DNA from: a virus | Length of the DNA stretch: 64,000 bases | Strand: one strand, 5' to 3' | IMG/VR virus record: IMGVR_UViG_3300032893_000004 | Coordinates: 1-64,000 of that record | In this document: in pieces, positions 1 to 64,000 of the stretch | Numbering within the stretch: the first letter of the stretch is position 1 | Layout: every line of letters begins with the position of its first letter | Made by a program: the position numbers and the translations under genes | Notes under the pieces: generated by a model | The model's input: only the letters and a program-made list of their open reading frames with translations | Databases searched by the model: none | What the model was told of the DNA's origin: nothing

Positions 1-4
1 TCCA

Positions 5-38
5 TACGTTTAAACGTACGGGGGGCGACCGGTCGCCC
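5..38. repeat. Two adjacent perfect palindromes at the left edge
   Basis: Positions 5-18 are a 14-bp perfect palindrome (TACGTTTAAACGTA). Positions 23-38 are a 16-bp perfect palindrome (GGGCGACCGGTCGCCC). They lie just upstream of the promoter of the first plus-strand operon, so they could be operators. The GC-rich one could also be the stem of a terminator, but no T-run follows it. The sequence shows the symmetry; the roles are inference. Confidence 0.5.
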
Positions 39-45
39 GTCTCAG

Positions 46-74
46 TTGCGTTCCCGACACCGCTGTGCTACGAT
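46..74 (+). promoter_or_regulatory. Sigma70-like promoter of the first plus-strand operon
   Basis: TTGCGT (46-51) and TACGAT (69-74) are separated by 17 bp. Transcription would start near 80-81, which is the ATG of the first gene, so the first cistron would be leaderless. The -35 is a weak match and the assignment is moderate. It is supported by the same arrangement at 21625 and 58108. Confidence 0.45.
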
Positions 75-79
75 TAGAC

Positions 80-361
80 ATGCTGTATGATTTCAAGCCG
101 AAAAAACCTAAGACCTTCCAACTCTTCCTGTCACCAGAGCAGATCGACATCGTGCTAGGATGGGTCGCCAAAGAAAAAGAGCAGGCGGATCTGTTTGGCC
201 AGACAGCCTCTCCCCGCGCCGGTCTAGTGGAAAACATTTACAAGAAGTTGATCAACATAAAGCACGCCGCCAAGCGCGCTGCGGACGGCGCAGCGAAGCT
301 GGCTCGCGGCGAATTCGACTCGAAACCAAACAAAGGGGAACAAAGTGGCACTTCTGTTTAA
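80..361 (+). CDS. Hypothetical phage protein (93 aa)
   Basis: Small charged protein, lysine-rich, with an N-terminal FKPKKPKTF stretch and helical character; no family recognised. The frame is open from a GTG at 65, but I chose the ATG at 80: no ribosome binding site precedes the GTG, and the ATG sits where the 46-74 promoter should start its transcript. The 3' end overlaps the next gene by 17 nt, marking the start of a tightly coupled operon. Confidence 0.7.
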   Translation: MLYDFKPKKPKTFQLFLSPEQIDIVLGWVAKEKEQADLFGQTASPRAGLVENIYKKLINIKHAAKRAADGAAKLARGEFDSKPNKGEQSGTSV

Positions 362-635
362 GTTACCTTGGGGTAAAGTCTGCACGGAAGAAGTTCGTCA
401 GCACGACGAAAAAGGCAAGATCGTGGTTGCCACGGTCCCGTACTTCAAAGGTGATCCGGACAAATACGTCGACGCCTTGATGGCCCAGCACCACAACCCG
501 ACCAACTGTCTCCTATTGGTACTGACATGCGTTCAAGGGTCGGCGACGCCGGACCCGTTCTGGAACCACTGCAAAGCCATCCTCGAAAAGAAGATCAAGC
601 TGGAAGCGCTTGAAAAGGCTGGAAAAGCATCATGA
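345..635 (+). CDS. Hypothetical phage protein (96 aa)
   Basis: GTG start preceded by AAAGGGGAAC, a usable ribosome binding site inside the previous gene. The product is a mixed alpha/beta basic protein (MALLFKLPWGK start) ending in a lysine-rich helix. I recognise no domain. Its stop overlaps the next start by 4 nt (ATGA), so it is translationally coupled. Confidence 0.7.
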   Translation: MALLFKLPWGKVCTEEVRQHDEKGKIVVATVPYFKGDPDKYVDALMAQHHNPTNCLLLVLTCVQGSATPDPFWNHCKAILEKKIKLEALEKAGKAS

Positions 636-877
636 GCCGAGAGATTCTGAGCATCCGCATCGTTCCTATCAGGACGGGGACGGCACTGACGCTCGCCTTC
701 TTCGCCGCTAAGATCTTCGGATACATCACCTGGAGCTGGTGGTGGGTCTTCGCGCCCATCTGGCTACCGTCTGCAGTTTTGCTGAGCGCTTTGGCAGTAT
801 TTGCGCTGTCCGCATCGGTGTTTTTGGCGACCGTTTTCCTGTGGGAGCTGGCTTCGTACAGAAAGTGGAGAAAATGA
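632..877 (+). CDS. Small two-helix membrane protein (81 aa)
   Basis: Two hydrophobic segments are visible, residues about 17-32 and 42-72, separated by a tryptophan-rich turn (WSWWWVFAPIWLP), with a basic C-terminus (YRKWRK). Small phage proteins with this WWW-x-P-x-W-x-P turn are common and are sometimes labelled transmembrane fragile-X-F-like; that label carries no function. Probably in the inner membrane. Coupled to both neighbours by 4-nt overlaps. Confidence 0.75.
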   Translation: MSREILSIRIVPIRTGTALTLAFFAAKIFGYITWSWWWVFAPIWLPSAVLLSALAVFALSASVFLATVFLWELASYRKWRK

Positions 878-1089
878 GCAAGAAACAATATTCCATCGAA
901 CAGATCGTCAAGTCCCTTGAGCATCTCAAGAAGCAGCGAGCGCTAGCTGTAACGGTGAAGGTCGACGAGATGAATCGCCTCATCTTTGGCTACTACGACT
1001 CCGGTCTCCAGAGGGAAACGACCGTAACTGTCTTCTCGAACGATGTCACGAAGACGCCGGAAGTCAACGAGACTAAGAACCTGGAGTAA
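874..1089 (+). CDS. Hypothetical phage protein (71 aa)
   Basis: The open frame extends further upstream, but the ATG at 874 overlaps the previous stop as ATGA and follows GTGGAG, so I took it as the start. The N-terminal half is a lysine-rich helix (SIEQIVKSLEHLKKQ), followed by a short beta-rich segment. No known family. Confidence 0.7.
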   Translation: MSKKQYSIEQIVKSLEHLKKQRALAVTVKVDEMNRLIFGYYDSGLQRETTVTVFSNDVTKTPEVNETKNLE

Positions 1090-1091
1090 AC

Positions 1092-1457
1092 ATGAAGAAA
1101 CTGTACAAAGTCACCAAGATCTTCGACAAGAAAACTTCGAAGGTGGTCTACGATACTCGAATGTGCGGGCAGCCGGCCTTCGCGTTCGTACCTAACCTGC
1201 GTACCCAGCGTATTCTGAGAACCGGCACGAAGGCCGAGATCGAGAAGTATGCCGCAGACACGCCGTTCGATGAGACGTGGCTCGCGCAGGATACGCTCGA
1301 ACCGGTGATCGGATTCCCCATGTACTTCTCTTCGGTGAAGTTCGACGCCGGATTCTACCGGTCTAGCAAGGTGTATGAAGTGGCCGCCAACTGGAACAAG
1401 ACTAGATTCGTTGTCCAGACGGAAATGTCGGTCCTGTACATCGAGGAGGATGTTTGA
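1092..1457 (+). CDS. Hypothetical phage protein (121 aa)
   Basis: Begins MKKLYKVTKIFDKKTSKVV; beta-strand-like pattern with several aromatic residues and no membrane segment or metal motif. ATG start three bases after the previous stop, with CTGGAG upstream. It overlaps the next gene by 4 nt. Function unknown. Confidence 0.7.
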   Translation: MKKLYKVTKIFDKKTSKVVYDTRMCGQPAFAFVPNLRTQRILRTGTKAEIEKYAADTPFDETWLAQDTLEPVIGFPMYFSSVKFDAGFYRSSKVYEVAANWNKTRFVVQTEMSVLYIEEDV

Positions 1458-1762
1458 GCATTCCGTGGTCAGAAATTGAATTCGGCGCACAGTCCAAGTA
1501 CATGCGACGTACCATGAAGGCGCTCCGTTGGCTCGCGTCCGGAGCGCAACTTACGTTCCCGGCCAGGACGATCGCTCTGACGACTACAGAGCACGGCGGC
1601 CCGTACTTCGTATTCAAGGCAACTCTCAATCCTGGACCGACGCAGGAATTCGTTGCCTTAGGTGCCGACCCAGACCTCAATATTTTGTTCAGTATGATCA
1701 AAGAAACGACCGACGACGTGTGGGAAAAACTCGAATCAGAGGTGGAGAAGTATGGCTACTGA
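1454..1762 (+). CDS. Hypothetical phage protein (102 aa), TTG start
   Basis: The start is TTG within TTTGAGC, overlapping the previous stop; GAGGAGG immediately upstream is a strong ribosome binding site that fixes this start. The product is soluble, with an acidic C-terminal helix (TTDDVWEKLESEVEKYGY). No family recognised. It overlaps the next gene by 11 nt. Confidence 0.7.
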   Translation: MSIPWSEIEFGAQSKYMRRTMKALRWLASGAQLTFPARTIALTTTEHGGPYFVFKATLNPGPTQEFVALGADPDLNILFSMIKETTDDVWEKLESEVEKYGY

Positions 1763-2015
1763 GCAAGAGCTGATAGACGAGGTCATGGACTGTTTCGAGT
1801 TCGAACGGGTTCACAAGACTATGGTGGCTCTCGATTGGAAATGGTCTATCGTCGACGGCGTTCCGCAGCTGCACGAGATCAAGAAGGCTGCGCGCAAGCA
1901 TCTTCGGAATGCCTTAGAAGAAGGCATGTCGTGGTCCGGCGGATTCCGAGCTACCTACAAAGACGACGTCCTAGAATTGCTGTTCGTAGTAGAGGACTGG
2001 GACACCTCGAGGTGA
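1752..2015 (+). CDS. Hypothetical phage protein (87 aa)
   Basis: ATG preceded by GAGGTGGAG. The sequence suggests an N-terminal helix (EQELIDEVMDCFEF), a central basic helix (KKAARKHLRNALEEG) and beta strands at the C-terminus. Not assigned to any family. Overlaps the next start as GTGA. Confidence 0.7.
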   Translation: MATEQELIDEVMDCFEFERVHKTMVALDWKWSIVDGVPQLHEIKKAARKHLRNALEEGMSWSGGFRATYKDDVLELLFVVEDWDTSR

Positions 2016-2314
2016 AGCATCTCCCCGACAAAACCGGATTCTGGGAGCCTATCGAGCTGCAGCAGCTGGTAGACGACACAAGAGAACATCCGCCGAAAGA
2101 CGAGAAATATCGATACTGGGCCGAATGTCGTTTAGCAGAACTATGCGTTGTGATAGAGCGATTGATGCCTTTCGGATCTATCCAGATTGAACGGCCGCAG
2201 CCAGCAGTGATGTGGGCTCTCGTGTACCGCGAAAACGGCAAGCGTAAAGTCTCCATCTCGTTCGACGGTCCGCCATCAGATGCGTACGTAAAACTGATCA
2301 AGGAGGAGTTATGA
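2012..2314 (+). CDS. Hypothetical phage protein (100 aa), GTG start
   Basis: The reading frame is open for 177 nt upstream, but that part overlaps the preceding gene almost completely. The GTG at 2012 overlaps the previous stop by 4 nt, the arrangement used throughout this operon. The protein has an acidic N-terminal half and a beta-rich C-terminus (KRKVSISFDGPP). Unknown function. Confidence 0.65.
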   Translation: MKHLPDKTGFWEPIELQQLVDDTREHPPKDEKYRYWAECRLAELCVVIERLMPFGSIQIERPQPAVMWALVYRENGKRKVSISFDGPPSDAYVKLIKEEL

Positions 2315-2568
2315 TCGATACGATCAACTCGGCATTCGAAGGATTCGCAGCGTTCGCTGTTGCAAACCACTGTCGCGTCATACTGAAGCACAAAGAAGTC
2401 AAGGGTACGAGTATCCTGTCGACCGCCTTCTTCACAGCGTGGGGCTTCTGGAACATGTACTACTATCCCGTTCTGGGACAGATGTTCAGCTTCTGGGCTG
2501 GATGCGCTGTATGCGCCGTCAACGCGACGTATGTCTATTTACTTTACAAGTACCGGCCTAAGCGGTAG
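2311..2568 (+). CDS. Conserved small phage membrane protein (85 aa)
   Basis: Three hydrophobic segments separated by HCRVILKHKEVKG and the motif FFTAWGFWNMYYYP. I recognise this layout (basic loop, AFFTxWGFWNxYYYP, third helix, short basic tail) as a widespread phage membrane protein of unknown function. ATG with AAGGAGGAG upstream. Likely in the host inner membrane; any role in altering transport or lysis timing would be speculation. Confidence 0.8.
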   Translation: MIDTINSAFEGFAAFAVANHCRVILKHKEVKGTSILSTAFFTAWGFWNMYYYPVLGQMFSFWAGCAVCAVNATYVYLLYKYRPKR

Positions 2569-2597
2569 ACTATCCTAACCCAAAGTTGGAGGAAACG

Positions 2598-2786
2598 ATG
2601 AAGACTTTGAGCCCGCACAATAACCTGAGAATGTTCCGCCGCAAGCGCGTGATCGAACGTCTGGAGAAGACTCTCAAATTCTCAGATAAAAAGCTAGCAG
2701 CCATGTCGACTTCTGGGGCGACTGGTTCGGACCAGCGTAAAAGAATCATCGCCGAATTGGAAACTCTCAAGAAGCGCGTTATATGA
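2598..2786 (+). CDS. Hypothetical basic phage protein (62 aa)
   Basis: The frame opens at a TTG (2586), but that codon lies within the ribosome binding site TTGGAGGAAACG; the ATG at 2598 is correctly spaced from GGAGG. The product is a lysine/arginine-rich helical protein ending in a leucine-rich heptad-like helix (RIIAELETLKKRVI). No family assigned. Confidence 0.7.
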   Translation: MKTLSPHNNLRMFRRKRVIERLEKTLKFSDKKLAAMSTSGATGSDQRKRIIAELETLKKRVI

Positions 2787-3028
2787 AGAAATCTCTGTTT
2801 AACGAAAAAGACGAAACGTTCACCGACGCGGCCACAGAGCTGGACTCCCGTGCCTCCGAAACTCTGACACCTCTGTTCAACGAATTCCTGATGCGCGGGT
2901 ACCCTGCTCGCGAGATCGAAAACGTCCTAGGCGAGCTGGTCATGGAGATCAGCTTGGAAGCGCGCCTGAACAAGCGCGACCCGCTCGAAGGAGAAGGGCC
3001 GGCAGGCTTCGGAAAGAAGGCGCCTTGA
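2783..3028 (+). CDS. Hypothetical phage protein (81 aa)
   Basis: Mostly helical, with an acidic first half and a proline/glycine-rich tail (DPLEGEGPAGFGKKAP). Starts in an ATGA overlap with the previous stop. No known domain. Confidence 0.65.
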   Translation: MKKSLFNEKDETFTDAATELDSRASETLTPLFNEFLMRGYPAREIENVLGELVMEISLEARLNKRDPLEGEGPAGFGKKAP

Positions 3029-3237
3029 CCGAGGTGATGGTGGTTTCGCCGTTCGAAGCGTTCATCTATTTGCCGATAGCAAATAAGTCGGTAAGGCTGA
3101 CCTGCGACACCGGAATGGTTCACGTACTCATAGAAGGATTCCTGAGCCCTCTCGGACCGGACATCGGCCCGCCCATCAATTTTAAATTGCTCGACATGGA
3201 TTACTCTGATACAGTGATTCTGACCGACGTGGCATAG
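3025..3237 (+). CDS. Hypothetical phage protein (70 aa), TTG start
   Basis: Starts at a TTG that overlaps the preceding stop (TTGA). The composition is beta-strand-rich and acidic towards the end. No family recognised. The next gene follows 8 nt after the stop with its own GGAGGT. Confidence 0.6.
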   Translation: MTEVMVVSPFEAFIYLPIANKSVRLTCDTGMVHVLIEGFLSPLGPDIGPPINFKLLDMDYSDTVILTDVA

Positions 3238-3245
3238 GAGGTCAG

Positions 3246-3629
3246 ATGCTCAGAATCACAGTCGAGCTGGTTCCTTTCGGGGACGAAAGTCAAGCTCGTA
3301 AGCTAGTAGAGATGCTGATCGCCAACGACGGAAACGGAAACGGGGACGGTACACACTGCGACTACGAAGGTTGGATCTCTTCCGACACGTGGACGAAGGA
3401 CGGTCCTAGATACGGCAAGGTTACTGAGCACGACCGTAGGCAGTCGGTGTGGACCTTGATCGCCAAGATGAGCGAAGCGTGCCTTCCTAGATTCACGCCT
3501 AGCCGGTCGTCTGATTCTTTGGCCGAACGCCTTCGGCGCCGCTTGTCAGAATTCGCGGAGACAGTCTCCCAAGATCTTAAGACGGAAACGGAACGTCCCA
3601 AAGGGCGTCGGACGCCACCGCGAAGATGA
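3246..3629 (+). CDS. Hypothetical phage protein (127 aa)
   Basis: ATG after AGGAGGTCAG. Notable features are a low-complexity NDGNGNGDGTHCD stretch near residue 30 and a strongly basic C-terminus (RPKGRRTPPRR) after an arginine-rich helix. The second half could bind nucleic acid, but no fold is identifiable. Overlaps the metzincin-like lipoprotein gene by 4 nt. Confidence 0.65.
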   Translation: MLRITVELVPFGDESQARKLVEMLIANDGNGNGDGTHCDYEGWISSDTWTKDGPRYGKVTEHDRRQSVWTLIAKMSEACLPRFTPSRSSDSLAERLRRRLSEFAETVSQDLKTETERPKGRRTPPRR

Positions 3630-4180
3630 GATGGATTTTACTTCCCCTACTTCTCGCGGCGTGCACTACGCCTAACGTCAAGCCGTACGGGCCAGCTGAA
3701 CCGACGCTTCAAGATCACGTGCGTTACTTCGAGGCTTTGTACGAGACGAACGTGATTATTCCGGTAACTGCAGAGATCATGGACATACACTTCCTCGGAA
3801 CGGCCGAGGAGTGCGACACGAAGGGTATCAGGATCAGCTATATTCTGTACAAGTATGGTCCAGTTGACACTGTCGAGGAAGTGGTCTTTCACGAACTTGG
3901 ACACTGCTTCTTCGGCCGCCGGCACGTCAAGCCGACGTACTTCAAGAATGGGCCCATGAAGGGGTGTGTGACTTCGATCATGGCCTACAGTCACATGGCG
4001 GTTGACCATCAATGCTGGCAACTCTTCAAGCCGTATTATATCAAAGAACTGGCCACTCCGGGTCTATGCGAAAAAGACTTTGCTTACCACGGGAATTGTG
4101 ATAGACACTACAATGCGAATCCGAATTATTTTCCATCGCGGCCGCCTGTGATGCGGTTCACGTACGGAGGCAAGAAGTGA
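3626..4180 (+). CDS. Putative metzincin-like zinc metalloprotease lipoprotein (184 aa)
   Basis: Residues 1-13 are a short hydrophobic signal with lipobox LAAC (Cys13), so the protein should be exported and lipid-anchored. The zincin motif HELGH is at 89-93, with a further histidine at 100 (HExxH followed by H seven residues later) and a Met-turn-like SIM at 117-119. Together these resemble a metzincin active site, although the spacing to the third histidine is one residue longer than the classic HExxHxxGxxH. Six or more cysteines suggest disulfides, which fits a periplasmic location. A second gene of the same type lies at 23559. The substrate is unknown; host-envelope modification or superinfection exclusion are guesses. 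The catalytic assignment rests on motifs only. Confidence 0.7.
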   Translation: MRWILLPLLLAACTTPNVKPYGPAEPTLQDHVRYFEALYETNVIIPVTAEIMDIHFLGTAEECDTKGIRISYILYKYGPVDTVEEVVFHELGHCFFGRRHVKPTYFKNGPMKGCVTSIMAYSHMAVDHQCWQLFKPYYIKELATPGLCEKDFAYHGNCDRHYNANPNYFPSRPPVMRFTYGGKK

Positions 4181-4731
4181 AAGTTGAACTGAACATCGAT
4201 GCGTCGAATATTGGCGAAACGGTTATCGATCTTTTTAAGAATCTGAGCGAAGATCAAAAGCGAGATATTACGCTTGGAATCATCAAGAATTGGTTCGACA
4301 TGCCATACGGAGCCGAACGAGAGTTGAAAGAACAGCAGGCTATAGCCGAATACCGCAGAAAGAATCCAAGTCAAGCGGACGCTCCTGATTATAGGATCAA
4401 AGATAACTGGGAGATCAAATCAATCATGGGGAAATTTCGTGGTGCCCGCGAACAGTTTCTCTTCGAAGCCAACAAGCAAGTCGTGGAGCTTGTCAAAGCC
4501 GGGGTAACAGAACGACTGAAAGTTGATCCGGAAATCCAGAAGATGGTCGATTCAGTTACAGAAGAGGTCAAAAAGGATTTTCCGAAATTTGTACACGATG
4601 CCATGATCGCTTGGTTCTGCGGCAACATGCACGCAATGGCTGGCGGTATCAGCCAAGCTTTGATGCAATCCAGAGACGCCGAGAATATCAGCAAGAGCGT
4701 GTACGAACGTATAACTGGTCAACAATATTAA
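4177..4731 (+). CDS. Hypothetical phage protein (184 aa), GTG start
   Basis: GTG start overlapping the previous stop, with ACGGAGGCAAGAA upstream. Almost wholly helical and highly charged, with an NLSEDQKRDITLGIIKNW segment and a C-terminal helix containing the only hydrophobic patch (MIAWFCGNMHAMAGG). No domain recognised. It reads as a cytoplasmic protein, unlike its exported neighbour. Confidence 0.65.
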   Translation: MKVELNIDASNIGETVIDLFKNLSEDQKRDITLGIIKNWFDMPYGAERELKEQQAIAEYRRKNPSQADAPDYRIKDNWEIKSIMGKFRGAREQFLFEANKQVVELVKAGVTERLKVDPEIQKMVDSVTEEVKKDFPKFVHDAMIAWFCGNMHAMAGGISQALMQSRDAENISKSVYERITGQQY

Positions 4732-4741
4732 GGAGGTTTTT

Positions 4742-5119
4742 ATGCCGAAGAAGACAAACAAACCGGCGGCTAAGGCCGTCACCGAATTGCCTGTAGAGCA
4801 GGCTGCCCAACCGACTCCGGCGCCAGCCGAAAAAGCGCAGCCGACTGTCGCGGAAACGATCGTAGCCCTTCAGGAAAAAGGTCTGGCGGCTCCAGCCGAG
4901 TGGATCCGATTCACCGAAGGCACGTTCCGACTGCTTCCTGGCGGCGTGGTGCGCTTCCTTCACAAGGAGCCGAAAGCCGAGAAGCCGCTGCTGCGCGAGG
5001 GAAAGATCAAGGAACTGTTCGGCAAGAACTATATGACCTTCGTGAAGGTCACAGATCTCGCGGACGGCACCGAACGAGACGTGATGCTTCAGTCCATCGT
5101 CGAAGTGCAGCGTGTCTAA
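4742..5119 (+). CDS. Hypothetical protein with Ala/Pro-rich N-terminus (125 aa)
   Basis: ATG after AAGGAGGTTTTT. Residues 1-40 are a basic, alanine/proline-rich, probably disordered segment (PKKTNKPAAKAV). The rest is a compact alpha/beta domain with RFTEGTFRLLPGGVVRF. The tail-plus-domain layout is common in phage nucleoprotein or structural proteins, but nothing here assigns a function. Confidence 0.65.
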   Translation: MPKKTNKPAAKAVTELPVEQAAQPTPAPAEKAQPTVAETIVALQEKGLAAPAEWIRFTEGTFRLLPGGVVRFLHKEPKAEKPLLREGKIKELFGKNYMTFVKVTDLADGTERDVMLQSIVEVQRV

Positions 5120-5387
5120 CGAGCTTAAGCTTCCGAAACTCGATCCAGGGACGCGCCCAGATCGGAAGCATCTCTACGATGAGGTCAATCTATCTTTCAT
5201 ATCGAGCGAAGAAGATCAATCGATAGGCACAGCCATGCTTCTGAAACCAGACGTGCGTTCCAACTGGGAGCTTCATCTCACCGCCTCCGAACTGGACGCG
5301 TTCAAGGGTCTGGAAGTAGTCGTACAACTTCAAATCAACTTAGCGGTCGATCCGTTCGAAGCGCTGTGGAAAATAATCGGCGGATAA
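5112..5387 (+). CDS. Hypothetical phage protein (91 aa), GTG start
   Basis: Starts at a GTG overlapping the previous gene by 8 nt; AGTGCAGCG upstream is only a weak ribosome binding site, so coupling probably drives initiation. Beta-strand-rich, acidic, no metal or membrane motif. It is the last gene before the promoter of the lipoprotein gene. Confidence 0.6.
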   Translation: MSNELKLPKLDPGTRPDRKHLYDEVNLSFISSEEDQSIGTAMLLKPDVRSNWELHLTASELDAFKGLEVVVQLQINLAVDPFEALWKIIGG

Positions 5388-5408
5388 CGTCGTATCATAT
5401 CGAGACTA

Positions 5409-5438
5409 TTGACATTCTAGCGACTCTCGTGCTATATT
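5409..5438 (+). promoter_or_regulatory. Sigma70-like promoter of the PA14 lipoprotein gene
   Basis: TTGACA (5409-5414) and TATATT (5433-5438) with an 18-bp spacer. This is one of the best sigma70-type matches in the window. It gives a leader of about 28 nt before the ATG at 5473, which contains AAAGGGGAG. Having its own host-type promoter suggests the gene can be expressed independently of the upstream operon. Confidence 0.7.
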
Positions 5439-5472
5439 GTGATCTCATAATCACCCTTGAAAGGGGAGTCAT

Positions 5473-6156
5473 ATGAAGCGATACTTTAGTCTGATTATCA
5501 TTTCGGTCGCGCTCGCAGCGTGCCAGAACTTCACGGGCGATCAAGGTCCGGTCGGTCCAGCTGGTCCGCAAGGCCCTTCGGCTCCAAGTCCGGCGCCGAC
5601 AGCCATCCAGCAGATCGTCGATTCCGAGAACTCGTATCGAGCAACACAAGGCGAAGCTCCTCTGACGCCAGGCTTATCCTGTCAAGTGGTCGCAATCGCC
5701 TCCGGCACGTACCTCTCGTCGGCTTCACCCGGATACACAGCGGCAGAGGCTATCGTGACGACCGGTACCACCTACTCGTACCTACTGTCGACGTCGATCG
5801 ACCAAGCGAACGTCGCCGGCACGGCCGGGAACAGTCTCATCGATCCTGGAATCGCGTCGATGTTCCTGACGAACAATTATCGGATCATCTGCACCGGAGT
5901 CCTCGTGGTCACGGAAGACGGGTGGCATAGCTTCTCGACTTCGTCCGACGACGGATCTCTCCTCTACATCGACGGAGCGCTGGTCGTCGACAATGATGGT
6001 GCCCACGGCGTTCAAACCGTGACAGGAACAAAGTCTCTGCAAAGTTCCTTAACTCACACGTTTCAGCTCGACTACGCTCAGAGCGCGGGCGGCAACATCG
6101 CGATGATCTTGGAGATGGACGGTTCAGTTCTTCCGGCCGCCAACCTGTATCACTAG
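5473..6156 (+). CDS. Lipoprotein with collagen-like segment and PA14-like domain (227 aa)
   Basis: Signal peptide with lipobox LAAC (Cys17). Next comes a short collagen-like Gly-X-Y run (residues 22-36, GDQGPVGPAGPQGP), then a proline-rich linker. Residues about 140-220 resemble a PA14 domain: DGWHSFSTSSDDGSLLYIDG followed by VVDNDGAHG, matching the family's DDGSxLYIDG core. PA14 domains bind glycans or proteins at surfaces, so an outer-membrane or surface-anchored binding role in the infected host is reasonable. Two cysteines (70 and 140) may pair. The dedicated sigma70-like promoter makes it look like a moron, a cargo gene changing host-surface properties. The segment between 45 and 135 is not recognised. 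Confidence 0.75.
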   Translation: MKRYFSLIIISVALAACQNFTGDQGPVGPAGPQGPSAPSPAPTAIQQIVDSENSYRATQGEAPLTPGLSCQVVAIASGTYLSSASPGYTAAEAIVTTGTTYSYLLSTSIDQANVAGTAGNSLIDPGIASMFLTNNYRIICTGVLVVTEDGWHSFSTSSDDGSLLYIDGALVVDNDGAHGVQTVTGTKSLQSSLTHTFQLDYAQSAGGNIAMILEMDGSVLPAANLYH

Positions 6157-6243
6157 ATGGTTCTCATGATCTATGCGGGCAGCCTGATGTTCTTCGGGCT
6201 GCTCGTTTGGTTAGCGAGCGACGATTCCGGAAGTGCCTTGTAA
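6157..6243 (+). CDS. Possible 28-residue single-helix membrane peptide
   Basis: An ATG directly abuts the stop of the lipoprotein gene and opens a 28-codon frame with one hydrophobic segment (LMIYAGSLMFFGLLVWLA). No ribosome binding site is visible, so expression would depend on re-initiation. The same bases contain the inverted repeat GCAGCC/GGCTGC followed by a T-rich stretch, so this could instead be a weak terminator at the end of the plus-strand operon. Confidence 0.35.
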   Translation: MVLMIYAGSLMFFGLLVWLASDDSGSAL

Positions 6244-6246
6244 CTA

Positions 6247-6726
6247 TCAGCAAGCATCCCAGGAAGACACGAACATATCCTTGTGATAGTAGATTTCGTC
6301 GTACCTTTCGGCGTGAATCAATGCTCGATCGCGACGTCTCCGCTCTCGATGATCTCGTGTTTTCAAGTAGCGCCGGCACTTGCACCAGGTACGGTGCTTC
6401 GACTGGTCCCTCGCGAAGCCCTTGCGCTCGCGCCAATCCTCGCGTGCCTGCTCTGCATCGTCTGTTTCTTTTTTAGCATAGCCAGACTGCACGAAGCGGC
6501 TCTCGCCCGATGTTGATATGTCCCACGGGCGGAGATACGGTTTCTGGGTACCACAGCGGCCGCGTCGACGGTTGCGTCTGAGTGGACGAAGATGAGGGTA
6601 GAGATAGCCGATCTCTTCGGCGACGGATATGTACCGCTGCCACGGTCGCGGACGTAGCATCCAATAGGTCTGTTGCTCCCACCAGTGACGGTACGACTCT
6701 CGCGCATCTGGTAAAATATATGACAT
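6247..6726 (-). CDS. Arginine-rich hypothetical protein (159 aa)
   Basis: ATG with AGGAGGCATTTC upstream and the CCTAATCT late-type motif 63 nt before it. The protein is extremely rich in arginine, tyrosine and tryptophan, with RRNRRRGRC, CKCRRYLKTRDHRERRRRDRA and paired cysteines. It probably binds nucleic acid or a virion surface. Other frames are open here, but only this one has a ribosome binding site. It converges on the plus-strand operon and is the last gene of its late unit. No family recognised. Confidence 0.65.
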   Translation of the reverse strand: MSYILPDARESYRHWWEQQTYWMLRPRPWQRYISVAEEIGYLYPHLRPLRRNRRRGRCGTQKPYLRPWDISTSGESRFVQSGYAKKETDDAEQAREDWRERKGFARDQSKHRTWCKCRRYLKTRDHRERRRRDRALIHAERYDEIYYHKDMFVSSWDAC

Positions 6727-6788
6727 GAAATGCCTCCTGTTAAGGTCACATAATCACTGTCATATAGCCTCCCGTGGTTAGCAGTGGG

Positions 6789-6796
6789 AGATTAGG
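6789..6796 (-). promoter_or_regulatory. CCTAATCT late-type promoter element
   Basis: On the minus strand this reads CCTAATCT, upstream of the arginine-rich gene (6726). The leader between it and that gene also holds GGGAGG and a five-codon frame (ATG to TGA), then AGGAGG before the real start. No -35 hexamer is conserved among the copies of this motif. Confidence 0.6.
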
Positions 6797-6804
6797 CTTT
6801 CATT

Positions 6805-7293
6805 TTAGACGGCGCCGCAGGGTGTCTTCTTGGCTTCCAACATCTTGATGGCTTGATCGATCTGGGCGGCTTCTACCTGCTCGGACAGAGGTAGACCGAT
6901 GAAGCAGATGCCGCCGGCATCGGTGACCGTATCTCGGAGAGATTCCATCTTGTCGGCCCAGATATCGTCGCTGTGAAGGAACAGAACCTTGTCGCGCAGG
7001 TCGAGAGCTTGGACGGACCCACGAGTGATGAAGTTGCTCTCGTCGATGATGTTTATCCTGCCGGCAGCGGTTGCTACTGATTGAACCTGAGCCTTACCTG
7101 TCAGATTCGGCTCGGACGGCTTCAAGGTTTCGGAATAATACTCCAAGCTGTCCTTCGTCAGAACGATGGCGATAGGACATACCTTGCCGGCGTACAGGAA
7201 GGCCAGCGCCAAGTTTTCGATCGCTTCTTGGACGGACATGATCCGGGAACCATATTCTTCGAACAGATTGTCTAAATCATTTTTCTGATTCAT
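6805..7293 (-). CDS. Hypothetical phage protein (162 aa)
   Basis: The start is the ATG after GGAGGTTGCGA; a TTG two codons upstream is poorly spaced. Begins MNQKNDLDNLFEEYG; predominantly alpha/beta, with a glycine-containing strand-turn segment (DAGGICFIGLPLSEQ). No catalytic motif is clear. It overlaps the preceding gene by 17 nt, so the two are co-transcribed. Confidence 0.65.
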   Translation of the reverse strand: MNQKNDLDNLFEEYGSRIMSVQEAIENLALAFLYAGKVCPIAIVLTKDSLEYYSETLKPSEPNLTGKAQVQSVATAAGRINIIDESNFITRGSVQALDLRDKVLFLHSDDIWADKMESLRDTVTDAGGICFIGLPLSEQVEAAQIDQAIKMLEAKKTPCGAV

Positions 7294-7750
7294 TCGCAAC
7301 CTCCAGCTTCTTTCGCGGCACCAGCAGATCGCACTCTATTAAATCGACTTCGTTTAAAGAGATCATCCAACCGTACCCAGCGTCGCATAGTGCTATGCGA
7401 TCTCTCTTGCGAACAAAGTTGGATCGGTATTCGCTCAAGATATGAAGTTTCATGCATTCTATCGCAGGTGTCACCATGCTTGCCTGAAATGTGACCCTAA
7501 ACATCTGCGGTATCAAGGCGATCGGCTCCAGAACTTGATACAGATACGAAATTTCGAGATCAGTGATCGGCATCTGAGCGTAGTGAACTTTGATCCTATC
7601 CGTCTTCGTAATCTTCAGAGATGTTCCTACTGTAGGCGGAGGCAGCTCTTCCACCTTCTTGATGAGATTTTCTAACGCGTCGATGTCGCCTGGATTTTCT
7701 GAAACTGTATGCGCGGCTTGCGCGAACTGTTCTGATTTATCTTCTGGCAT
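7277..7750 (-). CDS. Hypothetical phage protein (157 aa)
   Basis: ATG preceded by AGAGGAGGCTAT. The first 45 residues are acidic and helical; the remainder is beta-rich with few charges (LEPIALIPQMFRVTFQASM) and a YGWMISL segment. Not assigned. It starts a two-gene unit after a 158-bp intergenic gap in which I see no promoter consensus. Confidence 0.65.
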   Translation of the reverse strand: MPEDKSEQFAQAAHTVSENPGDIDALENLIKKVEELPPPTVGTSLKITKTDRIKVHYAQMPITDLEISYLYQVLEPIALIPQMFRVTFQASMVTPAIECMKLHILSEYRSNFVRKRDRIALCDAGYGWMISLNEVDLIECDLLVPRKKLEVANESEK

Positions 7751-7908
7751 ATAGCCTCCTCTTACAAAATAGTGTGACAGCGGCGCAAAATGCCGAAAGA
7801 ATGTACATGCAAACGAGCTGGCTTATGCGTTGCATGCAGGGATTCTTTCTAACCTAGAGCCAACCAGGCGCATAGCGAATCGCGGACCGTTCTTTAGGTA
7901 TGAACGCT

Positions 7909-8289
7909 TCAGCCGAAGCTGAGTCTTAACCTGTCGAATCCGTGTTTGCACCGCTGCCACACATTATTATACCAAGAATTGAGACCGGTCGCGATGACTC
8001 TAGGGCTATAATTCGACAGAGTGTAGATCGCGAGGTGCTTACCGCCCGCGATCATATTGGTCGGTCTTACTTTCTTCCGTAGCTTGACGTTAGCCTTGAC
8101 GATGACTTGGGCATACATCTTCAGCGTTACCCTCGCGACTTCCTTCGCGTTACACTCGTACGTTATCTCATAGCATCCTCCAAGCGGTTTACCGTCTAAA
8201 GTCACCAGAGTGTTTGCTCCTGTCGATATACCTGCGGCGCCACGTCGCGGTTGGATGACGAGCTGCGGTATATGTCTTTTCTTGGCCAT
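7909..8289 (-). CDS. Hypothetical basic phage protein (126 aa)
   Basis: ATG after GGGAAGGAGGCCTC, a strong site. The core TLDGKPLGGCYEITYECNAKEV is a beta-hairpin pattern seen in small phage proteins of unknown function. Around it are basic segments (RPTNMIAGGKHLAIYTLSN). The last 30 residues are arginine-rich. The upstream gap contains the phased A-tract array, so its expression may be affected by DNA bending there. Confidence 0.65.
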   Translation of the reverse strand: MAKKRHIPQLVIQPRRGAAGISTGANTLVTLDGKPLGGCYEITYECNAKEVARVTLKMYAQVIVKANVKLRKKVRPTNMIAGGKHLAIYTLSNYSPRVIATGLNSWYNNVWQRCKHGFDRLRLSFG

Positions 8290-8320
8290 GAGGCCTCCTT
8301 CCCGGCTGCGGCCGGATTGT

Positions 8321-8380
8321 AAAAATTTGTAAAATTACGCAAAAATGCGTAAAATCATTCAAAATTGTTCAAAATTGTTC
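8321..8380. repeat. Six phased A-tracts with exact 10-bp period
   Basis: Six consecutive 10-bp units each begin with AAAA or AAAAA: the runs start at 8321, 8331, 8341, 8351, 8361 and 8371. The last two units are identical (AAAATTGTTC) and the others look diverged. A-tracts in phase with the helical repeat are the classic arrangement for strongly curved DNA. The array fills most of the 89-bp gap between two minus-strand genes. Confidence 0.75.
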
Positions 8381-8603
8381 AGTTCTTTTTATCTTGGTCC
8401 GGGTCTTCGATCGGATCAGGCCGATAATCGATGCCGTAGAATCTGGCCAGCTTCATGTTCTTTACGCGCTTGAATCGGCGCCGCGCGGCGACTCTTTCCG
8501 GTCGAGTCCGAGTCAATTCCTTGAGATTCTTCCGAGCCAGGTAGGCTCCTAGAGCCCAGGCCGATGCCAGACAACCTATCGCGATAATCGCTTGAATGTC
8601 CAT
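8379..8603 (-). CDS. Small membrane-anchored basic protein (74 aa)
   Basis: One N-terminal hydrophobic helix (IIAIGCLASAWALGAYLA), then a strongly basic cytoplasmic-type segment (RPERVAARRRFKRVKN) and an acidic tail. Starts at the ATG in a TGATG overlap with the upstream stop. It could be an inner-membrane anchor protein; no link to a known spanin or holin family is evident. Its 3' end runs into the phased A-tract array. Confidence 0.6.
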   Translation of the reverse strand: MDIQAIIAIGCLASAWALGAYLARKNLKELTRTRPERVAARRRFKRVKNMKLARFYGIDYRPDPIEDPDQDKKN

Positions 8604-9328
8604 CAAAAACCTATGGTGAAGTCCTTCTTCAATCGAAAACCGTTTCGCATGACGTCGCGAGGACGGACTACTTTAGTAGGCTGAAACTGCGTAAGATCCA
8701 GATCACCGACACCTTTAGTAGCCTGACCTGCCAGCACGTCATACTTACCGAGAGATTCTATGCCGAGCGGTGACAAGTCAACCTTCTCGCGAGCGGAATC
8801 GATTGCGCTCTGGATAAACGGCAGGAACTTCCCGTCGTTCATGATCAGACTGGCGTGCTCGATCGCTTCGTGCCGATATTCGTCACCGTCTGTAAACCGC
8901 TTGAACAACTCGTCCGGTCCGGAGGCATCTTCCGCCATCCGGTACGAAACGATCGCCCGAGCAGCCCACGTGCGAGCCGTCTTGCGCTGGATCTCCGCCA
9001 GAGATTCTTTGCCGAGTTCCGCGCGAGCCTTGTCGATGTCCAGAGCTTCGTTCTTCCGGAACGGCATCTCGGATGCGGCCAGCTTCTGAGGAATGCCCTT
9101 GACCCGTGCCATCTTAGCATGCGAGCCGGCCCAGTTGGACAGACGCTTGGCGTGCTGAATGGCGAATTCATCGTCGAACGTCCCGTGAGAAGTCATCATC
9201 TTCTTGGCGCGGGACACGAGCTGATGCGCTGCTTCCGCGTGATCCTGAGCATCCAGATGCTTGTTGCCGGGATGGGCTGCGTCGCCAAAGAACGATTTTC
9301 CGTTCGGAAGCTTCCCGGCTGGTTTCAT
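8603..9328 (-). CDS. Hypothetical phage protein, possibly fibre-associated (241 aa)
   Basis: The frame is open for 150 nt upstream inside the fibre gene, but the ATG at 9328 overlaps that gene's stop (TAATG), so I start there. The N-terminus is glycine/proline/histidine-rich (KPAGKLPNGKSFFGDAAHP), followed by an alanine-rich helical region full of histidines (HAEAAHQLVSRAKKM) and a KTARTWAARA segment. Its position after the 1605-residue protein suggests a fibre chaperone or partner; this is inference from position alone. Confidence 0.6.
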   Translation of the reverse strand: MKPAGKLPNGKSFFGDAAHPGNKHLDAQDHAEAAHQLVSRAKKMMTSHGTFDDEFAIQHAKRLSNWAGSHAKMARVKGIPQKLAASEMPFRKNEALDIDKARAELGKESLAEIQRKTARTWAARAIVSYRMAEDASGPDELFKRFTDGDEYRHEAIEHASLIMNDGKFLPFIQSAIDSAREKVDLSPLGIESLGKYDVLAGQATKGVGDLDLTQFQPTKVVRPRDVMRNGFRLKKDFTIGF

Positions 9329-12300
9329 TACGGAGTCGAAACGGCCTGGGTCTCGATCGCGAGCACCCACTGAACCGTAGCTCCTACAGAACCGTACACA
9401 ACTGCCATCACTTGGTTGCCTGAAACGGCGAAAACTATCGCGTAGTTCGCGCCGTCGCCGTCGAAACCGTTGACCCACGACAGCGGCTGTCCGGCTGCGG
9501 TAGCCACACCGCTCGATAGATAGAAGGTACCTTCCAAGCCGAACGAAGCGACTCCTAGAGGACCGTCCGACCGATACGCTGTCGCGTCGATCTTGATCCT
9601 ATAAGCTGTGTTGGCGTTGAGCGTAATCTGGCTGCCGGGCGAAGTAGGAGACGAAGTGATGATCGCGCCGGCCGCGCCGGTGACGACCTGCGCCGTCGTG
9701 AACTTCTGAACAGCCGAACCGGCGTGGTCGGTATGCGTCTTGACCGAGTGATAGCCGGACCAGATCGACTTAGGTTTATTCGTCTCGCTGCCGATCACGA
9801 AGCCTTGGTCCTGACCCGTGATATTGTAGATTCCGCCGAGCTGCGATGAACCGCCGTTGATGTAGATAGATCCGTTTACGACCAGGGCTGCGCTACCTAG
9901 CGGGACAGAGTCGGACGTGATCGAGACAGGCGTACCTGGCGCGATCTGGATAGAGTTACCAGCGTTGTACGCGGACTGAAGAGTCACGTCGGAAGACTTG
10001 GATACGACAGCCGAGCCGAACGCAGCTAAGTTCCTGAACCTTATGCGAGTGTTCGGCGGTGCCCACCGAATCATCTGGATCTTCGCCTTCGGACCGCCGA
10101 ACGTCTCGGTGTAGTCGACGTTTCCTTCGCGGATACCGTCGTTCCAGATCACGAGAAGTTCCTCGCCTGACAGAGAGGCATTAGCGTCCTGCTTGTAGTA
10201 GGAGTGATTCCCAAACACGACGAAGCCGCCGCCGCCGGTGACCTGCGTGCGCCGGTTCGGAGGCAGAACCATCTCGATACCGCCGCCGACCGAGTCTCCG
10301 TATATCGACGGAGCCGTGAAGGCGGGGTTGCCTGGGTTGTTGATGGTGAAGCCGGTGGCGGCGCCGTTCTGGAAGACGCCGGTGCCGTCGCTGAACGCTC
10401 CGAACACGATGTGAGCTAGGATACCGTTCGGACCAGGACCGTTAGGATTACCGCCAGGCATCACGATAGCGACGCCTTCGATGGTTTCCGATACGGCCGC
10501 TGTCCCATGCAAAACCCAGGCAAGGGCTGTGGGATTATACTGGGAACCTTGGTACATGTACGAGCCGGATCTGACGAGGCCGGAACCAGTCAGGTTGATC
10601 TGCTGAACGAACACAGATTCATCGTATACCGGCGTCATGAGAGCGGTGTTTACCTGACCGGCTTCTCGGTCTTCCTTCCGGAGAGCGAGTGTCAGGTTGT
10701 CCGTATCTTCGATGAACTGGTTCTCTCGGTAGTAAGTGACGGTCTGCGATGCAGCCAGCACGTTCGTGGCTTGCTGCATGATGACTGTTCTGGAAGTGAT
10801 GACGTTCTGGATCGTGAAGTAGTACATCGTCGTACCGTTGTAGTACGAGATCTGATCACCCTGCTGCATGATGTTGCCGGCGTCGGTCGTGAACGTGACC
10901 ATCTGAGTCAGGTTGTCGACAGCCTGTATCGTAAGCGACTGCGTGAACTGGTACGGGCCGGAAACTTGCGAGACGGAGTAGTTTGGATTGACGGCGCCTT
11001 CGGTGTTTGCTCCGGTATATATGAGAAGGTTATTGTCCACGCCGTCGTTGACGTTCCGAACCTCACCCGGCGACAGTTCCAGATCGCGGAAGTACACCTT
11101 AGGCAGCCCACCGTTGTCGCGGCGGACGGCGAGCCAGTACACGTCTGCGGTCGTATCCACGAGATCGTGCAGCTTCACGTATACTTTCGGATACGAGCCT
11201 TTAGAATACAGCATCGGACCGGTCGCGGCCGGCCTCTGGATAATCGTAGGAGCTTGTCCGCGATCGGTTACCAGAGTCACGGTCGTGGCGTTGATCGTCG
11301 CAATCTTGAGCCAGTAGTTGTCTGCCTCTCCAACGAACTTGATGAAGTCGCCGGGAACCAGAGCGTTTCCTTCCGCGTCGGTCATGATCGATGCAGTCGA
11401 GATGATTGACGATCCGCCGGCTGTCGTGAAGATCGTAGTGCCGGAGACGGGCTCGTTTCTCTCAAGGATAACGTACAGGACTTCTCCGTCCTGAACGTAA
11501 GCGGTACCTGTCTGACCGTTCACGTTGAACTGGTTAGCTGCCGGATCGACGTTCGGATCAGAAGTCTGCACGGTAGCTGTCTGTGGGATCGTGAAGGACA
11601 GGTCCCCGATTATCGACTTCACGACGATGTCGGAAGACCACTGAACCGGACCGGCGTACGGGTTGTTCGCGAAGTAGATGAACGTGTTGTCCAGACCGCC
11701 GACGTTGGTGTACGATTCGACCGATACTATGCCGGTACCCGTGATCTCGAAGGTATCCGCACCGGTCACCACGATTCCTACGTTGATGTATGACCGGATG
11801 TACTGGGACAACGAACTGTTGCCGTAGATCGTGAAGGACTGCGGACCGCCGGTGATCAAGTTGTGCGGAGAGAACGTAGTAACTGTCAGGTTGCCGGCGC
11901 CGTCGTTGGTGATGGTGGACACTCTCACCGGATTCAGAACCGTCGAGAGCGCCACTACGCCGTCTAGCTGGTACGCACCCGAGGCGATCGGCACGGAAGG
12001 CAACGTGGACGGACCTATCACGAACTGAACCTGATCGTTTCCGATACCGAACGCTTGCTGGTTGTCGACGTTGTACGCCGCCGGGAGTGCCTGAGTGATC
12101 GACAGCGTGAACTGGTAGTAGAACATGTCCGCGTTAGCACCTGCGGCGACTGCCGGGCTAGTGATCGCGCCGGGAGTACTTATCGTAACCTGATTGCCCG
12201 AAACCGCCTGAACGACGTGGACGCCGTCTAGCTGCTGCGACGTGAAGCCCGTAGCTTGCAAACCTTGAACGAGAATTTCCTGCTGCACGTCGAAGACAGC

Positions 12301-14145
12301 TGCCGACGCGTTCGCGGTCGACTGAGCCGACATCGTGAGAGTCGTACCTGATATGCCGATGACGTGAGCGAATCCGGCCGCGAAGTTCGAAGACGTGACG
12401 CGAGAACCCAGAAATACCTGCGACGTGCTGGACACCGCCGTGATCTGATCCGACGACATCGTGAAGTTACCGGTCAACGATACGGGCGCCAGGAACGAGT
12501 GGTTCGGGATCGTCAGAACGCCCGTGCTACCGATGCCGGCCGCGAACGACGTGATTGGCAGGTAAGGATTGTACGGCTGGCGAGTAGACGAGTCGAGCGA
12601 GCAGTTGTTCGTACCGGAAACGGTCGACGTCCCGGAACACGGCTGGACGGTAGCGAAAGTCAGCGATGTCGTGGACGGAGTGGAAGCTATCCTGAACACG
12701 CCGTTCGGCGGCGTACCAGAAGACAGAAGACCAGAGATGTTAACCCACTGACCTGGGTTCAGTCCGTGAGCGGTCGATGTGTTTACGGTAACGATCGACC
12801 ATACGGCCTGCGAGTTCGCGGTTCCGTCGTCGTTCGTAGTGAAGGACCAAGACGAGATGATGTTATTCGGAGTAGGATTGAGCGCCGACACTCTCTGCAG
12901 AGCTGCCCAGGTAGACGTATCGTCCACGAACGACTGAAGCATCCACTGGCTCGGGCTCGGGCGATACAGCCTTCGCTCAAACAGAGGCTCGTTGAATATG
13001 AACCCGTTATTGGACGTGATCGAGTTGATCAGGAGCGTTCCGCCGTTGAAGGCGGTTAGATCTGCGGCTACGCCGGAAGTTTGTCCCACGACGTACTCGT
13101 CGCCGGCCAAAGCAGTCGGATCTGTAGCGGATGACTGGAACGCACCGTACGTGACCGGCCCAGCCTGAAGAACGAGGTTGAACGAGATCTGACCGGCTCC
13201 GGTCATCACGGAACCGATCGAGTCGAGATACAGATCGTAGAGATTCAAGCCGACAGATGTGCCCGGAGTTGGTCCGTTGCCGGACGGTCCGCCTGTCCCG
13301 AAGTTGGAATCCATGTACCAGTAGACCGAGTTCGTGATCTCCTTGAAGCGCGTGTCCATCGCGTCGAGCTTATCTTTCAAAGTCTTGATGCTGAAGTCGC
13401 CGTAGAAGAACGCGTTCGGATCATCGCCGGGCTGAACCGTGAGAGGGTTGTATCCGGCGACGGTGGATATCCACTCGCGTCTGCCGGCAGCACCGGCTTG
13501 GGTATTCGTCAGGCCGCCCCACTGAAAAGAATTGTAGGGATTCGGATCTGCTCCGCCGGTGCCTAAGCGCCAGAAGTCGGTCGTGCACTTGGTTATGTAC
13601 TGGACAGCTCCGGTGTTGGTGGTAGACACGATCCACAGAGGCAGATACGTCGAGAAGCCGGAAGTCGAGATGTGATACTGATACTGAAGAATGTTCCCGA
13701 TCGGAACAGTCCTCTGGAACTCCAGCTGCTGAGAAGGCGACCAGCCGGCCGTCTGATCTGTCGTAGTCGGATCCGTGATGCGGGTGTAGTCCAGACCTAC
13801 GTAGTTGAGAGTGCCTGCCTGAAACGATCCGATCACGTTTGGATTGGACGGATTCAAGATGTCCGGCGGGGTAGTCGTCGGCACGCTGAGGATAGTACCG
13901 GACTGGGTGGCCGAGCTGTGAAGAAGAGTGGAGCCGGCTACGTTGACCTGAAGTTCCGAAGCGTTGATGGCTGCGTTAGGGATAACGATATCGAATCCGT
14001 TGATTAGATACGGCTGATTGACGCCGGTCATCATCCCGCGAAGTAACATATCGAAGTCGTAAGATACCGCAGATTCGATGGACCGCAAGTGCGGAAAATC
14101 TAATCTCATGCCGCTATAGCCTACTAAACGTCTATCAACGGCCAT
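9328..14145 (-). CDS. Large tail fibre/structural protein (1605 aa)
   Basis: Very long, low in cysteine, rich in Thr/Ser/Asn/Gly and beta-strand repeats, as in phage fibres and large tail proteins. It has at least one clear copy of a repeat domain (near residue 455, TSTAHGLNPGQWVNISG) and a diverged one near residue 760. This repeat is also seen in the 750- and 2184-residue proteins, and resembles the E1 FCCH-like beta domains common in phage tails. The C-terminus is hydrophobic-beta and glycine-rich. ATG with GGGAGATATTCC upstream. It follows a GIY-YIG endonuclease, whose CCTAATCT promoter probably also transcribes this gene. Exact role (fibre, tailspike scaffold or baseplate arm) cannot be decided from sequence; no lyase or chaperone domain is evident. 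Confidence 0.75.
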   Translation of the reverse strand: MAVDRRLVGYSGMRLDFPHLRSIESAVSYDFDMLLRGMMTGVNQPYLINGFDIVIPNAAINASELQVNVAGSTLLHSSATQSGTILSVPTTTPPDILNPSNPNVIGSFQAGTLNYVGLDYTRITDPTTTDQTAGWSPSQQLEFQRTVPIGNILQYQYHISTSGFSTYLPLWIVSTTNTGAVQYITKCTTDFWRLGTGGADPNPYNSFQWGGLTNTQAGAAGRREWISTVAGYNPLTVQPGDDPNAFFYGDFSIKTLKDKLDAMDTRFKEITNSVYWYMDSNFGTGGPSGNGPTPGTSVGLNLYDLYLDSIGSVMTGAGQISFNLVLQAGPVTYGAFQSSATDPTALAGDEYVVGQTSGVAADLTAFNGGTLLINSITSNNGFIFNEPLFERRLYRPSPSQWMLQSFVDDTSTWAALQRVSALNPTPNNIISSWSFTTNDDGTANSQAVWSIVTVNTSTAHGLNPGQWVNISGLLSSGTPPNGVFRIASTPSTTSLTFATVQPCSGTSTVSGTNNCSLDSSTRQPYNPYLPITSFAAGIGSTGVLTIPNHSFLAPVSLTGNFTMSSDQITAVSSTSQVFLGSRVTSSNFAAGFAHVIGISGTTLTMSAQSTANASAAVFDVQQEILVQGLQATGFTSQQLDGVHVVQAVSGNQVTISTPGAITSPAVAAGANADMFYYQFTLSITQALPAAYNVDNQQAFGIGNDQVQFVIGPSTLPSVPIASGAYQLDGVVALSTVLNPVRVSTITNDGAGNLTVTTFSPHNLITGGPQSFTIYGNSSLSQYIRSYINVGIVVTGADTFEITGTGIVSVESYTNVGGLDNTFIYFANNPYAGPVQWSSDIVVKSIIGDLSFTIPQTATVQTSDPNVDPAANQFNVNGQTGTAYVQDGEVLYVILERNEPVSGTTIFTTAGGSSIISTASIMTDAEGNALVPGDFIKFVGEADNYWLKIATINATTVTLVTDRGQAPTIIQRPAATGPMLYSKGSYPKVYVKLHDLVDTTADVYWLAVRRDNGGLPKVYFRDLELSPGEVRNVNDGVDNNLLIYTGANTEGAVNPNYSVSQVSGPYQFTQSLTIQAVDNLTQMVTFTTDAGNIMQQGDQISYYNGTTMYYFTIQNVITSRTVIMQQATNVLAASQTVTYYRENQFIEDTDNLTLALRKEDREAGQVNTALMTPVYDESVFVQQINLTGSGLVRSGSYMYQGSQYNPTALAWVLHGTAAVSETIEGVAIVMPGGNPNGPGPNGILAHIVFGAFSDGTGVFQNGAATGFTINNPGNPAFTAPSIYGDSVGGGIEMVLPPNRRTQVTGGGGFVVFGNHSYYKQDANASLSGEELLVIWNDGIREGNVDYTETFGGPKAKIQMIRWAPPNTRIRFRNLAAFGSAVVSKSSDVTLQSAYNAGNSIQIAPGTPVSITSDSVPLGSAALVVNGSIYINGGSSQLGGIYNITGQDQGFVIGSETNKPKSIWSGYHSVKTHTDHAGSAVQKFTTAQVVTGAAGAIITSSPTSPGSQITLNANTAYRIKIDATAYRSDGPLGVASFGLEGTFYLSSGVATAAGQPLSWVNGFDGDGANYAIVFAVSGNQVMAVVYGSVGATVQWVLAIETQAVSTP

Positions 14146-14626
14146 TGGAATATCTCCCGTGAATACGACGAGTCTTCCCGCTTTTCAGCTTAGATTCGTG
14201 ATTGTTTATCAGATGATAATTGGCTAATCCGACTTTTCTCAAAAGCTCTTTATGTTCAGGTCGAGCATGTAATCTTTTCGAGGCTTCCGATATCTTCCGT
14301 TTCGTCTCTTCGGAGTGTTTACCGTGAGAAAATCCGCCGTCCATCAAATTATATCCTTTGGAAGGATCAGTTGTTTCGAAGATGCGAACTGCATTTTTCT
14401 CCACCGCGTCTAATTCTTCGCGGGAATTGCAACGGTCTAGGATTATCTCTTCGAATTCTGACATACCATACTTTCGTAATGCATTGTAAAATGGGCGATT
14501 CAAGATCTTTTTGAAAGCATTCTGCTTGTGATCGCGCCGACGGTGCGACATCGGCTGCGTAGTCTGCCCGATGTACATCTTCATGTTTTGCCTGTTGACG
14601 TAGGCATAAACGATACCGTAATTCAT
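14135..14626 (-). CDS. GIY-YIG homing endonuclease with NUMOD3-like tail (163 aa)
   Basis: N-terminal GIY-YIG nuclease: GIVYAYVNRQ (residues 4-13) and MYIGQT (17-22) form the paired motif, followed by a basic SHRRRDHK helix and the acidic FEEIIL strand. The C-terminal HSEETKRKISEASKRL is a NUMOD3-type DNA-binding motif, as in Seg-like free-standing homing endonucleases. It would cut related phage genomes lacking the gene and so spread itself. The coding sequence is clearly more A/T-rich than the flanking tail genes, which fits recent insertion between the late promoter and the large fibre gene. It overlaps that gene's start by 11 nt. Confidence 0.9.
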   Translation of the reverse strand: MNYGIVYAYVNRQNMKMYIGQTTQPMSHRRRDHKQNAFKKILNRPFYNALRKYGMSEFEEIILDRCNSREELDAVEKNAVRIFETTDPSKGYNLMDGGFSHGKHSEETKRKISEASKRLHARPEHKELLRKVGLANYHLINNHESKLKSGKTRRIHGRYSNGR

Positions 14627-14645
14627 ATGTCCTCGTTAGATATGA

Positions 14646-14653
14646 AGATTAGG
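14646..14653 (-). promoter_or_regulatory. CCTAATCT late-type promoter element
   Basis: Minus-strand CCTAATCT 19 nt before the ATG of the GIY-YIG gene. Transcription from it would read through into the 1605-residue fibre gene, and it probably served that gene before the endonuclease inserted. Confidence 0.65.
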
Positions 14654-14657
14654 CTCG

Positions 14658-15113
14658 TCACAGCGTTAGACCTGGGGTCATCTGGAGCCCGTCGAACTGG
14701 AGATCTACCTGTACGATTCCCCGCGCGGGCACCGAGATCGTGTAGGTGCCGACCTTGCAGTACTCGCATGCGTACACGAGATTTAACGTGGCACGGTCCA
14801 GAATCTGAAACGAGAGGTATTTTGACTGGGTGGCTATGTAAGATCCGTCCGTATCTATGCGATATGAGACGAGTCCGAGTGATTCCGGAGTGGTTCCTTT
14901 CGGAAGATAAACCGTCAGCGACCCTTTCACGAACTGAGGAGCAGCTCCCTGGGCGATCTCGGCCGGAATCGGACTGTCGACCACGAACGTCTGCTTCTGC
15001 CCTTGGGAAACGGTAGAGGTAAAGTTGCGGGCGTATCCGATCGTCTTGGACGTACCGTCGTCGTAGCCAACTTTGAGCAGGAGGCTCGCTCCTGTATGCA
15101 GAAGACTTTTCAT
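14658..15113 (-). CDS. Probable virion structural protein (151 aa)
   Basis: All-beta pattern with Thr/Gly-rich strands (GTSKTIGYARNFTSTVS, GSLTVYLPKGTTPESL) and a small CEYCK turn. Compact beta proteins of this size near fibre genes are usually minor tail or tube components. ATG immediately abuts the stop of the 37-residue gene upstream, so translation is coupled. No named family. Confidence 0.6.
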   Translation of the reverse strand: MKSLLHTGASLLLKVGYDDGTSKTIGYARNFTSTVSQGQKQTFVVDSPIPAEIAQGAAPQFVKGSLTVYLPKGTTPESLGLVSYRIDTDGSYIATQSKYLSFQILDRATLNLVYACEYCKVGTYTISVPARGIVQVDLQFDGLQMTPGLTL

Positions 15114-15227
15114 CTAGAAGTGGATTCCTCCGGATATGACGAAGCCTAGAAACGCGACTTTGTCGGCTCCAAGCATATTCACGAAATTCTGAACTTCGAT
15201 TGCAAAAATGTAAATACGTGTTTTCAT
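15114..15227 (-). CDS. 37-residue hydrophobic small protein
   Basis: Its ATG overlaps the upstream stop by 4 nt (ATGA) and its stop directly precedes the ATG of the downstream gene, so it fills a gap exactly. That tiling strongly supports a real gene. The product, starting MKTRIYIFAIEVQNFV, has two short hydrophobic stretches and may be membrane-associated. No homologue recognised. Confidence 0.6.
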   Translation of the reverse strand: MKTRIYIFAIEVQNFVNMLGADKVAFLGFVISGGIHF

Positions 15228-15487
15228 TGCACCTTCTTACACCACTGCGGATCGAAGAGCAGATGCGGCAGCTGGAATGTCGTTCCGAACTTTTTGTTCG
15301 CGATCTTGACGACCATCTTGAGCTTGTCATACGCCGCTCGCAGACGCGTCTGCGCTCGGATGAGTTCTTCCCGTTCCGGAAGCTTGTGCTCAAGATAGAG
15401 GTCCACGGCTTGCTCGCATGCCGCGACGTAGTCTTCCATCGCTTCGGCGTGAAATGATACTGCGAGTTCTTTCTGACCGTGAAACAT
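15224..15487 (-). CDS. Hypothetical helical phage protein (87 aa)
   Basis: Helical, with a C-terminal basic/aromatic segment (KIANKKFGTTFQLPHLLFDP) and an N-terminal MFHGQKELAVSFHAEAM. The ATG and an adjacent GTG overlap the previous stop (GTGATG); I chose the ATG. Function unknown. Confidence 0.6.
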   Translation of the reverse strand: MFHGQKELAVSFHAEAMEDYVAACEQAVDLYLEHKLPEREELIRAQTRLRAAYDKLKMVVKIANKKFGTTFQLPHLLFDPQWCKKVQ

Positions 15488-15858
15488 CACGACCTCGAAA
15501 TGGTGCCGAGAGGGGCGACGAAGAAAGAGTTAGTCTTAGGAACCTCAGCGCGAGTAACGGTGGTTTCGTCTATTGACGCGGAAGTGGTGGTTATCACGCC
15601 GCTGGTCGCAGTGATCGTGGTGATAATCTCCGGCTGTCCGCAGATCTTACAGTGCCGCATCAAGGCAGACGTTCCGATCGGATCGTAAGCGCAAGGACCT
15701 GGATTGCAGCGAACCTGCCACACCGAAGGGATATAGATGGGTGCCGGACCGAACCCGATCGTCTGAGAATAGGCTGGCCGCTTCTCAAGTTCTGCGATCA
15801 GTTTTCGCTGAGTTTCGAGAAGCTCCTGCATCAGCTTCATCTCTCTGGACTTTTTCAT
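15487..15858 (-). CDS. Hypothetical protein with coiled-coil start and Cys motif (123 aa)
   Basis: Residues 1-27 form a basic amphipathic helix (MKLMQELLETQRKLIAELEK). The middle has CNPGPC and HCKICGQP, which could be a metal-binding knuckle; the C-terminus is Thr-rich beta. AGAGGAGGAAAAC upstream is an excellent ribosome binding site. It overlaps the end of the preceding gene by 74 nt. Confidence 0.6.
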   Translation of the reverse strand: MKKSREMKLMQELLETQRKLIAELEKRPAYSQTIGFGPAPIYIPSVWQVRCNPGPCAYDPIGTSALMRHCKICGQPEIITTITATSGVITTTSASIDETTVTRAEVPKTNSFFVAPLGTISRS

Positions 15859-16000
15859 GTTTTCCTCCTCTTATTAGTATCATACCATGATTCATGCGAC
15901 GCCTGAGATCGCTTACTCTGCAGCGTTCCCCGGAAGAGTGAATCAGCTTGACCGGTCTCATCCCCATCGCTCGCATGAAGAGATCTACCAGCCACTTCAC
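15785..16000 (-). CDS. Hypothetical basic protein (71 aa)
   Basis: Starts in an ATGA overlap with the stop of the 750-residue tail gene. Short amphipathic N-terminus (KWLVDLFMRAMGMRP), then arginine-rich. The last 24 codons overlap the next gene, which has its own strong ribosome binding site; an overlap this long is unusual here, so the C-terminal part may carry little selection. Confidence 0.5.
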   Translation of the reverse strand: MKWLVDLFMRAMGMRPVKLIHSSGERCRVSDLRRRMNHGMILIRGGKHEKVQRDEADAGASRNSAKTDRRT

Positions 16001-18249
16001 GACGGATCCGGCCCGTAGATGTAGACCACGTCGGACTGCGGCGACGCGTTCGGAAGCGTGGAATCTCCGGCGTTACCCCAACCTTCGTCGTTCGGGTAGA
16101 TTATGATGATCTCGACGTTGACTCCGGCTGCGATGATCGACTCGATGATCTGCTGAGCATAGATCCTGCCGTTCGCGGTGCCGGTCACGAAGAAGCTGTA
16201 GTCCGATCCGTCGAGCGCTGGGGTGTAAGCCTGCGTAGCCGATATCAGAGTCACATCCTCGCCGATCTCGTGGTCGAACTGAAACCGATAAGCCGTATCC
16301 ATGATGAGCGTCGTGATCGTGCCGGCTACGATCGGCGTCGACAGGCCGGTCGTCTCGAACGCTATCTGCGATGTCGTATTGTTGAAGGTGTACACGTTCA
16401 GCGATGGTGTAGAAGTTACGGTCCACGAGCCGTTGAAGTGCAGCGTCCCGGTGATGAATACTTCCTGTCCTACTACAAGACCGTGCGGTCCGTCCGTCGT
16501 GACTGTCGCGGTGTTTCCGTTCTGGGAGATGGTCTCGATGATGACCGCTTCAGCCGAAGTCGAAGACTGAGCGGCTAGGTACGTCACCGGCGATTCCTGG
16601 TTGTCGCCGTTGAGCGAGAACAGCAGCTGTCCTTCCGCGTTCGGGAGCTGGCCCTGCACCTGGAGGGTCGACAGATTCTGGCCTGCTACGATCGCCTGTC
16701 GAAGCGTGACGTACTGAGACGTGAGAGTGTAGTTCGCGGTCGGATCCACCATGTACGCGCCCAGAAACGGGTTAACCGGGTCGTCTTCCAGCAAGATTCC
16801 TACCACCACGCCGACAACTTGAGTACTGAATACCTGACCAAATTGGTTAGGTACTCCGGTGATGCCGTGAGGAGTGGTCGTCTGAACGGTCGTAAACCCT
16901 TGTTCCCTGAAGATATCCTGGATCGTGAACGTGTTCGACCCGACAGTCAGCGTACCGCCCGAGCCGGACACGTCGTACCCGTCCTGAGCGTACCTGATCG
17001 TGAGAGGGTTCACCACTTGGATCTGAGCCGACGGGACAGTAACCGAGCCGAACGATCCGTTCAGCTCCTGCGACGTGTAGAGAAGGTGAGTGTGAGCTGA
17101 CCCGATCAGGCTGCGCTCTACTACCTGAGTAGACGCGGGCATGTATATCTTCAGCACGCCGTCGGCCGGCTCGAAGGCCAGAGCGTATCTCACCTGAGAA
17201 TACGCTGTGTTCTTGTACGGTAGGAAGAACTTCAGATCGGAGTACAACGCCTGCGTCAGCGTGATAGAGTAGTATGTCGGCGGCGAATTGGCTGGAGGAG
17301 TTGTGTTCGGCGGTATCGAAGCTAGCTGGATCGGACCTGCGAACTCAGGCACTTGTATCTCGAAGTATCCAGCCGAGGGGTTCGGAGTCGGCTGGCACGG
17401 CGAGGCTGCTGTGACGGTGAACGTCCCGTAGAAGCCGGCGTCCTGGAACTGCTCGCCGTAGATCATGACTGAGTCGCCGGGCAACACGAACGACAGAAGC
17501 GGCTGCGGACCGCCGTTCCACGAGAACCGGTACGTGTCGCCGAGATTTCGCGTGATCTGCCATACCGTCGTGTTCGAAGGCAGCATGGTCGGGCGTATGG
17601 TCGGGAACTCAAGCTCGTTCTGGATCGTCCCGCCGACTATCTCGACCAGCGAGTACGGCCCGCGAGCGCCACCGAAGATCTGAACGTACTCGTCGCCGGT
17701 GTCGAAGTCGGTGTACACCTGCGCGTACCCGTCGGATCCGAGAGATGCTATGTAGCGAGAGATCACGTCGACGATCTCTTCGGCGGTCGCCGCCGACGGA
17801 TCCAGAAACTCGTCTCCTACCAGTGTCAAGATATTGGTCACACCATTTTCCAGCACGAATCGGAGGTCGTCGCCTGCCTTGAACGAGTACGGCGCAGCTA
17901 CGCCGGAGATGGTGGTAGCTCGGGTTGCCTGGTCGCCGTAGAAGGCTGCAAGCACGGCGTGGATCGCATCCGTGATCAGCTTCTCTTGGACGATCGTGAT
18001 ACCCATCTCGCTGAACGCGAAGTCGGCCATGCCTAAGTCGCCAGGTCTGACGACGCCCTTCGCGGCGAGCAGCTGGTCTAGGTAGACGCCGGAGCTGGTC
18101 GAGATCGTCAGCTGGTCGGTGACGGCTACGGACAGCTGATCCTGCGCTTCGAGCTGGTCAGAGATGGATTCGAAGAATGCCTGCGCGTTCGGCCCGTCTA
18201 CGAAATCAGAGATAAATTGTCGGAATTGTTGATATCTTGAGAGAGCCAC
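15997..18249 (-). CDS. Large tail/baseplate structural protein (750 aa)
   Basis: The N-terminal 60 residues are helical and contain a SDQLEAQDQLSVAVTDQLT segment. The rest is Thr/Ser/Gly-rich beta structure with two HG(L/I)-type repeats, near residue 463 (TTTPHGITG) and near 590 (TTDGPHGLVVGQEVFITG), of the same type as in the 1605- and 2184-residue proteins. This shared module suggests all three belong to the same tail-tip assembly. Start ATG in GTGAACAGTGGCTCTC; no strong ribosome binding site, but the long structured leader upstream (18250-18400) could control access. Role beyond virion structure not determinable. Confidence 0.7.
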   Translation of the reverse strand: MALSRYQQFRQFISDFVDGPNAQAFFESISDQLEAQDQLSVAVTDQLTISTSSGVYLDQLLAAKGVVRPGDLGMADFAFSEMGITIVQEKLITDAIHAVLAAFYGDQATRATTISGVAAPYSFKAGDDLRFVLENGVTNILTLVGDEFLDPSAATAEEIVDVISRYIASLGSDGYAQVYTDFDTGDEYVQIFGGARGPYSLVEIVGGTIQNELEFPTIRPTMLPSNTTVWQITRNLGDTYRFSWNGGPQPLLSFVLPGDSVMIYGEQFQDAGFYGTFTVTAASPCQPTPNPSAGYFEIQVPEFAGPIQLASIPPNTTPPANSPPTYYSITLTQALYSDLKFFLPYKNTAYSQVRYALAFEPADGVLKIYMPASTQVVERSLIGSAHTHLLYTSQELNGSFGSVTVPSAQIQVVNPLTIRYAQDGYDVSGSGGTLTVGSNTFTIQDIFREQGFTTVQTTTPHGITGVPNQFGQVFSTQVVGVVVGILLEDDPVNPFLGAYMVDPTANYTLTSQYVTLRQAIVAGQNLSTLQVQGQLPNAEGQLLFSLNGDNQESPVTYLAAQSSTSAEAVIIETISQNGNTATVTTDGPHGLVVGQEVFITGTLHFNGSWTVTSTPSLNVYTFNNTTSQIAFETTGLSTPIVAGTITTLIMDTAYRFQFDHEIGEDVTLISATQAYTPALDGSDYSFFVTGTANGRIYAQQIIESIIAAGVNVEIIIIYPNDEGWGNAGDSTLPNASPQSDVVYIYGPDPS

Positions 18250-18400
18250 TGTTCACCTATTAGAGGCGAGACCGGCTGGACTACCCAACACCTCCGCTAA
18301 CCCGGTTTCTTGGCGGGCTCTGCCGCGCCTGGATCGATCGGCACCGGACGGGCGGTAGCCTCTCCAGAACGGGCTATTGAGCTACGGTCTCTTTAATTGA
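18250..18400 (-). ncRNA. Structured 5' leader RNA of the 750-residue tail gene (candidate)
   Basis: A transcript starting just after the CCTAATCT element at 18401 would carry about 140 nt before the tail gene ATG. Its ends pair perfectly as GAGACCG (18391-18385 on the minus strand) with CGGTCTC (18274-18268), closing a domain that also holds CCGC/GCGG and GTTGG/CCAGC helices. Such a folded leader could regulate translation or be processed into a separate RNA. I cannot match it to a named riboswitch or ribozyme. Confidence 0.4.
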
Positions 18401-18408
18401 AGATTAGG
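18401..18408 (-). promoter_or_regulatory. CCTAATCT late-type promoter element
   Basis: Minus-strand CCTAATCT placed between two structured RNA domains. It would start a transcript whose first bases form the closing stem of the leader RNA ahead of the 750-residue tail gene. Confidence 0.6.
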
Positions 18409-18410
18409 GT

Positions 18411-18476
18411 CCGACTCCGACCGTGTGAACCCGCTGTGTACAGCGTTTTTAAGATTCAAGCCCCAGTCGGAGTCGG
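18411..18476 (-). ncRNA. Long perfect stem-loop downstream of the tmRNA (candidate)
   Basis: CCGACTCCGAC (18411-18421) and GTCGGAGTCGG (18466-18476) form an 11-bp perfect stem around a 44-nt loop with a nested CGCTG/CAGCG hairpin. On the plus strand the inner hairpin is followed by five Ts, a terminator-like layout for antisense transcription. It lies between the tmRNA and the next late promoter, so it may cap or stabilise the 3' end of the tmRNA transcript. Confidence 0.4.
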
Positions 18477-18490
18477 CGTAAAAGATAAAA

Positions 18491-18605
18491 ATAGTTGAGG
18501 ACCCATACAAAACTCGGTCGACGTACCGTTTACGAAAAAAGGGACTCGCCGGACATGGCACTACCCAATCGTCTACCTGGGCTATAAGAGCGTCACCTCA
18601 ACTAT
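18491..18605 (-). ncRNA. 115-nt RNA domain closed by a 10-bp stem, next to the tmRNA (candidate)
   Basis: ATAGTTGAGG (18491-18500) and CCTCAACTAT (18596-18605) pair perfectly over 10 bp. Inside, on the minus strand, are a GCCCA/TGGGT helix with a GGTAGACGAT loop and a CGGT/ACCG hairpin. It begins 14 nt after the tmRNA CCA end and should be on the same primary transcript. The D-arm-like GCCCAGGTAGA resembles tRNA, but there is no T-arm, so I do not call a tRNA. It may be part of a larger ornate phage RNA. Confidence 0.45.
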
Positions 18606-18618
18606 CCAAAACCAAAAA

Positions 18619-19048
18619 TGGTGGAACTGGCGGGAATCGAACCCGCGTCCATAAGAAGCTCCGATGCCAGTCTACACGCGTAGCCCTGCATATTTATCGT
18701 CTCCGGGCTAAGACTAGGGCGACCGGCTAAGGTCACCTCCACCACCCCGTATTTTTCAACGACTACGGGAAAGAGCCGGACTGCCGTTTTTCGTTCCCAG
18801 TTCGGCGACTGGGTTCCGCCTGATTTATCGTGGTGCGGCTGCGCTTCCACTATCGCATCTGGGTTACAGTCTGCTGCGAGAGACCGCCGATTCTGCCTTC
18901 TGGACTTCCTCGGTCCTTACCGCCGTTTTTAGGCAGCGGCTTGGAATTCGTATTCGTTGTCGAATACTGTTTGGGCTTTTTACGTGGCCAGCCCACCACG
19001 GCGTGCGTAACATCTTCGCTGATCCCATGTCGAAGCCAGATCAGTCCC
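18619..19048 (-). ncRNA. ssrA: Transfer-messenger RNA (tmRNA), phage-encoded, 430 nt
   Basis: The 5' end GGGACTG and the 3' CAGTTCC pair as the tRNA-like acceptor stem, followed by an encoded ACCA. The 3' domain has GGACGCGGGTTCGATTCCC, the tmRNA T-arm signature, and the conserved GGCTACGCGTGTAGA precedes it. After the 5' segment GGCCACGTAAAAAGCC comes the tag frame: GAC AAC GAA TAC GAA TTC CAA GCC GCT GCC TAA (18961-18929), encoding DNEYEFQAAA after the tmRNA-borne alanine. The exact resume codon is inferred by alignment with the E. coli layout and could be off by one codon. tmRNA with SmpB rescues stalled ribosomes and tags the product for proteolysis. The open frames across this region are shadows. 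Transcribed from the CCTAATCT element 7 nt upstream, so expression is probably late. Confidence 0.95.
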
Positions 19049-19055
19049 ATCTAAG

Positions 19056-19085
19056 AGATTAGGCTAGAATGTGAAAGTTGTCAAC
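19056..19085 (-). promoter_or_regulatory. tmRNA promoter: CCTAATCT element with TTGACA -35
   Basis: Minus-strand CCTAATCT (19063-19056) ends 7 nt before the mature tmRNA 5' G, the distance expected for a -10 box. Here alone a perfect TTGACA lies 17 bp upstream of TAATCT, overlapping the end of the neighbouring gene, so host sigma70 might also use this promoter. This site calibrates the other copies of the motif. Confidence 0.75.
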
Positions 19086-19314
19086 CGAGAATATCGTCCA
19101 TCGCGTCGGCAACCTTGGGAAGATCGTCGTAGTAGACCTCCTCGTACACGGCTCCGGAAAGCTTGTCGAGCTTGGCGACCAGATCGCCCTCGGCGATGAC
19201 CTTGACCTTCACACCGTTGACTCCGCCTTTAGTATGAGCGTCCGTGATCCATTTCGGATACTCGGGCGTCTGAATCTCGACTACTAGAGTAACTATTCTA
19301 CCGACGTTGCTCAT
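19081..19314 (-). CDS. Hypothetical phage protein (77 aa)
   Basis: Alpha/beta protein with KGGVNGVKVKVIAEGDLVAKL in the centre and an acidic C-terminal helix. The ATG overlaps the previous stop by 4 nt. Its last codons lie within the tmRNA -35 region. No family recognised. Confidence 0.65.
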   Translation of the reverse strand: MSNVGRIVTLVVEIQTPEYPKWITDAHTKGGVNGVKVKVIAEGDLVAKLDKLSGAVYEEVYYDDLPKVADAMDDILG

Positions 19315-19550
19315 GACCGTTCGCTCGGATATTCTTCTTTGATGGTCTGTAAAACAGACTCAAGCGACAAAACCAGGACCTCGTAGTTGAGATTCCGGGC
19401 GTACTGGAGGGCGTCGTAGATCCTGCCTTGCTGGAGATACTCGATCAACTTCGGATCGTACGGACCGGATCGGACGCAGTAGTCGATTATCGGCTTGCCG
19501 AGTTCTACCCCGCGAGCGACCTTCTCCTTGATGATGCGTGCGTAGCTCAC
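19311..19550 (-). CDS. Hypothetical helical phage protein (79 aa), GTG start
   Basis: GTG start in a GTGA overlap with the MazG-like gene. Fully helical, alternating hydrophobic and charged residues (IKEKVARGVELGKPIIDY, YDALQYARNLNYEVLVL). No motif identified. Confidence 0.6.
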   Translation of the reverse strand: MSYARIIKEKVARGVELGKPIIDYCVRSGPYDPKLIEYLQQGRIYDALQYARNLNYEVLVLSLESVLQTIKEEYPSERS

Positions 19551-19819
19551 TTGCGATCTCGCTCTTCGTTACAGATCTCGATCATGAAGCGGATAGCCAT
19601 GGCGGCTACCTGCTTTGCTTCTTTGCGAAGATCTTCCAGGTTCCGATTCTTCTGTTTCTGGAACACGATGGCTTCTAGTTCGCGAAACTCTTCGGCGATA
19701 ACTCCGTATCCCTCGTGAGCAGAGTTCATAGGAGGCCAGTTCTTCATGGCATTGTCGAGTTCGGATTCCACATCCCGAAGAGCTAGCGTCTTAAGTGTCG
19801 GTAATTTTATAGTACTCAT
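19547..19819 (-). CDS. MazG-like nucleotide pyrophosphohydrolase-type protein (90 aa)
   Basis: The central MNSAHEGYGVIAEEFRELE followed by KEAKQVAAMAIRFM matches the helical pattern of small phage MazG-like or all-alpha NTP pyrophosphohydrolases, in which an EExxE helix and a later acidic helix bind Mg2+. Here the second helix has KEAKQVAAMA with the usual acidic residue partly conserved, so activity is uncertain. Such enzymes hydrolyse (d)NTPs or lower alarmone effects during infection. 4-nt overlaps on both sides put it in a coupled operon. Confidence 0.6.
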   Translation of the reverse strand: MSTIKLPTLKTLALRDVESELDNAMKNWPPMNSAHEGYGVIAEEFRELEAIVFQKQKNRNLEDLRKEAKQVAAMAIRFMIEICNEERDRK

Positions 19820-20088
19820 CGGATATACCTCTCTACTTGTTTGTACCAGCCGAACAGCACAGCTGGTACGGTTACTCGTTCCACATCTAGTTCGAAGTAG
19901 ATGGGCATCATCTCGGCCGTAACTGTGACGTGCTCGGGCGCGAACTTCTGATCCGTTTCTATCTTGACGCGGTAGTAGTTTAGGATCGAGTCGTATTCTC
20001 GGACCACGGCCGGAGTCTTAGCGTACACGTCGTGCTTGTCTCGGAAAGCAGGCGTGGTTAGAAGTCTGGTCCCCACAGCGTACTTCAT
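19816..20088 (-). CDS. Hypothetical phage protein (90 aa)
   Basis: Basic beta-rich protein with a REYDSILNYYRVKIETD segment resembling an SH3-like barrel of five short strands. ATG overlaps the previous stop as ATGA. No family assigned. Confidence 0.6.
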   Translation of the reverse strand: MKYAVGTRLLTTPAFRDKHDVYAKTPAVVREYDSILNYYRVKIETDQKFAPEHVTVTAEMMPIYFELDVERVTVPAVLFGWYKQVERYIR

Positions 20089-20375
20089 TCCATCTCCTTC
20101 AGCGCGTCGTTCGATGATTTGACCAGCGAGTAAAAGGATATCGCAGCGTTTTCACCTACGTCGAAGCTTGTGTGATGAACCCCGTCTTCGTCCACGGCTC
20201 GGATCTGATAGATTCCTTCGTCGATCTTAACCACTTCTGTAACTGTCTTGGTGCCGTACGAATCTCGGCCGAACGCACCGCACAGGTAGCCGTACAGTTC
20301 GGCACCAGGCGAAACCTGCTCTCGGGCGCATGATTCCGTCGAATATTTTGCCTCCCGCTGCATCAGTTTAATCAC
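20085..20375 (-). CDS. Hypothetical phage protein (96 aa), GTG start
   Basis: GTG in a GTGA overlap; an ATG four codons later is an alternative start. Beta-rich middle (VTEVVKIDEGIYQIRAVDEDG) and a helical end. Two or three cysteines without a metal-binding spacing. Unknown function. Confidence 0.6.
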   Translation of the reverse strand: MIKLMQREAKYSTESCAREQVSPGAELYGYLCGAFGRDSYGTKTVTEVVKIDEGIYQIRAVDEDGVHHTSFDVGENAAISFYSLVKSSNDALKEME

Positions 20376-20638
20376 ACTTCAACCACCGGGACATCTACCC
20401 ACTCGGACACAGGATTGCCGCCGTTGCCGGGAACGGTGAAGATCTCGTCCGTCTCTACGACTTCCTGCTGGAGAGTGTCGATCTTATAGGACATGCCGTC
20501 GCCGTCGTAGTCGGTGACAGTCTGTCGCTTGATGCGGAAGTTGTTCGTCTTCGTCTTGATGCGGTTAGGCTTAGCTGCCGGTCCGTTGACGGTCATTGCG
20601 ATATCTCCGTCACCATCTGTGAATATACCCTCGCCCAT
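20372..20638 (-). CDS. Hypothetical acidic protein (88 aa)
   Basis: The frame extends 51 nt further, but AGGAGGATAC places the start at the ATG of MGEGIFTDGDGD. The N-terminus is a DGDGD-type acidic loop that could bind calcium; the remainder is beta-rich (NFRIKRQTVTDYDGDG). It ends VSEWVDVPVVEV. First gene after a 52-bp gap. No family recognised. Confidence 0.6.
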   Translation of the reverse strand: MGEGIFTDGDGDIAMTVNGPAAKPNRIKTKTNNFRIKRQTVTDYDGDGMSYKIDTLQQEVVETDEIFTVPGNGGNPVSEWVDVPVVEV

Positions 20639-20690
20639 GTATCCTCCTGGGAATGTGTGTAAGCTACCATCGAAACGGCAACCCGTCAAG

Positions 20691-21191
20691 CTACTGCGAT
20701 CGCGTCGTACCTTCGACCGAGAAGTGCGTCAGGCCTCTGGCAGATGGATAGACTTTCTCGAACGCGTCGATCGCTTCCTGGTTCGAAGATAGCAGGAATG
20801 TAACTTCTACGTCCATCATGTCCGAGAATACCCGCTTGTACGCCGCGAGACGGTGGTTACCGTCGATCACGACCCAGCAGTGCTTCGTCCAGTCCCACAT
20901 CACCTTGATAGGATCCAGAGGAATGCCTTCGGCGTTGTAGATCGCGATCTTAGCTTCGAGTTCGTCCACCCAACCGGGGTAGTTGATGTCATGCGACGGC
21001 TTGATCAGGCCGAGCTGGAGCCTTCCATTGATGGCGGTCAGCTTGTACTCGGTCGTTATATGGGCGATGTGCATGATGTCACGGCGGTAGGCAACATCCC
21101 AGAAGAATCGGCTGATCGCGTAGTACTTTCGTTTGTGCACTTCCCGACGGGCCGACCGGTACCACCATTGAAAGAACTTGGCGTACCTCAC
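20691..21191 (-). CDS. ParB-like nuclease-fold protein (166 aa)
   Basis: The motif VVIDGNHRLAAYKR (residues 107-120) is the ParB/sulfiredoxin-fold signature (DGNHRLxA), which binds a phosphate or nucleotide in this family. A basic N-terminus (FFQWWYRSARREVHKRKYY) precedes it. Phages carry small stand-alone ParB-like proteins whose activities range from DNA nicking to regulation; there is no HTH domain here, so a partition role is unlikely. GTG start coupled to the previous stop. Confidence 0.75.
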   Translation of the reverse strand: MRYAKFFQWWYRSARREVHKRKYYAISRFFWDVAYRRDIMHIAHITTEYKLTAINGRLQLGLIKPSHDINYPGWVDELEAKIAIYNAEGIPLDPIKVMWDWTKHCWVVIDGNHRLAAYKRVFSDMMDVEVTFLLSSNQEAIDAFEKVYPSARGLTHFSVEGTTRSQ

Positions 21192-21415
21192 TCAGGTCTT
21201 CCTTCGAAAGCTGGCGCAGCGTATATAGTTGCGATCTTGTATCCTCCGACGAATTTAAGCATTTCTTTTCGGCCAGCGTAGAATGTTTCGAGACTTGTTC
21301 GGTCTTTTAGAAAAATTTTCACTTCCATCTGGCTGTGGCCGATATCTTTGAGATGAATCATGCTTATGTGATCCGCATCGATGAACAAGTTGTTCGGTAC
21401 CTCGATTAAACGCAT
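21188..21415 (-). CDS. Hypothetical phage protein (75 aa)
   Basis: Start at the ATG of MRLIEVPNNLFIDADHI, 7 nt after AAGGAG; the frame is open further upstream but without a ribosome binding site. Beta-rich with a C-terminal VGGYKIATIY strand. First gene of this minus-strand unit, facing away from the plus-strand operon at 21660. No CCTAATCT element is present here. Confidence 0.6.
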   Translation of the reverse strand: MRLIEVPNNLFIDADHISMIHLKDIGHSQMEVKIFLKDRTSLETFYAGRKEMLKFVGGYKIATIYAAPAFEGRPE

Positions 21416-21624
21416 TTCTTCTCCTTGTGTGAACTTCTGGACGGTTTTAGGGTTCCGGTGTGTTCGCACATCGTCAGGCCACAACGCCCGCTAGTCGCCT
21501 ACAATCCTCGGTATTTGTGCCTCCCGAGGGTATGTCCGGATTCTGTGTTCCGGTCCGCCCATCAGTTCTAAGATAAGCTACCTGTTCGGTTAGGCCTTGT
21601 CAAGCGTTTCAGAATAGCGCACAT

Positions 21625-21653
21625 TTGACTGGTCGACCGCGATGCGGTACAGT
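21625..21653 (+). promoter_or_regulatory. Sigma70-like promoter of the second plus-strand operon
   Basis: TTGACT (21625-21630) and TACAGT (21648-21653), 17 bp apart. The predicted transcription start falls at about 21660, the A of the first ATG, so the mRNA would be leaderless. The rest of the divergent gap 21416-21659 shows a CCTCGG/CCGAGG inverted repeat (around 21510-21535) but no other clear signal. Confidence 0.65.
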
Positions 21654-21659
21654 GACGTG

Positions 21660-21989
21660 ATGAGAGTTCCTTTCGGATTGAAATTCTGGCGTAAGACCCC
21701 GTTCGAGGTTGACAGCGGCGGCATCTATACGGTACCTGTGGCGGGTAAATATCAAGTAAAATCCGAGAGTTACAGGTACCGTGCTACCGGCAAGTTCGAG
21801 GTCATACCGAACCCGAAGCACAGCTTCTGGATGCCGTGGCGACCTAAGACGATCACCCGCGAGATATTCGAAGAGATCAAAGAGCGCGAGATCGGCGAGA
21901 TCAGGCTCTACAAGGCCGGCGAATCGATCAATCTGGAAGATTTCGACAATAAAGTAAAACCAGGAGAAGACGATGGCAGCGGACAATAA
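21660..21989 (+). CDS. Hypothetical phage protein (109 aa), likely leaderless
   Basis: The frame also has an ATG at 21642, but that lies inside the promoter, upstream of the -10 end; the ATG at 21660 coincides with the predicted transcription start. Basic beta-rich first half (FWRKTPFEVDSGGIYTVPVAGKY), acidic helical second half. No family recognised. It overlaps the next gene by 17 nt. Confidence 0.65.
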   Translation: MRVPFGLKFWRKTPFEVDSGGIYTVPVAGKYQVKSESYRYRATGKFEVIPNPKHSFWMPWRPKTITREIFEEIKEREIGEIRLYKAGESINLEDFDNKVKPGEDDGSGQ

Positions 21990-22158
21990 GTTGATTACAC
22001 TGACGAAACACCTCGAACAGGTTAGATCGCGGCTCACGTCCGGCTTGGTTCCAGATCGACAGAAGAACCGGGCCGCCGCGTACCGGGAGTGGCTCAAGCT
22101 TGAAGTAAAGCGGACCGAGAAGAAGTTCGAAGGTCTCAAACCCGGAGGCGTCAAATGA
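21973..22158 (+). CDS. Hypothetical basic helical protein (61 aa)
   Basis: Lysine/arginine-rich helices (LEQVRSRLTSGLVPDRQKNRAA) ending in GLKPGGVK. ATG after AGGAGAAGACG. No motif beyond helical propensity. Coupled to its downstream neighbour by an ATGA overlap. Confidence 0.6.
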   Translation: MAADNKLITLTKHLEQVRSRLTSGLVPDRQKNRAAAYREWLKLEVKRTEKKFEGLKPGGVK

Positions 22159-22373
22159 AGCTCTACACGTTCAACTTCCCAGGCCTTGCTCTGGGCGGAG
22201 TAGTCAAGATAATCGCCGGGAACGAAGCGGCCGCCAGAAGACTGGCTATCAAAGAAATCGTAAACGATAAGTCTTTCTACTCGGCCATTCCGGACGAGCA
22301 GATCGAATTGGTTTTCGTGCAGGACGCTCCGCCTCGGGCGTTCGTAGTCCACTACGATAACGGAGATTATTAG
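22155..22373 (+). CDS. Hypothetical phage protein (72 aa)
   Basis: Starts MKLYTFNFPGLALGGVVKI; alternating strands and one helix (NEAAARRLAIKEIV) suggest a small alpha/beta fold. Alanine-rich helix followed by an acidic strand. Function unknown. Confidence 0.6.
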   Translation: MKLYTFNFPGLALGGVVKIIAGNEAAARRLAIKEIVNDKSFYSAIPDEQIELVFVQDAPPRAFVVHYDNGDY

Positions 22374-22601
22374 ATGGAAAACCTCGCTTTAGAGCCCATG
22401 CTGCGCGACTTCTTGCTAGGATCGATATGGATCTGCCTGATGCTCGGCCTCTGCCAAGGGGCTGATGTGGTCAAATTCCTAGACTGGTACCGGCACCGGA
22501 CGATATCCCGAGACTCGCGCAAGCTCGAACGGAAGAGAAGGAAGTTCGCTCTCAGAGCCGCAAAACTCGCAGAGAGAAAGGCGGCGCGGCTTGGCAAATG
22601 A
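22374..22601 (+). CDS. Small membrane protein with basic tail (75 aa)
   Basis: One hydrophobic helix (FLLGSIWICLMLGLCQGA) followed by a very basic cytoplasmic-type tail (RKLERKRRKFALRAAKLAERK). ATG abuts the previous stop. Inner-membrane location is likely by the positive-inside pattern; no function assigned. Confidence 0.6.
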   Translation: MENLALEPMLRDFLLGSIWICLMLGLCQGADVVKFLDWYRHRTISRDSRKLERKRRKFALRAAKLAERKAARLGK

Positions 22602-22809
22602 AATTAAGTTCTGGGTATTCTTGGAGATGAAGAGTGGCACGCGCCACAAGATCAAAGTCAACGCTTCCGCTGACGATCTCGGCCGTGCGCTAAGCGGTAT
22701 CGACCAAACCTGGAGAGATCCTGCAGCAGTCGGCTATGTGATGTTCGGAGGCAAGTACTTCAGTTCTGGCGACGTGGCTGCGTACTGGACCAAGAAGAGA
22801 TGGTTCTGA
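22591..22809 (+). CDS. Hypothetical phage protein (72 aa), TTG start
   Basis: TTG start inside the end of the previous gene; GGCGGCGCGGC upstream is a poor ribosome binding site. Beta-rich with a GYVMFGGKYFSSGDVAAYW segment. The downstream bases carry the next promoter, so this is the last gene of its sub-operon. Unknown function. Confidence 0.55.
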   Translation: MANEIKFWVFLEMKSGTRHKIKVNASADDLGRALSGIDQTWRDPAAVGYVMFGGKYFSSGDVAAYWTKKRWF

Positions 22810-22813
22810 TCTA

Positions 22814-22843
22814 TTGACGGAACAGTATCACAAGTGATATGCT
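22814..22843 (+). promoter_or_regulatory. Sigma70-like promoter before the HTH gene
   Basis: TTGACG (22814-22819) and TATGCT (22838-22843) with an 18-bp spacer. The leader before the GTG at 22855 would be only about 5 nt, with GGGAGG partly upstream of the start site. Confidence 0.55.
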
Positions 22844-22854
22844 AGGGAGGCGTC

Positions 22855-23058
22855 GTGGACAGTTATCAGTTTCGAGACACAGTCAAAGCTTTTGTGGCGG
22901 CCGGCGACCTGCGCGACAAGGTTCTCGCAGAGGAGTTCGAAGTCGCGGAATCCACCGTAGCCAGGTGGGCGACCGGACACGCTCGTCCTAACTGGCGTGT
23001 GATGCGCGAAATCGTCGCTTTCATCGAGAGGTACGTCGATGCCCTCGAACAGTCGTAA
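22855..23058 (+). CDS. Small HTH (Cro/XRE-like) DNA-binding protein (67 aa), GTG start
   Basis: The helix-turn-helix is LAEEFEVAESTVARWATGHARPN (about residues 23-45): an XRE-type pair with the typical W-x-x-G-x-x-x-P turn. No effector domain. A 67-residue protein with its own promoter is well placed to be an autoregulated phage repressor or transcription switch. Another HTH gene of similar type occurs at 35153. Overlaps the next gene by 20 nt. Confidence 0.7.
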   Translation: MDSYQFRDTVKAFVAAGDLRDKVLAEEFEVAESTVARWATGHARPNWRVMREIVAFIERYVDALEQS

Positions 23059-23341
23059 GCCGTTACCTTACCCGTGTCCCTACTGCGACAAGGATGTGAT
23101 GCTCTGGGAGCACATCGGGCGCTGCAACGCGGCCATGATCGAACTCGATCCGAACCTGAAGGAGCAGGCCGACCACCTCAAAGCTCTCCCTGACTCCGAA
23201 GTAGAAGGCATGATCGACTACACGATGCGAGTATACGAGAAGATCTTCGAAGCTAAAACGGGCCGGCGTCCGAACATCGAGGAGCTGGATCACATTCGCA
23301 GTCAAGTGACCGACAACCTTAAAAGAATTCGAGGAAGATGA
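23039..23341 (+). CDS. Small zinc-finger-like protein (100 aa)
   Basis: YPCPYCDKDVMLWEHIGRCN (residues 11-30) has Cys-x2-Cys then His-x4-Cys, a zinc-finger spacing. The rest is an acidic helical domain (EELDHIRSQVTDNLKRIRGR). Likely a small nucleic-acid- or protein-binding factor. The ATG lies inside the HTH gene, so the two are coupled. Confidence 0.6.
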   Translation: MPSNSRKPLPYPCPYCDKDVMLWEHIGRCNAAMIELDPNLKEQADHLKALPDSEVEGMIDYTMRVYEKIFEAKTGRRPNIEELDHIRSQVTDNLKRIRGR

Positions 23342-23562
23342 TGCGCAAACCTTGCAAGACCCGACGATCGATACTGCTGCACTTGACCAAGCGAATCAAG
23401 CGGCTGAAGGAGAAGCACTCCAACACGGCGAAGCTGATACGATCCCGACAGGCCGACGGCTTACGCGTCGCCGGTCTGATCGAATGGCAAGGTCGAATCG
23501 CAGCGTGCCTGGTAGAGGTTTGGCGCCTGAAGCGACAGATCGAAGGCAAGGCTCCGCGATGA
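23338..23562 (+). CDS. Hypothetical very basic helical protein (74 aa)
   Basis: Rich in lysine and arginine over its whole length (LTKRIKRLKEKHSNTAKLIRS). Double ATG at the start, overlapping the previous stop. Probably binds nucleic acid non-specifically; no fold recognised. Its stop overlaps the lipoprotein start as ATGA. Confidence 0.55.
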   Translation: MMRKPCKTRRSILLHLTKRIKRLKEKHSNTAKLIRSRQADGLRVAGLIEWQGRIAACLVEVWRLKRQIEGKAPR

Positions 23563-24149
23563 GACCGCTCCTGTTCCTTCTGCTGACGTCGTGTGCGTTC
23601 CAACCTAGCCAGGACCCGAGAACCATCGTCGGCGTAGATCCGGCGGCAGCACCGTACGTGGCCTCATTCGAGTCGGCACTCGGCTCCTCGATAGGCGATA
23701 TCCCGGTTGCACTCACGACGGACATCCAGTCTGCTCCAGGAGTGACCTCAAGCGACGTGGTAGGCGTCTGCGAGGCTTGGATCACGTCATCGGGCACCTA
23801 CAAGGAAGTGCTATTGGACTACGACTTCTTCACGAATTCTAACGATGCGGGCCGAACCGCCCTGGTCTGGCACGAACTTGGCCACTGCGTGCTCAACCGC
23901 GCCCACAACTTAGAAGCCACCAACTCGTCCTCGTGCGTGCCGGCGCAGTCGCTGCCGATGTCTTGGATGTACCCGTACGTGTTCTTCACCGAAGACGCTT
24001 ACGTGACCGCACCTGCTGACAGCTGCATGGAGCCGTACTACGAAGGCGAGATGTTTACCACTTCGGACTGGATTCCGTGGCTGACAGATGATATGGTGAT
24101 AGCCAGAGCAGCCGGCGATCCGGACTGGGTAGTGCATGACATCAGATAA
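23559..24149 (+). CDS. Second metzincin-like metalloprotease lipoprotein (196 aa)
   Basis: Signal with lipobox LTSC (Cys12). HELGH at 105-109 and a further histidine at 116 keep the same HExxH-x6-H spacing as the lipoprotein at 3626, and SWM at 135-137 takes the Met-turn position. The two proteins share the HELGHC core and cysteine-rich C-terminus but little else, so they are diverged paralogues or separate acquisitions. The frame continues upstream, but the ATG at 23559 overlaps the previous stop and starts the signal peptide. Expected location is the outer membrane or periplasm of the host. Substrate unknown. Confidence 0.7.
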   Translation: MRPLLFLLLTSCAFQPSQDPRTIVGVDPAAAPYVASFESALGSSIGDIPVALTTDIQSAPGVTSSDVVGVCEAWITSSGTYKEVLLDYDFFTNSNDAGRTALVWHELGHCVLNRAHNLEATNSSSCVPAQSLPMSWMYPYVFFTEDAYVTAPADSCMEPYYEGEMFTTSDWIPWLTDDMVIARAAGDPDWVVHDIR

Positions 24150-24480
24150 AACGAAAGCGATCACGATCAACGTGACCAAGCTGTTCCTGACGACCGATCG
24201 GGTAGCGTTCAAATCTTCTCCGACGTCGTGCCCGAGACGCACCAAGTACACAGCCGTGCCGCAGAAGGTCTACGTCGCGAAGTTGAAGCCGTTGGCCAAG
24301 CAACAGCAGTTCGCGATGAAGAAATTTTCGCTTATCACGAAGAAGCTACGCGAGAACTGTCACCATCCGAAGAGCGCTCGCAAGCGATATGTGGAAGTTA
24401 TTCAGTCAGGTATCTTAGGCATGTACGAGTCCGAGATAACGCACGAGTTCTGCGGCCACTACATCGGAGACATCCCGTGA
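24136..24480 (+). CDS. Hypothetical basic protein (114 aa)
   Basis: Basic throughout (KLKPLAKQQQFAMKKFSLITKK), ending with a cysteine/histidine cluster (ENCHHPKSARKRY, THEFCGHY) that could coordinate a metal. ATG 14 nt inside the lipoprotein gene. No family recognised. Confidence 0.6.
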   Translation: MTSDKTKAITINVTKLFLTTDRVAFKSSPTSCPRRTKYTAVPQKVYVAKLKPLAKQQQFAMKKFSLITKKLRENCHHPKSARKRYVEVIQSGILGMYESEITHEFCGHYIGDIP

Positions 24481-24734
24481 AAGCCGTTCTAATTGCTGCC
24501 GCGAAGTTCGCCAAAGAATACGTTTTCGTGCCCAACGAGAAGATGCGTGCTCAGTTGTACCACGTCTTCAAATCCGGCTGGAACGCTGGAATCCGAGAGA
24601 GCGAGGAAGTTCAGGATCTGCTGAAGGCATTGGAATTGATACGTTCTCCGACCATGGATCCGAAATGGCCAGCGTACGGCGCGATCAGCATCGCGAACAA
24701 GGCCTTGGCCGCTTATAAAAAGAGTATTGAATGA
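24477..24734 (+). CDS. Hypothetical helical protein (85 aa), GTG start
   Basis: The open frame reaches back to 24228, but that part is antiphase to the preceding gene; the GTG at 24477 overlaps its stop (GTGA). The product begins MKAVLIAAAKFAKEYV and is helical with a WNAGIRESEEVQDLL segment. Unknown. Confidence 0.6.
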   Translation: MKAVLIAAAKFAKEYVFVPNEKMRAQLYHVFKSGWNAGIRESEEVQDLLKALELIRSPTMDPKWPAYGAISIANKALAAYKKSIE

Positions 24735-25201
24735 AGCTACTCTGTCACGAGTGCGGCGCTTCTTGCGCTACCGAGATCCCTAAGAATTCGGTTATACGAG
24801 CGTACGTGATCTGCGGCGACTGCATGAACAAGGTGCCGGAGTATCTCTGGCAGAACATGATCGCTGCGATCCACTCGGACGGATCGAAGCGGTTCCAGGA
24901 AACGCCGGACGATGGTATGTTTGCGGGCTACGAGGAAGGATCGTCTAGAACTATCGATTTGAAAGGCGTCCCGATGACCGCCGAGAGTATCAAGGAATCA
25001 ATCGACACCGCCTTAGCCAAGGAAAGTATCCTACCGGCAATCAACTGTCCCGTCATCGCACTGGCGAATCTCTCCAAGAACGACCGCAGGGAATACAGAC
25101 TCTTCTTGCGTTACCTGAAACTACGTGATAAGTACGGTGATGCGGTGCTACTAACCCGCCCGTTCTGGCGGAAATACCTGCTGGGAGAAAACGAAGGATG
25201 A
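24731..25201 (+). CDS. Zinc-ribbon-like protein (156 aa)
   Basis: CHECGASC at residues 5-12 and CGDCMNK near 33 form a four-cysteine CxxC...CxxC ribbon. The remainder is helical with a basic LRYLKLRDKYGDAVLLTRP end. Could be a small transcription- or replication-associated factor; nothing in the sequence decides this. ATGA coupling upstream and downstream. Confidence 0.6.
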   Translation: MKLLCHECGASCATEIPKNSVIRAYVICGDCMNKVPEYLWQNMIAAIHSDGSKRFQETPDDGMFAGYEEGSSRTIDLKGVPMTAESIKESIDTALAKESILPAINCPVIALANLSKNDRREYRLFLRYLKLRDKYGDAVLLTRPFWRKYLLGENEG

Positions 25202-25473
25202 GCGACATCATAACACGAGAAAAACAGCTCCTGGACGTCTTACGTCAGATCCGCGACGCCCGCGAAGTCCTTGTTCGCGGAGGCTTGACCTACCAGGAAA
25301 TCGAATCCTTGATTCTGTCTGGAAAGACCATAGTTGGCAACTTGCCGACAGTCGAAGCTCAACTCACCGTGTATGACAAGCTGACCCATCTTGGCTTGAC
25401 GGTGACTTCCGGGCGCAGGTCGATCTGGACGGACGAAGAAAAGTGTGAGTATTACCTGGATGTGTCGCTGTGA
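25198..25473 (+). CDS. Hypothetical phage protein (91 aa)
   Basis: Helical first half (LLDVLRQIRDAREVLVRGG) and a strand-rich second half ending in EEKCEYYLDVSL. No metal or membrane motif. The stop overlaps a small lipoprotein start as GTGA. Confidence 0.6.
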   Translation: MSDIITREKQLLDVLRQIRDAREVLVRGGLTYQEIESLILSGKTIVGNLPTVEAQLTVYDKLTHLGLTVTSGRRSIWTDEEKCEYYLDVSL

Positions 25474-25649
25474 AGACACATCAGTTGATCCTGTTCTTGA
25501 TCGTGGCACTAGGCTGCACTTCGTGTGACGGCAGCTACGAGTTCGCCAAGCGAGAATGCGCAGCCAGAAAGTCTCAGCTCAAGAACTGGATTCGCGATTT
25601 TACCGGCGGATCTTTCTCGTGCGAAGACGGGTTTCGGTACAATGAGTAA
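25470..25649 (+). CDS. Small lipoprotein (59 aa), GTG start
   Basis: Signal peptide LILFLIVALGC with a lipobox-like LGC (Cys16), then a 43-residue mature part with four more cysteines (CTSC, REC, FSC). Lipid anchoring is predicted. The GTG overlaps the previous stop by 4 nt and the 3' end overlaps the next gene by 8 nt, which supports it being real despite its size. This is the fourth lipoprotein of the window; role unknown. Confidence 0.65.
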   Translation: MKTHQLILFLIVALGCTSCDGSYEFAKRECAARKSQLKNWIRDFTGGSFSCEDGFRYNE

Positions 25650-25857
25650 AGAATACGGCATCCTGATTTCCACCGAACCGACCTGGCAGGACCGAGCGAT
25701 GGATCTGATCCACCAGCTCAAAGCCGAGTGCGATCGGCTCCAGGAGATCGTGGACGCTCAGGACAAGATCATCCACCTGCAGAAGTCTCAGATGGAATTA
25801 GCTAAAGACCTGGTAAACGCGCTGAATGTGCGTATGCCGCTATCCGGGAGGTTCTGA
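25642..25857 (+). CDS. Coiled-coil protein (71 aa)
   Basis: The frame is open upstream, but the ATG at 25642 (MSKEYGILIST) sits in an 8-nt overlap with the lipoprotein gene. Residues 25-60 are a clear coiled coil (LKAECDRLQEIVDAQDKII). Could oligomerise or act as an adaptor. No family assigned. Confidence 0.6.
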   Translation: MSKEYGILISTEPTWQDRAMDLIHQLKAECDRLQEIVDAQDKIIHLQKSQMELAKDLVNALNVRMPLSGRF

Positions 25858-26063
25858 TGATCATTACAGCCGATCAAGTTAAGAAGCTGGTCGACGAGAC
25901 CGGCTGCGGCATGCAAGTAGCCGCTCTAGCCCTGGAAAAGCGAGAGGGCGATCATGTCCTTGCGCGGGAGTTCGTTCAGAGGTATAATCTGGCTGCAGTC
26001 ATGTCCGATGCCAGCCGGTTCCCGCTGTGGCATCGGCACCTGCAAGCGAAGGAGAAGAAGTGA
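25857..26063 (+). CDS. EF-Ts/UBA-like N-terminal domain protein (68 aa)
   Basis: Residues 7-40, VKKLVDETGCGMQVAALAL then EKREGDHVLAREFVQ, follow the elongation factor Ts N-terminal (UBA-like) pattern: basic helix, TGxGM turn, ALxxxxGD, second helix. In EF-Ts this domain contacts EF-Tu. A stand-alone copy in a phage might target host EF-Tu or simply reuse the fold. The Lys in the usual KKAL position is missing (VAALAL). Confidence 0.6.
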   Translation: MIITADQVKKLVDETGCGMQVAALALEKREGDHVLAREFVQRYNLAAVMSDASRFPLWHRHLQAKEKK

Positions 26064-26350
26064 AATATCAAGGAGTAAAGATCCCGAAACCGAACGGCAG
26101 GCCGCAGCTCTGGACGAGAGCCAGCTTTCATACGGACTGCTTCAATCACACCAGTCTACGAATCATCTACCCGGACGGTCACGTCGCGTGGCATTCGATC
26201 GGCAGTTCTTATAGCGCTGATCCTAGCAGATGGGATTCGAAAGGTTGTACTTCGGAATCGACCCAGCTAAAAGCGATCAAGCGCTGCATCGACTACGATT
26301 CTGACAACGGCAAGAGTCATCGCAGACCGTGGTTTCTGGGGTACCTATGA
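26060..26350 (+). CDS. Hypothetical phage protein (96 aa), GTG start
   Basis: GTG after AAGGAGAAGAA, overlapping the previous stop. Beta-rich with histidine, tyrosine and serine (FHTDCFNHTSLRIIYPDGH, SIGSSYSADPSRW). Ends in a basic YDSDNGKSHRRPWFLGYL. Unknown. Confidence 0.6.
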   Translation: MKYQGVKIPKPNGRPQLWTRASFHTDCFNHTSLRIIYPDGHVAWHSIGSSYSADPSRWDSKGCTSESTQLKAIKRCIDYDSDNGKSHRRPWFLGYL

Positions 26351-26895
26351 ACGAATACAAAGGATTTCTCTCGGGTGACCCGCTAGGACTGAACGGCAAG
26401 CCTTCTTCATACCAGCGTAACCTGAACGTGTCCAAAGCTAACTACATGTCGCTCTACGTCAGCTCAATCGACGAACTCGCGCCGGACGCGGTCCCGCGCC
26501 TGATCGAGCGCATCGATCAGATTCTGCTGACGGCCAACGGTTACATCTTGGTCGGGCAGACTCAAGACGTGCAGAAGTACATAGACGATCACCGTATGGA
26601 GATATTCGCGATGATCCAAGGCTACAAGAACGCAGAACGGGAGGCAGTCGTGACGAAAGAGCTAGATCAACAGACTCAGCATACTCGGGCTGCGTACGCC
26701 AAGGAATTTCTGGTTGCGCTGATCAACACGCCGCCGGTGTTCCGCGTCAATCCGCCGGTTGGAGCCGCGAGAGAGGGTACGTACGATTACCGCGAGCAGG
26801 TCACGCTCGATCCAGATCCCGCTAAGCTCGCGCCGCTTGCGGTCCGATTCGCAGACGAGTTGATCAAAGCTTTGAACCAAGGAGGAAACGTATGA
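26347..26895 (+). CDS. Hypothetical phage protein (182 aa)
   Basis: ATGA overlap at the start; an in-frame GTG six codons upstream lies inside the previous gene. Helical and acidic (DAVPRLIERIDQILLTAN), with a central AEREAVVTKELDQQTQHT and a helical AVRFADELIKALN end. Among the larger unknowns of this operon. No domain recognised. Confidence 0.6.
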   Translation: MNEYKGFLSGDPLGLNGKPSSYQRNLNVSKANYMSLYVSSIDELAPDAVPRLIERIDQILLTANGYILVGQTQDVQKYIDDHRMEIFAMIQGYKNAEREAVVTKELDQQTQHTRAAYAKEFLVALINTPPVFRVNPPVGAAREGTYDYREQVTLDPDPAKLAPLAVRFADELIKALNQGGNV

Positions 26896-27191
26896 GAGCA
26901 TGTATAATCGAGTTCGCGGAGATGACGGCAGAACACCTGGCGGACATCATAGCCCAGCTACCTCCGTACACGAAGATCAAGCCGTGGTCGTACAAAACTT
27001 TCAAAGACGAGGGGATGTACAGAGAGCCGATCGAAGTGTCATGCCTGATCCTGGAATCGTCTGCGTTCAAGGAGCTTCAGGAAGGTGCGTTCCCGCCGAA
27101 GTTGAAGTACGAACTGGGCGTCGGTTCGGTCACCAGGAGACCTTCCGTCAAGCTGTTCCTGAGCAGCGAGATACTCGAACAGTTTCCGTGA
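26892..27191 (+). CDS. Hypothetical phage protein (99 aa)
   Basis: ATG after CAAGGAGGAAACGT, one of the strongest sites in the operon, so it may be made in quantity. Alpha/beta with a cysteine pair (ACIIEF, VSCLILE). No family recognised. Confidence 0.6.
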   Translation: MRACIIEFAEMTAEHLADIIAQLPPYTKIKPWSYKTFKDEGMYREPIEVSCLILESSAFKELQEGAFPPKLKYELGVGSVTRRPSVKLFLSSEILEQFP

Positions 27192-27208
27192 TCCCAAAGG
27201 AGGATAAG

Positions 27209-27433
27209 ATGGTGTACGCTACGAAGTTCCGAGAAAAGGGCGAGAAGAAGTATAAGACCTGTTTTATCGTAGCCAAAGACTACGAGGAATACCGCGAGGG
27301 ACTGCTTGATTTCTTGAAAGACGAGGCGTACGACGTCGACAAGCGAACTCTCCAGTGCGCCGGTGGTTCCGTCCCGTTTATGACGGGCACGAGACCAGAA
27401 GTGATCGACGTTGACTTGGACGAAGTGAGCTGA
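27209..27433 (+). CDS. Hypothetical basic protein (74 aa)
   Basis: The frame is open upstream, but AAAGGAGGATAAG fixes the ATG at 27209. Product MVYATKFREKGEKKYKTCFIV, alpha/beta with acidic C-terminus (VIDVDLDEVS). Unknown function. Confidence 0.6.
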   Translation: MVYATKFREKGEKKYKTCFIVAKDYEEYREGLLDFLKDEAYDVDKRTLQCAGGSVPFMTGTRPEVIDVDLDEVS

Positions 27434-27437
27434 TAGC

Positions 27438-27572
27438 ATGGACAAGCTGCATCTGATCCTCGCGATCGTGTTCTCGGTGGCTCTCTGGTTCACGGCCGGC
27501 GTGCTGGTCGGCTACAGAACAGTCACCATAAACTATCGCGTGCAACAGTTGGAGAATTTACATGGCAAGTAA
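27438..27572 (+). CDS. 44-residue single-pass membrane protein
   Basis: ATG 5 nt after the previous stop; one hydrophobic helix (LILAIVFSVALWFTAGVLVG) then a short basic tail. Its stop overlaps the next gene by 11 nt. The tiling and the clean membrane segment support it. No homologue recognised. Confidence 0.55.
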   Translation: MDKLHLILAIVFSVALWFTAGVLVGYRTVTINYRVQQLENLHGK

Positions 27573-27810
27573 GAGCAAGAAGATCGAAGTGTACTACGCA
27601 GGCAAGTCGAAGAACTTGTACCTGATTCTCCCGAATGGAGACTCGTACTACGTCACCAACGGCGGCGCGGTAGGTAAGACGATTGGCAACCGCAACGTTC
27701 GAGTGTGGAATAAACCAGGCCGACTCGGCAACTCGAACTTTGAGAACGCGAAGCTGGTCTGCGAGCTGACGCCTAAGATGATCCGGCAGATTCGCAAGAT
27801 CGTGGAGTAA
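27562..27810 (+). CDS. Hypothetical basic protein (82 aa)
   Basis: Lysine-rich start (ASKSKKIEVYYAGKSKN), then beta strands with glycine/asparagine turns (GGAVGKTIGNRNVRVW). ATG after GGAGAATTTAC. Function unknown. Confidence 0.6.
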   Translation: MASKSKKIEVYYAGKSKNLYLILPNGDSYYVTNGGAVGKTIGNRNVRVWNKPGRLGNSNFENAKLVCELTPKMIRQIRKIVE

Positions 27811-27820
27811 GGAGAAACTT

Positions 27821-28075
27821 GTGAGTGACCAAAAACAATTCCTGTACGAGATCTTAGATGTGCGAAAAGTTCAAGGAGGAAACGGAGAAGAATCGACTCT
27901 GTTGCTATCACTATCTGGTCCGCTGAAAAGTATGCTCTCGGTAGCGCCCGTGAAAGCTTCCGAGAAAGAGGGCTTGCCGGACTTCACAGAATACGAGTAT
28001 GTCCAAGTTCACAACGGTGCTGTCGTCGGTGCGTTCGAGAAGGGTAAGATCCTTCGGCTCGACCGAGAGTTGTAA
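27821..28075 (+). CDS. Hypothetical phage protein (84 aa), GTG start
   Basis: GTG preceded by AAGGAGAAACTT. Beta-rich, acidic in the middle (KEGLPDFTEYEYVQVHNGA). Ends FEKGKILRLDREL. No family assigned. Confidence 0.6.
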   Translation: MSDQKQFLYEILDVRKVQGGNGEESTLLLSLSGPLKSMLSVAPVKASEKEGLPDFTEYEYVQVHNGAVVGAFEKGKILRLDREL

Positions 28076-28081
28076 GCGGCT

Positions 28082-28291
28082 ATGGCGTTTAAAGGCTTCG
28101 ACAAGAACGAGTATGGGGCGAAGATCTCGAAGCACGTCTGCGACTCGTGTGGCGTCGAGTTTACTGTGTGCCCAGGCACAGAACGGTTCGACAATTGTCT
28201 CGGAACGAGCTGCCCGTCTTACGACGAGAAGTACGACGTTGACAAGATGCTCTCGGAAGGTCTAGAATTGAATTGCGAGCCGATACACTGA
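28082..28291 (+). CDS. Zinc-binding small protein (69 aa)
   Basis: CDSCGVEFTVCPGTERFDNC (residues 20-39) with a further CPSY gives CxxC-x7-C-x8-C spacing, a likely zinc site. Acidic elsewhere. ATG follows GTTGTAAGCGGCT, a weak site, so coupling to the previous gene is likely. Unknown role. Confidence 0.6.
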   Translation: MAFKGFDKNEYGAKISKHVCDSCGVEFTVCPGTERFDNCLGTSCPSYDEKYDVDKMLSEGLELNCEPIH

Positions 28292-28298
28292 GGTGTCT

Positions 28299-28757
28299 AT
28301 GACCGCCAAGATCCACTCCTGCAAGAAGAACGGCGAGAAGATAGATCTAGGCGTGAAAGAGGATAAGTACATCCTAGTCAAAGTCACGGCTGGCGACCAC
28401 CTCGAATGGATCGAGAAACCGGGCAAGTATGAAATCAAGAGAAGCACTCTGATGCCGAAGAGCGGCATCTTCGACCTTAAGTCAAATACGTTTCTGGACG
28501 AAGATGCCGTCTTCGATCAGTTCCAGTCCGTAGATCGGTGCGATTTCCCCAAAATTACTGCTCCCAGAGAACGCATCCAATACGTCGAAGGTATTCGCGA
28601 CAGCCACAACGCTTTCCATGAAGGAATCGTTACGGTGCCGCAAGATGGCTGGTATCTGTACCAGCACAAAGGGCAACCTATCCGACGTGCATGGTTCCGA
28701 GCTGGCAGCACGCTGTGGGATCTGGTTCTTCTGATCGACACGACGGAGCCGCTATGA
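28299..28757 (+). CDS. Hypothetical phage protein (152 aa)
   Basis: A GTG two codons upstream is possible, but GAGGTG then spaces correctly to the ATG at 28299. Lysine-rich beta start (IHSCKKNGEKIDLG), middle with KYEIKRSTLMPKSGIF, end beta-rich with WYLYQHKGQPIRRAWF. No domain recognised. Confidence 0.6.
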   Translation: MTAKIHSCKKNGEKIDLGVKEDKYILVKVTAGDHLEWIEKPGKYEIKRSTLMPKSGIFDLKSNTFLDEDAVFDQFQSVDRCDFPKITAPRERIQYVEGIRDSHNAFHEGIVTVPQDGWYLYQHKGQPIRRAWFRAGSTLWDLVLLIDTTEPL

Positions 28758-29032
28758 GTACCATGGTACGGGTCTTCAAGAAGACGTTCGACAGAGTGAT
28801 GAAAGCTCAACCGTACGTGACGGGCCATACGACGATGATCTGCGAGCCGCCTATCACGTTCTACTGGAACACCGAAGCTGCGGAAGGCGAAGACAGGTCG
28901 TTCGGCCAAAACGCGTTCGCTAAGATCGTGAGAGACTACGAGATAGTCGGCAGGCCGCCTGCGGGCAAGAGCGGCGCCGTAAAAATAAAAGATAAGCTTG
29001 CGTACTATCTGCGACAGGATATGTTAAAATGA
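28754..29032 (+). CDS. Hypothetical basic protein (92 aa)
   Basis: ATGA overlap start (MSTMVRVFKKTFDRVM). Two helices flank a beta segment (CEPPITFYWNTEAAEG). The C-terminus is basic and helical (KIKDKLAYYLRQDMLK). Unknown. Confidence 0.55.
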   Translation: MSTMVRVFKKTFDRVMKAQPYVTGHTTMICEPPITFYWNTEAAEGEDRSFGQNAFAKIVRDYEIVGRPPAGKSGAVKIKDKLAYYLRQDMLK

Positions 29033-29292
29033 AGACGAACCAGTTCAGGCGAGTCTGTGACTGGATAAGAGCCCGCAGGTCCTTCACGCGGAAGCAGTTC
29101 GGGCGACGGTTCGGCTACGGGTTAACCACGCCCAATGTTTACCTGGCAGCTCTCAAGAAGGCTGGCCTCGTCGAGAACCCAGCTCGGGGCGTGTGGGTTC
29201 GGACATGCTCTAAGAGACGACTGGACAAACTGACCATCACCTACGTGAAGGCGAACGACATGACCGATCGGGATCCGAAGAGAACTGAATGA
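29029..29292 (+). CDS. Winged-helix-like small DNA-binding protein (87 aa)
   Basis: SFTRKQFGRRFGYGLTTPNV followed by YLAALKKAGLVENPARGVWV reads as a helix-turn-helix with a wing; basic elsewhere. A transcription-factor role is plausible; no named family. Starts in an ATGA overlap. Confidence 0.55.
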   Translation: MKTNQFRRVCDWIRARRSFTRKQFGRRFGYGLTTPNVYLAALKKAGLVENPARGVWVRTCSKRRLDKLTITYVKANDMTDRDPKRTE

Positions 29293-29513
29293 AGATTAGA
29301 GGAGTCATCGATTATCTCAGGGACAAGTATGGCGAGACGTGGCAGTACGACCGCAGGGCATACCAGTGGCGGCAGATCGACGGGACTCTCTACGCCCATA
29401 AAGTTTTGACCGGGAAAGACTTCGAAGGCGAATATACCGGCCAGTGGACGATGTGCCTCTACGACAGTTCTAACGAGCGGCCGCCCGAGTGGCTTCCGTT
29501 CAGCGGCGGATAG
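29289..29513 (+). CDS. Hypothetical phage protein (74 aa)
   Basis: Aromatic-rich (WQYDRRAYQWRQIDG, EYTGQWTMCLYD) with a proline-rich end (NERPPEWLPFSGG). No motif known to me. Coupled by an ATGA overlap. Confidence 0.55.
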   Translation: MKIRGVIDYLRDKYGETWQYDRRAYQWRQIDGTLYAHKVLTGKDFEGEYTGQWTMCLYDSSNERPPEWLPFSGG

Positions 29514-29514
29514 C

Positions 29515-29697
29515 GTGACAATAGACCAAGCGTTCGTGAGATGGGAAAAGCGATCGCCCGAAAGATGGGCCGCCTGGTGCGCGTACATGGCACGATACAT
29601 GCGGCAGTATCGTACAACTTCGAGAGGCAAGCGCGTCGTCCGTAAGGCAAATCGAAACTACTACATCAAGAAGCCGAACGTTATCGTAAGGAAGTAA
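29515..29697 (+). CDS. Hypothetical very basic protein (60 aa), GTG start
   Basis: Arginine/lysine/tyrosine-rich (YMARYMRQYRTTSRGKRVVR); likely nucleic-acid-binding by charge. GTG one base after the previous stop. Not assigned. Confidence 0.55.
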   Translation: MTIDQAFVRWEKRSPERWAAWCAYMARYMRQYRTTSRGKRVVRKANRNYYIKKPNVIVRK

Positions 29698-29703
29698 GAC
29701 ATT

Positions 29704-30090
29704 ATGGATATTAAATTGAGAGAGTCTTTGCCTGAGATCACCACCATGACCACGTACGACACGCAGGATCTGCTGGATCAGTCGAAGGGCGTCGTAGAAG
29801 TCAATACTCCTCCGCCGGTAAGCGGTCGCTTCAAGTGCTGCGGCGGCAACGACGACCCGGAACCGTATAAGACGCACTGCCAGGACTGCCCTGACTTGTG
29901 CTTGTTTTACTCGCCGGAACTTGATATGATCAACATCTGTACGAGGAGCGACGGCTTCATGTTCAAAGACGCAGACGGTGAGTTTCATCTGAACTACCTG
30001 CTGAACGATCGAGAACATCCGTTCAAGACGTATCGCTTCGACTTCATCGGCGAATTAGGTCCGACTTCGGACGAGGATGACGCGGCGTGA
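29704..30090 (+). CDS. Cysteine-rich protein, probable metal site (128 aa)
   Basis: FKCCGGN, THCQDCPDLC and NIC give seven cysteines within about 40 residues, consistent with one or two metal clusters. Acidic overall (TSDEDDAA end). ATG after TAAGGAAGTAAG. An Fe-S or zinc role cannot be distinguished. Confidence 0.6.
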   Translation: MDIKLRESLPEITTMTTYDTQDLLDQSKGVVEVNTPPPVSGRFKCCGGNDDPEPYKTHCQDCPDLCLFYSPELDMINICTRSDGFMFKDADGEFHLNYLLNDREHPFKTYRFDFIGELGPTSDEDDAA

Positions 30091-30329
30091 TACTGTTCGG
30101 CTGGTTCTTCGACTTCGCTGCTATCGTTAACACGCACGGCTTCGGACTAGGCTTCGACGTGGAATATCCGCACATCGAATCGTTGCCAGAAGACCTGGCC
30201 GACCCGGAAGGTGCTAGGCTCAACTTGCCGTTCCCCGGCGCGATCGAGGTGCAGCTCGGTCCGATCACACTGAAGTTAACGATTCTTAAACTAGAATACA
30301 AGCCCGAGGATAAGGTGCCTCGTGGGTGA
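30087..30329 (+). CDS. Hypothetical phage protein (80 aa), GTG start
   Basis: Hydrophobic N-terminus (ILFGWFFDFAAIV) that is too short and polar to be a clear membrane helix, then a beta-rich acidic part. Overlaps both neighbours by 4-8 nt. Unknown. Confidence 0.55.
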   Translation: MILFGWFFDFAAIVNTHGFGLGFDVEYPHIESLPEDLADPEGARLNLPFPGAIEVQLGPITLKLTILKLEYKPEDKVPRG

Positions 30330-30645
30330 GCAGCTTTTCAAGCCAGGCCAGCGCGTGACTGTAAAGGGCGACGACCGGCTGTTCTTCGTGCCTGATGCGG
30401 ATTACTGGAAGCGAGAACGCAAGGACTGGCTCAAGATCCCGTACTACGCGAAGCTGACTGAGGATGAGTTCGTGGCCGAAAAGATGCGGACCGCCACCAA
30501 CCGCTGCATCGAGTGCTTCTCTTCCGCCGATCCCGACAGGACCTCGTGTAGAGAATACCTGCTCGTGGAGTTGGACGCGCTCGGCTGCGAGACCGGCGAG
30601 ATCGATACCCACATATGCGAGAAGACGATAAGGTTGGCTAAGTAA
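30322..30645 (+). CDS. Hypothetical protein with four clustered cysteines (107 aa), GTG start
   Basis: RCIECFSSADPDRTSCREY has CxxC...C and a fourth cysteine follows (LGCETG), possible zinc binding. The N-terminus (FKPGQRVTVKGDDRLFFV) resembles a small SH3-like barrel. No family assigned. Confidence 0.55.
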   Translation: MGEQLFKPGQRVTVKGDDRLFFVPDADYWKRERKDWLKIPYYAKLTEDEFVAEKMRTATNRCIECFSSADPDRTSCREYLLVELDALGCETGEIDTHICEKTIRLAK

Positions 30646-30673
30646 CTGAAACTATTGCAGGAGAAGTTAAGCA

Positions 30674-31075
30674 ATGGATCTCGAAAAGATGCGGCAAAAA
30701 GTACGGGCGGACGACGAAAAACTGCAGATTATGGATAAGCTTTCCAAGTTCGAAGACGGCATGGTCGTCGACGAGTACTGTTCCGAGTGGAGTTATCTGG
30801 ATTCCTCTCCATATATAAGAGTCGGCAGCATATACGCACACACAGAGACCGATGCCGAAGAAAAGATCAAGATAGTAAAGCAGTTGACCAAAGGTTTGAT
30901 TACCGGTACAGTTGGCGGATATTCCAGCTGCGACGATTCGTCGGACTGGGCGGAACTCAAGGTTCGCCTAGAAGATACTTCGGACAAAACTCTGCGGGCA
31001 ACTGTCAAGAAGCTTCGCAAGTATTGCCCCGCACTGAAAGTCAAATTTAAGCGAGTGACAGAGATAGATCTGTGA
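30674..31075 (+). CDS. Hypothetical phage protein (133 aa)
   Basis: ATG after AGGAGAAGTTAAGC. Helical ends (LEKMRQKVRADDEKLQIMDKL and ATVKKLRKYCPALKVKF) flank a Ser/Asp-rich middle. No domain recognised. Confidence 0.6.
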   Translation: MDLEKMRQKVRADDEKLQIMDKLSKFEDGMVVDEYCSEWSYLDSSPYIRVGSIYAHTETDAEEKIKIVKQLTKGLITGTVGGYSSCDDSSDWAELKVRLEDTSDKTLRATVKKLRKYCPALKVKFKRVTEIDL

Positions 31076-31094
31076 GAGTAACAGGAGAAAGTAA

Positions 31095-31526
31095 ATGAAT
31101 AACGAGATGATCACCACTGACGGCGAGAAAGTTACCCAGATAACGGCTGAGATGGCGGCGTTAGTGTCCGACCACGCAAGAGAGAATTACACGGCCGCCG
31201 ACCACGTGAAGGCAGATATCATGCAGATGATCGAACGGAAAATGCGCGTTGGTCAAGAATCGATCTGGTACCGCCCGCCTCCCGGAGTCCAGCTGGACCG
31301 GTCCACGATCAAGTATCTGGTCGGCCTGGGCTATCTCGTCTGGCACCACGAGCCGTTGCTGATGAGTGAGATGAAGCCGCTCGAATATAACTACACCATC
31401 TTCTGGCGCTTTCCAGACGGCGTGGAACTCGCGGACGGCGTGAAGCCGTTCGCGCCCGGCGAGCGCTACTGGGACCAGCGCGAGCAGAAGGAGCAACCCG
31501 GTGAGAGTACACCTCCGGAGACTTGA
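31095..31526 (+). CDS. Hypothetical phage protein (143 aa)
   Basis: ATG after ACAGGAGAAAGTAA. Helical and acidic start, then a WYRPPPGVQLDRSTIKYL segment and a Trp/Pro-rich end (PFAPGERYWDQREQKEQP). It overlaps the GNAT-like gene by 26 nt. Unknown. Confidence 0.6.
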   Translation: MNNEMITTDGEKVTQITAEMAALVSDHARENYTAADHVKADIMQMIERKMRVGQESIWYRPPPGVQLDRSTIKYLVGLGYLVWHHEPLLMSEMKPLEYNYTIFWRFPDGVELADGVKPFAPGERYWDQREQKEQPGESTPPET

Positions 31527-31824
31527 CGTCCGCACGTACGAGTGCTGGGTAGAAGTAGGCTTCGACGTCGTGGCCGAATCGAAGGCTGTTGACGTGGGCG
31601 GCTGCCTTCTGATAACCTGGATCGGTACGGAAATAGGTCACAAGCGTAAGGGCTACGCTTCCGCTATAATGGCGCGGTACCGAAAGCACTTCGACGAGGT
31701 GTGGCCTCACGGCGTGCTACCTTCCGGGCGGGTGTTCTGGGACAAGCACTGTCCTGGGTGGCACAAGCGGGCGGACTGCAATCCGGACCTACCAGAAGAG
31801 GCTTTCATGGGGAGCGGAAGATGA
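31501..31824 (+). CDS. GNAT-like acetyltransferase fold protein (107 aa), GTG start
   Basis: LLITWIGTEIGHKRKGYASAIMARY (residues 36-60) matches the GNAT core: strand 4, the (R/Q)xxGx(A/G) acetyl-CoA loop as RKGYAS, and helix 3. Residues after it contain the C-terminal GRVFWDK strand. At 107 residues it is shorter than a full GNAT (about 140), so it may be minimal or non-catalytic. A target, such as a host protein or toxin, cannot be inferred. Confidence 0.5.
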   Translation: MRVHLRRLDVRTYECWVEVGFDVVAESKAVDVGGCLLITWIGTEIGHKRKGYASAIMARYRKHFDEVWPHGVLPSGRVFWDKHCPGWHKRADCNPDLPEEAFMGSGR

Positions 31825-32003
31825 TCACGATCGCAACGGGGCGCAAGACCCACATCTACGTGGACGCATGCCGTGTAACTGGTAAGAAGTTCTCGTTCTA
31901 CCGCTGGCGCGGTACAGGCGAGTTCGCAGGCAGATGGTCTGTGACGGTCGTGTTCTTCGGGCTTCTCGTGATAGTCGGCAGCGGCCGAGAGAACGAGGCG
32001 TAG
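31821..32003 (+). CDS. 60-residue membrane-associated protein
   Basis: The open frame starts earlier, but the ATG at 31821 overlaps the previous stop as ATGA. Basic N-terminal half (KTHIYVDACRVTGKKFSFYRWR), then one hydrophobic helix (SVTVVFFGLLVIVGS). Likely inner membrane. Unknown. Confidence 0.5.
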   Translation: MITIATGRKTHIYVDACRVTGKKFSFYRWRGTGEFAGRWSVTVVFFGLLVIVGSGRENEA

Positions 32004-32004
32004 C

Positions 32005-32211
32005 GTGTGTACAACGTGCGTAGAAATCATACGAGGCCGGATAACCGTCAAGGACGCTCTGTCTGCAGCCGCTTCCGAGCTGGCAGCTATGGAGAAAGAT
32101 CCGCCAGATGTTGAGCACCTAAGAGACATCCTCGAAGCTGACGCAGCCGGCGACGTGGACAAGGTAAAACGTCTGATCGACGCCGGATATCGGAAGGAAC
32201 GCTGGCTGTGA
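32005..32211 (+). CDS. Small helical protein (68 aa), GTG start
   Basis: MCTTCVE start, then acidic helices (LSAAASELAAMEKDPPDVE and LRDILEADAAGDVDKV). No further cysteines, so metal binding is unlikely. GTGA overlap with the next gene. Confidence 0.55.
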   Translation: MCTTCVEIIRGRITVKDALSAAASELAAMEKDPPDVEHLRDILEADAAGDVDKVKRLIDAGYRKERWL

Positions 32212-32360
32212 ACGAAATCTTGATGATCCTGATGGTTGTCTCCGTCTTGATGATGCTGCGCCGACCGCCGAGACGTCTGGAGCGCAACGGTTCGTTTCGT
32301 CCGCGCGTATCGAAGGACCTGCTTGAATCCAAGCCGACTTCCACTCCGAGGAAACGGTGA
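32208..32360 (+). CDS. 50-residue membrane protein, GTG start
   Basis: N-terminal hydrophobic helix (ILMILMVVSVLMML) followed by a very basic proline-rich tail (RRPPRRLERNGSFRPR). GTGA overlaps at both ends tile it exactly between its neighbours, which supports it despite its length. Unknown. Confidence 0.55.
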   Translation: MNEILMILMVVSVLMMLRRPPRRLERNGSFRPRVSKDLLESKPTSTPRKR

Positions 32361-32704
32361 ACTGGTTCAAATCCCTACTGCAACTGATCGCGTTCCAGAC
32401 CGACCGCTGCACGGCTTGCTGGCGTCCGCTTAGGACCAAAGCTATCCACCAAGATTACCTCGACGGCCATACGCTGCTCGAATCGACACACGTCTGCATC
32501 TACTGCGGGTCGGTGGAAGACCAGTTCGCTTACGGCAATTATGCGCGAGAGTACTGGCAGTACGAAGACGAGAAGGCTCATCCGATCTACATGCGGCTGA
32601 TCAGGTTACCAGATAAAGTTTACATGGCTACGCGGAGGCTCCTCAACCCGTCCGAGCCAGCAGTCCCGGTCAAGCCGGGTGACCGAGACGAGACGTCCCA
32701 CTAA
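32357..32704 (+). CDS. Zinc-ribbon-like protein (115 aa), GTG start
   Basis: CTACWRPL (residues 18-25) and CIYCGS (about 47-52) form a CxxC...CxxC ribbon separated by a basic/hydrophobic loop. The C-terminus is proline-rich. Last gene of the second plus-strand operon; transcription meets the opposing late gene just downstream. Confidence 0.6.
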   Translation: MNWFKSLLQLIAFQTDRCTACWRPLRTKAIHQDYLDGHTLLESTHVCIYCGSVEDQFAYGNYAREYWQYEDEKAHPIYMRLIRLPDKVYMATRRLLNPSEPAVPVKPGDRDETSH

Positions 32705-32743
32705 AAACAAGAGGCCGGGTGCCTTACAGCTCCCAGCCTCTTG
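32703..32743 (-). terminator. Intrinsic terminator of the single minus-strand gene
   Basis: On the minus strand CAAGAGGC (32743-32736) pairs with GCCTCTTG (32715-32708), with GGG/CCC extending the stem, and TTTTT follows (32707-32703). This is a textbook Rho-independent terminator for the gene at 32809, placed right at the stop of the opposing plus-strand gene. The same hairpin, without a T-run, may also slow plus-strand transcription. Confidence 0.8.
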
Positions 32744-32808
32744 CCCATCCGTCGCGCCGGCTGATCAGCGTCCGGCACTTTCAGATGTAATCGATTTCTA
32801 TTTGCCTA

Positions 32809-33252
32809 TTACGGCATAAAGCACATGGACATAGCAGTCGTCTTGCTGTGACCAGGGGTGCCAGTAGGACTCGGCGAGTTGAAGGATCCTTTGAGGGGAG
32901 CTTCGGCCGTTTCGGTGATCGAGAGCCAGAGCGTGCCGGAGGTGCTGCAGGCCTGGGAGTACAAGCTGTCCGTTCGCTCGCCCGCCACGATCGTGCTCTG
33001 GAGAACCCATCCGCCGGTAGGAGTGCCGGAAGCGGTCGGGATCGCGCACATGGCTTCTGCGTAGAGACGCATGCGCTTAGCGCCCGGAGGAGTTGTGTTC
33101 GGGTTGAACGATCCGGTGGGACCGTCTTCCTGGTGGAGAACCGTCTCGCGCCAGATCACGCCGTCGGTTACGGAAGCGGAGTAGCTCTGGCGAACCTTGC
33201 GGCCGTCGGGCGACTGCGTTTGCGCGGCTAGAGTCCAAGTGGTAGCTGTCAT
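32809..33252 (-). CDS. Solitary late gene, probable virion protein (147 aa)
   Basis: Thr/Ser-rich beta protein (TATTWTLAAQTQSPDG, GWVLQSTIVAGERTDSLY) with several cysteines and no charged clusters, as in decoration or tail-surface proteins. GGGAGGAACAAACC gives a strong ribosome binding site. It has its own CCTAATCT promoter and its own terminator, and is the only minus-strand gene between 21.4 and 36.3 kb. A self-contained, strongly signalled unit suggests high late expression of a separately acquired structural or accessory protein. No homologue recognised. Confidence 0.65.
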   Translation of the reverse strand: MTATTWTLAAQTQSPDGRKVRQSYSASVTDGVIWRETVLHQEDGPTGSFNPNTTPPGAKRMRLYAEAMCAIPTASGTPTGGWVLQSTIVAGERTDSLYSQACSTSGTLWLSITETAEAPLKGSFNSPSPTGTPGHSKTTAMSMCFMP

Positions 33253-33288
33253 GGTTTGTTCCTCCCATGGCTTAATGTTCAGGTAGTC

Positions 33289-33296
33289 AGATTAGG
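33289..33296 (-). promoter_or_regulatory. CCTAATCT late-type promoter element
   Basis: Minus-strand CCTAATCT 36 nt before the ATG of the solitary 147-residue gene. It is the only copy in the plus-strand gene block, and it lies beside the AT-rich palindromic region. Confidence 0.65.
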
Positions 33297-33324
33297 ATAT
33301 CGTTGGTAGTCACTCTGTATACCA

Positions 33325-33501
33325 GCGCGTCAGCGGTATACCGGTATACCGACTCAGAATGACCATTTATTAATTATTACCAAGATGGGTCACTAATAAT
33401 TAATCCTACGAATCCAATGATTACGCGTAGATAGCGCGAGCTGGTATCAGAAAATATCAACAAAATGCTGCTATCAAGTTATATCAAGTCGATACTTGAC
33501 C
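33325..33501. repeat. AT-rich intergenic region with palindromes, inverted and direct repeats
   Basis: GTATACC occurs three times between about 33316 and 33350; two copies make the 16-bp perfect palindrome GGTATACCGGTATACC. ATTAATTATTA (33369-33379) and TAATAATTAAT (33394-33404) are a perfect 11-bp inverted repeat with a 14-nt spacer. TATCAA occurs three times and ATCAAGT twice between about 33455 and 33490, and TCAAGT/ACTTGA (ending near 33499) form an inverted repeat. The region separates the solitary late gene from the next plus-strand operon. It could hold operators or a replication origin. Confidence 0.6.
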
Positions 33502-33543
33502 ATTTTGGTGGACTATGAGAAAATATTTTGAGTGGAGGTGGAT

Positions 33544-33975
33544 ATGTTCGGCAATCACGTCTTGGACGGCTTCGAGTACAAGGGCTACACGTACCGCTAC
33601 GACCTGGAAGTCTCGGACGACAACTGCAAGACCTACCATATGGCTTATCGGGACGGCAAGGAACGTCACTTCGACTGGTCGCCCTACTCCAACCCAACCG
33701 AGTCGGACTTCAAGCTGTGGGTAGATCTGGACATGCCAGAGCGCATCACGAACGGTCCGCTCGACAGGGCAGACCTCGAACGAATTCAAACAGAAAGGCT
33801 GAAGACATATCGCTGTCTGATCTCGTTCGTGAACGGCTTCGGCGAAGAAGTCGAGCGTCTCATCCGTATCACCTGCGCGACCTACCAAAGCGCTATAACC
33901 GAAGTACAATCGAGTTGGCCGACCGCCAAGATTATCCATCTTCAGCAGGACAGACTGCGAGCGAACCATGGCTGA
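33544..33975 (+). CDS. Hypothetical phage protein (143 aa)
   Basis: The ATG at 33544 follows GTGGAGGTGG; an earlier in-frame GTG lies within that site. Aromatic and acidic beta-rich first half (YKGYTYRYDLEVSDDN), helical second half (DRADLERIQTERLKTYR). TTGACC at 33496 may be a -35, but I see no matching -10. Unknown function. Confidence 0.6.
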   Translation: MFGNHVLDGFEYKGYTYRYDLEVSDDNCKTYHMAYRDGKERHFDWSPYSNPTESDFKLWVDLDMPERITNGPLDRADLERIQTERLKTYRCLISFVNGFGEEVERLIRITCATYQSAITEVQSSWPTAKIIHLQQDRLRANHG

Positions 33976-34159
33976 CCAATGGACACCTCCGGTACACCGC
34001 GAAGAGATCTTCGGGTGGACCGGCTTGAGCACGGACGAACTCCGCGATATGATCTTGGCAGTAGCCAGGGCCTGCGGATTCCGGGTCGTGAGAGTAACCG
34101 ACACGAAGTGGCCGGAAGGTCACCCGGACCGCGTCACGTTCGAGGTGGAGGAGATATGA
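33968..34159 (+). CDS. Hypothetical phage protein (63 aa)
   Basis: ATG in an 8-nt overlap with the previous gene. Amphipathic helix (ELRDMILAVARACGFRVVR) then a strand pair. No motif. Confidence 0.55.
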   Translation: MADQWTPPVHREEIFGWTGLSTDELRDMILAVARACGFRVVRVTDTKWPEGHPDRVTFEVEEI

Positions 34160-34377
34160 GATATCCGCAGTACAAACCCGGCGCGAGATGGCAGGTCCGG
34201 CGCGAGTTCAGTCCTCTTCGCGACTTCGACTTCGTGATAATCGGTCCGGGCTCCAAACCGCGATACAAGCTGTGCAGCGTGCGTTTCTTGCATCCGAACG
34301 ACACCGATCGTAAAGATTTCTTAGCAGAATACCCTACCTGGCATCTGCAAGAACACGCCACGTATGTCGGTGAGTGA
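34156..34377 (+). CDS. Hypothetical basic protein (73 aa)
   Basis: Begins MRYPQYKPGARWQVRREF; beta-barrel-like alternation with FDFVIIGPGSKPRYKL, similar in style to small SH3-like phage proteins. ATGA overlap at the start. The next 64 bp are AT-rich regulatory sequence. Confidence 0.6.
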   Translation: MRYPQYKPGARWQVRREFSPLRDFDFVIIGPGSKPRYKLCSVRFLHPNDTDRKDFLAEYPTWHLQEHATYVGE

Positions 34378-34412
34378 CTGTAAATTATATTTTAATTTAT
34401 CGCGACTTGATG

Positions 34413-34426
34413 TAAACTATAGTTTA
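34413..34426 (+). promoter_or_regulatory. 14-bp perfect palindrome, probable operator
   Basis: TAAACTATAGTTTA is a perfect palindrome in the AT-rich gap 34378-34441, directly before GGACGGGG and the ATG at 34442. TATAGT inside it could serve as a -10, in which case a dimeric repressor binding there would block it. No good -35 is present. Confidence 0.5.
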
Positions 34427-34441
34427 TAAAAGGACGGGGAC

Positions 34442-34825
34442 ATGGCCAAGATCTCGAACAAGAAGGAATCGATAGCGGATTTGAACTACGCCCTCGGGTA
34501 TCTCCACCAAGTCCAGCCTGGACTCGACAATACAGTCGTACTTGAACGCGCGAAGGGATTGATAAGGCGTGTTCTGCATCGTATGGCTGGACCCGACTTA
34601 AACGCAGGCAAGCATGTCGGCCGAACCTATACCGACACCAGGAAAGCAGCTGTTCTTGCGACGGCTACCGATCGATCGACCTATTCCGGAGCCATACTGG
34701 CGGATATGACTCGCGCCCGTCTCAGCGACCTGTACGACAAGGTGGTGGCTGACCACGAAAATTGGGACGGCGAAGAGGTTTCGATTGACCGTATTCTGGC
34801 GCTAATGCTAGGATGCGGAAAATGA
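34442..34825 (+). CDS. Hypothetical phage protein (127 aa)
   Basis: First gene after the palindrome. Helical, with basic central part (AKGLIRRVLHRMAGPDLNAG) and a mixed C-terminus (DGEEVSIDRILALMLG). ATG after AAAGGACGGGGAC. Its position suggests it is controlled by the palindromic operator. No family recognised. Confidence 0.6.
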   Translation: MAKISNKKESIADLNYALGYLHQVQPGLDNTVVLERAKGLIRRVLHRMAGPDLNAGKHVGRTYTDTRKAAVLATATDRSTYSGAILADMTRARLSDLYDKVVADHENWDGEEVSIDRILALMLGCGK

Positions 34826-35142
34826 GCGCTATCGAAGCGGCCGAGCATCGGATAGAAGAGCTGACTACCCAGAGAGATCGCCTCCTGGCTGAAGTGGAAG
34901 ACCTCAAGCGACTTCTCACGCCCGAAGGGCTCAAAATCCAGTCCGTAAACTACGCCCAGTGGGAAGCCGCAACTTCGGCCATGGAACTAATGAAGACCGA
35001 GCTTCAGGCAGCCGCTGACGCGCTCAAACCGCCGTTCTTGGCGCTACCAGAACAGTTTACATCAGAGATGCTGGCGTACCGTCGCGGGGCGCGAGACGCG
35101 TATCTGGCTGTCGTCAGAGCCTTCAAGGAGCTGAAGCGATGA
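34822..35142 (+). CDS. Coiled-coil protein (106 aa)
   Basis: The ATG at 34822 overlaps the previous stop (ATGA); an ATG three codons upstream lies in the previous gene. Heptad-rich N-terminus (AAEHRIEELTTQRDRLLAEV) then helical to the end (ARDAYLAVVRAFKELKR). Likely oligomeric. Unknown. Confidence 0.6.
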   Translation: MSAIEAAEHRIEELTTQRDRLLAEVEDLKRLLTPEGLKIQSVNYAQWEAATSAMELMKTELQAAADALKPPFLALPEQFTSEMLAYRRGARDAYLAVVRAFKELKR

Positions 35143-35152
35143 AGGAGACCTT

Positions 35153-35458
35153 ATGACGTCGTTAGACGGCTTACGCACCTTCCTGGAGTACGCGGACGAG
35201 ATGCGTTTCGAGATCCACGACACCGGCGGCAGCTACCTGACAGACGTCGTGTTCTGCGAGTTCATGCGCAAAGCCAAGGACGCGCTAGGTAAAACAGACT
35301 ACGAGCTTGCCGAGATGCTCGACGTGTCCACTCACGTTGTCAAGCGCTGGTTGGACGGAAGCAACTCGCCACACCGGTTCATGCAGCTCGGGGCCGTAAA
35401 CGAACTTATCAAGGCAGCTCGCATCGAAGAGCAGACGAGGAGTATCGCTTGGCCGTGA
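35153..35458 (+). CDS. HTH (XRE-like) DNA-binding protein (101 aa)
   Basis: YELAEMLDVSTHVVKRWLDG then SNSPHRFMQL (residues 44-73) is a clear XRE-type helix-turn-helix with the W-x-x-G-x-x-x-P turn. The N-terminal 35 residues are a separate acidic alpha/beta segment. ATG after GAAGGAGACCTT. Probable transcription regulator; the palindrome at 34413 is a candidate binding site, but that link is speculative. Confidence 0.7.
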   Translation: MTSLDGLRTFLEYADEMRFEIHDTGGSYLTDVVFCEFMRKAKDALGKTDYELAEMLDVSTHVVKRWLDGSNSPHRFMQLGAVNELIKAARIEEQTRSIAWP

Positions 35459-35748
35459 ACTGGCGCAAAATCAAGAAAGGTTCGGTCTATATCATCGAAT
35501 TCAAAGGGATATTCACCGGAATACACGCCGGCAACATTCCTTTCAACGACGCGGAGCTGTACGTCCTCTACAAAGGTCAGCTGATCCACGCGTGGCTGAT
35601 CGGTAGCGAAACCGATCTGTTCTACGAGCGCCTCCACCCGACCGCCCGATCGATCAAGGGTATGGTCGCCAAGTATCGACGAGACGCTGAGAGCTTCGGG
35701 GTAGTGAAAGACTTCGAAGTGGTTGCGACCAAGGTAGGTAACTTGTGA
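35455..35748 (+). CDS. Hypothetical phage protein (97 aa), GTG start
   Basis: GTG in a GTGA overlap; a TTG two codons earlier is the alternative. Beta-rich start (WRKIKKGSVYIIEFKG) and a basic helical end (RSIKGMVAKYRRDAESF). Function unknown. Confidence 0.6.
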   Translation: MNWRKIKKGSVYIIEFKGIFTGIHAGNIPFNDAELYVLYKGQLIHAWLIGSETDLFYERLHPTARSIKGMVAKYRRDAESFGVVKDFEVVATKVGNL

Positions 35749-35999
35749 ACGACCATGTCGACCACCTCTCTCACTGCGTATCAGCCCTCGCGACGGACGA
35801 AGCTCGCAAGATAGACCGGTTCATGGTAGGATGGAATACCCACGCCGAAGACTTGATCATGCCTGATTCTAAGTACGACGAGAAGCTTGACCGATTCGTG
35901 ACGTGGAAAGAAGTAGTTGCCGGCCTGACGCTGTTCGAGTGCCGAGCAGCCGGCGAACGATTCGGGCGAGAATACGCCGATAGCGTAGGTGGAAAATGA
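35745..35999 (+). CDS. Hypothetical phage protein (84 aa), GTG start
   Basis: Histidine-containing start (NDHVDHLSHCVSAL), helical with acidic patches. GTGA overlap upstream, ATGA downstream. No motif. Confidence 0.55.
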   Translation: MNDHVDHLSHCVSALATDEARKIDRFMVGWNTHAEDLIMPDSKYDEKLDRFVTWKEVVAGLTLFECRAAGERFGREYADSVGGK

Positions 36000-36244
36000 A
36001 TTCGTATTCCGAGATATCACTCACCAAAGTTAAGAGCGGTCGCAAGGAATACCGCTGCGAGTGGTGCGACCAGAAGATCCTGACAGGAGAAGAGCATGTT
36101 CGGCGTGTCTACAAGATGGAAGGTGATATACGAAATGAGAGAATGCATCCTGAATGCTACGTGGCAATGGAGCGGTCCGACCACGCTATGATCTCGGAAG
36201 GCTGGATGCCGGGTGATCCTACTAGAGGGCGGCCGCTCAGGTGA
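35996..36244 (+). CDS. LIM/treble-clef-like zinc protein (82 aa)
   Basis: CEWCDQKILTGEEHVRRV (residues 21-38) with a later MHPECY gives CxxC...H...HxxC spacing, like treble-clef or PARP/LIM-type fingers found in small phage proteins. Basic overall. Last gene of the third plus-strand block; the 109-bp convergent gap after it contains AGTACA/TGTACT and AGGT/ACCT inverted repeats but no T-run terminator. Confidence 0.6.
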   Translation: MNSYSEISLTKVKSGRKEYRCEWCDQKILTGEEHVRRVYKMEGDIRNERMHPECYVAMERSDHAMISEGWMPGDPTRGRPLR

Positions 36245-36353
36245 GTTCTGTGCTTATCTTAGTACAAGATTTCGCTGTACTCAATTGATCACACAACGAA
36301 GAAATCGCGCTTTCGACGCAGCTGTGCCCTGTAAAGGTTAGGTAATAGTTGAC

Positions 36354-36857
36354 CTAAAAGGTGGACTTATCGCCGGCTAGGGTAAAAAGCCACTTTTTGA
36401 AGGGTTCGCTGCTCGTCTCGCTCGTATAGCATCTGGCTACAGCCTCATCCAGCGAGCAGCAGAACGACCTGCGGATATCTTCCACTGCCTTGAAGTACTT
36501 CTGCTCCAGCTCATCTTGCATTAATAGTCCACCGTTTTGGTCGACTACTACCTTCCGATCGCCCACCACATCGTAGTCTGCGAACGTATGGTCGGAGGTG
36601 CATCCCTTGTGGCCCATAGCACAGTGGTGCGGTATGTTGTCGACCATGGTCTTTAAGGCGTCCGAGCGTTCATGAGATACTCGATAAAATGCTGCTGGCA
36701 CGATATCGTTGTCCACAGCGTATCTCTCGCCGGCCGTCATCCTGTTTGGGTTCCGAGCATCACGCGCCCACCAGCAGTCCTTGCACATGATATACTGGTC
36801 GGCTTCGACAGATTTGTGGCAGTGTAGGCACTTCTTAGGACCGGCTGATGTGTTCAT
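36354..36857 (-). CDS. Zinc-binding hypothetical protein (167 aa)
   Basis: Residues 9-30 hold CLHCHK and CKDCWW, a CxxC...CxxC ribbon; later HHCAMGHKGCTSDH adds further potential ligands. Helical C-terminus. I start at the ATG of MNTSAGPKK, which overlaps the upstream 57-residue gene stop and has GAAGGTG upstream, not at the longer open frame. Last gene of a coupled minus-strand operon. Unknown. Confidence 0.6.
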   Translation of the reverse strand: MNTSAGPKKCLHCHKSVEADQYIMCKDCWWARDARNPNRMTAGERYAVDNDIVPAAFYRVSHERSDALKTMVDNIPHHCAMGHKGCTSDHTFADYDVVGDRKVVVDQNGGLLMQDELEQKYFKAVEDIRRSFCCSLDEAVARCYTSETSSEPFKKWLFTLAGDKSTF

Positions 36858-37027
36858 AGGCCGAACACCTTCGGGTTGTGCGATATCGACCGATCCATCA
36901 GGTATCCGAGGTCGTCCCATCTGTCGGGAGAATCCGTGCAGCCGATCCAAGCCGGCGACTTGAGCATCCAGCGCAGCTTCGAGAGCAGTTCCTCGGCTTG
37001 GGCTATCAGGCGATCGGTCTCGCTCAC
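36854..37027 (-). CDS. 57-residue hypothetical protein, GTG start
   Basis: Helical acidic start (SETDRLIAQAEELLSKLRWM) and a mixed second half. Bounded exactly by a GTGA overlap upstream and an ATGA overlap downstream, which is strong support for a real gene. No family recognised. Confidence 0.6.
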   Translation of the reverse strand: MSETDRLIAQAEELLSKLRWMLKSPAWIGCTDSPDRWDDLGYLMDRSISHNPKVFGL

Positions 37028-37410
37028 AGCTTTGGATCCTTAGACGGCTCGTCGCACTTAAGGTACTTCAGGCGCTCTTCCCAGTTCGCCAGCATGGCCT
37101 TCATAGTTACCTCGTCTTCCCTGGACATCTGGGTTATCCACTCCTCGATCGAGATATTGGCCTTGTGGATAGCGGGATCGAACCCTTTCAGAGACATGAG
37201 CCACTTGATCTCGCCTACCCAGTCGCCGGTGTTCACTCCGTGTAGGAGGTAGCCCGAGTGGATAAGCTCCAGCAGCCAGAGCAAATTGTCGTGCTGGTAG
37301 CGGTTGAGAGTGATCGTGACCGAGCTGGGGTCGAGCAGCTTCAGGTCGTTCTGCCTCACCACGTTCATGGCCCGGAAGATCAGCCTCAGCCGATAGAGTA
37401 ACTTCTTCAT
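37024..37410 (-). CDS. Hypothetical helical protein (128 aa)
   Basis: Basic N-terminus (MKKLLYRLRLIFRAMNVVR), then leucine-rich helices (LLWLLELIHSGYLLHG). Probably cytoplasmic or peripheral to the membrane. ATG overlaps the previous stop. Unknown. Confidence 0.6.
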   Translation of the reverse strand: MKKLLYRLRLIFRAMNVVRQNDLKLLDPSSVTITLNRYQHDNLLWLLELIHSGYLLHGVNTGDWVGEIKWLMSLKGFDPAIHKANISIEEWITQMSREDEVTMKAMLANWEERLKYLKCDEPSKDPKL

Positions 37411-37760
37411 ACTACGACTCCTGCCTTGATCAGAAGCAGCGCGTTCATGATGCGAGTCTTGGGCGACGAGCCTAGTTGCTTAGTGTTGCATCTGATGTTT
37501 TCGACAGCCGCTCGGCCGGCTTCTAGAGGATCGGAGCCGTCGTTGACCTGAGCTGGTCCTACCGCCGGAGCGTTGAGGAACAAAATACGCAAAGCTGCTC
37601 TTTCAGAAGCCTCGTCGGTGCCGTTAAGGTCGACACCGTCCGAGCAGTGACCTAGAGCGCAGGCTTTTGAGCCGTCGCGTGTCCGGTAAGTGCCCATATG
37701 CCACTTTCTGGCCGGAATTCTGCTGAACTTCTCTATGAAATAATCAACGTCGTACGTCAT
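37407..37760 (-). CDS. Hypothetical phage protein with CALGHC motif (117 aa)
   Basis: RKWHMGTY, then KACALGHCSDGVDL, a pattern I associate with small phage proteins in which a tryptophan and a CALGHC-like stretch recur; the family has no known function. ATG chosen at the ATGA overlap; a GTG two codons earlier is possible. Confidence 0.6.
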   Translation of the reverse strand: MTYDVDYFIEKFSRIPARKWHMGTYRTRDGSKACALGHCSDGVDLNGTDEASERAALRILFLNAPAVGPAQVNDGSDPLEAGRAAVENIRCNTKQLGSSPKTRIMNALLLIKAGVVV

Positions 37761-38023
37761 ACCCACCCCACCTTCATTATAACGGTTTTTGCCATAGGAT
37801 CGAACTTGTCGTCTGAAACGCTGAATCCTCGGACTGTCAGGAGGGCCGCCAGCTTCTCGCGTGCAGGCTGTTCGAGGTGAGATACGTCCATCATGACCGA
37901 CCCGAAGCCTTCGGTAGCCTTGTCTTCTATGATGGCAAGCGCCTTGCTGAGATCCTTGGATTTTGCCTCCAGCATGTGCTGCTTGGCCAGCTCAGCCGTC
38001 AGATGCATGAATTTCAGATTCAT
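37757..38023 (-). CDS. Hypothetical phage protein (88 aa)
   Basis: Helical first half (ELAKQHMLEAKSKDLSKAL), alpha/beta second half (REKLAALLTVRGFSVS), reminiscent of a small ferredoxin-like fold. ATG preceded by AAGAGGGACG. Unknown function. Confidence 0.6.
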   Translation of the reverse strand: MNLKFMHLTAELAKQHMLEAKSKDLSKALAIIEDKATEGFGSVMMDVSHLEQPAREKLAALLTVRGFSVSDDKFDPMAKTVIMKVGWV

Positions 38024-38091
38024 TCGTCCCTCTTGCCGGAGGCTTTATTTTGAATTGTAAGATACCACTCCCGAGGCTTATCTGCGCTCAT
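38020..38091 (-). CDS. Possible 23-residue peptide
   Basis: MSADKPREWYLTIQNKASG; overlaps the preceding gene by 14 nt and shares ATGA with the next one, so it tiles the gap exactly. Too short to judge by composition; it may be only a re-initiation spacer. Confidence 0.3.
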   Translation of the reverse strand: MSADKPREWYLTIQNKASGKRDE

Positions 38092-38284
38092 GGTTTGGCC
38101 CTTTCGCAGTCGCAACGATCTTGCTGTCGAGAATGTAGATCTTCCCGAATAACTGCTTTACGGTCAGCATGCACGAACGGTCGAGCGCCCCGAAGTCGTA
38201 GCTGTAGTGCGGTTTCCGGAACAGCAGCAGGAAGCGGATGTACCACGGGAAAGGCTTGACCTTCGGGAAGGAACTATAGCTCAT
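38078..38284 (-). CDS. Hypothetical basic protein (68 aa)
   Basis: I start at the ATG of MSYSSFPKVKPFPWYIRF inside the end of the previous gene; the longer frame lacks a ribosome binding site. One short hydrophobic stretch (WYIRFLLLFRK), basic elsewhere. Possibly peripheral membrane. Unknown. Confidence 0.5.
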   Translation of the reverse strand: MSYSSFPKVKPFPWYIRFLLLFRKPHYSYDFGALDRSCMLTVKQLFGKIYILDSKIVATAKGPNHERR

Positions 38285-38624
38285 CTTCCACCAGCATGAG
38301 AGTATCGTCAGGCGCCAGAACGAGTATAATAGCGTTGGACCGCGCTTCAAGTTTATCGCGACCGACCATCGACTCGATCAGCTTGCGCTCGTTGTCGGAG
38401 TAGAGCCAGCTCGACGGTACCCGCAGGACGTATTCTCGGCACGTCCAGTGCGTCCGGAATACGAAGTCAGACGTGAGATCTGCGTTGCGAGTGAACGAGA
38501 CGACCTTGCCGACTAAGACTGTTTCGTAGCTGTTAGATTTTCCTAACGATTCGCTTTCTTCGAGCTGCCCTCCTGCGACTGCGGCGTCGAACTGCGCATG
38601 TTGTTCTCTCACTTTTAAGCTCAT
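38274..38624 (-). CDS. Hypothetical phage protein (116 aa)
   Basis: Acidic and beta-rich, with LVGKVVSFTRNADLTSD and a hydrophobic C-terminal hairpin (NAIILVLAPDDTLMLVE). ATG after TGAGGAGATAAC. No family recognised. Confidence 0.6.
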   Translation of the reverse strand: MSLKVREQHAQFDAAVAGGQLEESESLGKSNSYETVLVGKVVSFTRNADLTSDFVFRTHWTCREYVLRVPSSWLYSDNERKLIESMVGRDKLEARSNAIILVLAPDDTLMLVEDEL

Positions 38625-38633
38625 GTTATCTCC

Positions 38634-38786
38634 TCAGTTAAAACGGGATAAATCTCGGAACATCACGCTCATGCGTGGCAAAGTTCTATCTTCCAGATCT
38701 ACCTGATAGAGCGATTCGAAGTATGCCAACAGTGGCGCGACCACCTCGAAGCCGACTGCGTCTGAAACAGATTCCCAGTCTACCAT
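38634..38786 (-). CDS. 50-residue hypothetical protein
   Basis: MVDWESVSDAVGFEVVAPL start, acidic, with a helical end (RMSVMFRDLSRFN). Its ATG overlaps the stop of the 21-residue membrane peptide upstream, implying coupled translation. No homologue recognised. Confidence 0.5.
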   Translation of the reverse strand: MVDWESVSDAVGFEVVAPLLAYFESLYQVDLEDRTLPRMSVMFRDLSRFN

Positions 38787-38845
38787 CTCGCGGCCGCCAC
38801 AATCATCACGATCAATATCAAGTTCGCTAATACGATGTAACGCAT
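38780..38845 (-). CDS. 21-residue membrane peptide
   Basis: MRYIVLANLILIVMIVAAAR is one hydrophobic helix with short polar ends. AGGAGACGT spaces well to its ATG, which is better evidence than length. Comparable tiny hydrophobic phage peptides can act on host membranes, but no activity is known here. Confidence 0.5.
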   Translation of the reverse strand: MRYIVLANLILIVMIVAAARW

Positions 38846-38852
38846 ACGTCTC

Positions 38853-39143
38853 CTAAGCGACCCGTCTCGGGTACCGCTGCCATTCCGTCTTTCGAAGATC
38901 CTGGTCAGTCTGAGGATAGACCACGTGCAGCCACTTGTTAAGGTCAGCCGCGCGGATGTCGAAGCGCGTGTACAGAGCGGTTCCTCGCGGGCCATTAGAA
39001 CATCTCCAGTGGGTGCCGTCGTAGCCTATCGTGATCCAGTAGCCCGAAACGCGAATCTCCAGACCTAGATCGGAGACGTAGTCGACTTCGAACGCAACGT
39101 CGACGTTCCTCTCGTGCTTTATGATGTCACCGTTCTGGATCAT
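38853..39143 (-). CDS. Hypothetical basic protein (96 aa)
   Basis: Start at the ATG in an ATGA overlap (MIQNGDIIKHERNVD). Beta-rich with aromatic residues (SGYWITIGYDGTHWRCSNG), then a helical basic end. Might be an SH3-like small domain. Unknown. Confidence 0.55.
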   Translation of the reverse strand: MIQNGDIIKHERNVDVAFEVDYVSDLGLEIRVSGYWITIGYDGTHWRCSNGPRGTALYTRFDIRAADLNKWLHVVYPQTDQDLRKTEWQRYPRRVA

Positions 39144-39520
39144 GTCAGCTTCTTCCTGTACGTACATTTAGTACAGAATTCTTCCTTTGTCCAGCCCGAA
39201 TCGTACATCTCGATGTTGTGATCGCACGTTGTTCCAGACAAGTTCCTGACCTTCGCAGGACTTCGCACGTCAGCTGACGCCCAGCGTGTCTCCACATGCG
39301 CCCTTTCTACGAAGTGGCACGCGCCGTTCATGTCGGTAATCCTATATTCTTCTGTCTTTCCAGAAGCTGTAACCTTGGTGACCCAAGCATCGACTGTTCC
39401 TAGAACCCAGATCGTATTGGATCGACCGCCCACTTTTTCACCGATCTTGAACTTCCAATCTACAGGCTTTTCCTGTTCGTTTTCGACCTCAAATCCAGAT
39501 ACGATCTTGCCTATCAACAA
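39140..39520 (-). CDS. Hypothetical protein with CxxC tail (126 aa), TTG start
   Basis: TTG start (two adjacent TTG codons) 29 nt inside the upstream gene; no ATG is available. SH3-like beta segment (WKFKIGEKVGGRSNTIWVLG), then CDH and EEFCTKCTYRKK, a probable zinc site close to the end. Unknown function. Confidence 0.55.
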   Translation of the reverse strand: MLIGKIVSGFEVENEQEKPVDWKFKIGEKVGGRSNTIWVLGTVDAWVTKVTASGKTEEYRITDMNGACHFVERAHVETRWASADVRSPAKVRNLSGTTCDHNIEMYDSGWTKEEFCTKCTYRKKLT

Positions 39521-39635
39521 GTTTCGCCATCCAGTCTTCTGGGCGGATGCCGAAGCATTGTTCGATCCAGTACTTCATAGACTCGACGTCGTTGAACGCT
39601 TCTGAAGGCAGTACATTGTGCTTGATCTTCTTCAT
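39492..39635 (-). CDS. 47-residue hypothetical protein
   Basis: MKKIKHNVLPSEAFNDVESM start, then KYWIEQCFGIRPEDWM. ATGA overlap with the upstream stop and overlap with the next gene support it. Tryptophan-rich for its size. No family recognised. Confidence 0.55.
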
Positions 39636-39847
39636 ATGACCTTCCATTCCCTCTCGACAAGCTCGGCGGGATACACTCCGTCCGAGTGGGCGGCCACCGA
39701 GCCGTCCCAGAGTATCTGATAGAATCGTCGACCTTCCTTGTTGATCAAGGTGCCTACGATCGTACCGGTGTGGACGTTGAACACCGAGTCCGGACCTTCG
39801 AAGCAGTCCACGCGAGTACCTTTCTTGAATTTGAACTGCTCAGTCAT
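39632..39847 (-). CDS. SH3-like hypothetical protein (71 aa)
   Basis: Start MTEQFKFKKGTRVDCF; a five-strand pattern with TGTIVGTLINKEGRRFYQILWD is typical of small KOW/SH3-like phage proteins that read V-x-G-x-I...W. Such domains usually bind protein or nucleic acid. ATG shares bases with the previous stop. Function unknown. Confidence 0.6.
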   Translation of the reverse strand: MTEQFKFKKGTRVDCFEGPDSVFNVHTGTIVGTLINKEGRRFYQILWDGSVAAHSDGVYPAELVEREWKVI

Positions 39848-40052
39848 TCTTGAAGAACTCCGCGTTGGGTCGTGCGAGTCGTACAAGCTCTTCCTCGCCG
39901 TGCCACCACTTGATCAGGTGATACGAGATGAAGTTCATCTTCGTCGTGAACGTGCCGAGATAGCGGTATGTCCGGCCGTCGAAGACGTTTGTCTGGGCTC
40001 GGTATATGAGCCCTCTACGTGTCCAAGGATTTTTCAGTTGCTGTTTAGGCAT
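39840..40052 (-). CDS. Hypothetical basic protein (70 aa)
   Basis: Basic N-terminus (PKQQLKNPWTRRGLIYRAQ), then a beta strand pair and a helix with WWHGEEELVRLARPN. Start inside the end of the previous gene, upstream codons rejected for lack of a ribosome binding site. Unknown. Confidence 0.55.
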   Translation of the reverse strand: MPKQQLKNPWTRRGLIYRAQTNVFDGRTYRYLGTFTTKMNFISYHLIKWWHGEEELVRLARPNAEFFKND

Positions 40053-40348
40053 TCGTAATCCTTGGTGCACTTCGCTTCGAGTGTCTTGCACGTACCGATG
40101 AATTCCATAACTTCAGCCGTAGGAGCTGTCCCGGTAAGCACAGATGCAACACACTTCGAGTACGAGCGATAACACTCCGTACATTGCTTGGCTTCCTCGT
40201 AGGTCAAGATCAATCCGCCGCCGAGAGGTATCGCAACTGGAGGTTTATCGGCTCGAGCCAGACGCGCCATCAAGCAGACCGCTGCCGCGATTCCGACTAG
40301 GATGAGGTACCGTATTACGACTTTCTTGACCAGATCGCGATCGTTCAT
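40034..40348 (-). CDS. Membrane-anchored cysteine-rich protein (104 aa)
   Basis: GGAGGCAAAA places the ATG at MNDRDLVKKVV. One hydrophobic helix (YLILVGIAAAVCLMARLA) is followed by a periplasmic-type domain with six cysteines (CTECYRSYSKC, TCKTLEAKC, YEC) that could form three disulfides. This layout suggests an exported, inner-membrane-tethered protein. Possible roles in superinfection exclusion or lysis control are guesses. Confidence 0.6.
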   Translation of the reverse strand: MNDRDLVKKVVIRYLILVGIAAAVCLMARLARADKPPVAIPLGGGLILTYEEAKQCTECYRSYSKCVASVLTGTAPTAEVMEFIGTCKTLEAKCTKDYECLNSN

Positions 40349-40542
40349 TTTTGCCTCCGGAAAGCGATGGCGCAGACCAGCGGAAGCCACGCGACTACGA
40401 AGAGAATCATGACGAGAGGGGTCTTCACGCCGTTCTTCCGCATCAGATCCATCGCGAGCGACCAGTTGCGGAACAGAAGGAGTGCCCACAGCAAGACGCC
40501 GACTTGTAAGTAACCAAATACGATTTCTGCTTGAGTAGTCAT
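40345..40542 (-). CDS. Two-helix membrane protein (65 aa)
   Basis: Two hydrophobic segments (YLQVGVLLWALLLF and LVMILFVVAWLPLVCAIAF) joined by a basic loop (RNWSLAMDLMRKNGVK). Precedes the cysteine-rich membrane protein with an ATGA overlap, so the pair may form a membrane complex. First gene of this unit. Confidence 0.6.
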   Translation of the reverse strand: MTTQAEIVFGYLQVGVLLWALLLFRNWSLAMDLMRKNGVKTPLVMILFVVAWLPLVCAIAFRRQK

Positions 40543-40598
40543 GGCGATATTCTATCGCGTAGACAAGGATAGGTCAAGCGTCTCGGTTCGAGACGCTA

Positions 40599-43500
40599 TC
40601 AGGTAAGCAGTGTGATGGTTATATCCGTGGTTGGATTAATAACATACGCCTGTTCGTTGGCGTTGACCGCGATCAGATCGCTCGAAGAGCTGAACGTAGG
40701 CGACGTGACCGTCACAGACGTGACGCCTGGAATAGTCGATGCAGCTGCGATCATAGCCGAGATCGATACCGACTCGCCGACGTCTAAGTTGTTCACGTAG
40801 CCCGCGATAGCGGACTGGACGACGTCTATGATGTCTGTAAAAGGCACGCCGGAAGCGATCCTGATAGCGAACGACGCCTTGATCGACAGCAGCGTAGCCG
40901 GTACGATGTTGATCGGGCTACCTGATGCGCGCCAACCTGGGAAGTTGATGCGGTCGTACGGAACGCCGTAGATCGTGTTCGTGATCAGCTGGATCAGACC
41001 GATGTAGTACTTGTACGCGTCGATGCCGAGGTTGATGTTCGTGTTCATGTTGAGTTTCGACGTGGCTATTGCCTGCGCGGACAGAGACGACGTAATACGT
41101 TCGGTCAGATTCGGACTATCCACTATGATGTTGGTAGTATTACCGTTGCCGGGACCCATAGCTAGGATACGCTTCCAGAGGCTGAGAGGATTCGCTTCCT
41201 GCACGTTGACCAAGCTGAATTCGCCCCCGAGTGTGACCGGCGAGGACGGATTCGTGATAGTCGGCGTCAGCCAGATAGCCGTGGAAGTCGGAAAAGAGTA
41301 TCCCACGCCGAACGTGTTGTCTACCACCGTGTATCGGCCGATGTTGGCTGTTCCGAGCACGTTCGTGGTTACTATGAGCACGTCGCCCGGCATGACGGAG
41401 TCGTACGAATAGAACGACATGTTGGCCACGTTGCCGAGAGTGACTATCTCCTCGACCGGGTTGGCGTTCACGATCCAGAACGTGTCGTTTCCGAATATGC
41501 GAACTACCTGAAAGACGCCTGTGTTGGAAGCGTTGAACTCCTGCACCTGCCAGAACGAAGGCGATGTGTCTGGCTCGTTGTTGGTATTCGAGTTCTGGAT
41601 AGATGTATAGTTCGACCCGCCGTAGTACACCCGAGCACCGGATGCGTACGTAGTCGTAGATACCCAAGGCGTTTCCTGGGTGTCATACAAGCGTACCCAG
41701 TCGCCTTCCTGCACGCCGTTGGTCAGCAGATCCATCGACGGACCGCCTACGCCGACGACGGCCACGAACGCGCCGTGCTTCTCGATCTTGAGCTGAGTAG
41801 CAGCCGTGTAATTGACAGCTCGCTTGGTCTGGAACGATCCGGTACCGCCCGTGATCTGAAGAGTAGTCGCGTTCAGCTGGACGGTAGTCGTCTCCGAGAA
41901 TCCGAGCTGCTTGTTCTGGGTGATGTTGTTGATCAGGTTGACCCATTGACCGACCACGAAACCTTTGTGTAGAGCGCTCGGAACGGAGAAGTATCCTTCC
42001 TTCGTAGTAGGTTCCTCGCCCGAGCCGACCAGTGCGACTTCGAGGGAGTTAGCCGTTCCGCCCGTGATCTGAACAGATCCCGAACCGCCGAATGTCTGAG
42101 TCGACAGCTGAATCTCTCTGCCATACCTGGTCAGTTCGACTTCGCCTACGTTGCTGAAACCGGTTACGACCAGTTCGTTCCAGAAGCGTACGAGCTGTTC
42201 GTTCGTGGTCGCGACCAATCTAAGCTGTTCACCGACTGTCGGTACGGAGGTCCACGCATTCTTAGCCGTGAACATCGGGAACGTGGCCGGCGCCTGGAGG
42301 TTGCTGGAAAGAACCTCGTTCTCGCCATCGTATAGCATCAGCATCGGCAGCGAACCGGTAGCTGTTCCGCCAGGAGTGTAGACTGTGGACGCGGACGCTA
42401 GAGCAGGCAGTTGGATGACAGATACCATGTAGCCGAGTCCGGTGTCGAGGTACGTATCTATGACCACGTACGTTCCGTTGTAGTTGTTGCCGCCCATAGT
42501 CGACATGCCGGACAAGGTTATTGTCGAACCCGCAGGCGCGGCGATCGACAGCTGGACCTTCGCTCGTCTAGACGTCAGGAACGTCTGGAACGAAGTTACG
42601 GTAGCAGTGTAGTAGTTCGAAGACAAGCCATTATCCTGAGTGGACGACGTGATAGGCGCGTTAGGAGTGGCGTTGTTCACGGCAGCGACCAGAAGCGTCG
42701 GGATGTTCTGTGAGATGTAGTCGACTACCTGCTGCGCGGTCGTGGATACTACCCCGAACTGAAGATTCTCGTTCGTAGATCCGCCGATGGCGCGGGCCAT
42801 GGAACCGGACGGGATCAGCTCGGTGGACGTACCGCCAGTGCCAGCCGTGTTCGTGCCGATAGAAGCTTGATAATAGTAGGTGAACTGACTCGTGGTAGGA
42901 GTCGAGTTGACGACGAACGTACCGGACAAGTTCAGCGTCGTAATAGTCCACCAAGTTGGTGAAGTATTCGGCGTGTTACCCGTGTTGGCTGTCTGAGTCG
43001 AAATGTAGTTGTTGCCGAGGTACGAGACGATGTCTCCTACCCCGTAGGTCGTACCGGACGCGTAAGCGCTGATCGATATGCCGGCAACCGTGGTGATGTC
43101 TCCGGGGTTAAGTCCGTGCAAGGAAGAAGTGTTGACAGTGATCAGAGTCCCGGAAGCTGTGACGATCGCGATCGACACAGGCGCAGTAGGCAGGTAGGAC
43201 TGGAAGTCCACTCGACCGATGGCTACGGAGGCGGCCGAACCTGAGCGAACGTACTGGAACTGATTCGAAGCAGTCACAGCCGATATAGCAGCCAACCCGT
43301 TGTACGACAGGCCTGCGCCTGATATCAGCACCACGTCGCCGACTTGAAGACCGTGATTGGTCTGAGTTGTCACGGTGACGATGTTCGAAACCAGAGAAGC
43401 TGACGCGATCAGGCTGTCCGGTACGCTGTTAGGCGTTGGTACGGTGAACGTATTCGTACCCGTGACTGTTACCACGTAGGTGGTGTTGAACGGATAGGTC

Positions 43501-46500
43501 GCTCCTCCATCAGGAGAAGCCGTCCCGTAGAAACCGATCCGCTGGCCGGAAACTAGCCCGTGAGCCGAAGGAGTCGTTACCGAAACGACGTTGTTCTGGT
43601 TCAGGATGTTCGAGAATGAGATAGCGTCTGAGGTGTACGCGCCGAGTGGGACGGTAACCGTAAAAGACGTGTTCGTCACAGCGACGACTTTCGCTTGAAA
43701 ACCTTGATTCTGCGGTAGGAAGTAGCCCGTAGAAGACAAGAACACTACGTCGCCTACGCCGACGGACGCGCCGCCTATACCGGATCCGAAGTTCGGCTGA
43801 GTACCTGCTTCCCACGTGTACGTGAGAGTCTGAGCCCCGCCGACCGGCGCGCCGACCGATACCGTGAAGGAAGTAGTGAAGTCCCAGTTCGGAGTACGAA
43901 CAGTCGTGACTGGCAGGTAGATCTGAGCGTCGATCACGTCCGATATACCGAAGTTGCTCGATATGGAAGTCTGATTCACGTTAGGCGGGTAGAACAGCCC
44001 GACTCTTATCGTATTCCCGGAAGGTCCGTAATCCGCCGACTTGACCAGTATCGAGTACGTACCGTTCGTGAGAGTAGCCTGCGCCTGTCTGTGGATCTTG
44101 AAGTTCGAAAAGTCGAAGTCGTAGAACGACGACACGGACGAGAGAGCCAGAGACGACTGGTTGTCCGTGGCGGAGAAGTCCTGGTTGGATGGTGTAGAGT
44201 AGCTCGACACGATCAGCTGGCGAGATATCGGCAAAGCGTACGATTCGGTAGAGGCGTTACCGTCGACTATGACGGTCGACTGGTCGTCGGAGTAGAACTT
44301 GTAAGACGATCGCATGAAGAATCGGTCAGTCGCGTTCATGACTGCTTGTCCAGTCTGCATATAGAGCGGTACGTCGAGAGTCATATAGGTCGTAGCTGGA
44401 TCATAGAACGTGACGAGAGAGCGATTGGTCTTGTTCGTTTCCGGTACGATCGCGAGAGGCGACGAGGTGAACCGTTCTAGAATTTCCAGGAAATCGCTGG
44501 TAGACGATCCTAGAGCTTCGAAGTCAGGCTGATCGAAGATGTTGTCCGAAACGGCTGTCCCGAGAGCGCTCCACGTGAAGTTCGGTATGCCCGCCTCGGC
44601 GTCGGTTTCCGACACGAATCCGTAGAAGGCAGGAGTGTTCGCAAACGCCTCGCCTACCGTAAGACCGAGTACGGATCCGTTCATGTCCACTGCAGCCACG
44701 TAGAACTGCCCGTCGGAGTCGAACGTAGCGGTAGATATCCTGACTGATGATCCTTCGATGTCCGAGATAGTGCCTGTCAGCTGCGACTGCACTTCTCCCA
44801 GGAAGGTGGTCAGAGGATTGATGTCAAATGAGAGAAGCTGCACCGGCGCCGCTGACTTGACGAATACGATTCTGGTGGAAGTTGGGATGATCGACGTGTT
44901 AAGGTTCATCCGGTTGATAGGACCGTCGTCCACCGTGACCACTCCGGTAGTCACCGACAGAACGCGCCAGAAGCCTTGGTTGGATTGCAACGGAGCTGGA
45001 TCGGTCGGATTCGCCCAGACGATTAGCCAGTCACCTACGGAGACGTCATCGAATCCCTGCGGCTGTAAGGAAGGTGTCAGTCCAGATATCGTGAGAATAG
45101 TCCCCGTCTTCGAGAATGTTATGGATGTATTCGGAGACAGACCGTTAGGAACAGACTCGGCCGCGCCGTCCGTGATGATCCACGCGCGGCCCGCGACACC
45201 TGGACCGTCCGGCATGGGAGACGTCAGATCGTTGCCACGAGTGTACTGCGAGCCGGCTGTGATCTTATCTCCTGGCTGCAAGGACACTGCTAATCCTATC
45301 TGACCTGTCCACTTGTTGAGCGTGTAATCCGACGTCGTACCAGTCGCTTCCAGCGGTGCTTCGAGATCGAATATCTGGCTGAGAAGCGTTCCGCCTATGA
45401 AGCTTATAGCCGCAGCAGTATTCGCGCCGCGAGCGGAAGCGAAGGTAAGCACGTTACCGTTGACGGTAGTGATCACTCCAGGCATAAGGGAGTTGCACAC
45501 GGCGGCCCAGATCGTCAGAGACGTAGACGCCGAGACGATCGCACCCTGCTGGACAGCTTGGAACGCGGCCGTCGTGAATGTGGCGGTCACCGGTGGAGTA
45601 TTATCCACTTGATAGATCAATGTGTTGCCGGTGGCGATGGAAGACGCCCAGGTAGCTTGCTCTCGCGAGTTTATAGAAGCTACCACGCCGTCTTCGTATA
45701 GCGGTAGGTCGTTCTTGAACAGACGAATAGTCACATCCGGATTCAGAGGAAAGCCCAGCGCCACATTGGCGTCTACTCCGCTGGGAGCGACGACGACTGC
45801 GATCTGATTCAGAGATACGTTTGTCGGATACACGACTACGTTCGCGCCGTTGTTAGCGGTCGAAGCGGACCACCCGATGTTAATGTCGCCGTTGATGGAA
45901 GCTGCGATTTCCTGGGCAGTAGCCGAGGACGGTACAAGAAAGTCAGATGCCAGGAACTGGTGGGTGGTCTGCACGCCTTCTACAATGCACGACAGGAACG
46001 ATCCAGCCGTGATCGCGTACGGTCCAGTAAACGTGTTCTCGATGCGAGCCTGAGCTACCGGTACCTGCCTCAACTGGAGGTTTATCTCGCCGCCGACGGC
46101 GCTGTCGACTACGGTCTCGAACGGGGCGCCGAGGAAGTTCGGTTCGTACGCTTGCCCATCAGAGAATACGAGGGAAGCGGTGTTATCGGCGTTCGTGATG
46201 ACGTTGGCGGAAGATACCTTCTTCAGTTCGTCGAGAGCGACCAGTCCTTTTACGGCAGTTTCGATGGCCTGATCAGTTCCCTTAGACTTAGCGATCTCGT
46301 ACGCCTGGATGCGATCCTGGATGTCTTGATCGGTGTCAGCATCCACGCCGTTCGTGAACGCCAACGGATTGTTGACCGTGGCCGTAAACGCTACGCCGAC
46401 GATCTCGGAGATGGCTCCGATCGATACGTTGCCGATCGTGCCTGGGGTCTGGCAGATCACGGGCACGCCGTCGACTTGCACTTCCCCGTCCGGTATCGTC

Positions 46501-47153
46501 GCGCCAGCGGTTGTGCTGAAGGAGACAGCTAAGATCGACGCACCTTGAGCGGTCTGGACCGTGGTATTCGAAGGGATGAACCGGTTACCGCCTTGGGCTA
46601 GCACGACAGTTTCGCCGATGTTGTGGAACTTGGTGGTAGGGCTCGTACCAGCTAGGGTGATGGCCCAGTACGCACCGCCCGCAACCGTCGCGACCGACGT
46701 ATATGTGAGCGGACCTTCTACGTTGGTGGTACCTCGGCCCACGTAGATCTGTCCGCCGCCAGATGGGAACAGAGTCGCATCCGGGACGTAGATTACTAGC
46801 GAGCCAGAAACCGGAGCTGGCTGACCGGCGTACACGTTGGTCGAGATCTTAGTGAAAGACTGATCGATGATAGATACTTGACCGTATGACGAAAAAGCCG
46901 AGTATATCGGTACGTTAGCGTCGTTCGCTTGTCGCTGCAGCGCTTCGCCGGTAGCGCGATTGGCGTTCAAGGCGTCGATCATAGTAATGATGTCGGCCGA
47001 ACTCTTGAACAGGCCTTGAGAGATCGCTTCGGTGATCTGCGTGAAGACGCTACCGTCGTTCAAATCAATATCTTTTCTCAAGCGCGAGCGGATCGCGTCG
47101 ATCAGATTACCATTGATCTGCTCTTTTGAAAGCAATACTGGAATATCAGCCAT
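40599..47153 (-). CDS. Giant baseplate J-like protein with inserted beta repeats and CBM-like modules (2184 aa)
   Basis: Residues 1-330 match the baseplate J family: N-terminal helices, then FTNGVDADTDQDIQDRI near residue 269, the xGxDxETDxxLRxR signature. The last ~130 residues (after PILxxxASFAIRI-type strands near 2050) look like the C-terminal part of the same family. In between are about 1,700 extra residues of Thr/Ser/Asn-rich beta structure. That part includes three repeats of the SxHGLxxGDxVxIxG type (near 1200, 1270 and 1345) and two modules resembling carbohydrate-binding family 5/12: YGVGDIVSYLGNNYISTQ near 1380 and ASGARVYYGGSNYTSIQN near 1850, each followed by P-x-T-S-P-x-W/F-W. 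A usual J protein is 300-500 residues. It probably forms baseplate wedges with host-surface-binding arms. Confidence 0.8.
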   Translation of the reverse strand: MADIPVLLSKEQINGNLIDAIRSRLRKDIDLNDGSVFTQITEAISQGLFKSSADIITMIDALNANRATGEALQRQANDANVPIYSAFSSYGQVSIIDQSFTKISTNVYAGQPAPVSGSLVIYVPDATLFPSGGGQIYVGRGTTNVEGPLTYTSVATVAGGAYWAITLAGTSPTTKFHNIGETVVLAQGGNRFIPSNTTVQTAQGASILAVSFSTTAGATIPDGEVQVDGVPVICQTPGTIGNVSIGAISEIVGVAFTATVNNPLAFTNGVDADTDQDIQDRIQAYEIAKSKGTDQAIETAVKGLVALDELKKVSSANVITNADNTASLVFSDGQAYEPNFLGAPFETVVDSAVGGEINLQLRQVPVAQARIENTFTGPYAITAGSFLSCIVEGVQTTHQFLASDFLVPSSATAQEIAASINGDINIGWSASTANNGANVVVYPTNVSLNQIAVVVAPSGVDANVALGFPLNPDVTIRLFKNDLPLYEDGVVASINSREQATWASSIATGNTLIYQVDNTPPVTATFTTAAFQAVQQGAIVSASTSLTIWAAVCNSLMPGVITTVNGNVLTFASARGANTAAAISFIGGTLLSQIFDLEAPLEATGTTSDYTLNKWTGQIGLAVSLQPGDKITAGSQYTRGNDLTSPMPDGPGVAGRAWIITDGAAESVPNGLSPNTSITFSKTGTILTISGLTPSLQPQGFDDVSVGDWLIVWANPTDPAPLQSNQGFWRVLSVTTGVVTVDDGPINRMNLNTSIIPTSTRIVFVKSAAPVQLLSFDINPLTTFLGEVQSQLTGTISDIEGSSVRISTATFDSDGQFYVAAVDMNGSVLGLTVGEAFANTPAFYGFVSETDAEAGIPNFTWSALGTAVSDNIFDQPDFEALGSSTSDFLEILERFTSSPLAIVPETNKTNRSLVTFYDPATTYMTLDVPLYMQTGQAVMNATDRFFMRSSYKFYSDDQSTVIVDGNASTESYALPISRQLIVSSYSTPSNQDFSATDNQSSLALSSVSSFYDFDFSNFKIHRQAQATLTNGTYSILVKSADYGPSGNTIRVGLFYPPNVNQTSISSNFGISDVIDAQIYLPVTTVRTPNWDFTTSFTVSVGAPVGGAQTLTYTWEAGTQPNFGSGIGGASVGVGDVVFLSSTGYFLPQNQGFQAKVVAVTNTSFTVTVPLGAYTSDAISFSNILNQNNVVSVTTPSAHGLVSGQRIGFYGTASPDGGATYPFNTTYVVTVTGTNTFTVPTPNSVPDSLIASASLVSNIVTVTTQTNHGLQVGDVVLISGAGLSYNGLAAISAVTASNQFQYVRSGSAASVAIGRVDFQSYLPTAPVSIAIVTASGTLITVNTSSLHGLNPGDITTVAGISISAYASGTTYGVGDIVSYLGNNYISTQTANTGNTPNTSPTWWTITTLNLSGTFVVNSTPTTSQFTYYYQASIGTNTAGTGGTSTELIPSGSMARAIGGSTNENLQFGVVSTTAQQVVDYISQNIPTLLVAAVNNATPNAPITSSTQDNGLSSNYYTATVTSFQTFLTSRRAKVQLSIAAPAGSTITLSGMSTMGGNNYNGTYVVIDTYLDTGLGYMVSVIQLPALASASTVYTPGGTATGSLPMLMLYDGENEVLSSNLQAPATFPMFTAKNAWTSVPTVGEQLRLVATTNEQLVRFWNELVVTGFSNVGEVELTRYGREIQLSTQTFGGSGSVQITGGTANSLEVALVGSGEEPTTKEGYFSVPSALHKGFVVGQWVNLINNITQNKQLGFSETTTVQLNATTLQITGGTGSFQTKRAVNYTAATQLKIEKHGAFVAVVGVGGPSMDLLTNGVQEGDWVRLYDTQETPWVSTTTYASGARVYYGGSNYTSIQNSNTNNEPDTSPSFWQVQEFNASNTGVFQVVRIFGNDTFWIVNANPVEEIVTLGNVANMSFYSYDSVMPGDVLIVTTNVLGTANIGRYTVVDNTFGVGYSFPTSTAIWLTPTITNPSSPVTLGGEFSLVNVQEANPLSLWKRILAMGPGNGNTTNIIVDSPNLTERITSSLSAQAIATSKLNMNTNINLGIDAYKYYIGLIQLITNTIYGVPYDRINFPGWRASGSPINIVPATLLSIKASFAIRIASGVPFTDIIDVVQSAIAGYVNNLDVGESVSISAMIAAASTIPGVTSVTVTSPTFSSSSDLIAVNANEQAYVINPTTDITITLLT

Positions 47154-47177
47154 TTGAGTCCTTGCGAGATGCCCTAA

Positions 47178-47185
47178 AGATTAGG
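47178..47185 (-). promoter_or_regulatory. CCTAATCT late-type promoter element
   Basis: Minus-strand CCTAATCT in the 33-bp gap before the baseplate J gene, 24 nt before its ATG; CAAGGACTC provides the ribosome binding site. Confidence 0.65.
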
Positions 47186-47186
47186 C

Positions 47187-49778
47187 TCATCTCGGCAGTG
47201 CCGCACGCACGGGAAGCGTTATATTCGTATCCGCGATCTTGATCAGGAGGCTCACCACTACCGCCGGCCCCGTGATCTGAACCTCGCCGGCTAGAAGCCC
47301 GCCGAAGCGCGGATCCTGCTTAAAGGCCAGATTCAGAGCATTCAAAACGTCCTGCGCCGATATGTCGGCTGTCGAGATACCAGCGTCTAGCGGGTTGCCG
47401 TACGAAGGCAGCTGAAGCAGGCTGTTGACCTTCGTCTGGATCTTGATCGTCGCCGCTTGAAGCAGATTCGTGTATCCATAGGACAAGGACACGTCGCCGC
47501 CTCCAGTTATCACGAGATCTCCGGTCTGATCGAGGAGCAGGTCCACCTTAGCCATCTGCGCTATGCCGTCCAGCTCTGCTATTTCCGGAGAAGTCTTGAA
47601 GTTCGTGTTGAACGTCGGCGGCGTAGTCGAAGGGATCGCTATCAGCATGCCGGGAGACACCGTGTCCGGAGCGTAGGCTAGTATGAACGCACCTTCGGTA
47701 GGCTGGTAGGTCGTCAGGTCGGTGTTAGACGCCGCGAAGGTCACGATAGTTTGCGTGTTCGAGACCACGTCGATCGAGATGATCTTCTGCTGAGTATCTG
47801 TCACCGTCGGAGATTGAACGTACACGATTTGCCCGATGTAGAGCTGCATGCGGTCGGCGATGATCAGGCTGTTTCCGCCCGGACTACCTATGATGGGTAT
47901 CTGATAACCTACCTCGTCGACGTACGGTTGCTTCAGCGCGTTCAAAGCTGCGATCTCGATCCAGCGCTCCGGTGCTCCGAGGTACTGTGTTGCCAGCTGC
48001 TCAAGGGATCCGTCCATAGGAAACGGTACGAAGAAGCGCGAGATATTGTTGTTGTCGAAGCGTAGGCCTTGAGTGATCGCGTAATCCGAGTAGAACTGAT
48101 AGTAGTCTTGGACGTTGTTGGCCTCATTCAGATCCATCATCGCGATGAAGCTGTCGATCTGCGTCAGAATATCGTTGATATTGTTGAGCAGAATGATGTC
48201 CGTGACAGTCAGCTTCTTGTAGTTCACCGGCGGCGGTGGCAGTCCTTTGATGGCGTTGTATGTGGCTGATCCGCCGCCCAGTGCGGTAGAGATGGAAGTG
48301 GCATAGTCCTGAATCGAGTTCCTCATGTTGATCAGGTCCTTCGCCTTGAACTGCAACGTAGTCTGCGTGATGGAGTTGAGCTGGTTTGTTATCGCGTTCG
48401 ACAGACCCATATCTTCTATCGGAAAGTTCGAGAACACCTGAGGATAGTTCGCCGGGTTAGCGAACAGAACGTTGAGCGGGTCAGACGAATCACCAGAGTA
48501 CTGGAACTGATCCGCTAAGCCGGAATTCAGCTGAGCCTGAGCCGACGTGTTCATCGCAGAGATAGGCTTACCGCCAGCAGTGACGCCGCCGACCAGTCCA
48601 ACCGTTCCTATCTGGGCGATCGTAGCTGCCACCTGCTGCATCGCAGGCGAGTTCTTGTTGGCCGTGAAGTACGAATTGAAGTCTGCTTTCATGGCGCTGA
48701 GGGTGCTTCCGCTGAAGGCGAAGTCGTACATATTCGTAGCGAGTCCTACGAGATCCTTGCCGAGGAGGACTATCTGCCCGATCGGCGCGGTGAAGGAATC
48801 GTTGATGTCGTTCCGGATACCGCTCATGACGTTGTTCGACTGCGCCACCAGCGTCCTAGCCTGATTGATGCCATTGATGATATTCGATAAGGTGTTGGAA
48901 GTGGCCGACGCGTTGATCTTGCTCTTTAAGTTGTTCGAACCAGGACTCAATCCGGGCAAGGTCGGCTCGCGGCGATAAGCCGTCAAATTTATCGTATACT
49001 GATACTCCACCGTGCCGGCAGCCTTGTTGATCGTCCAATTGCCGAGGCTGCAGGCGTAGTACTTCTTGTCCTTATTCATGATGAAGTACAGGCGCCAGCC
49101 CTTGTTAAGGGCCTGCTTCTTGCCTGCTTGGTAGAAGTCGAGGAACCGGTCGAGATCGTTAATTGACTGATAGCCGGTCAGCATGTTGACGATGTTGTCG
49201 TTCGTGAAGTTGAGCGGTCCCGTGAACTGCTGCGTAGCGCCCGTGAAAGCGCTGACGGTCTTCGCAGCCTGGTTGACTACTCCGTTGACGGCTGAGATCG
49301 TATTCTTGAAAGCGTACTCCAGAGAACGGACGATGTCGCCAGGCACGTTTGCCGTGGCGTTCGACTGAGTATTAAGAGTCGGGGCCGTTCCGGTCGTTCC
49401 GGAAATAACGATCGGGCGAAAAGGCGAGCCGTTGTGAGTTTCGTAGATTCCTTTCATCGTAGCTTCGAGCACGTTCGCGGACGGATTCTGTATAGAAATA
49501 TTCTGCGGATTGATCGGGAACACGTACTTCGCGATGGTATTGTCGGTCACCACATCTCTGATCCAGAGTTCGTATCCGTACGACTTGTTGAAGTCCATTT
49601 GATTGAGCTGGACGAACCGGAAGAACAGGTCTTGAGAATCGAGAGTTTTGGAAATATCAGTCGAAGCGTTCAGTACCATCTCTGGTGTGGTAGCCTGAGA
49701 GACGCCTGGCTGCCGAGTCAGGTCCGCAGGCGAGCTGCCGAGCGCGTTGTTTATGACCTGGGTAAGATCGAAGCTCAC
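47187..49778 (-). CDS. Fused baseplate protein: hub-type N-terminus, LysM-like centre, gp25-like wedge end (863 aa)
   Basis: N-terminal region holds NKSYGYELWIRDVVTDN and AKYVFPINPQNISIQNP, as in phage baseplate proteins with an FPxxPxxI strand. A helical stretch follows. Near residue 600 is LATQYLGAPERWIEIAALN, a LysM/gp53-like segment. The last ~110 residues (DLVITGGGDVSLSYGYTNLL then KVNSLLQLPSYGNPLDAG) match the gp25/gpW baseplate wedge family (lysozyme-like fold, non-enzymatic). In T4-type phages these parts are separate genes, so this is a fusion. ATG after GAGGAGAAATATC, overlapping the previous stop. Confidence 0.75.
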   Translation of the reverse strand: MSFDLTQVINNALGSSPADLTRQPGVSQATTPEMVLNASTDISKTLDSQDLFFRFVQLNQMDFNKSYGYELWIRDVVTDNTIAKYVFPINPQNISIQNPSANVLEATMKGIYETHNGSPFRPIVISGTTGTAPTLNTQSNATANVPGDIVRSLEYAFKNTISAVNGVVNQAAKTVSAFTGATQQFTGPLNFTNDNIVNMLTGYQSINDLDRFLDFYQAGKKQALNKGWRLYFIMNKDKKYYACSLGNWTINKAAGTVEYQYTINLTAYRREPTLPGLSPGSNNLKSKINASATSNTLSNIINGINQARTLVAQSNNVMSGIRNDINDSFTAPIGQIVLLGKDLVGLATNMYDFAFSGSTLSAMKADFNSYFTANKNSPAMQQVAATIAQIGTVGLVGGVTAGGKPISAMNTSAQAQLNSGLADQFQYSGDSSDPLNVLFANPANYPQVFSNFPIEDMGLSNAITNQLNSITQTTLQFKAKDLINMRNSIQDYATSISTALGGGSATYNAIKGLPPPPVNYKKLTVTDIILLNNINDILTQIDSFIAMMDLNEANNVQDYYQFYSDYAITQGLRFDNNNISRFFVPFPMDGSLEQLATQYLGAPERWIEIAALNALKQPYVDEVGYQIPIIGSPGGNSLIIADRMQLYIGQIVYVQSPTVTDTQQKIISIDVVSNTQTIVTFAASNTDLTTYQPTEGAFILAYAPDTVSPGMLIAIPSTTPPTFNTNFKTSPEIAELDGIAQMAKVDLLLDQTGDLVITGGGDVSLSYGYTNLLQAATIKIQTKVNSLLQLPSYGNPLDAGISTADISAQDVLNALNLAFKQDPRFGGLLAGEVQITGPAVVVSLLIKIADTNITLPVRAALPR

Positions 49779-50380
49779 GATATTTCTCCTCGGCCAGCGC
49801 CGGATCCTGCACCGGGTGTCGGTACGTCGGGGCTACCAACGATCGTTAAGACGCCGGTTCCTTGAGTCAAGATGCCGAAAGATACCCCAGCTGCTACCGC
49901 AGCCGCGAAGTCCATGCGATGGTTACCTTTCCCGGACAGAGAGTTGTAGATGTTGGTCGCCATCTCCGATTCTGAAACCGTAATCGAGCCGACAACTATC
50001 TCGCCTTCGCCGGCGTATACAGGCGTATCGACCGATACGAGCTGTGCCGATGACATCAGATGCTGGACGGTAGCCTGCATGATAGCATCCGCCGTACGCT
50101 TCGCATTCTTCCCTAGCGAGCGTGACGGATCCTTGAGTTGCATCTGCATCTTCGCGAGAGTAACCTTAGTCATGCTGTCTGGGTCCATACCGGTTATCCC
50201 GACTCCTGTACCGGCGCCTGTGCCGGGAACACCGCCGATATCGATGGTCGTAAACGACTTCCCTACGATGCTCATAGCTATCCCGGACGCGATCTCGTTC
50301 GCGAACTTGCCTGCGTTCTTGCCGGAAGCGTTCATGTTGGATCTGATCAAGCTAGCGAGCGTGTCAGCGTTGATGCTCAT
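49775..50380 (-). CDS. Probable tail/baseplate structural protein (201 aa)
   Basis: Start at MSINADTLASLIRSNMN, overlapping the upstream endonuclease stop. Alanine/glycine/serine-rich with two glycine loops (GVPGTGAGTGVGITG and PTPGAGSGAGRG) and paired helices (KFANEIASGIAMSIVG and DFAAAVAAGVSFGIL). It contains internally similar halves, suggesting a duplicated fold. Sits between spike and wedge genes, so a baseplate component is likely. No family recognised. Confidence 0.6.
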   Translation of the reverse strand: MSINADTLASLIRSNMNASGKNAGKFANEIASGIAMSIVGKSFTTIDIGGVPGTGAGTGVGITGMDPDSMTKVTLAKMQMQLKDPSRSLGKNAKRTADAIMQATVQHLMSSAQLVSVDTPVYAGEGEIVVGSITVSESEMATNIYNSLSGKGNHRMDFAAAVAAGVSFGILTQGTGVLTIVGSPDVPTPGAGSGAGRGEIS

Positions 50381-51009
50381 AGATTTATCCCCAGCTCTTC
50401 CAAGCCTCTTCTGTCTAACAGTTTCAAAGGTATCATCGCAGAAGCTTCGGTGAACTTCTGCTCGGCATCCTTGCGGAAATAGCCTTTGATCTCTACGTAG
50501 GTCTTCCATTCTGGAACATAAAAATCTGGAGTATAAAATCCGACGGACGTTTCGAAAGCTTCCGGCTCATACGACCAACTGATGCCAAGATCGTTTAGAT
50601 ATTTCGCGAAAGCGACTTCCCACGATGACCGGAATCTCGTACCTTCGTATTCGATGCGTTTTACGCCAGGATTATTGAATTTATGCCGACACTTGTTGGA
50701 ACAATATTTTGCGGTTTGTGCGCGATATTTGTTAACCGAAAAAGTTTGACCGCATTTACACTGTATTTCTATGCGTCCCTTAAAATTGGGATTGTTCGAA
50801 CCGTCGAACGAAGGTCTAGCGGCAACTATCTTGGCAGCCACTGATTTTCTCTCAGGAGAAGATTGGTAACAGTCTTTGCACATGCCGTAGACATTTCTTA
50901 AAGCGGAAAGCTTACGAATTCTGCTATCAGTGTGACACGCATTGCACTGGAATAATACGGTCACATATCCTTTTGAACGGTCGTACTGTTCGGTATTCGA
51001 TATAATCAT
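50377..51009 (-). CDS. Homing endonuclease, PD-(D/E)XK type with zinc fingers (210 aa)
   Basis: N-terminal CNACHTD...CKDC and CKCGQTF...CSNKC are two zinc-binding segments for DNA recognition. Residues 125-190 have the nuclease: SWEVAFAKYLND, then YTPDFYVPEW and TYVEIKGYFRKD, i.e. E, PD and ExK in order. Free-standing enzymes of this type are known phage homing endonucleases. The gene is markedly more A/T-rich than its tail-gene neighbours, and is inserted between spike and baseplate genes with 1- and 4-base junctions. I start at MIISNTEQ; the longer frame runs into the spike gene. Confidence 0.85.
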   Translation of the reverse strand: MIISNTEQYDRSKGYVTVLFQCNACHTDSRIRKLSALRNVYGMCKDCYQSSPERKSVAAKIVAARPSFDGSNNPNFKGRIEIQCKCGQTFSVNKYRAQTAKYCSNKCRHKFNNPGVKRIEYEGTRFRSSWEVAFAKYLNDLGISWSYEPEAFETSVGFYTPDFYVPEWKTYVEIKGYFRKDAEQKFTEASAMIPLKLLDRRGLEELGINL

Positions 51010-51010
51010 A

Positions 51011-51715
51011 TCAACCAGCCACCACCGTCGGCACACCAACCGAGGGCTCTCCGTAGATACTATCAATTACGTCCATAGTCACCGTAGTCAGCACTTGTCC
51101 CGAATCGCCGTTCAGCTGTATCATGCCGCCTTGAATGACCACGTTACCTGAGGCATTCACGTTTGCGTTGGCGGCTTTCACGTCAGCATCTCCCGATATC
51201 TGAAAAGTAGCGTTGCCCTGCACGTTGACCGTAAACGTATTCGCGTTGATCGTGATCGTCTTAGCGGTCTTATCTATCGTGATACTCTCGCCGGAAGCAT
51301 CGTCTAGTATGATCGTGCTGGTATTTATCTGAAGATTAGGACCTGCGTCGGACGTCACAGAGTAGTTGAAGTTCTGATCGATGTACTGGACGACCTTGTT
51401 GAATCGCCGCCGCCAGTGCCTGCCGAGACTCGGATTCTGAGGAACCACGTAGTTTCTGGTACTCTCGGTTATCACTCCGAGCGATCTGTCGCCTCGCGGG
51501 AACTTAACCATCACCTTGTCGGATACCTGCATTATCATGTCGTCGAAGTCGTCTCGCGATCCGAACTCATCCTTGCGGATACATCTGCACGGTATGGAAG
51601 CGTAGCCGTCGCCCGTGACTACGACCTGGTACTCGTATTGGGTTTTACCTACGTTCCGGATGTCGGTCGGAGGGTACACTTCTGATATCATACCGAAGTA
51701 GTAGCCGTGCATCAT
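51011..51715 (-). CDS. Baseplate central spike protein, gpV-like (234 aa)
   Basis: N-terminal OB-fold-like part with SDKVMVKFPRGDRSLGVI (about residues 64-81), then NLQINTSTIILDD and a triple-stranded beta-helix-like repeat (ITINANTFTVNVQGNATF, ADVKAANANVNASGNVVI) with short hydrophobic periodicity, ending in a tip of GGMIQLNGDSG. This is the architecture of gpV/gp5-type membrane-piercing spikes. No lysozyme domain is present. ATG overlaps the hub stop by 4 nt. Confidence 0.8.
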   Translation of the reverse strand: MMHGYYFGMISEVYPPTDIRNVGKTQYEYQVVVTGDGYASIPCRCIRKDEFGSRDDFDDMIMQVSDKVMVKFPRGDRSLGVITESTRNYVVPQNPSLGRHWRRRFNKVVQYIDQNFNYSVTSDAGPNLQINTSTIILDDASGESITIDKTAKTITINANTFTVNVQGNATFQISGDADVKAANANVNASGNVVIQGGMIQLNGDSGQVLTTVTMDVIDSIYGEPSVGVPTVVAG

Positions 51716-53904
51716 GTGGAATCACCGTCGCGTTTCTTGGAGTCGCCCGTGGGAGCACGGTCTTTCCGGGCGCCTGTATTCTCCACGTCCGTAAATCCGG
51801 GCAGTTTTTGGATGTTGACGTTCTTGTCGGTTGTATCGAGTTCGGCGTTGCCAACCGGGTACGTCGGAATACCCTTCTTGGTATCCAGCGACGAAGCGAC
51901 GATACCATTTGAAAGAGTAAGCGTAGTCGTGAAAGACTTCTGACCGTTTGGGCTCAGAGAGCCGGAATGACTTACAGATTCGATGTGAAACAGAACTCCG
52001 CGAATCTGACAGTTGTCACCTTCGACTATCGGTTCCTGCACGCCTTGGAGAGTCACTGTTCCGTAGAGCTTGAGATGACCGTTGAATAGCCAGTCCGCTC
52101 TCTGGCGGCACAGTATCGGCGTGATCGTACCGAGATTGTTCGATACAACATCGTAGTTCGTCTCGGTGATATCGGCTCGGAGTCCGTGGCGGTGTATATC
52201 CTTGTTGTCTGCCACATAGTTCGGAGCTGAGAACTGAGCGATCTTGAGTATCTCCTGAGATACGTTCAGGTTGTTCATCTCAAGGCCGACTGACCTACCC
52301 CACACCTGCACGAAGTTGATCCTTCGACTCTCGGAAGGCGATACGTTCAAAGTTTTTATCACGGAATCGTCTATGATCCAGCGAGGCAAGTTATTGAACA
52401 TCGTACGAGACGCGATTTCAGGAGCTGTCGAGAGAATGCTGTCGTAGTCTTTGCCATACGTGAGAGCGTCCGAATCTTGGACAGACAGATTTTTTCGTAT
52501 AGAAGATACGCCGGCCGACTCCTGATTTCCTTGATCGGTCGACACCGTGAACTGCGGAGCAGTCTTGTACAGATAGTTGAACAGATTCGTGCTGAACGGC
52601 TTTTCCCGCACGATCAGAGCCGGGAGGATGAACCCGTCTCTGTTGATACGAAGAGCTGTGTACATCTCGTTCACGACCGGATTCAAGAACTGGCTGAAGA
52701 TGTTCCAGTAACTGTTGTTGTCCCATATCGGAGGGACCAGGAACGGAACGAATCCTTTGCAGCGCGTGTCTGTCCGGTAGATGTTGGAACCGACGACTTG
52801 CGTCTCCGGGGTGAAGTTGGAAGGCGAGAAGTCGCGCCACACCCTGTGTCCGCTGGAAGCGTACTTCTGGAGACCTAGGTACAGGTTGTATATCTGCCAG
52901 AGCTTCGAAGCTCTCAGACCCAGGATCGTAGACACGCTCTTAGGAATCGCTATGGCGTCCGAGAACGTTCCTTGCGCGTTCGGTATGGCTTGTCCTACTG
53001 ATCCGTTAGCCTGAGGATTCAGGAAATTCTTGTTCGTGTCAACTCCCATCAGCAAGATGAACAGTAAACCTATGATCGCTTCCGGAGAAGTACTCTGTAT
53101 CTGCTCTTTGCCGTCGATCGTGCGGTAGAAGTTAAGGAACGCCTTGGACAGGTTCGTGAGAGCCGCTTCGAGTCCGCTCGATACCCCATCCGGCGGCGCA
53201 GAGGTGGGCCGAGCAAGAGTATTGTCAGCTGATATGGAATCGATCTCTCGGGTATAGAAGCTCTCGGCGGCGGCCGCCTGCGACAGGGCTCCCTCTGCTG
53301 TCACGATCGTCTGAGATACGAACGTATAATATACGGAGGTAGCCAGCTCGACGAATGCCTGACACGAGATCGTCTGTCCTAGTACTCGCTGTCCGCCGGC
53401 CGTGATCAAGTCGGCTGACGGAACAGCCATGACGCGGCCGACGAACTTGAGGCCGGACTGCCAGGTATTCATGCCTCGATTCTGGCTCGTGTTCGTGGCA
53501 GTAAGATATCGCGGTACGCCGCCTTCTGTTCCGAGTAGCTGATCGAGTATGTTGTCTATGTCGTCCTGGTAGTTGGCCATCCACACGAATACCCAGTCAC
53601 CTGGAGCAACCGCATTCTGGTAATAGATCTCGCCTATCTTCATCTGGATATCGCACATCTTGCCTAGGGAAGACTTCTCGTTCGAGACCGTGACGTTCAC
53701 GCAGTCGTTCTCTACCACCAAGATCTTTCTCTCTGCCATAGGATCATCTTGCGGTTGTATGAACATCGCGCCCGGCGTCTTGAACCTCACGAAAGCCACG
53801 CACCACGACGGATTTCGATCTTTCTTCGGAAGAGCCGTGTCGGCATTCCACGAGCCGTTGGCGGTATCCACCGCCGTGATCACGTACTTCGGCGTACTCA
53901 TCAT
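51712..53904 (-). CDS. Baseplate hub protein (730 aa)
   Basis: N-terminal beta domains with VENDCVNVTVSNEKSSLGKM and APGDWVFVWMAN, where gpD/gp27-like hubs have their ring-forming barrels. The central region is helical with LLFILLMGVDTNKNFL. The C-terminal part has QEPIVEGDNCQIRGVLFHIESVSHS, the barrel that seats the spike. Gene order spike-hub-tape measure supports it. About twice the size of a gpD protein, so extra domains are present. Acidic/basic low-complexity tail. Starts at a double ATG overlapping the tape-measure stop. Confidence 0.75.
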   Translation of the reverse strand: MMSTPKYVITAVDTANGSWNADTALPKKDRNPSWCVAFVRFKTPGAMFIQPQDDPMAERKILVVENDCVNVTVSNEKSSLGKMCDIQMKIGEIYYQNAVAPGDWVFVWMANYQDDIDNILDQLLGTEGGVPRYLTATNTSQNRGMNTWQSGLKFVGRVMAVPSADLITAGGQRVLGQTISCQAFVELATSVYYTFVSQTIVTAEGALSQAAAAESFYTREIDSISADNTLARPTSAPPDGVSSGLEAALTNLSKAFLNFYRTIDGKEQIQSTSPEAIIGLLFILLMGVDTNKNFLNPQANGSVGQAIPNAQGTFSDAIAIPKSVSTILGLRASKLWQIYNLYLGLQKYASSGHRVWRDFSPSNFTPETQVVGSNIYRTDTRCKGFVPFLVPPIWDNNSYWNIFSQFLNPVVNEMYTALRINRDGFILPALIVREKPFSTNLFNYLYKTAPQFTVSTDQGNQESAGVSSIRKNLSVQDSDALTYGKDYDSILSTAPEIASRTMFNNLPRWIIDDSVIKTLNVSPSESRRINFVQVWGRSVGLEMNNLNVSQEILKIAQFSAPNYVADNKDIHRHGLRADITETNYDVVSNNLGTITPILCRQRADWLFNGHLKLYGTVTLQGVQEPIVEGDNCQIRGVLFHIESVSHSGSLSPNGQKSFTTTLTLSNGIVASSLDTKKGIPTYPVGNAELDTTDKNVNIQKLPGFTDVENTGARKDRAPTGDSKKRDGDST

Positions 53905-56135
53905 CCACCGCCGCGCGAGAAAGTGTCAACCTTAGTGCCTGTAAACGGCTTGGACCTGGTAGAAGTCTTATCTTCAGTGATGCGGTCACCCGCGCTCTTA
54001 ACCTCGTCGGCCATCTGCTGAAATCCTTTCACTATCGCGCCTGTGAGAGCATCCGTGACAGTCTTCCCGGTACCTTCCAGAACAGTCTTCAAAGACTCGT
54101 CGATCTGCCTCTGCTGGGCAGCCTGCGCTTGATCTTTTATGTCAGCTCTGGTGGGAGCACCCGCCTGAACATCGTTGATCGAACCAGCTGTAGCTCCGCC
54201 GAGCTTGGCTTCGAGAGATTGGGAGAACGTCGCTCCACCTGCGGCGGTATTATCGAAGGCTCTGAGACCTGACTGAAGCAGAGTGATCTGATCTCCGCCG
54301 GTCGCCTTGTTGAATCGAGCGACTTCATCTTTACCGAGGACTGACGTCATCATGTTGGAGTATGATACAGCTGAATCAGCTAAAGCTTTCTTGACTATGC
54401 CGACATCTTTTCCGATGTAGTTCGCGATCGCCTGCTGGGTTCGAGGGTTGTCGACGCCCATCTTGATGAAGGAATCGATGGCTACTGCGTTGGTGACGCC
54501 GAGAGAACGAAGCTTAGATACGAGCACCATATCCAACCCAGATGAACCTGAACTGATCAAACTATCCGCTCTCTGAGAATTTATGATGCCTTGCTGAACG
54601 CCTTCCGTCTTGTTGAAGCCAGGCGCGTTAGCGCTGATCGCGGCCGATACACCGGCGCCAACGGTACCGAAGTCTTGGCCGGCTCCTCGGTTAGCCATCT
54701 GTCCGGCAACGAAGTCGCCTAAAGCAGCACGCGCGGGCATCGTGTCCGCGCCTGTGAGTCCCGCCGTAGCAAAGTTCTGAAGTATTCCTGCCTGCGTTCC
54801 GCCAAGAGATCCGTTTCCGATCGCAGCCGCCCTTATAAGCTGGCTCTGAGCTGATTCGGTGATACCGAATCGCGGAGCACCTCTAGCGAACGCGCCTAGC
54901 ACGTCCGGACTCACGGCGTTGGGATTCATTCCGTTTGCGATCAGCATCTGCATCAGTGGATTTCCTCGGTCCATCGACACGCCTTGACCAGCCAAGTTGT
55001 TGACAGCTTGGTGCACTGCCGCCATACCGAACATCCTCTGACCCATGTCGAGGTCCTGAGACTCGCGAATAAAGTTGTCGCCGCCGCCTTTACCCAAGAT
55101 ACCGTAGAGTTCTATGTCTCGGGCGCGGAGTTCGGCGCGCTGCTCGGATTCTATCTGAGCGTAGGATCTGTTACGGGCAGTCGTGAACCCGCCGATACCG
55201 CCTATGATAGCTCCGCCTATGTTGCCTATGATAGGAACGGCTGATCCAGCTAGAAAACCTGCACCGGCGCCCGCAAGCGCTCGTATGATCGGATTGTCCG
55301 AGAGATAGGTACCCGTAAGCTTGGCTTGCGTCCACGCGCTGTCCATAGCTTTCTTCTCTATGCCAGCGCCTGTCTCGCTGAGAAGAGAAAGAGTCGTATC
55401 GCCTTGCTGTCCCATCTGAGCAGCTTGCCTGCGTAGGCGAGCGGCTGCCAGGTAAGCGTCAGTCTCTCGGGTGTAGCCGTACTGGAGACCTGCGGCGCCC
55501 ACGCCTTGCAGCATCTCCGCGCCTGCGCCCAGAGCAGCCGCAGCCACCGGAATACCTCTGATGAAAGATCCGACCGTGGCATACTGACCGAGACCTATCG
55601 CGCTCATCGGACCGGCAAGACCGGGCATCTGCTGCTGCATGAAGACTTGGCGCTGCATCTCGTACTGCTGGTTACGCATCGCGACAGCCTGCGCAGTGAC
55701 GTTGGCCGTCTCTTGCTGACGAGAAACGATTCCGGCTTGATATTCCTTCTCGTCCATCGACCCTCGACGGGACTTGAAGTTCTCAAGCTCGCGTTCGGCC
55801 TCGATTACCTTGTTCTTGATCTTGTCAACTTCGCCTTCGAACGACTTGACTTCGGCCTTCATGCTGTCGACGATGCCTTTGTAAGACTTTCCGAGGAAGT
55901 CGTTGGCTTTCTTGTTCAGCTCGTCGAACGATTTGAACAGTCCTCCCATGCCGGCTTGGGACTTCGTGATCGTCTCGAGCGACATAGTGAATTCTTTCAT
56001 TCGATCGGACACGCCGCCGAGTGAGTAGGATCCGACGCGGCCAAGATCGTTCATCTGGGACTCGGCACGCTTGAGCATTTCAAGGACCTGGTCCATTCCT
56101 TGCATTCGTGCCTCAAAGGTCAAGCGAGCTGGCAT
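53901..56135 (-). CDS. Tape-measure-like tail protein (744 aa)
   Basis: Residues 1-165 are long charged coiled coil (KAEVKSFEGEVDKIKNKV, EAERELENFKSRRG). After that come hydrophobic Ala/Gly segments (GIPVAAAALGAGAEM and AGFLAGSAVPIIGNIGGAII), typical of tape-measure membrane-interaction regions. The C-terminus is Ala/Gln-rich. Position between tail chaperones and hub supports the call. At 744 residues it would span a rather short tail if it alone set length, so another measure protein or processing is possible. ATG with TTTGAGGCACG upstream. Confidence 0.7.
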   Translation of the reverse strand: MPARLTFEARMQGMDQVLEMLKRAESQMNDLGRVGSYSLGGVSDRMKEFTMSLETITKSQAGMGGLFKSFDELNKKANDFLGKSYKGIVDSMKAEVKSFEGEVDKIKNKVIEAERELENFKSRRGSMDEKEYQAGIVSRQQETANVTAQAVAMRNQQYEMQRQVFMQQQMPGLAGPMSAIGLGQYATVGSFIRGIPVAAAALGAGAEMLQGVGAAGLQYGYTRETDAYLAAARLRRQAAQMGQQGDTTLSLLSETGAGIEKKAMDSAWTQAKLTGTYLSDNPIIRALAGAGAGFLAGSAVPIIGNIGGAIIGGIGGFTTARNRSYAQIESEQRAELRARDIELYGILGKGGGDNFIRESQDLDMGQRMFGMAAVHQAVNNLAGQGVSMDRGNPLMQMLIANGMNPNAVSPDVLGAFARGAPRFGITESAQSQLIRAAAIGNGSLGGTQAGILQNFATAGLTGADTMPARAALGDFVAGQMANRGAGQDFGTVGAGVSAAISANAPGFNKTEGVQQGIINSQRADSLISSGSSGLDMVLVSKLRSLGVTNAVAIDSFIKMGVDNPRTQQAIANYIGKDVGIVKKALADSAVSYSNMMTSVLGKDEVARFNKATGGDQITLLQSGLRAFDNTAAGGATFSQSLEAKLGGATAGSINDVQAGAPTRADIKDQAQAAQQRQIDESLKTVLEGTGKTVTDALTGAIVKGFQQMADEVKSAGDRITEDKTSTRSKPFTGTKVDTFSRGGG

Positions 56136-57098
56136 TTAATTATTCCTCAATAGAAAATCATTAATCTTTTGCAAACAATTGTGCCTGTTCGTTGTCCATT
56201 CTGATTCCCAGATTTCTAAATAAGGAATTCCAAGGTCAGCGAAAAACAGATGTTTGGCAATGTGGTATTCTTCAGGAGTTTGAGCAAAAGGTTTCGCCCT
56301 GAATCCTTTCCCATGCCAATAGTCGCCGTTGAATTCTATTCCGCAGTTTAATTCCGGCACATACACATCAAGCTCAAAACATGTGCCCGATTTGCCCCAC
56401 ACACGTTTGCCAAATTTTCTTTTCACAGCTGTAGGAAATTTTCTTTGAACATACTCGCGAATAAAAACTTCTGGCTTCGATACCCAAGGCTTCATGTGGC
56501 CACAACAATCTTCCAGCCAATCATTCTTGCGAGCAATATGGTAGGCTCTGGCGAAAGAGCTTTGTTGCCAGTCACTAACCGTCTCAAACTGACGTGCAAT
56601 CTGAACAATATCTTTCTTGCTAGCATTTTCCCAAGATCGTTTTGTCTTGGTAAAATGCATTTTCGCTTCTTTCAATACTCCGAATCTGTGCGCAGCCTTG
56701 TACGATCCTCTGTCGGCCGAATACCATTCCTTGAACGTCTTGTATTTTCTAGCGGATATCAAGACAGATTCCGCCGTATACTCTTTATTATGTACTTCCG
56801 GCCGTATCATATGCACGCAAGCATCTTCTAGCCATCCGTGCGTCCAAGCAGCTTTATATGCCGAGTTTGACTTTCTTTGCCATTCTTTACGTGAGGTAAA
56901 CCGCCTTGCATCTTCCAGAACGGTCTCTTTGTCCCACTTTTTTGACCACCTCGGGATCATATGCGCAGCTGCTTCTTTGGTCCAGCCCATCTTATACGCT
57001 GTATCGCACGCAGAGCTGTTGGCACTCCAATCCGACATGCACGAATACTTCTGCGCATCGGCTATAACCAGCTCTTTAGTCCATCTAACGATACTCAC
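56136..57098 (-). CDS. Homing endonuclease with four DNA-recognition-type repeats and EDxHD/Vsr-like nuclease (320 aa)
   Basis: Four ~43-residue repeats, each with the pattern W...A.KY....W......AY..A...GWLxxAxxHM (for example WTKEAAAHM, WLEDACVHM, WLEDCCGHM), fill residues 1-200; they look like tandem helical DNA-binding units. The nuclease follows: CFELDVYVPELNCGIEFNGD then YWHGKGF, the D...E.NGxYWH motif of Vsr-like (EDxHD) homing endonucleases. A/T content is much higher than in the flanking tail genes. It sits between the tail chaperones and the tape measure. GTG start. Confidence 0.8.
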   Translation of the reverse strand: MSIVRWTKELVIADAQKYSCMSDWSANSSACDTAYKMGWTKEAAAHMIPRWSKKWDKETVLEDARRFTSRKEWQRKSNSAYKAAWTHGWLEDACVHMIRPEVHNKEYTAESVLISARKYKTFKEWYSADRGSYKAAHRFGVLKEAKMHFTKTKRSWENASKKDIVQIARQFETVSDWQQSSFARAYHIARKNDWLEDCCGHMKPWVSKPEVFIREYVQRKFPTAVKRKFGKRVWGKSGTCFELDVYVPELNCGIEFNGDYWHGKGFRAKPFAQTPEEYHIAKHLFFADLGIPYLEIWESEWTTNRHNCLQKINDFLLRNN

Positions 57099-57100
57099 GT

Positions 57101-57598
57101 CTATAGTCCTTCGTCGTCGGGAATCGGATCATCAACTTCGACGGTTTTGTTCAAGGCTTGATCTATGCTAAGATTAGGGTCATCGATGAGTATCCCATCC
57201 AGACGACCCGCATTGTTTTCCTTAGATTTTTCAGCAGCTTGCTCTTTGAGCTGCTTGTCGTACGCGGCCAGTTCCGCTGCGTACCACGCGTCATCTTCTT
57301 CTTGCATCGTCTCCAGATCGGATTTAACCTGCGGCGATTCTTCCGATAGGACCTCGAAAACGATCTCGTCGAACTTGTCCTTCTGCTCCTTGGTTCCCGA
57401 ATTGAGACGCCAGAAGATATCTTCGTACCAGGTACGAATGACGGTTTCCTCAGCCATGTCCTCTACTTGCGGAAGCGGAGTGTGAAATTCGCGAGAGTAC
57501 CAGCGGCACAAGGACTTGTACCAAGCTGGGAATAGCTTCTCGTCGGCCTCGTTCAAAGCTATTACCCGCAACGCTCTTAGCACGTTGGGGCTAATCAT
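57101..57598 (-). CDS. Tail assembly chaperone-like protein, second of pair (165 aa)
   Basis: Helical, acidic, tryptophan-containing (WYKSLCRWYSREFHTP, RTWYEDIFWRLNSG) with a long acidic tail. Its place just upstream of the tape-measure gene and after another acidic helical gene fits tail assembly chaperones. It lies in the same frame as the preceding gene, separated by TAA, two codons and ATG. Confidence 0.6.
   Translation of the reverse strand: MISPNVLRALRVIALNEADEKLFPAWYKSLCRWYSREFHTPLPQVEDMAEETVIRTWYEDIFWRLNSGTKEQKDKFDEIVFEVLSEESPQVKSDLETMQEEDDAWYAAELAAYDKQLKEQAAEKSKENNAGRLDGILIDDPNLSIDQALNKTVEVDDPIPDDEGL
57171..57178 (-). promoter_or_regulatory. CCTAATCT late-type promoter element (inside a gene)
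   Basis: Minus-strand CCTAATCT inside the 3' end of the second chaperone-like gene, 72 nt before the endonuclease start. It would drive the endonuclease and tape measure. Lying within coding sequence, it is the least certain copy. Confidence 0.45.
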
Positions 57599-57604
57599 GT
57601 GAGA

Positions 57605-58021
57605 TTACTCTGTTTTTTCGATCGGTTCGGTGCTAAGCTTTCTCGCTGATTTGGTCAACTTTTCGACAGCGACTTTGCTTTCCTTCGTCAGTTCGTCGAC
57701 CGAGCCGGTCACTGTTAGGTCGACCAGGCGGTACAATTCTCCGATGACGTTCTCGTCTTCAAGTTCCAAACCGCCGTCAGAATCCTTCCACCACTTAGGT
57801 CCGTCCATAATGCGTACGAACAATTGGCCAAGCATATAAGCTTCGCCGTTAAGCGAGGGGGCGACTCCGAGCGGGTTGGTTCCGACTATCATCCTGCGAC
57901 GCTCGTCGGCGATGAAATTCTCGCGCCTCGTGAGAATCGTCTTGATCAGGAACTTCCCGGTATACGGGTTACCCGTACGCTGGCCTACCACGTCTATCGT
58001 GATCGGAACAGTAGTATCCAT
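57605..58021 (-). CDS. Tail assembly chaperone-like protein, first of pair (138 aa)
   Basis: Starts TTVPITIDVVGQRTGNPYTG; the N-terminal beta hairpin followed by helices with MLGQLFVRIMDGPKWWKDSD resembles chaperone-type proteins encoded before tape measures in large phages. Lysine/threonine-rich helical tail. ATG after AAAGGAGGCATAAG. First gene of the late tail operon; TATAAT lies 54 nt upstream of the ATG but without a matching -35. Confidence 0.6.
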   Translation of the reverse strand: MDTTVPITIDVVGQRTGNPYTGKFLIKTILTRRENFIADERRRMIVGTNPLGVAPSLNGEAYMLGQLFVRIMDGPKWWKDSDGGLELEDENVIGELYRLVDLTVTGSVDELTKESKVAVEKLTKSARKLSTEPIEKTE

Positions 58022-58074
58022 AACTTATGCCTCCTTTGCAGAGCATCGCGCGGAGCGAAATGCCTTCCAAAGAC

Positions 58075-58080
58075 ATTATA
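58075..58080 (-). promoter_or_regulatory. Possible -10 (TATAAT) for the tail operon
   Basis: Perfect TATAAT on the minus strand in the divergent gap 58022-58142. No TTGACA-like hexamer lies at 15-19 bp, and a diverged TCCTAAAC occurs further upstream, so it may be used by a non-sigma70 holoenzyme or be chance. Confidence 0.3.
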
Positions 58081-58107
58081 CGCAACTTCTGGAATGCGGG
58101 GATTTAC

Positions 58108-58135
58108 TTGAAGTTTAGGATTCTGATGGTATGAT
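58108..58135 (+). promoter_or_regulatory. Sigma70-like promoter of the exonuclease operon
   Basis: TTGAAG (58108-58113) and TATGAT (58130-58135), 16 bp apart. The predicted start is at about 58142-58143, the ATG of the first gene, so the transcript would be leaderless as at 46-74 and 21625-21653. Confidence 0.55.
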
Positions 58136-58142
58136 GTTCCGA

Positions 58143-58589
58143 ATGAATAACGACCGACGCGTACACGTCCTGGGTCTCAATCCCCGCGAGCAGTTTCTGC
58201 TGAAGCTGATTCTGTCCAACCTGGTGGCAGGATATATCGATAAATCCGTCCAGGAATCCATGCTTTTCAAGACCGGCACCGCCGTCGAGCAGCGCGCGTC
58301 TATGGCCAACGGGCTGTTCTGGAGGTACGTCGATTTCTGCGACCTGCTGTGTCCCGAATCCATGCTAGGCCGTGGTCGTCCGAAAGTGCTCATCATCGAG
58401 CAGCGGATGATGAAGTATGTGGTCCAAGCCGTGAACGGCTACGACCCTCACGACTGCCTGCTGTCCGAGAGGCATCGCGGGTTCCTCTCCAACGGATTCG
58501 AAGAACTTCAGAAAAAGGTTGTGGAATCGTCTCAGTTTCTATACAATCAGCTGGAAATAGATCGAGCCAGGAATTCTGGCCAAAGTTAG
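58143..58589 (+). CDS. Hypothetical phage protein (148 aa), likely leaderless
   Basis: Earlier ATGs at 58131 and 58134 lie within the -10 region, so I start at 58143 (MNNDRRVHVLGLN). Helical, with a KLILSNLVAGYIDKSVQESM segment and an FCDLLCPESM stretch. Precedes the exonuclease gene. Unknown, possibly a replication accessory protein by neighbourhood. Confidence 0.6.
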   Translation: MNNDRRVHVLGLNPREQFLLKLILSNLVAGYIDKSVQESMLFKTGTAVEQRASMANGLFWRYVDFCDLLCPESMLGRGRPKVLIIEQRMMKYVVQAVNGYDPHDCLLSERHRGFLSNGFEELQKKVVESSQFLYNQLEIDRARNSGQS

Positions 58590-58596
58590 GAGTTTC

Positions 58597-59490
58597 ATGA
58601 GTCTATTCATTTTTGACGTGTCGAATATTTTTTACCGTGCCTTCTACGGAAACGAAGCTCTCTGCACTTCCTACGGACTGCCGACGCAAGGTCTGTACGG
58701 ATTCGTGAGAACGGTCTCTTCCGTGATCCGCGAGCACAGACCCGATCACGTGGCGTTCGTCATGGAAGGCGAAGGCGAGTCACCCAGGAAGGCCATCGAG
58801 CCGCTCTACAAGGCGAACCGCTCCGCTCCGCCTGAAGATCTTGTAACCCAGAAGAAGATGCTGCCCGAGCTTATGTATGTGATGGGATACCCGACGTTCT
58901 CTTATCCCGGATTCGAAGCAGACGACACGATAGCCACCCTCGCCAACGAGGCGGTCAAGTCGCTCTTCGACGTCGTCATCGTATCGGCAGACAAGGATTT
59001 CAATCAGATCATCTGTCCGGGAATCAAGAAGCTCGATCCGGCCAAGAACGCGATAATCGACGAGCAGGAAGTGGTTCTGCGGTACGGCATCTCGCCTGCC
59101 CAGTTCTTGGACTACCTCTCGATCGTCGGAGACACTTCCGATAACATCAAGGGCGTGAAGGGTATAGGCGAAAAAGGCGCGATGGAGCTGATCAAGATGT
59201 ACGGTTCTCTAGACGGGATCTACCGGAATCTGAACTTTATCAAAGGTGCCAAGAAAGATAAGCTGATCTCTTCGAAAGAAGACGTCTACAAGGCTAGGCA
59301 GCTGATCTCGTTCCTGCCGGCTCCTCTCCCGGCAGAGTTAGACATCAACACGTGGTGTCGGTACGGAGGTCCACGCGTCGCGGAGGCCCGCACCTTGTTC
59401 CGCAAGCTAGAATTCCGAGAGCTGGAGATGGCGCTTATCCCTTCTAATACCGTATCCGTCGGCGGTGTCGACATAGGAGTACGCAAGTGA
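58597..59490 (+). CDS. 5'-3' exonuclease (PolI-N/FEN family, 297 aa)
   Basis: All main motifs are visible: Asp7 in IFDVSN, EADD at 107-110, SADKD at 130-134 and the helix-hairpin-helix region GDTSDNIKGVKGIG at 178-191. Asp and Glu at these sites bind two metal ions and the H3TH grips DNA. The length is typical of stand-alone phage enzymes like T5 or T7-type 5' nucleases. Likely role is removal of RNA primers and flaps during phage replication. ATG after TTAGGAGTTTC. Confidence 0.9.
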   Translation: MSLFIFDVSNIFYRAFYGNEALCTSYGLPTQGLYGFVRTVSSVIREHRPDHVAFVMEGEGESPRKAIEPLYKANRSAPPEDLVTQKKMLPELMYVMGYPTFSYPGFEADDTIATLANEAVKSLFDVVIVSADKDFNQIICPGIKKLDPAKNAIIDEQEVVLRYGISPAQFLDYLSIVGDTSDNIKGVKGIGEKGAMELIKMYGSLDGIYRNLNFIKGAKKDKLISSKEDVYKARQLISFLPAPLPAELDINTWCRYGGPRVAEARTLFRKLEFRELEMALIPSNTVSVGGVDIGVRK

Positions 59491-59972
59491 ACAACGTGGT
59501 GATCACCAAGAATCCGCTGATAAAGGAGCTTTCCGGCTCTCGCATCGAGTTCTATCACCCGCGACCGAGTGCGTCGATGTCTGTGGACACATTGTCTACA
59601 CAGTACGTAACCCTCGTCGGAGCAAAAGCGAACCGAGTTGTCATACCGTTTGCCGTGAACGTCGTGGGCGGCAGTCTACTCGATCTGGATTTCAAGATAT
59701 CAGAACAGCTGGCGGCGGTAGGCGTCAACCTGACCGGTGCTTACTGGGACGGAGAGCAGGTAACCGCGTACGTCATGCCGCTCGACGGCACAGACGTGCA
59801 GGTGGATCTTTCGACGCCCATACTGGTCGGGACACTGGTTCAGGTAGTGAACTACCGGCAAGTATCCGACAAACTGATCGGCGCTAAGTCTCTCGGTACC
59901 ACGAACGGTGTTCTGAATCTGGAACTGACCTCCGACAAGAGGAAGCGGGCTATTCGCAACAGAAAGAGATAG
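59487..59972 (+). CDS. Hypothetical phage protein (161 aa), GTG start
   Basis: Beta-rich, with FHPRPSASM-like N-terminus and strands such as TLVGAKANRVVIPFAVNVV. Resembles a small structural or head-fibre-type beta protein, but it is in an early operon with replication genes. Ends very basic (DKRKRAIRNRKR). GTGA overlap. Unknown. Confidence 0.6.
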   Translation: MNNVVITKNPLIKELSGSRIEFYHPRPSASMSVDTLSTQYVTLVGAKANRVVIPFAVNVVGGSLLDLDFKISEQLAAVGVNLTGAYWDGEQVTAYVMPLDGTDVQVDLSTPILVGTLVQVVNYRQVSDKLIGAKSLGTTNGVLNLELTSDKRKRAIRNRKR

Positions 59973-59975
59973 TTT

Positions 59976-60566
59976 GTGGATCACAAGCCAATATTTCTAA
60001 CCGCTGATTGGCACTTGGGCCACGAAAAGTCTATCGAGTACGATAAGCGCCCTTTCCGAAACGTCGATCACATGGCCGAAGTTCTCGTTACGAGATACAA
60101 TTCTACCGTGCCCGAGAACGGCGTGTGCTTCTTCGTCGGCGACATCGGTAATCGTCCGGACGACATGAAGAAAGTCATCCAGCGATTGAATGGCACGAAG
60201 TGTCTCTTTCTAGGAAACCACGATAAAGGCATGGGAACGATGTACAACTGCGGCTTCGACGTGGTACTATGGGGAGGAGTGCTTTACATCGGCGACATCA
60301 AAGTGACCATCTCGCATTGTCCTTTGATCGGTGTGTGGCGGGAAGATACGTCGAAGATGAAGAATCCCGACGAGAAGTGGCACGGCGAGCTGCGCGAGAA
60401 ACACCTCATGAGTGCCACAAAGGATGACGGCCAGTTCCATCTGCACGGTCATATCCATTCTCGGCCAGACAAAGCCCAGAGCACCAAGATACTCGGTAAG
60501 CAGTATGACGTTGGTGTTTGCGCCAACAACTACACTCCGGTATCGCTCCCGACAATCACGTCGTAG
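59976..60566 (+). CDS. Calcineurin-type metallophosphoesterase (196 aa), GTG start
   Basis: D-x-H at 11-13 (TADWHLGH), GD at 55-56 (FFVGDIGNR), GNHD at 80-83, then SHCP near residue 114 and HLHGHIHS towards the end: the five metallophosphoesterase blocks in order, binding two metals. The size matches short phage/bacterial phosphoesterases that act on nucleotides, nucleic acid ends or phosphoproteins. Follows the 5'-3' exonuclease in one operon. Confidence 0.9.
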   Translation: MDHKPIFLTADWHLGHEKSIEYDKRPFRNVDHMAEVLVTRYNSTVPENGVCFFVGDIGNRPDDMKKVIQRLNGTKCLFLGNHDKGMGTMYNCGFDVVLWGGVLYIGDIKVTISHCPLIGVWREDTSKMKNPDEKWHGELREKHLMSATKDDGQFHLHGHIHSRPDKAQSTKILGKQYDVGVCANNYTPVSLPTITS

Positions 60567-60595
60567 GTAATGAAGTATGCGAACGGAGAGAAGAA

Positions 60596-60850
60596 GTGAA
60601 GGATTATTACAGAGAGAACATCCTAGAAGGCGATGAAGTATTTCCGATGGAAGACTTCGAAGGATTGAACGCGAACGTGTCCTACAAAGTTTTGAGCTTT
60701 TCGGAAGAAAACAAGAGTGGATACGGAATGATCGAGGTGGTCAATGAACTCGGAGTGCGCAGGGCGTACAATTCAGCGGCTTTCGTGATCAATCCGGCTG
60801 GCCGGATGTTCAAGAACGAGGTTAAATCTGGAAACGAAGACGTGCAGTAA
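60596..60850 (+). CDS. Hypothetical phage protein (84 aa), GTG start
   Basis: Start GTG after CGGAGAGAAGAA; earlier in-frame codons are in the phosphoesterase gene. SH3-like beta-rich (YKVLSFSEENKSGYGMIEVV) and KNEVKSGNEDVQ at the end. Overlaps the 5' end of the HNH gene. Unknown. Confidence 0.6.
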   Translation: MKDYYRENILEGDEVFPMEDFEGLNANVSYKVLSFSEENKSGYGMIEVVNELGVRRAYNSAAFVINPAGRMFKNEVKSGNEDVQ

Positions 60851-61301
60851 ATGTAAGACTCCCAAGCCCAAGACACGATTTGGAAAACATAAGCAGACCA
60901 AAGACCGGTTGGATTCGTGGTGCAGGGATTGCCGGAATGTCGCCAGGTTACAACCGCACAGAGTCGCAAGCGCTTACGCGGCCAGACGTAAATTAATAGA
61001 TTCAAATCCGGACAAACACAGAGACAAAGTGCTGAAATATAAATTCGGAATAGTCATCGCTGAGTACAACACTATTCTGGAAGCTCAGAACGGCGTGTGC
61101 GCTATATGCAAACAACCAGAGACGGCGAAGGACATGCGACGCGGTAAGGTAAAATCTTTGGCCGTTGATCATAATCATAAGACTGGCAAGATACGCGGGC
61201 TGTTATGCGATCGGTGCAATACTTCGATAGGCAAGTTTAATGATGATCCGAATCTAATAGAGAAGGCTGTCGAGTATTTGAGAATTAAGGACGAGGAATA
61301 G
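60828..61301 (+). CDS. Endonuclease VII-like HNH protein (157 aa), probable CTG start
   Basis: The nuclease core is CAICKQ, then LAVDHNHKTGKIRGLLCDRCN, the recombination-endonuclease-VII type ββα-metal motif with its zinc-binding cysteines. Upstream in the same frame are CSKC and WCRDC, an N-terminal zinc knuckle typical of these proteins, so the TTG at 60909 would cut through it. No ATG, GTG or TTG exists before the knuckle; a CTG at 60828 after AACGAGG is the best start. Family members resolve or nick DNA and often behave as homing enzymes. A/T-rich compared with the operon upstream. Its 3' end overlaps the holin-like gene by 17 nt. Confidence 0.75.
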   Translation: METKTCSKCKTPKPKTRFGKHKQTKDRLDSWCRDCRNVARLQPHRVASAYAARRKLIDSNPDKHRDKVLKYKFGIVIAEYNTILEAQNGVCAICKQPETAKDMRRGKVKSLAVDHNHKTGKIRGLLCDRCNTSIGKFNDDPNLIEKAVEYLRIKDEE

Positions 61302-61554
61302 TAGACTGTTCTTCTGCACTGGTCACGGAACTATTCGCGCTCTTGACTTCTATGTTTTTCTGAAATGTTTTTCCGCCAAAACTTGCGGCCAAGAATGTTC
61401 CCACCAACATAGATAGTCCGGATAGATCAGATCCTTTCTGCAGTCCGACGACGGCTATATACCCAGCAAGAAACAGCGCAATAAGCGACATCAAACGCAT
61501 GCAGCTGATCGGTGATTTCTCCGACAGAATTTCGCGTATAAGTTTGAATTCCAT
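61285..61554 (-). CDS. Holin-like membrane protein (89 aa)
   Basis: Two hydrophobic segments (LMSLIALFLAGYIAVVGL and LSMLVGTFLAASFGG) with a polar N-terminus and a charged tail: the class II holin layout. Next to a coiled-coil membrane protein and a peptidase-like gene, this suggests a lysis cassette. Convergent with the HNH gene, sharing 17 nt, and no terminator is visible. Not matched to a named holin. Confidence 0.6.
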   Translation of the reverse strand: MEFKLIREILSEKSPISCMRLMSLIALFLAGYIAVVGLQKGSDLSGLSMLVGTFLAASFGGKTFQKNIEVKSANSSVTSAEEQSTIPRP

Positions 61555-61555
61555 A

Positions 61556-61960
61556 TTAGATAATCTTTAGCAGTTTGATCACTGCCAGGATTCCGGAGGC
61601 GGCGCCGCCGATCCAGAGTACATATTTTGCGGTACTTTTTGCCCAAAGAATCGGCTTCTCTGCGATCTCAAGTCTCTTGCCCATCATCTCGTCTCTCTGG
61701 GCAATTTCCGTTCGCATCAATCGATTCTGCTCTTTCAGTTCCATCACGCCCGCGATATGGACGGCTAGCTCTTTGTTGTACTCAGCGACGTTTTTGTTCA
61801 TGGCTGCCATTTCATGTACTATGCGATCGAATTGTACGTTATGAGCTTCTAACATGACTTGTTGTTTTGCGACTGAAACTTCTATCGCGCCCAACTTATC
61901 AGTCTGTGCATCCTGCTTGTGGTGCAGCTTCGATAACTGTTCCTTTACGCTGAATGCCAT
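61556..61960 (-). CDS. Coiled-coil protein with C-terminal membrane helix (134 aa)
   Basis: Long coiled coil (QLSKLHHKQDAQTDKLGAI; AELAVHIAGVMELKEQN-type heptads) and one C-terminal hydrophobic helix (YVLWIGGAASGILAVIKLL). Similar in plan to XhlA-like or other phage lysis accessory proteins anchored by their C-terminus. ATG after CAATGAGGTTCAT; a CCTAATCT element lies 21 nt before it. Function in lysis is inference from neighbours. Confidence 0.6.
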   Translation of the reverse strand: MAFSVKEQLSKLHHKQDAQTDKLGAIEVSVAKQQVMLEAHNVQFDRIVHEMAAMNKNVAEYNKELAVHIAGVMELKEQNRLMRTEIAQRDEMMGKRLEIAEKPILWAKSTAKYVLWIGGAASGILAVIKLLKII

Positions 61961-61981
61961 ATGAACCTCATTGGATATAAA

Positions 61982-61989
61982 AGATTAGG
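61982..61989 (-). promoter_or_regulatory. CCTAATCT late-type promoter element
   Basis: Minus-strand CCTAATCT overlapping the stop codon of the peptidase-like gene and 21 nt before the coiled-coil membrane protein; it would drive that gene and the holin-like gene. Confidence 0.65.
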
Positions 61990-62515
61990 TTTGCGCTTTA
62001 GCTGTCCAAGTAGTTGGTAGGCTTTTGATCAGTGGGAGAAGGTCGATAGGGGTCATGTCGTTCAAATTCTCCTTTGTTTGCAACTCGTTGACATTTTCGA
62101 GGATGGCCGCAACGAAGGCGCTACACCAATACGTTTGCCCTATCTCCTTGAAAGGATTGTGTATTTTGATATGGACGAATTTGGCCAATTGTACGATAGC
62201 CAGTCCACATATACCGAGCACTCCGTACGGAATTCCTAACGTTCGGAGAGCAAACGCCTTGGCATTTTTCGCTATAGAATCATCCACGTTGAATGTAAAA
62301 GAGAATACAATTTGTTCCTGAGTCAACCAAGTTGCTTCGGTCATGGCGTTTACTTGGGTATGCGAGGCTTGATAATACATCATCTCGCCGGACTCGTCGT
62401 CGAGCATTTTGATCGCCACATGCGAGAAAGGCGTGCCTTCGGCCCACATGATGAGCCATGAAAAGATCGGGAAGAACGTGATTGCCTTTGAAAATGTGAT
62501 CGTTATATTTTTCAT
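61985..62515 (-). CDS. Permuted papain-like (YiiX/NlpC-type) hydrolase candidate (176 aa)
   Basis: PFSHVAIKM with His32 near the N-terminus and YWCSAFVAAIL with Cys131 reproduce the His-then-Cys order of permuted papain-fold enzymes. Polar YYQASHTQVNAM lies between. This family includes peptidoglycan and lipid amidases. Next to the holin-like gene it may be the lytic enzyme or an envelope-active protein. An N-terminal hydrophobic stretch (FFPIFSWLIMW) is present but is not a clear signal. ATGA overlap upstream. Confidence 0.6.
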   Translation of the reverse strand: MKNITITFSKAITFFPIFSWLIMWAEGTPFSHVAIKMLDDESGEMMYYQASHTQVNAMTEATWLTQEQIVFSFTFNVDDSIAKNAKAFALRTLGIPYGVLGICGLAIVQLAKFVHIKIHNPFKEIGQTYWCSAFVAAILENVNELQTKENLNDMTPIDLLPLIKSLPTTWTAKAQT

Positions 62516-62850
62516 GGCAAACCGGCTATCGCAGCTTGAAGTTGATTCTTCATCCAGTTAACGCGGGCTGTAGTCAAAAACGGCGCCATCTCTTCCGTGA
62601 CTACAACTTGGTTGAGAGCATTGAGAGCTTCCCATAGGGAGCCGCTCGTACCGAAGTACATTACTTGCTGAAGTGTTTGAGCGATCAAACCTGTCTTGCC
62701 GCTATTCGTAATGCCCATGATCACGTTCTCAGCAGCGAATGCCACTACTAGAGTATTAAAGGACATCTGCGCAGCTATCACGAGCTGTGCAACCGCTTGC
62801 ATTTCAGCCTGCGGTATGTTCGGATTGAACGTTGGATAATGTGTTGCCAT
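62512..62850 (-). CDS. Hypothetical helical protein (112 aa)
   Basis: Ala/Val/Gln-rich helices (EMQAVAQLVIAAQMSFNTLV, NQLQAAIAGLP end) with a hydrophobic FAAENVIMGITNSG stretch. Possibly a minor tail or fibre-associated protein. ATG abuts the upstream stop. Unknown. Confidence 0.6.
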   Translation of the reverse strand: MATHYPTFNPNIPQAEMQAVAQLVIAAQMSFNTLVVAFAAENVIMGITNSGKTGLIAQTLQQVMYFGTSGSLWEALNALNQVVVTEEMAPFLTTARVNWMKNQLQAAIAGLP

Positions 62851-63024
62851 TTATTCCGCCGTCACCATGGCTTGAATACTCTGCTGACCGTCTTGAACAT
62901 CGTTGGTAACTGTTTCGCAAGAGCAATTCGCTTGGTATTCTTCGATATCTTCTTGGGTGATCTGCGACTTTACCGCAACCGCCAAAACCTGTCCGCAAAT
63001 TTGGCATGCTACTGTTAACTTCAT
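62851..63024 (-). CDS. 57-residue zinc-ribbon-like protein
   Basis: CQICGQ (residues 7-12) and CSC (34-36) give a possible four-cysteine site in a short acidic protein (MKLTVACQICGQVLAV start). GGAGGAGAT directly before the ATG is very strong, and its stop abuts the next ATG, so it is convincing despite its size. Lies between the fibre gene and the lysis group. Unknown. Confidence 0.6.
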   Translation of the reverse strand: MKLTVACQICGQVLAVAVKSQITQEDIEEYQANCSCETVTNDVQDGQQSIQAMVTAE

Positions 63025-63033
63025 ATCTCCTCC

Positions 63034-64000
63034 TTACAAGGACGCAGTTAAAGTTCCGTTGAACCCACCGTTACCGCCGATGGTTGGCGTCTCGGTCGCT
63101 GGAGCCGTACCGATTAGTTCTGGACTGTATATGGTACTATTCACTCCGCCTACTAGATTTGTCGATGCGCCAGTAGGCACATTGAAGAAATTGATTCTTC
63201 CGCCAGTCCCAGAGTTACCGCCGTTGCCGCCTGCGCCGCCGCCGAAACCATTACCGCCTGCTCCACCGTTACCGCCGTTGACTTGCACCAATCCACTGAC
63301 GGTCGGACCGAAGAGATAGTTGTACGCAATGTAAACCCATCCGCCCGATCCGCCTCCGCCGCCGCCGCCGCCTTGGGTCACTCCGCTTGTAGCGTTTGAA
63401 CCTGTGCCGCCTACTCCACCATTCGCTTGAATCACTCCGCTCGGAGTAGAAGAGCTTTTTAGAATAGAGTTAATGTAGAGTGCAACTAAGCCGCCGCCGG
63501 AGCCGCCTGCGCCAGCTCCCCCTCCTGCATTAACTCCGTCTCCACCGCCACCGCCACCTCCTGCTCCGCCGGCGCCTCCAGACAATAAGACAGCACCGAA
63601 TATGAACGATGCTTCAAATCTACTGAAGGGATTGTTTATGGTGGGGCTACGACCAGCGCCACCGGAACCTCCGGAAGATCCGCCGCCTCCGCCGGAACCA
63701 CCGTTAGCCGTTCCAGTATTGGGAGCTGCCGTTCCGTTACCGCCGCCTGCCGTATTCCCGGTACCCCCTGCACCGCCGACGGCTATCGGACCAACAGTTC
63801 CGCCCGATTGAGTTGACGCAGCTGAACCGCCGGTAGAACCAGATCCGTTACCACCGGCTAGACCGTTCCACTGGATGGCACCAGCTTGAGCAGCGGTTAT
63901 ATCGAGATATCCTTTTACGAATACTTTATATCCATTCGTATTCAGAATTCCCGTTCCGTTGAGAATTAAATTGTTGTAGTACATGTCGCGCGACAGACTC
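63034..64000 (-). CDS. Glycine-rich tail fibre protein, cut by the window edge
   Basis: The frame stays open to the right edge of the window (SLSRD before MYYNNLILNG), and that stretch reads like the DMYYNNLxxNGxGxLNTNGYKVF fibre motif, so the ATG at 63984 is internal and the true start lies outside. Downstream are long polyglycine tracts alternating with polar residues, as in glycine-rich receptor-binding fibre tips that pack as polyglycine helices. C-terminus IGGNGGFNGTLTASL. Likely part of the host-recognition fibre. Confidence 0.8.
   Translation of the reverse strand, partial: SLSRDMYYNNLILNGTGILNTNGYKVFVKGYLDITAAQAGAIQWNGLAGGNGSGSTGGSAASTQSGGTVGPIAVGGAGGTGNTAGGGNGTAAPNTGTANGGSGGGGGSSGGSGGAGRSPTINNPFSRFEASFIFGAVLLSGGAGGAGGGGGGGDGVNAGGGAGAGGSGGGLVALYINSILKSSSTPSGVIQANGGVGGTGSNATSGVTQGGGGGGGGSGGWVYIAYNYLFGPTVSGLVQVNGGNGGAGGNGFGGGAGGNGGNSGTGGRINFFNVPTGASTNLVGGVNSTIYSPELIGTAPATETPTIGGNGGFNGTLTASL

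Follow-up and report, generated by a model that had tools for sequence, protein, structure and literature searches.

Among phage RNAs, GOLLD and ROOL are large and often lie close to tRNA genes, and many GOLLD members are longer than 800 nt (PMC12286853). Structured leaders are known from phage T4 as well, where those at the translation starts of genes e, soc, 49, and I-TevI hide the ribosome sites, while the late transcript of gene e does not include the 5′ strand and avoids the structure (PMC3014915). In bacterial mRNAs, 5′-terminal stem-loops have a stabilising effect, at least as the work of Emory, Bouvet and Belasco (1992) is cited in PMC3997798.

The locus described here lies within the first 64 kb (hereafter, the window, to which positions refer) of a 155-kb phage record, IMGVR_UViG_3300032893_000004 (G000). 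The terminase of this phage has relatives of 91 to 37% identity in IMG/VR, and that of Myxococcus phage Mx1 is 34% identical. The window encodes baseplate wedge and baseplate proteins as well as one tmRNA; neither ARAGORN nor Rfam found tRNA genes anywhere in the 155-kb record. A 664-aa ORF located further along the record (G000 129254–131248, corresponding to L006 5254–7248) resembles GroEL-type chaperonins and shows 68–90% identity in relatives. With a probability of about 0.5, the 369 nt between the tmRNA and a tail gene represent a junction of two late transcription units that is structured and untranslated, and not one ornate RNA.

Stems of the gene-free region

The region occupies positions 18250–18618. 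According to the initial annotation, it contains no gene but three strongly closed structures with stems of 7, 11, and 10 bp next to a tmRNA, two of them following the tmRNA on its transcript and one forming the leader of a tail gene with its own late promoter. All three stems are exactly present on the minus strand at the positions reported, and the tmRNA was confirmed by both ARAGORN and Rfam. The features of the locus are as follows:

19049–19084, minus strand: tmRNA promoter, −35 sequence TTGACA (19084–19079), 17-nt spacer, late motif GCCTAATCTC with TAATCT (19061–19056)
18619–19048, minus strand: tmRNA gene, tag DNEYEFQAAA, CCA encoded (ARAGORN; Rfam RF00023, 128.5 bits, E 6.8e-50)
18491–18605, minus strand: RNA1, 10-bp perfect closing stem (ATAGTTGAGG, 18605–18596; CCTCAACTAT, 18500–18491), interior of 95 nt, separated from the tmRNA CCA by 13 nt
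18480–18490, minus strand: T-tract TTTTATCTTTT, 9 T of 11, directly 3′ of the RNA1 stem
18411–18476, minus strand: RNA2 hairpin, 11 perfect closing pairs (CCGACTCCGAC, 18476–18466; GTCGGAGTCGG, 18421–18411), 13 with extension, inner stems of 6 and 5 bp
18394–18429, minus strand: tail-gene late promoter, −35-like TTCACA (18429–18424, inside RNA2), 17-nt spacer, CCTAATCTT with TAATCT (18406–18401)
18268–18391, minus strand: RNA3, 7-bp stem (GAGACCG, 18391–18385; CGGTCTC, 18274–18268) enclosing one long arm plus one small hairpin, 5′ portion of the predicted leader of the tail mRNA
18253–18269, minus strand: SD hairpin UCGCCU-CUAAU-AGGUGA, pairing the tail-gene Shine-Dalgarno sequence (18258–18254), two bases common with the RNA3 stem
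15997–18249, minus strand: tail gene, ORF of 750 aa with a GTG start, orthologues (~51%) in relatives G004, G006, and G007

The longest internal ORF of the region (59 codons, 18382–18561) scores −0.20 bits/codon, compared with 0.28 ± 0.16 for true and −0.25 ± 0.16 for wrong frames, and a coding reading was thus rejected. The description of the stems as strongly closed holds for RNA1 and RNA2, whose closing-stem probabilities are 0.84–0.99 and 0.99–1.0, respectively, across all of the transcript contexts tried. RNA3 does not fit this description within its mRNA, as the stem probability of 0.99 drops, to 0.00 at the lowest, once the folded sequence extends into the beginning of the tail gene, and the stem is then often displaced by other pairings.

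Stems of 7 bp are commonplace (563 in the window, arms within 150 nt), and the 10 stems of 10 bp found in the window are close to the chance expectation. Two stems of at least 10 bp within 369 nt, on the other hand, were obtained in just 2 of 3000 dinucleotide shuffles, and the window has no second region of this kind. The fold energy z values of RNA1, RNA2, and RNA3 are −1.3, −7.0, and −2.5, values reached by 12%, 0%, and 3% of the same-strand windows, respectively, and that of the whole region is −1.7 to −1.9. RNA2 is the only individually exceptional element of the three: none of 300 shuffles reached its energy, and each of the 1065 same-strand windows of equal length that were sampled has a higher z. 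RNA3 is moderate (6 of 300 shuffles), and the fold energy of RNA1 is ordinary. In addition, RNA1 and RNA3 have the 9-nt sequence TTGGGTAGT in common, for which the estimated expectation is ~0.05. Elsewhere on the same strand, strong folds were observed at 28463–28509 and 32676–32800 (z of about −4.2 and −5.8, 124-nt windows), the latter of which contains a terminator-like hairpin with a T-run on the minus strand.

These values bear on the reading that the region is a spacer with no selected RNA function beyond its promoters and a chance hairpin, the stems having been seen because stems were searched for. The ordinary z values of RNA1 and of the whole region (about −1.8), the frequency of 7-bp stems, the context dependence of the RNA3 stem, and the lack of conservation among the relatives compared are all in line with such a spacer. 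It is nevertheless unlikely in view of the two stems of at least 10 bp, the position of RNA2 below all sampled windows, and the T-tract exactly 3′ of RNA1. Moreover, long idle spacers are rarely kept by phages.

Late promoters and the tmRNA unit

The motif CCTAATCT[T/C] is found ahead of many minus-strand structural genes. Its 10-mer GCCTAATCTT occurs eight times in the record, always on the minus strand (reversed control, 0), and is one-sided in the relatives too, with forward:reverse counts of 4:0, 0:5, 1:6, 0:3, and 7:1. Alignment of 34 sites from G000 and its relatives G001 and G002 yielded GAGCCTAATCTT followed by a preferred start A (A/G) at offset 15, counted from the first C of CCTAATCTT, and 36 sites from more distant relatives have the identical core and the identical preferred A. 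Within the window, GAGCCTAATCTT sites are found on the minus strand at 6796, 14653, 18408, 19063, 47185, 57178, and 61989; others are present in the rest of G000 and in relatives G001, G002, and G004–G007, with no conserved −35. The site at 14653 belongs to an ORF (14135–14626, minus strand) which lies between tail genes and, judged by eye, is similar to GIY-YIG homing endonucleases. A literature search for the core of the motif gave no match. Such a clade-wide motif allows transcript starts to be predicted to the base.

At offset 15, the start predicted for the tmRNA promoter is 19048, which is G1 of the tmRNA; the tmRNA would be transcribed from its own late promoter, beginning on the mature 5′ end. 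The tail promoter has a predicted start at 18393, 2 nt before RNA3. The separate late promoter proposed earlier ahead of RNA3 is supported by CCTAATCTT, a motif conserved in the relatives. Only these two promoters, with TTGACA and TTCACA, respectively, add a sigma70-like −35 at a distance of 17 nt, while one of the other 13 late sites in the genome reaches 5/6 of a −35, at 15 nt. These −35 sequences beside the late motif suggest that the two promoters are hybrid early/late promoters, and the tmRNA and tail units may also be readable by unmodified host polymerase.

RNA1 is most likely a terminator or a 3′ processing hairpin of the tmRNA unit, because it is positioned 13 nt past the CCA and its stem runs into a T-tract. 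The immediate T-tract (CCTCAACTAT followed by TTTTATCTTTT) and the site just past the CCA are features that RNA1 has in common with intrinsic terminators and with the 3′ trailer hairpins of RNA genes. In contrast to the compact, GC-rich, short-loop hairpin of an intrinsic terminator, RNA1 has a long interior and an AT-rich stem base, and a simple terminator scan listed no minus-strand site, RNA1 included.

RNA2 would form a very stable hairpin on read-through transcripts between the tmRNA and tail units, and its function is most likely that of a boundary or processing stem, either of the RNase III type or as a block to 3′ exonucleases. As DNA, however, RNA2 covers the −35 and the spacer of the tail promoter, which makes an operator a serious rival: the inverted repeat would be the site of a regulator at the promoter, and the RNA fold would be incidental. 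The 3′ arm of RNA2 lies within the spacer between TTCACA and TAATCT, and each arm consists of a direct repeat, CCGAC-T-CCGAC. Still, the two arms are separated by 44 nt that contain additional complementary stems, an arrangement that resembles an RNA hairpin more than a compact operator, and such a repeat is absent from the other late promoters of the phage. An operator therefore appears rather improbable.

The leader of the tail gene

From the predicted start at 18393, the leader of the tail mRNA is ~144 nt in length, compared with mostly 12–35 nt for other late genes in a table where the next start with a Shine-Dalgarno sequence was picked mechanically and some distances are unreliable. It is likely that the second late promoter provides the tail mRNA with an unusually long, structured leader. 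The Shine-Dalgarno sequence is predicted to be largely paired, its unpaired probability being mostly below 0.2 (three transcript contexts), with exceptions of 0.24–0.40 in two short ones. Since two bases are common to both structures, the RNA3 stem and the SD hairpin compete, and folding models make a switch between them possible. According to the same models, the SD hairpin forms with or without the 5′ half of RNA3. Because it competes with the hairpin that hides the Shine-Dalgarno sequence, RNA3, as folded from a single sequence, most likely tunes the translation or stability of the tail mRNA.

A 16-mer of RNA3, GTTGGGTAGTCCAGCC, was also found in two unrelated phage contigs (L167, 1606–1621; L168, 3781–3796), where it is part of a longer intergenic hairpin ahead of a start codon and has the identical GUAGU loop; the match is possibly due to chance.

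The sequence of RNA3, GAGACCG-TA-GCTCA ... GTTGG-GTAGT-CCAGC-CGGTCTC, has some likeness to a decayed tRNA gene, with an acceptor-like 7-bp stem, a TA-GCTC-A similar to tRNA positions 8–14, and, stacking on the 3′ strand, a 5-bp hairpin that appears T-arm-like in the minimum-energy fold of RNA3 alone. Such an origin is highly improbable, since ARAGORN and Rfam (to E 10) gave no tRNA match, the 5-nt loop is without TTCRA, there is no CCA, and the D-stem GCTC/GAGC has a probability of 0.002 in the transcript.

The junction reading is thus favoured by the strand bias and start position of the late motif, the robustness of the RNA1 and RNA2 stems, the z of RNA2 (−7), the T-tract, the lack of a coding signal, the outlying leader length, and a Shine-Dalgarno sequence predicted to be paired in competition with the RNA3 stem. 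Counted against it are the interior of RNA1 and its miss in the terminator scan, the independence of the SD hairpin from the 5′ half of RNA3, and the presence of the elements in no relative.

Relatives and described systems

In G004, G006, and G007, the tail orthologues are preceded by the late motif (variant CCTTAATCTT in G006) and a short leader, and these loci have no tmRNA, no long spacer, and none of RNA1–RNA3. The Mx1 tmRNA sits in a tRNA cluster elsewhere in the Mx1 genome. Based on these locations, the tmRNA together with RNA1–RNA3 appears to be a local gain in the lineage of this phage, or else to have been lost in other lineages. The closest relative (IMGVR_UViG_3300042090_000890; TerL, 91–92%) is a partial contig that does not cover the region.

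DNA searches revealed no credible match to the region in phages and plasmids (both to E 10) or in 24 related records. Protein-guided searches for close relatives at the locus, with the single tail protein, with the upstream small proteins, and in bacterial genomes, found none, and an alignment of four tail proteins led to eight loci, all without the tmRNA or the RNA region. A pattern search for the promoter plus tmRNA in IMG/VR gave nothing, while exact 16-mers from each RNA matched 37 loci there, all with unrelated flanks. Two related phages have non-coding stretches close to tmRNA or tRNA genes that are structured and carry no annotation, in L044 (~340–540 and 2142–2425) and in L091 (Mx1; ~2490–3030). 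These have no Rfam match (L044 2142–2425 and L091 were also tested at E 5), and are similar neither to each other nor to the region in the window.

The same searches bear on the proposal of an undescribed family of trans-acting small RNAs, represented by RNA1, RNA2, and perhaps RNA3, which would be transcribed from the tmRNA promoter, cut from the 3′ trailer of the tmRNA, and directed at host or phage targets. The robust stems and the exceptional RNA2 adjoin a stable RNA gene, and related phages harbor structured, Rfam-negative stretches near tmRNA; against this, no homologue was found in any collection searched, the close tail-gene loci included, the fold energy of RNA1 is ordinary, and the search found no promoter of its own for either RNA1 or RNA2. 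The proposal is therefore quite improbable, and it is equally doubtful that RNA1, RNA2, or both are discrete, stable small RNAs of such a family, encoded in the trailer, that would aid the phage tmRNA in the takeover of host translation. The roles of the elements are most likely ordinary ones, and the probability of a new small-RNA locus is low. If RNA1 and RNA2 were made separately, the phage would have a small-RNA locus coupled to its tmRNA, a setting with few known functions; as punctuation they would matter less, and would illustrate in detail how a stable RNA gene and a late structural operon are kept apart in a phage.

The initial annotation named GOLLD as an example of the large ornate RNAs beside phage tRNA and tmRNA genes and gave no match for these structures; a link to GOLLD, ROOL, or another described RNA is not supported. 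At gathering score, Rfam identified only the tmRNA in the whole record, and to E 10 the region itself gave nothing further except for a spurious permuted-tmRNA match (E 4.2); neither the GOLLD nor the ROOL covariance model was matched at either threshold. As structured non-coding phage sequence beside a tRNA-type gene, the region has a setting in common with GOLLD and ROOL (PMC12286853). In contrast to GOLLD, however, it is much shorter than many members and consists of three distinct elements with a promoter in between, and membership in GOLLD or ROOL is not supported.

With the structured leaders of T4, the tail leader shares a late promoter just upstream and a structure predicted over the Shine-Dalgarno sequence, with no homology between them. 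Unlike that of T4 gene e, the late transcript starting at 18393 would carry all of RNA3 and the SD hairpin, and its Shine-Dalgarno sequence would stay paired. With regard to the 5′-terminal stabilising stem-loops, the RNA3 stem would begin 2 nt from the predicted 5′ end of the mRNA; its probability is 0.00–0.99 depending on context, and it is not stably predicted when the coding start is present. The individual elements of the region are without described relatives, and the region as a whole belongs to a known kind, the structured, untranslated sequences found in late regions of phages.

Follow-up and report, generated by a model that had tools for sequence, protein, structure and literature searches.

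This phage genome encodes a functional-looking tmRNA placed directly behind a putative late promoter of the phage itself. We propose that the gene is transcribed late in infection from the sequence CCTAATCT by a phage sigma factor, and that ribosome release is the main role of its product. Taken as a whole, this account is probably correct, although well short of certain. Why lytic phages carry a tmRNA despite the host's own is a standing question, and it would become testable with a tmRNA whose start is dictated by a late promoter belonging to the phage.

The window analyzed here comprises bases 1 to 64,000 of a 155,057-bp virus record (G000; 53% GC). Judged from its sequence, the source is an Mx1-like, contractile-tailed phage related to Myxococcus phage Mx1, the closest cultured phage (34% identity for the terminase and 32% for the DnaE-type polymerase). 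Uncultured relatives were also found, with terminases 55 to 91% identical to that of the window phage. The minus strand carries the head, tail, portal, and terminase genes, and the plus strand carries most replication genes. Homing endonucleases occur among the late genes of the window, specifically a GIY-YIG enzyme with a NUMOD3-like motif (14135-14626, minus strand) and one of HNH type (56136-57098, minus strand). Beyond the window, the record encodes a GroEL-like chaperonin (129254-131248, plus strand), and Mx1 also has an annotated one. Terminase matches in genome collections were found in one Saprospiraceae MAG and one Deltaproteobacteria MAG; given that these may be binning errors, we did not assign a host from them. 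A search of the phage record for tRNA genes found none, leaving the tmRNA as its sole tRNA-like gene.

The tmRNA gene is a single piece of 430 nt on the minus strand (18619-19048), a strand that the initial annotation did not state. That annotation had described a complete tmRNA with tRNA-like ends, an encoded CCA, a tag frame, and a conserved 3' core, and had suggested an Infernal covariance-model search as a check; the description is borne out by both ARAGORN and Rfam. Via cmscan, RF00023 was matched over its full length (model positions 1-374 of 374) with 128.5 bits (gathering score, 47; E 6.8e-50), and ARAGORN called a tmRNA at 18619-19048 with the tag DNEYEFQAAA*. The 5' strand of the acceptor stem, GGGACUG (19042-19048, minus), pairs with CAGUUCC, and the pairing retains G3-U70, the alanine identity pair. 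In the sequence and the Rfam alignment, this 3' strand is followed by a discriminator A and the encoded CCA (18619-18629, minus; CCA at 18621-18619). The T arm, GCGGG-UUCGAUU-CCCGC (18630-18646, minus), is perfect in the Rfam alignment. Membership in the tmRNA family is thus indicated by the full-length covariance match, the alanine-identity tRNA-like domain with CCA, and the stop-ended tag frame with an A at -4. On these sequence features, the tmRNA is real, intact, and ordinary in kind.

Upstream of the gene lies the late-type promoter element CCTAATCT (19056-19063, minus). The spacer between it and tmRNA base 1 is exactly 7 nt (19055-19049), as had first been reported. Within the window the element occurs nine times, always on the minus strand, versus 1.19 copies expected, and none of 100 shuffles reached nine. 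The whole 155-kb record has 17 copies, none of them on the plus strand, and CCTAATCT is the most over-represented 8-mer of the phage's late strand (17 found versus 1.6 expected). Six related genomes with 33 to 54% GC (the window phage plus G001, G002, G004, G006, and G007) together carry 108 copies on the terminase strand versus 6 on the other (p = 2.7e-25). The counts on the plus and minus strands, respectively, are 8 and 0 in G001, 0 and 19 in G002, 3 and 21 in G004, 0 and 17 in G006, and 26 and 3 in G007. Many copies lie 10 to 50 nt upstream of late start codons, and others are intragenic.

The aligned sites share a downstream signature. The eighth nucleotide after the element is a purine at 94 of the 108 sites (87%; p = 2.5e-11). 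An A stands two bases upstream of the element and a T directly after it, with mostly T or A ahead of the purine, and no -35 consensus appears in the alignment. Overall, the pattern resembles that expected of a -10-only promoter and its start site. In the case of the tmRNA, position 19048 is the eighth base after the element; it is also tmRNA base 1 and the predicted start of transcription. Enrichment on the late (structural) strand of the group and the fixed start-site signature make a well-supported case that CCTAATCT is a group-wide late-type promoter element positioned at start-site distance, its timing being predicted.

The next late-type element in the window (18401-18408, minus) lies upstream of a conserved 750-aa late gene (15997-18249, minus) that follows the tmRNA and has homologues in G004, G006, and G007 (49-50% identity). 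In G004 and G007, a late-type element also lies just upstream of the homologue. Between element and gene, the window has a GC-rich structured leader (GAGACCG...CGGTCTC; 18250-18400, minus), where G004 and G007 have about 35 nt. A hairpin with a 13-bp stem (z -5.2; 18410-18476, minus) ends just before the element at 18408, and a terminator-like hairpin of the plus strand is nested inside it.

A candidate for recognition of this element is a 363-aa sigma-like protein that is encoded beside the replicative helicase genes, conserved in relatives, and 32% identical to the annotated sigma factor of Mx1. Similarity to sigma70 region 2 is found both by PHROG 351 (E 6e-8) and by a profile of seven homologues, which aligns with structurally solved primary sigma factors in the PDB (E 2.5e-8), beginning in region 2 and extending into the early part of region 4; Pfam Sigma70_r2 stays below its cut-off in single sequences. 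The profile alignment runs out near E. coli residue 564, which we take to lie before the -35-reading region 4.2. A match that ends before region 4.2 agrees with the missing -35 consensus at CCTAATCT sites, and we infer that the phage sigma reads the element.

We envisage that, late in infection, the phage sigma guides the RNA polymerase of the host to the -10-only CCTAATCT, and that the tmRNA is made without a 5' leader from a start at base 1, in which case no RNase P step would be required at the 5' end. Host AlaRS would charge the tmRNA and host SmpB would serve as its partner; no SmpB match was found in the phage. The tmRNA could then free ribosomes stalled on truncated mRNAs that accumulate in infection, and this would keep translation going for virion proteins. 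Tagging for proteolysis would probably be secondary. Lambda-immP22 has been reported to need the ribosome release function of tmRNA, not the tag (PMC2481249).

The upstream region also holds a signal unmentioned in the initial annotation. A perfect TTGACA, the sigma70-type -35 hexamer (19079-19084, minus), lies 17 bp upstream of TAATCT and overlaps the TGA stop codon of the upstream ORF. This is the sole 6/6 match at that distance among about 118 element sites, with a chance of about 6e-4 for a named site. The hexamer could also be used by a host sigma70-type polymerase, and the proposal of late promoter control therefore stands in part: the late-type element at start-site distance is genuine and has a parallel in the phage contig G062, whereas late-only control is weakened. 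The tmRNA might be mainly early or constitutive, made by the host housekeeping holoenzyme at TTGACA-17-TAATCT or by operon read-through, with CCTAATCT a mere -10 hexamer. We regard this as a serious reading, although an unlikely one. As a -10 hexamer, TAATCT matches the consensus at only 3 of 6 positions, and the consensus scan scored the pair below its cut-off; T-12, A-11, and T-7 are retained. A small-ORF operon with a sigma70-like TTGACA-17-TAGCTT at 21603 ends just upstream of the tmRNA (19081-21484, minus), and read-through from it into the tmRNA is possible. Good sigma70-like promoters also precede plus-strand small genes of the window at 5409, 22814, and 28239, and probably represent an early class. 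Their presence elsewhere in the phage makes it quite possible that the tmRNA promoter is a hybrid with early and late use. Moreover, the tmRNAs of two further relatives (G021 and G022) have sigma70-like TTGAC(T/G) promoters 6 nt upstream, and an early promoter precedes the tmRNA of the methylophage Melnitz (PMC9004378).

Several observations argue against a mainly early or constitutive tmRNA. A -10 hexamer needs TAATCT alone, yet the complete CCTAATCT is present, and the late-class start-site signature fits the tmRNA site base for base. The chance of encountering TTGACA is itself raised by its overlap with the TGA stop codon. Finally, in G062 (IMGVR_UViG_3300045971_000738; 33% terminase identity), GCTAATCT, which contains the CTAATCT element, stands 6 nt upstream of the tmRNA; the spacing is almost identical, and no good -35 accompanies it. 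G062 and G066 are more distant Mx1-like contigs that carry tmRNAs, and in G066 CCTAATCT lies 53 nt upstream of the gene. A scan of 2.9 million IMG/VR viral contigs (the window's own record left out) for CTAATCT 3 to 10 nt before a tmRNA 5' end returned G062 only, and a scrambled-motif control in the same scan returned zero matches. We thus retain late transcription by the phage sigma as the preferred account, while allowing that the overlapping TTGACA-17-TAATCT may serve a host sigma70-type holoenzyme at an earlier stage.

The tag reading frame (18929-18961, minus; ARAGORN coding part 88-120) consists of the resume codon GAC, the tag DNEYEFQAAA, which agrees with the tag first read from the sequence, and the stop UAA. 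The A at -4 before the resume codon (UAUUC/GAC) corresponds to A86, the frame-setting ruler base of E. coli tmRNA (PMC2481249). Of 103 viral and bacterial tmRNAs compared, only the window tmRNA has GAC as its resume codon, and three tags, one of them that of Mx1, end in AAA. D or V opens the tag in each of the four tmRNAs that ARAGORN called in Mx1-like phages, compared with 7 of the 99 others (Fisher p about 7e-5, with cells that are dependent because three of the four form one clade).

The departure of the tag from the common A/G-N-...-LAA pattern, together with the D/V first residues, favors the idea that the tmRNA of the phage acts as a competitor of the host's own and diverts tagging, so that a different tag gives tagged proteins a different fate. 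The phage also encodes a ClpP-like S14 protease beyond the window (93686-94369 of the record, minus strand), conserved in relatives and with an apparently intact Ser-His-Asp triad, which would suit redirected tagging. We nevertheless consider redirection improbable: the tag still terminates in Ala-Ala, the tags of Mx1-like phages diverge widely among themselves, the clade of three removes the independence of the D/V comparison, and ClpP folds in phages frequently belong to head-maturation proteases. For the last reason, the protease was not adopted as a tag partner. The initial annotation had also argued, from the difference to the E. coli tag, that this tag may favor another protease or avoid host adaptors. 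That argument is not supported: the tag retains N and an aromatic residue at positions contacted by SspB in the tag of E. coli, in addition to its Ala-Ala end. Comparison with the E. coli tag is relevant only with a known host, and the nearest cultured phage infects Myxococcus.

A 7-bp hairpin predicted by folding (GUAUUCG-ACAA-CGAAUAC, -7.2 kcal/mol; 18950-18967, minus) spans the resume codon, with the ruler base paired within it. It is the 13th most stable among the 103 tmRNAs at that place, and a helix there has been proposed as the block in the E. coli A86C mutant (PMC2481249). We rejected the hairpin as proof of tmRNA inactivity, since 12 of the 103 tmRNAs fold more stably at this position.

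The tmRNA was absent from the five large nearest relatives examined (G001, G002, G004, G006, and G007, of which G001 and G002 are probably partial), which implies that it is optional for these phages. This absence, and a hairpin that could hamper tagging, would fit a passenger or decaying host ssrA copy acquired by chance, an origin that seems to us slightly less probable still than redirected tagging, given that every core element is intact, that 355 genomes of two phyla hold no close bacterial homologue, that the nearest tmRNAs in a tree are largely from phages (weakly supported), and that a phage promoter precedes the gene. Genome and viral collections scanned for exact patterns gave no match, and BLAST hits in two sets of genomes from two phyla (58 and 297 genomes) were largely confined to the 3' end; we therefore name no donor.

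We also identified an unannotated tmRNA in Mx1 itself (OR576727.2, 46646-47022), within a tRNA cluster and with the tag VNTNVFGSQMMAAA. The inspected stretch of the OR576727 record carries no annotation of it, and the passages of the Mx1 paper that were examined mention tmRNA only through a program name. The gene overlaps a 41-aa CDS annotated as a Hef-like endonuclease (46919-47044), which is probably spurious. Its upstream region shows no clear promoter of the late-element or the sigma70-like kind.

More broadly, we tentatively suggest, with rather less confidence than in the account of the window tmRNA, that Mx1-like phages share an undescribed -10-only late promoter, CCTAATCT, and a sigma factor without a -35 domain; that this promoter starts a tmRNA at, or within a base of, its mature 5' end in at least two of them; and that ribosome rescue is thereby under late phage control, with Asp or Val resume codons marking phage-made tags. 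For an entire group of uncultured phages, the analysis supplies a promoter sequence together with a candidate sigma factor; it also adds an overlooked tmRNA in Mx1, a cultured phage with a tractable host.

Phage tmRNAs are already known from 402 of 18,146 phages, about 2% (PMC9004378). A literature search, with most subscription journals outside its coverage, identified no report of a late promoter preceding a phage tmRNA. Like bacterial ssrA (RF00023), the window tmRNA has an acceptor stem with G3-U70, the T arm, a tag frame fixed by the A at -4, and an encoded CCA; it differs in being phage-borne, in its length of 430 nt, in its GAC resume codon, in a QAAA end in place of (L/M/I)AA, and in its late-type phage promoter. 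The Mx1 tmRNA shares a resume codon for neither Ala nor Gly and a tag that also ends in AAA, but it lies in a cluster of more than 20 tRNA genes, has no directly upstream late element, and does not encode CCA. The G062 tmRNA shares the Asp first residue (DEPMLRAA) and CTAATCT 6 nt upstream; in contrast, it is without a TTGACA -35, comes from a contig of 66% GC, and groups with those of Mx1 and G066 in a single clade, of which the window tmRNA is not clearly a member. The Melnitz tmRNA is likewise phage-encoded with a proposed role in infection, but is two-piece (permuted) and associated with an early promoter and a glutamine riboswitch (PMC9004378). Compared by element type only, the proposed late promoter would work like that of T4 with gp55, in which a short -10-only element is read by a phage sigma lacking -35 recognition. 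The two systems differ in that the element here is CCTAATCT, not TATAAATA, and in that the sigma of the window phage is only remotely similar to known sigmas.
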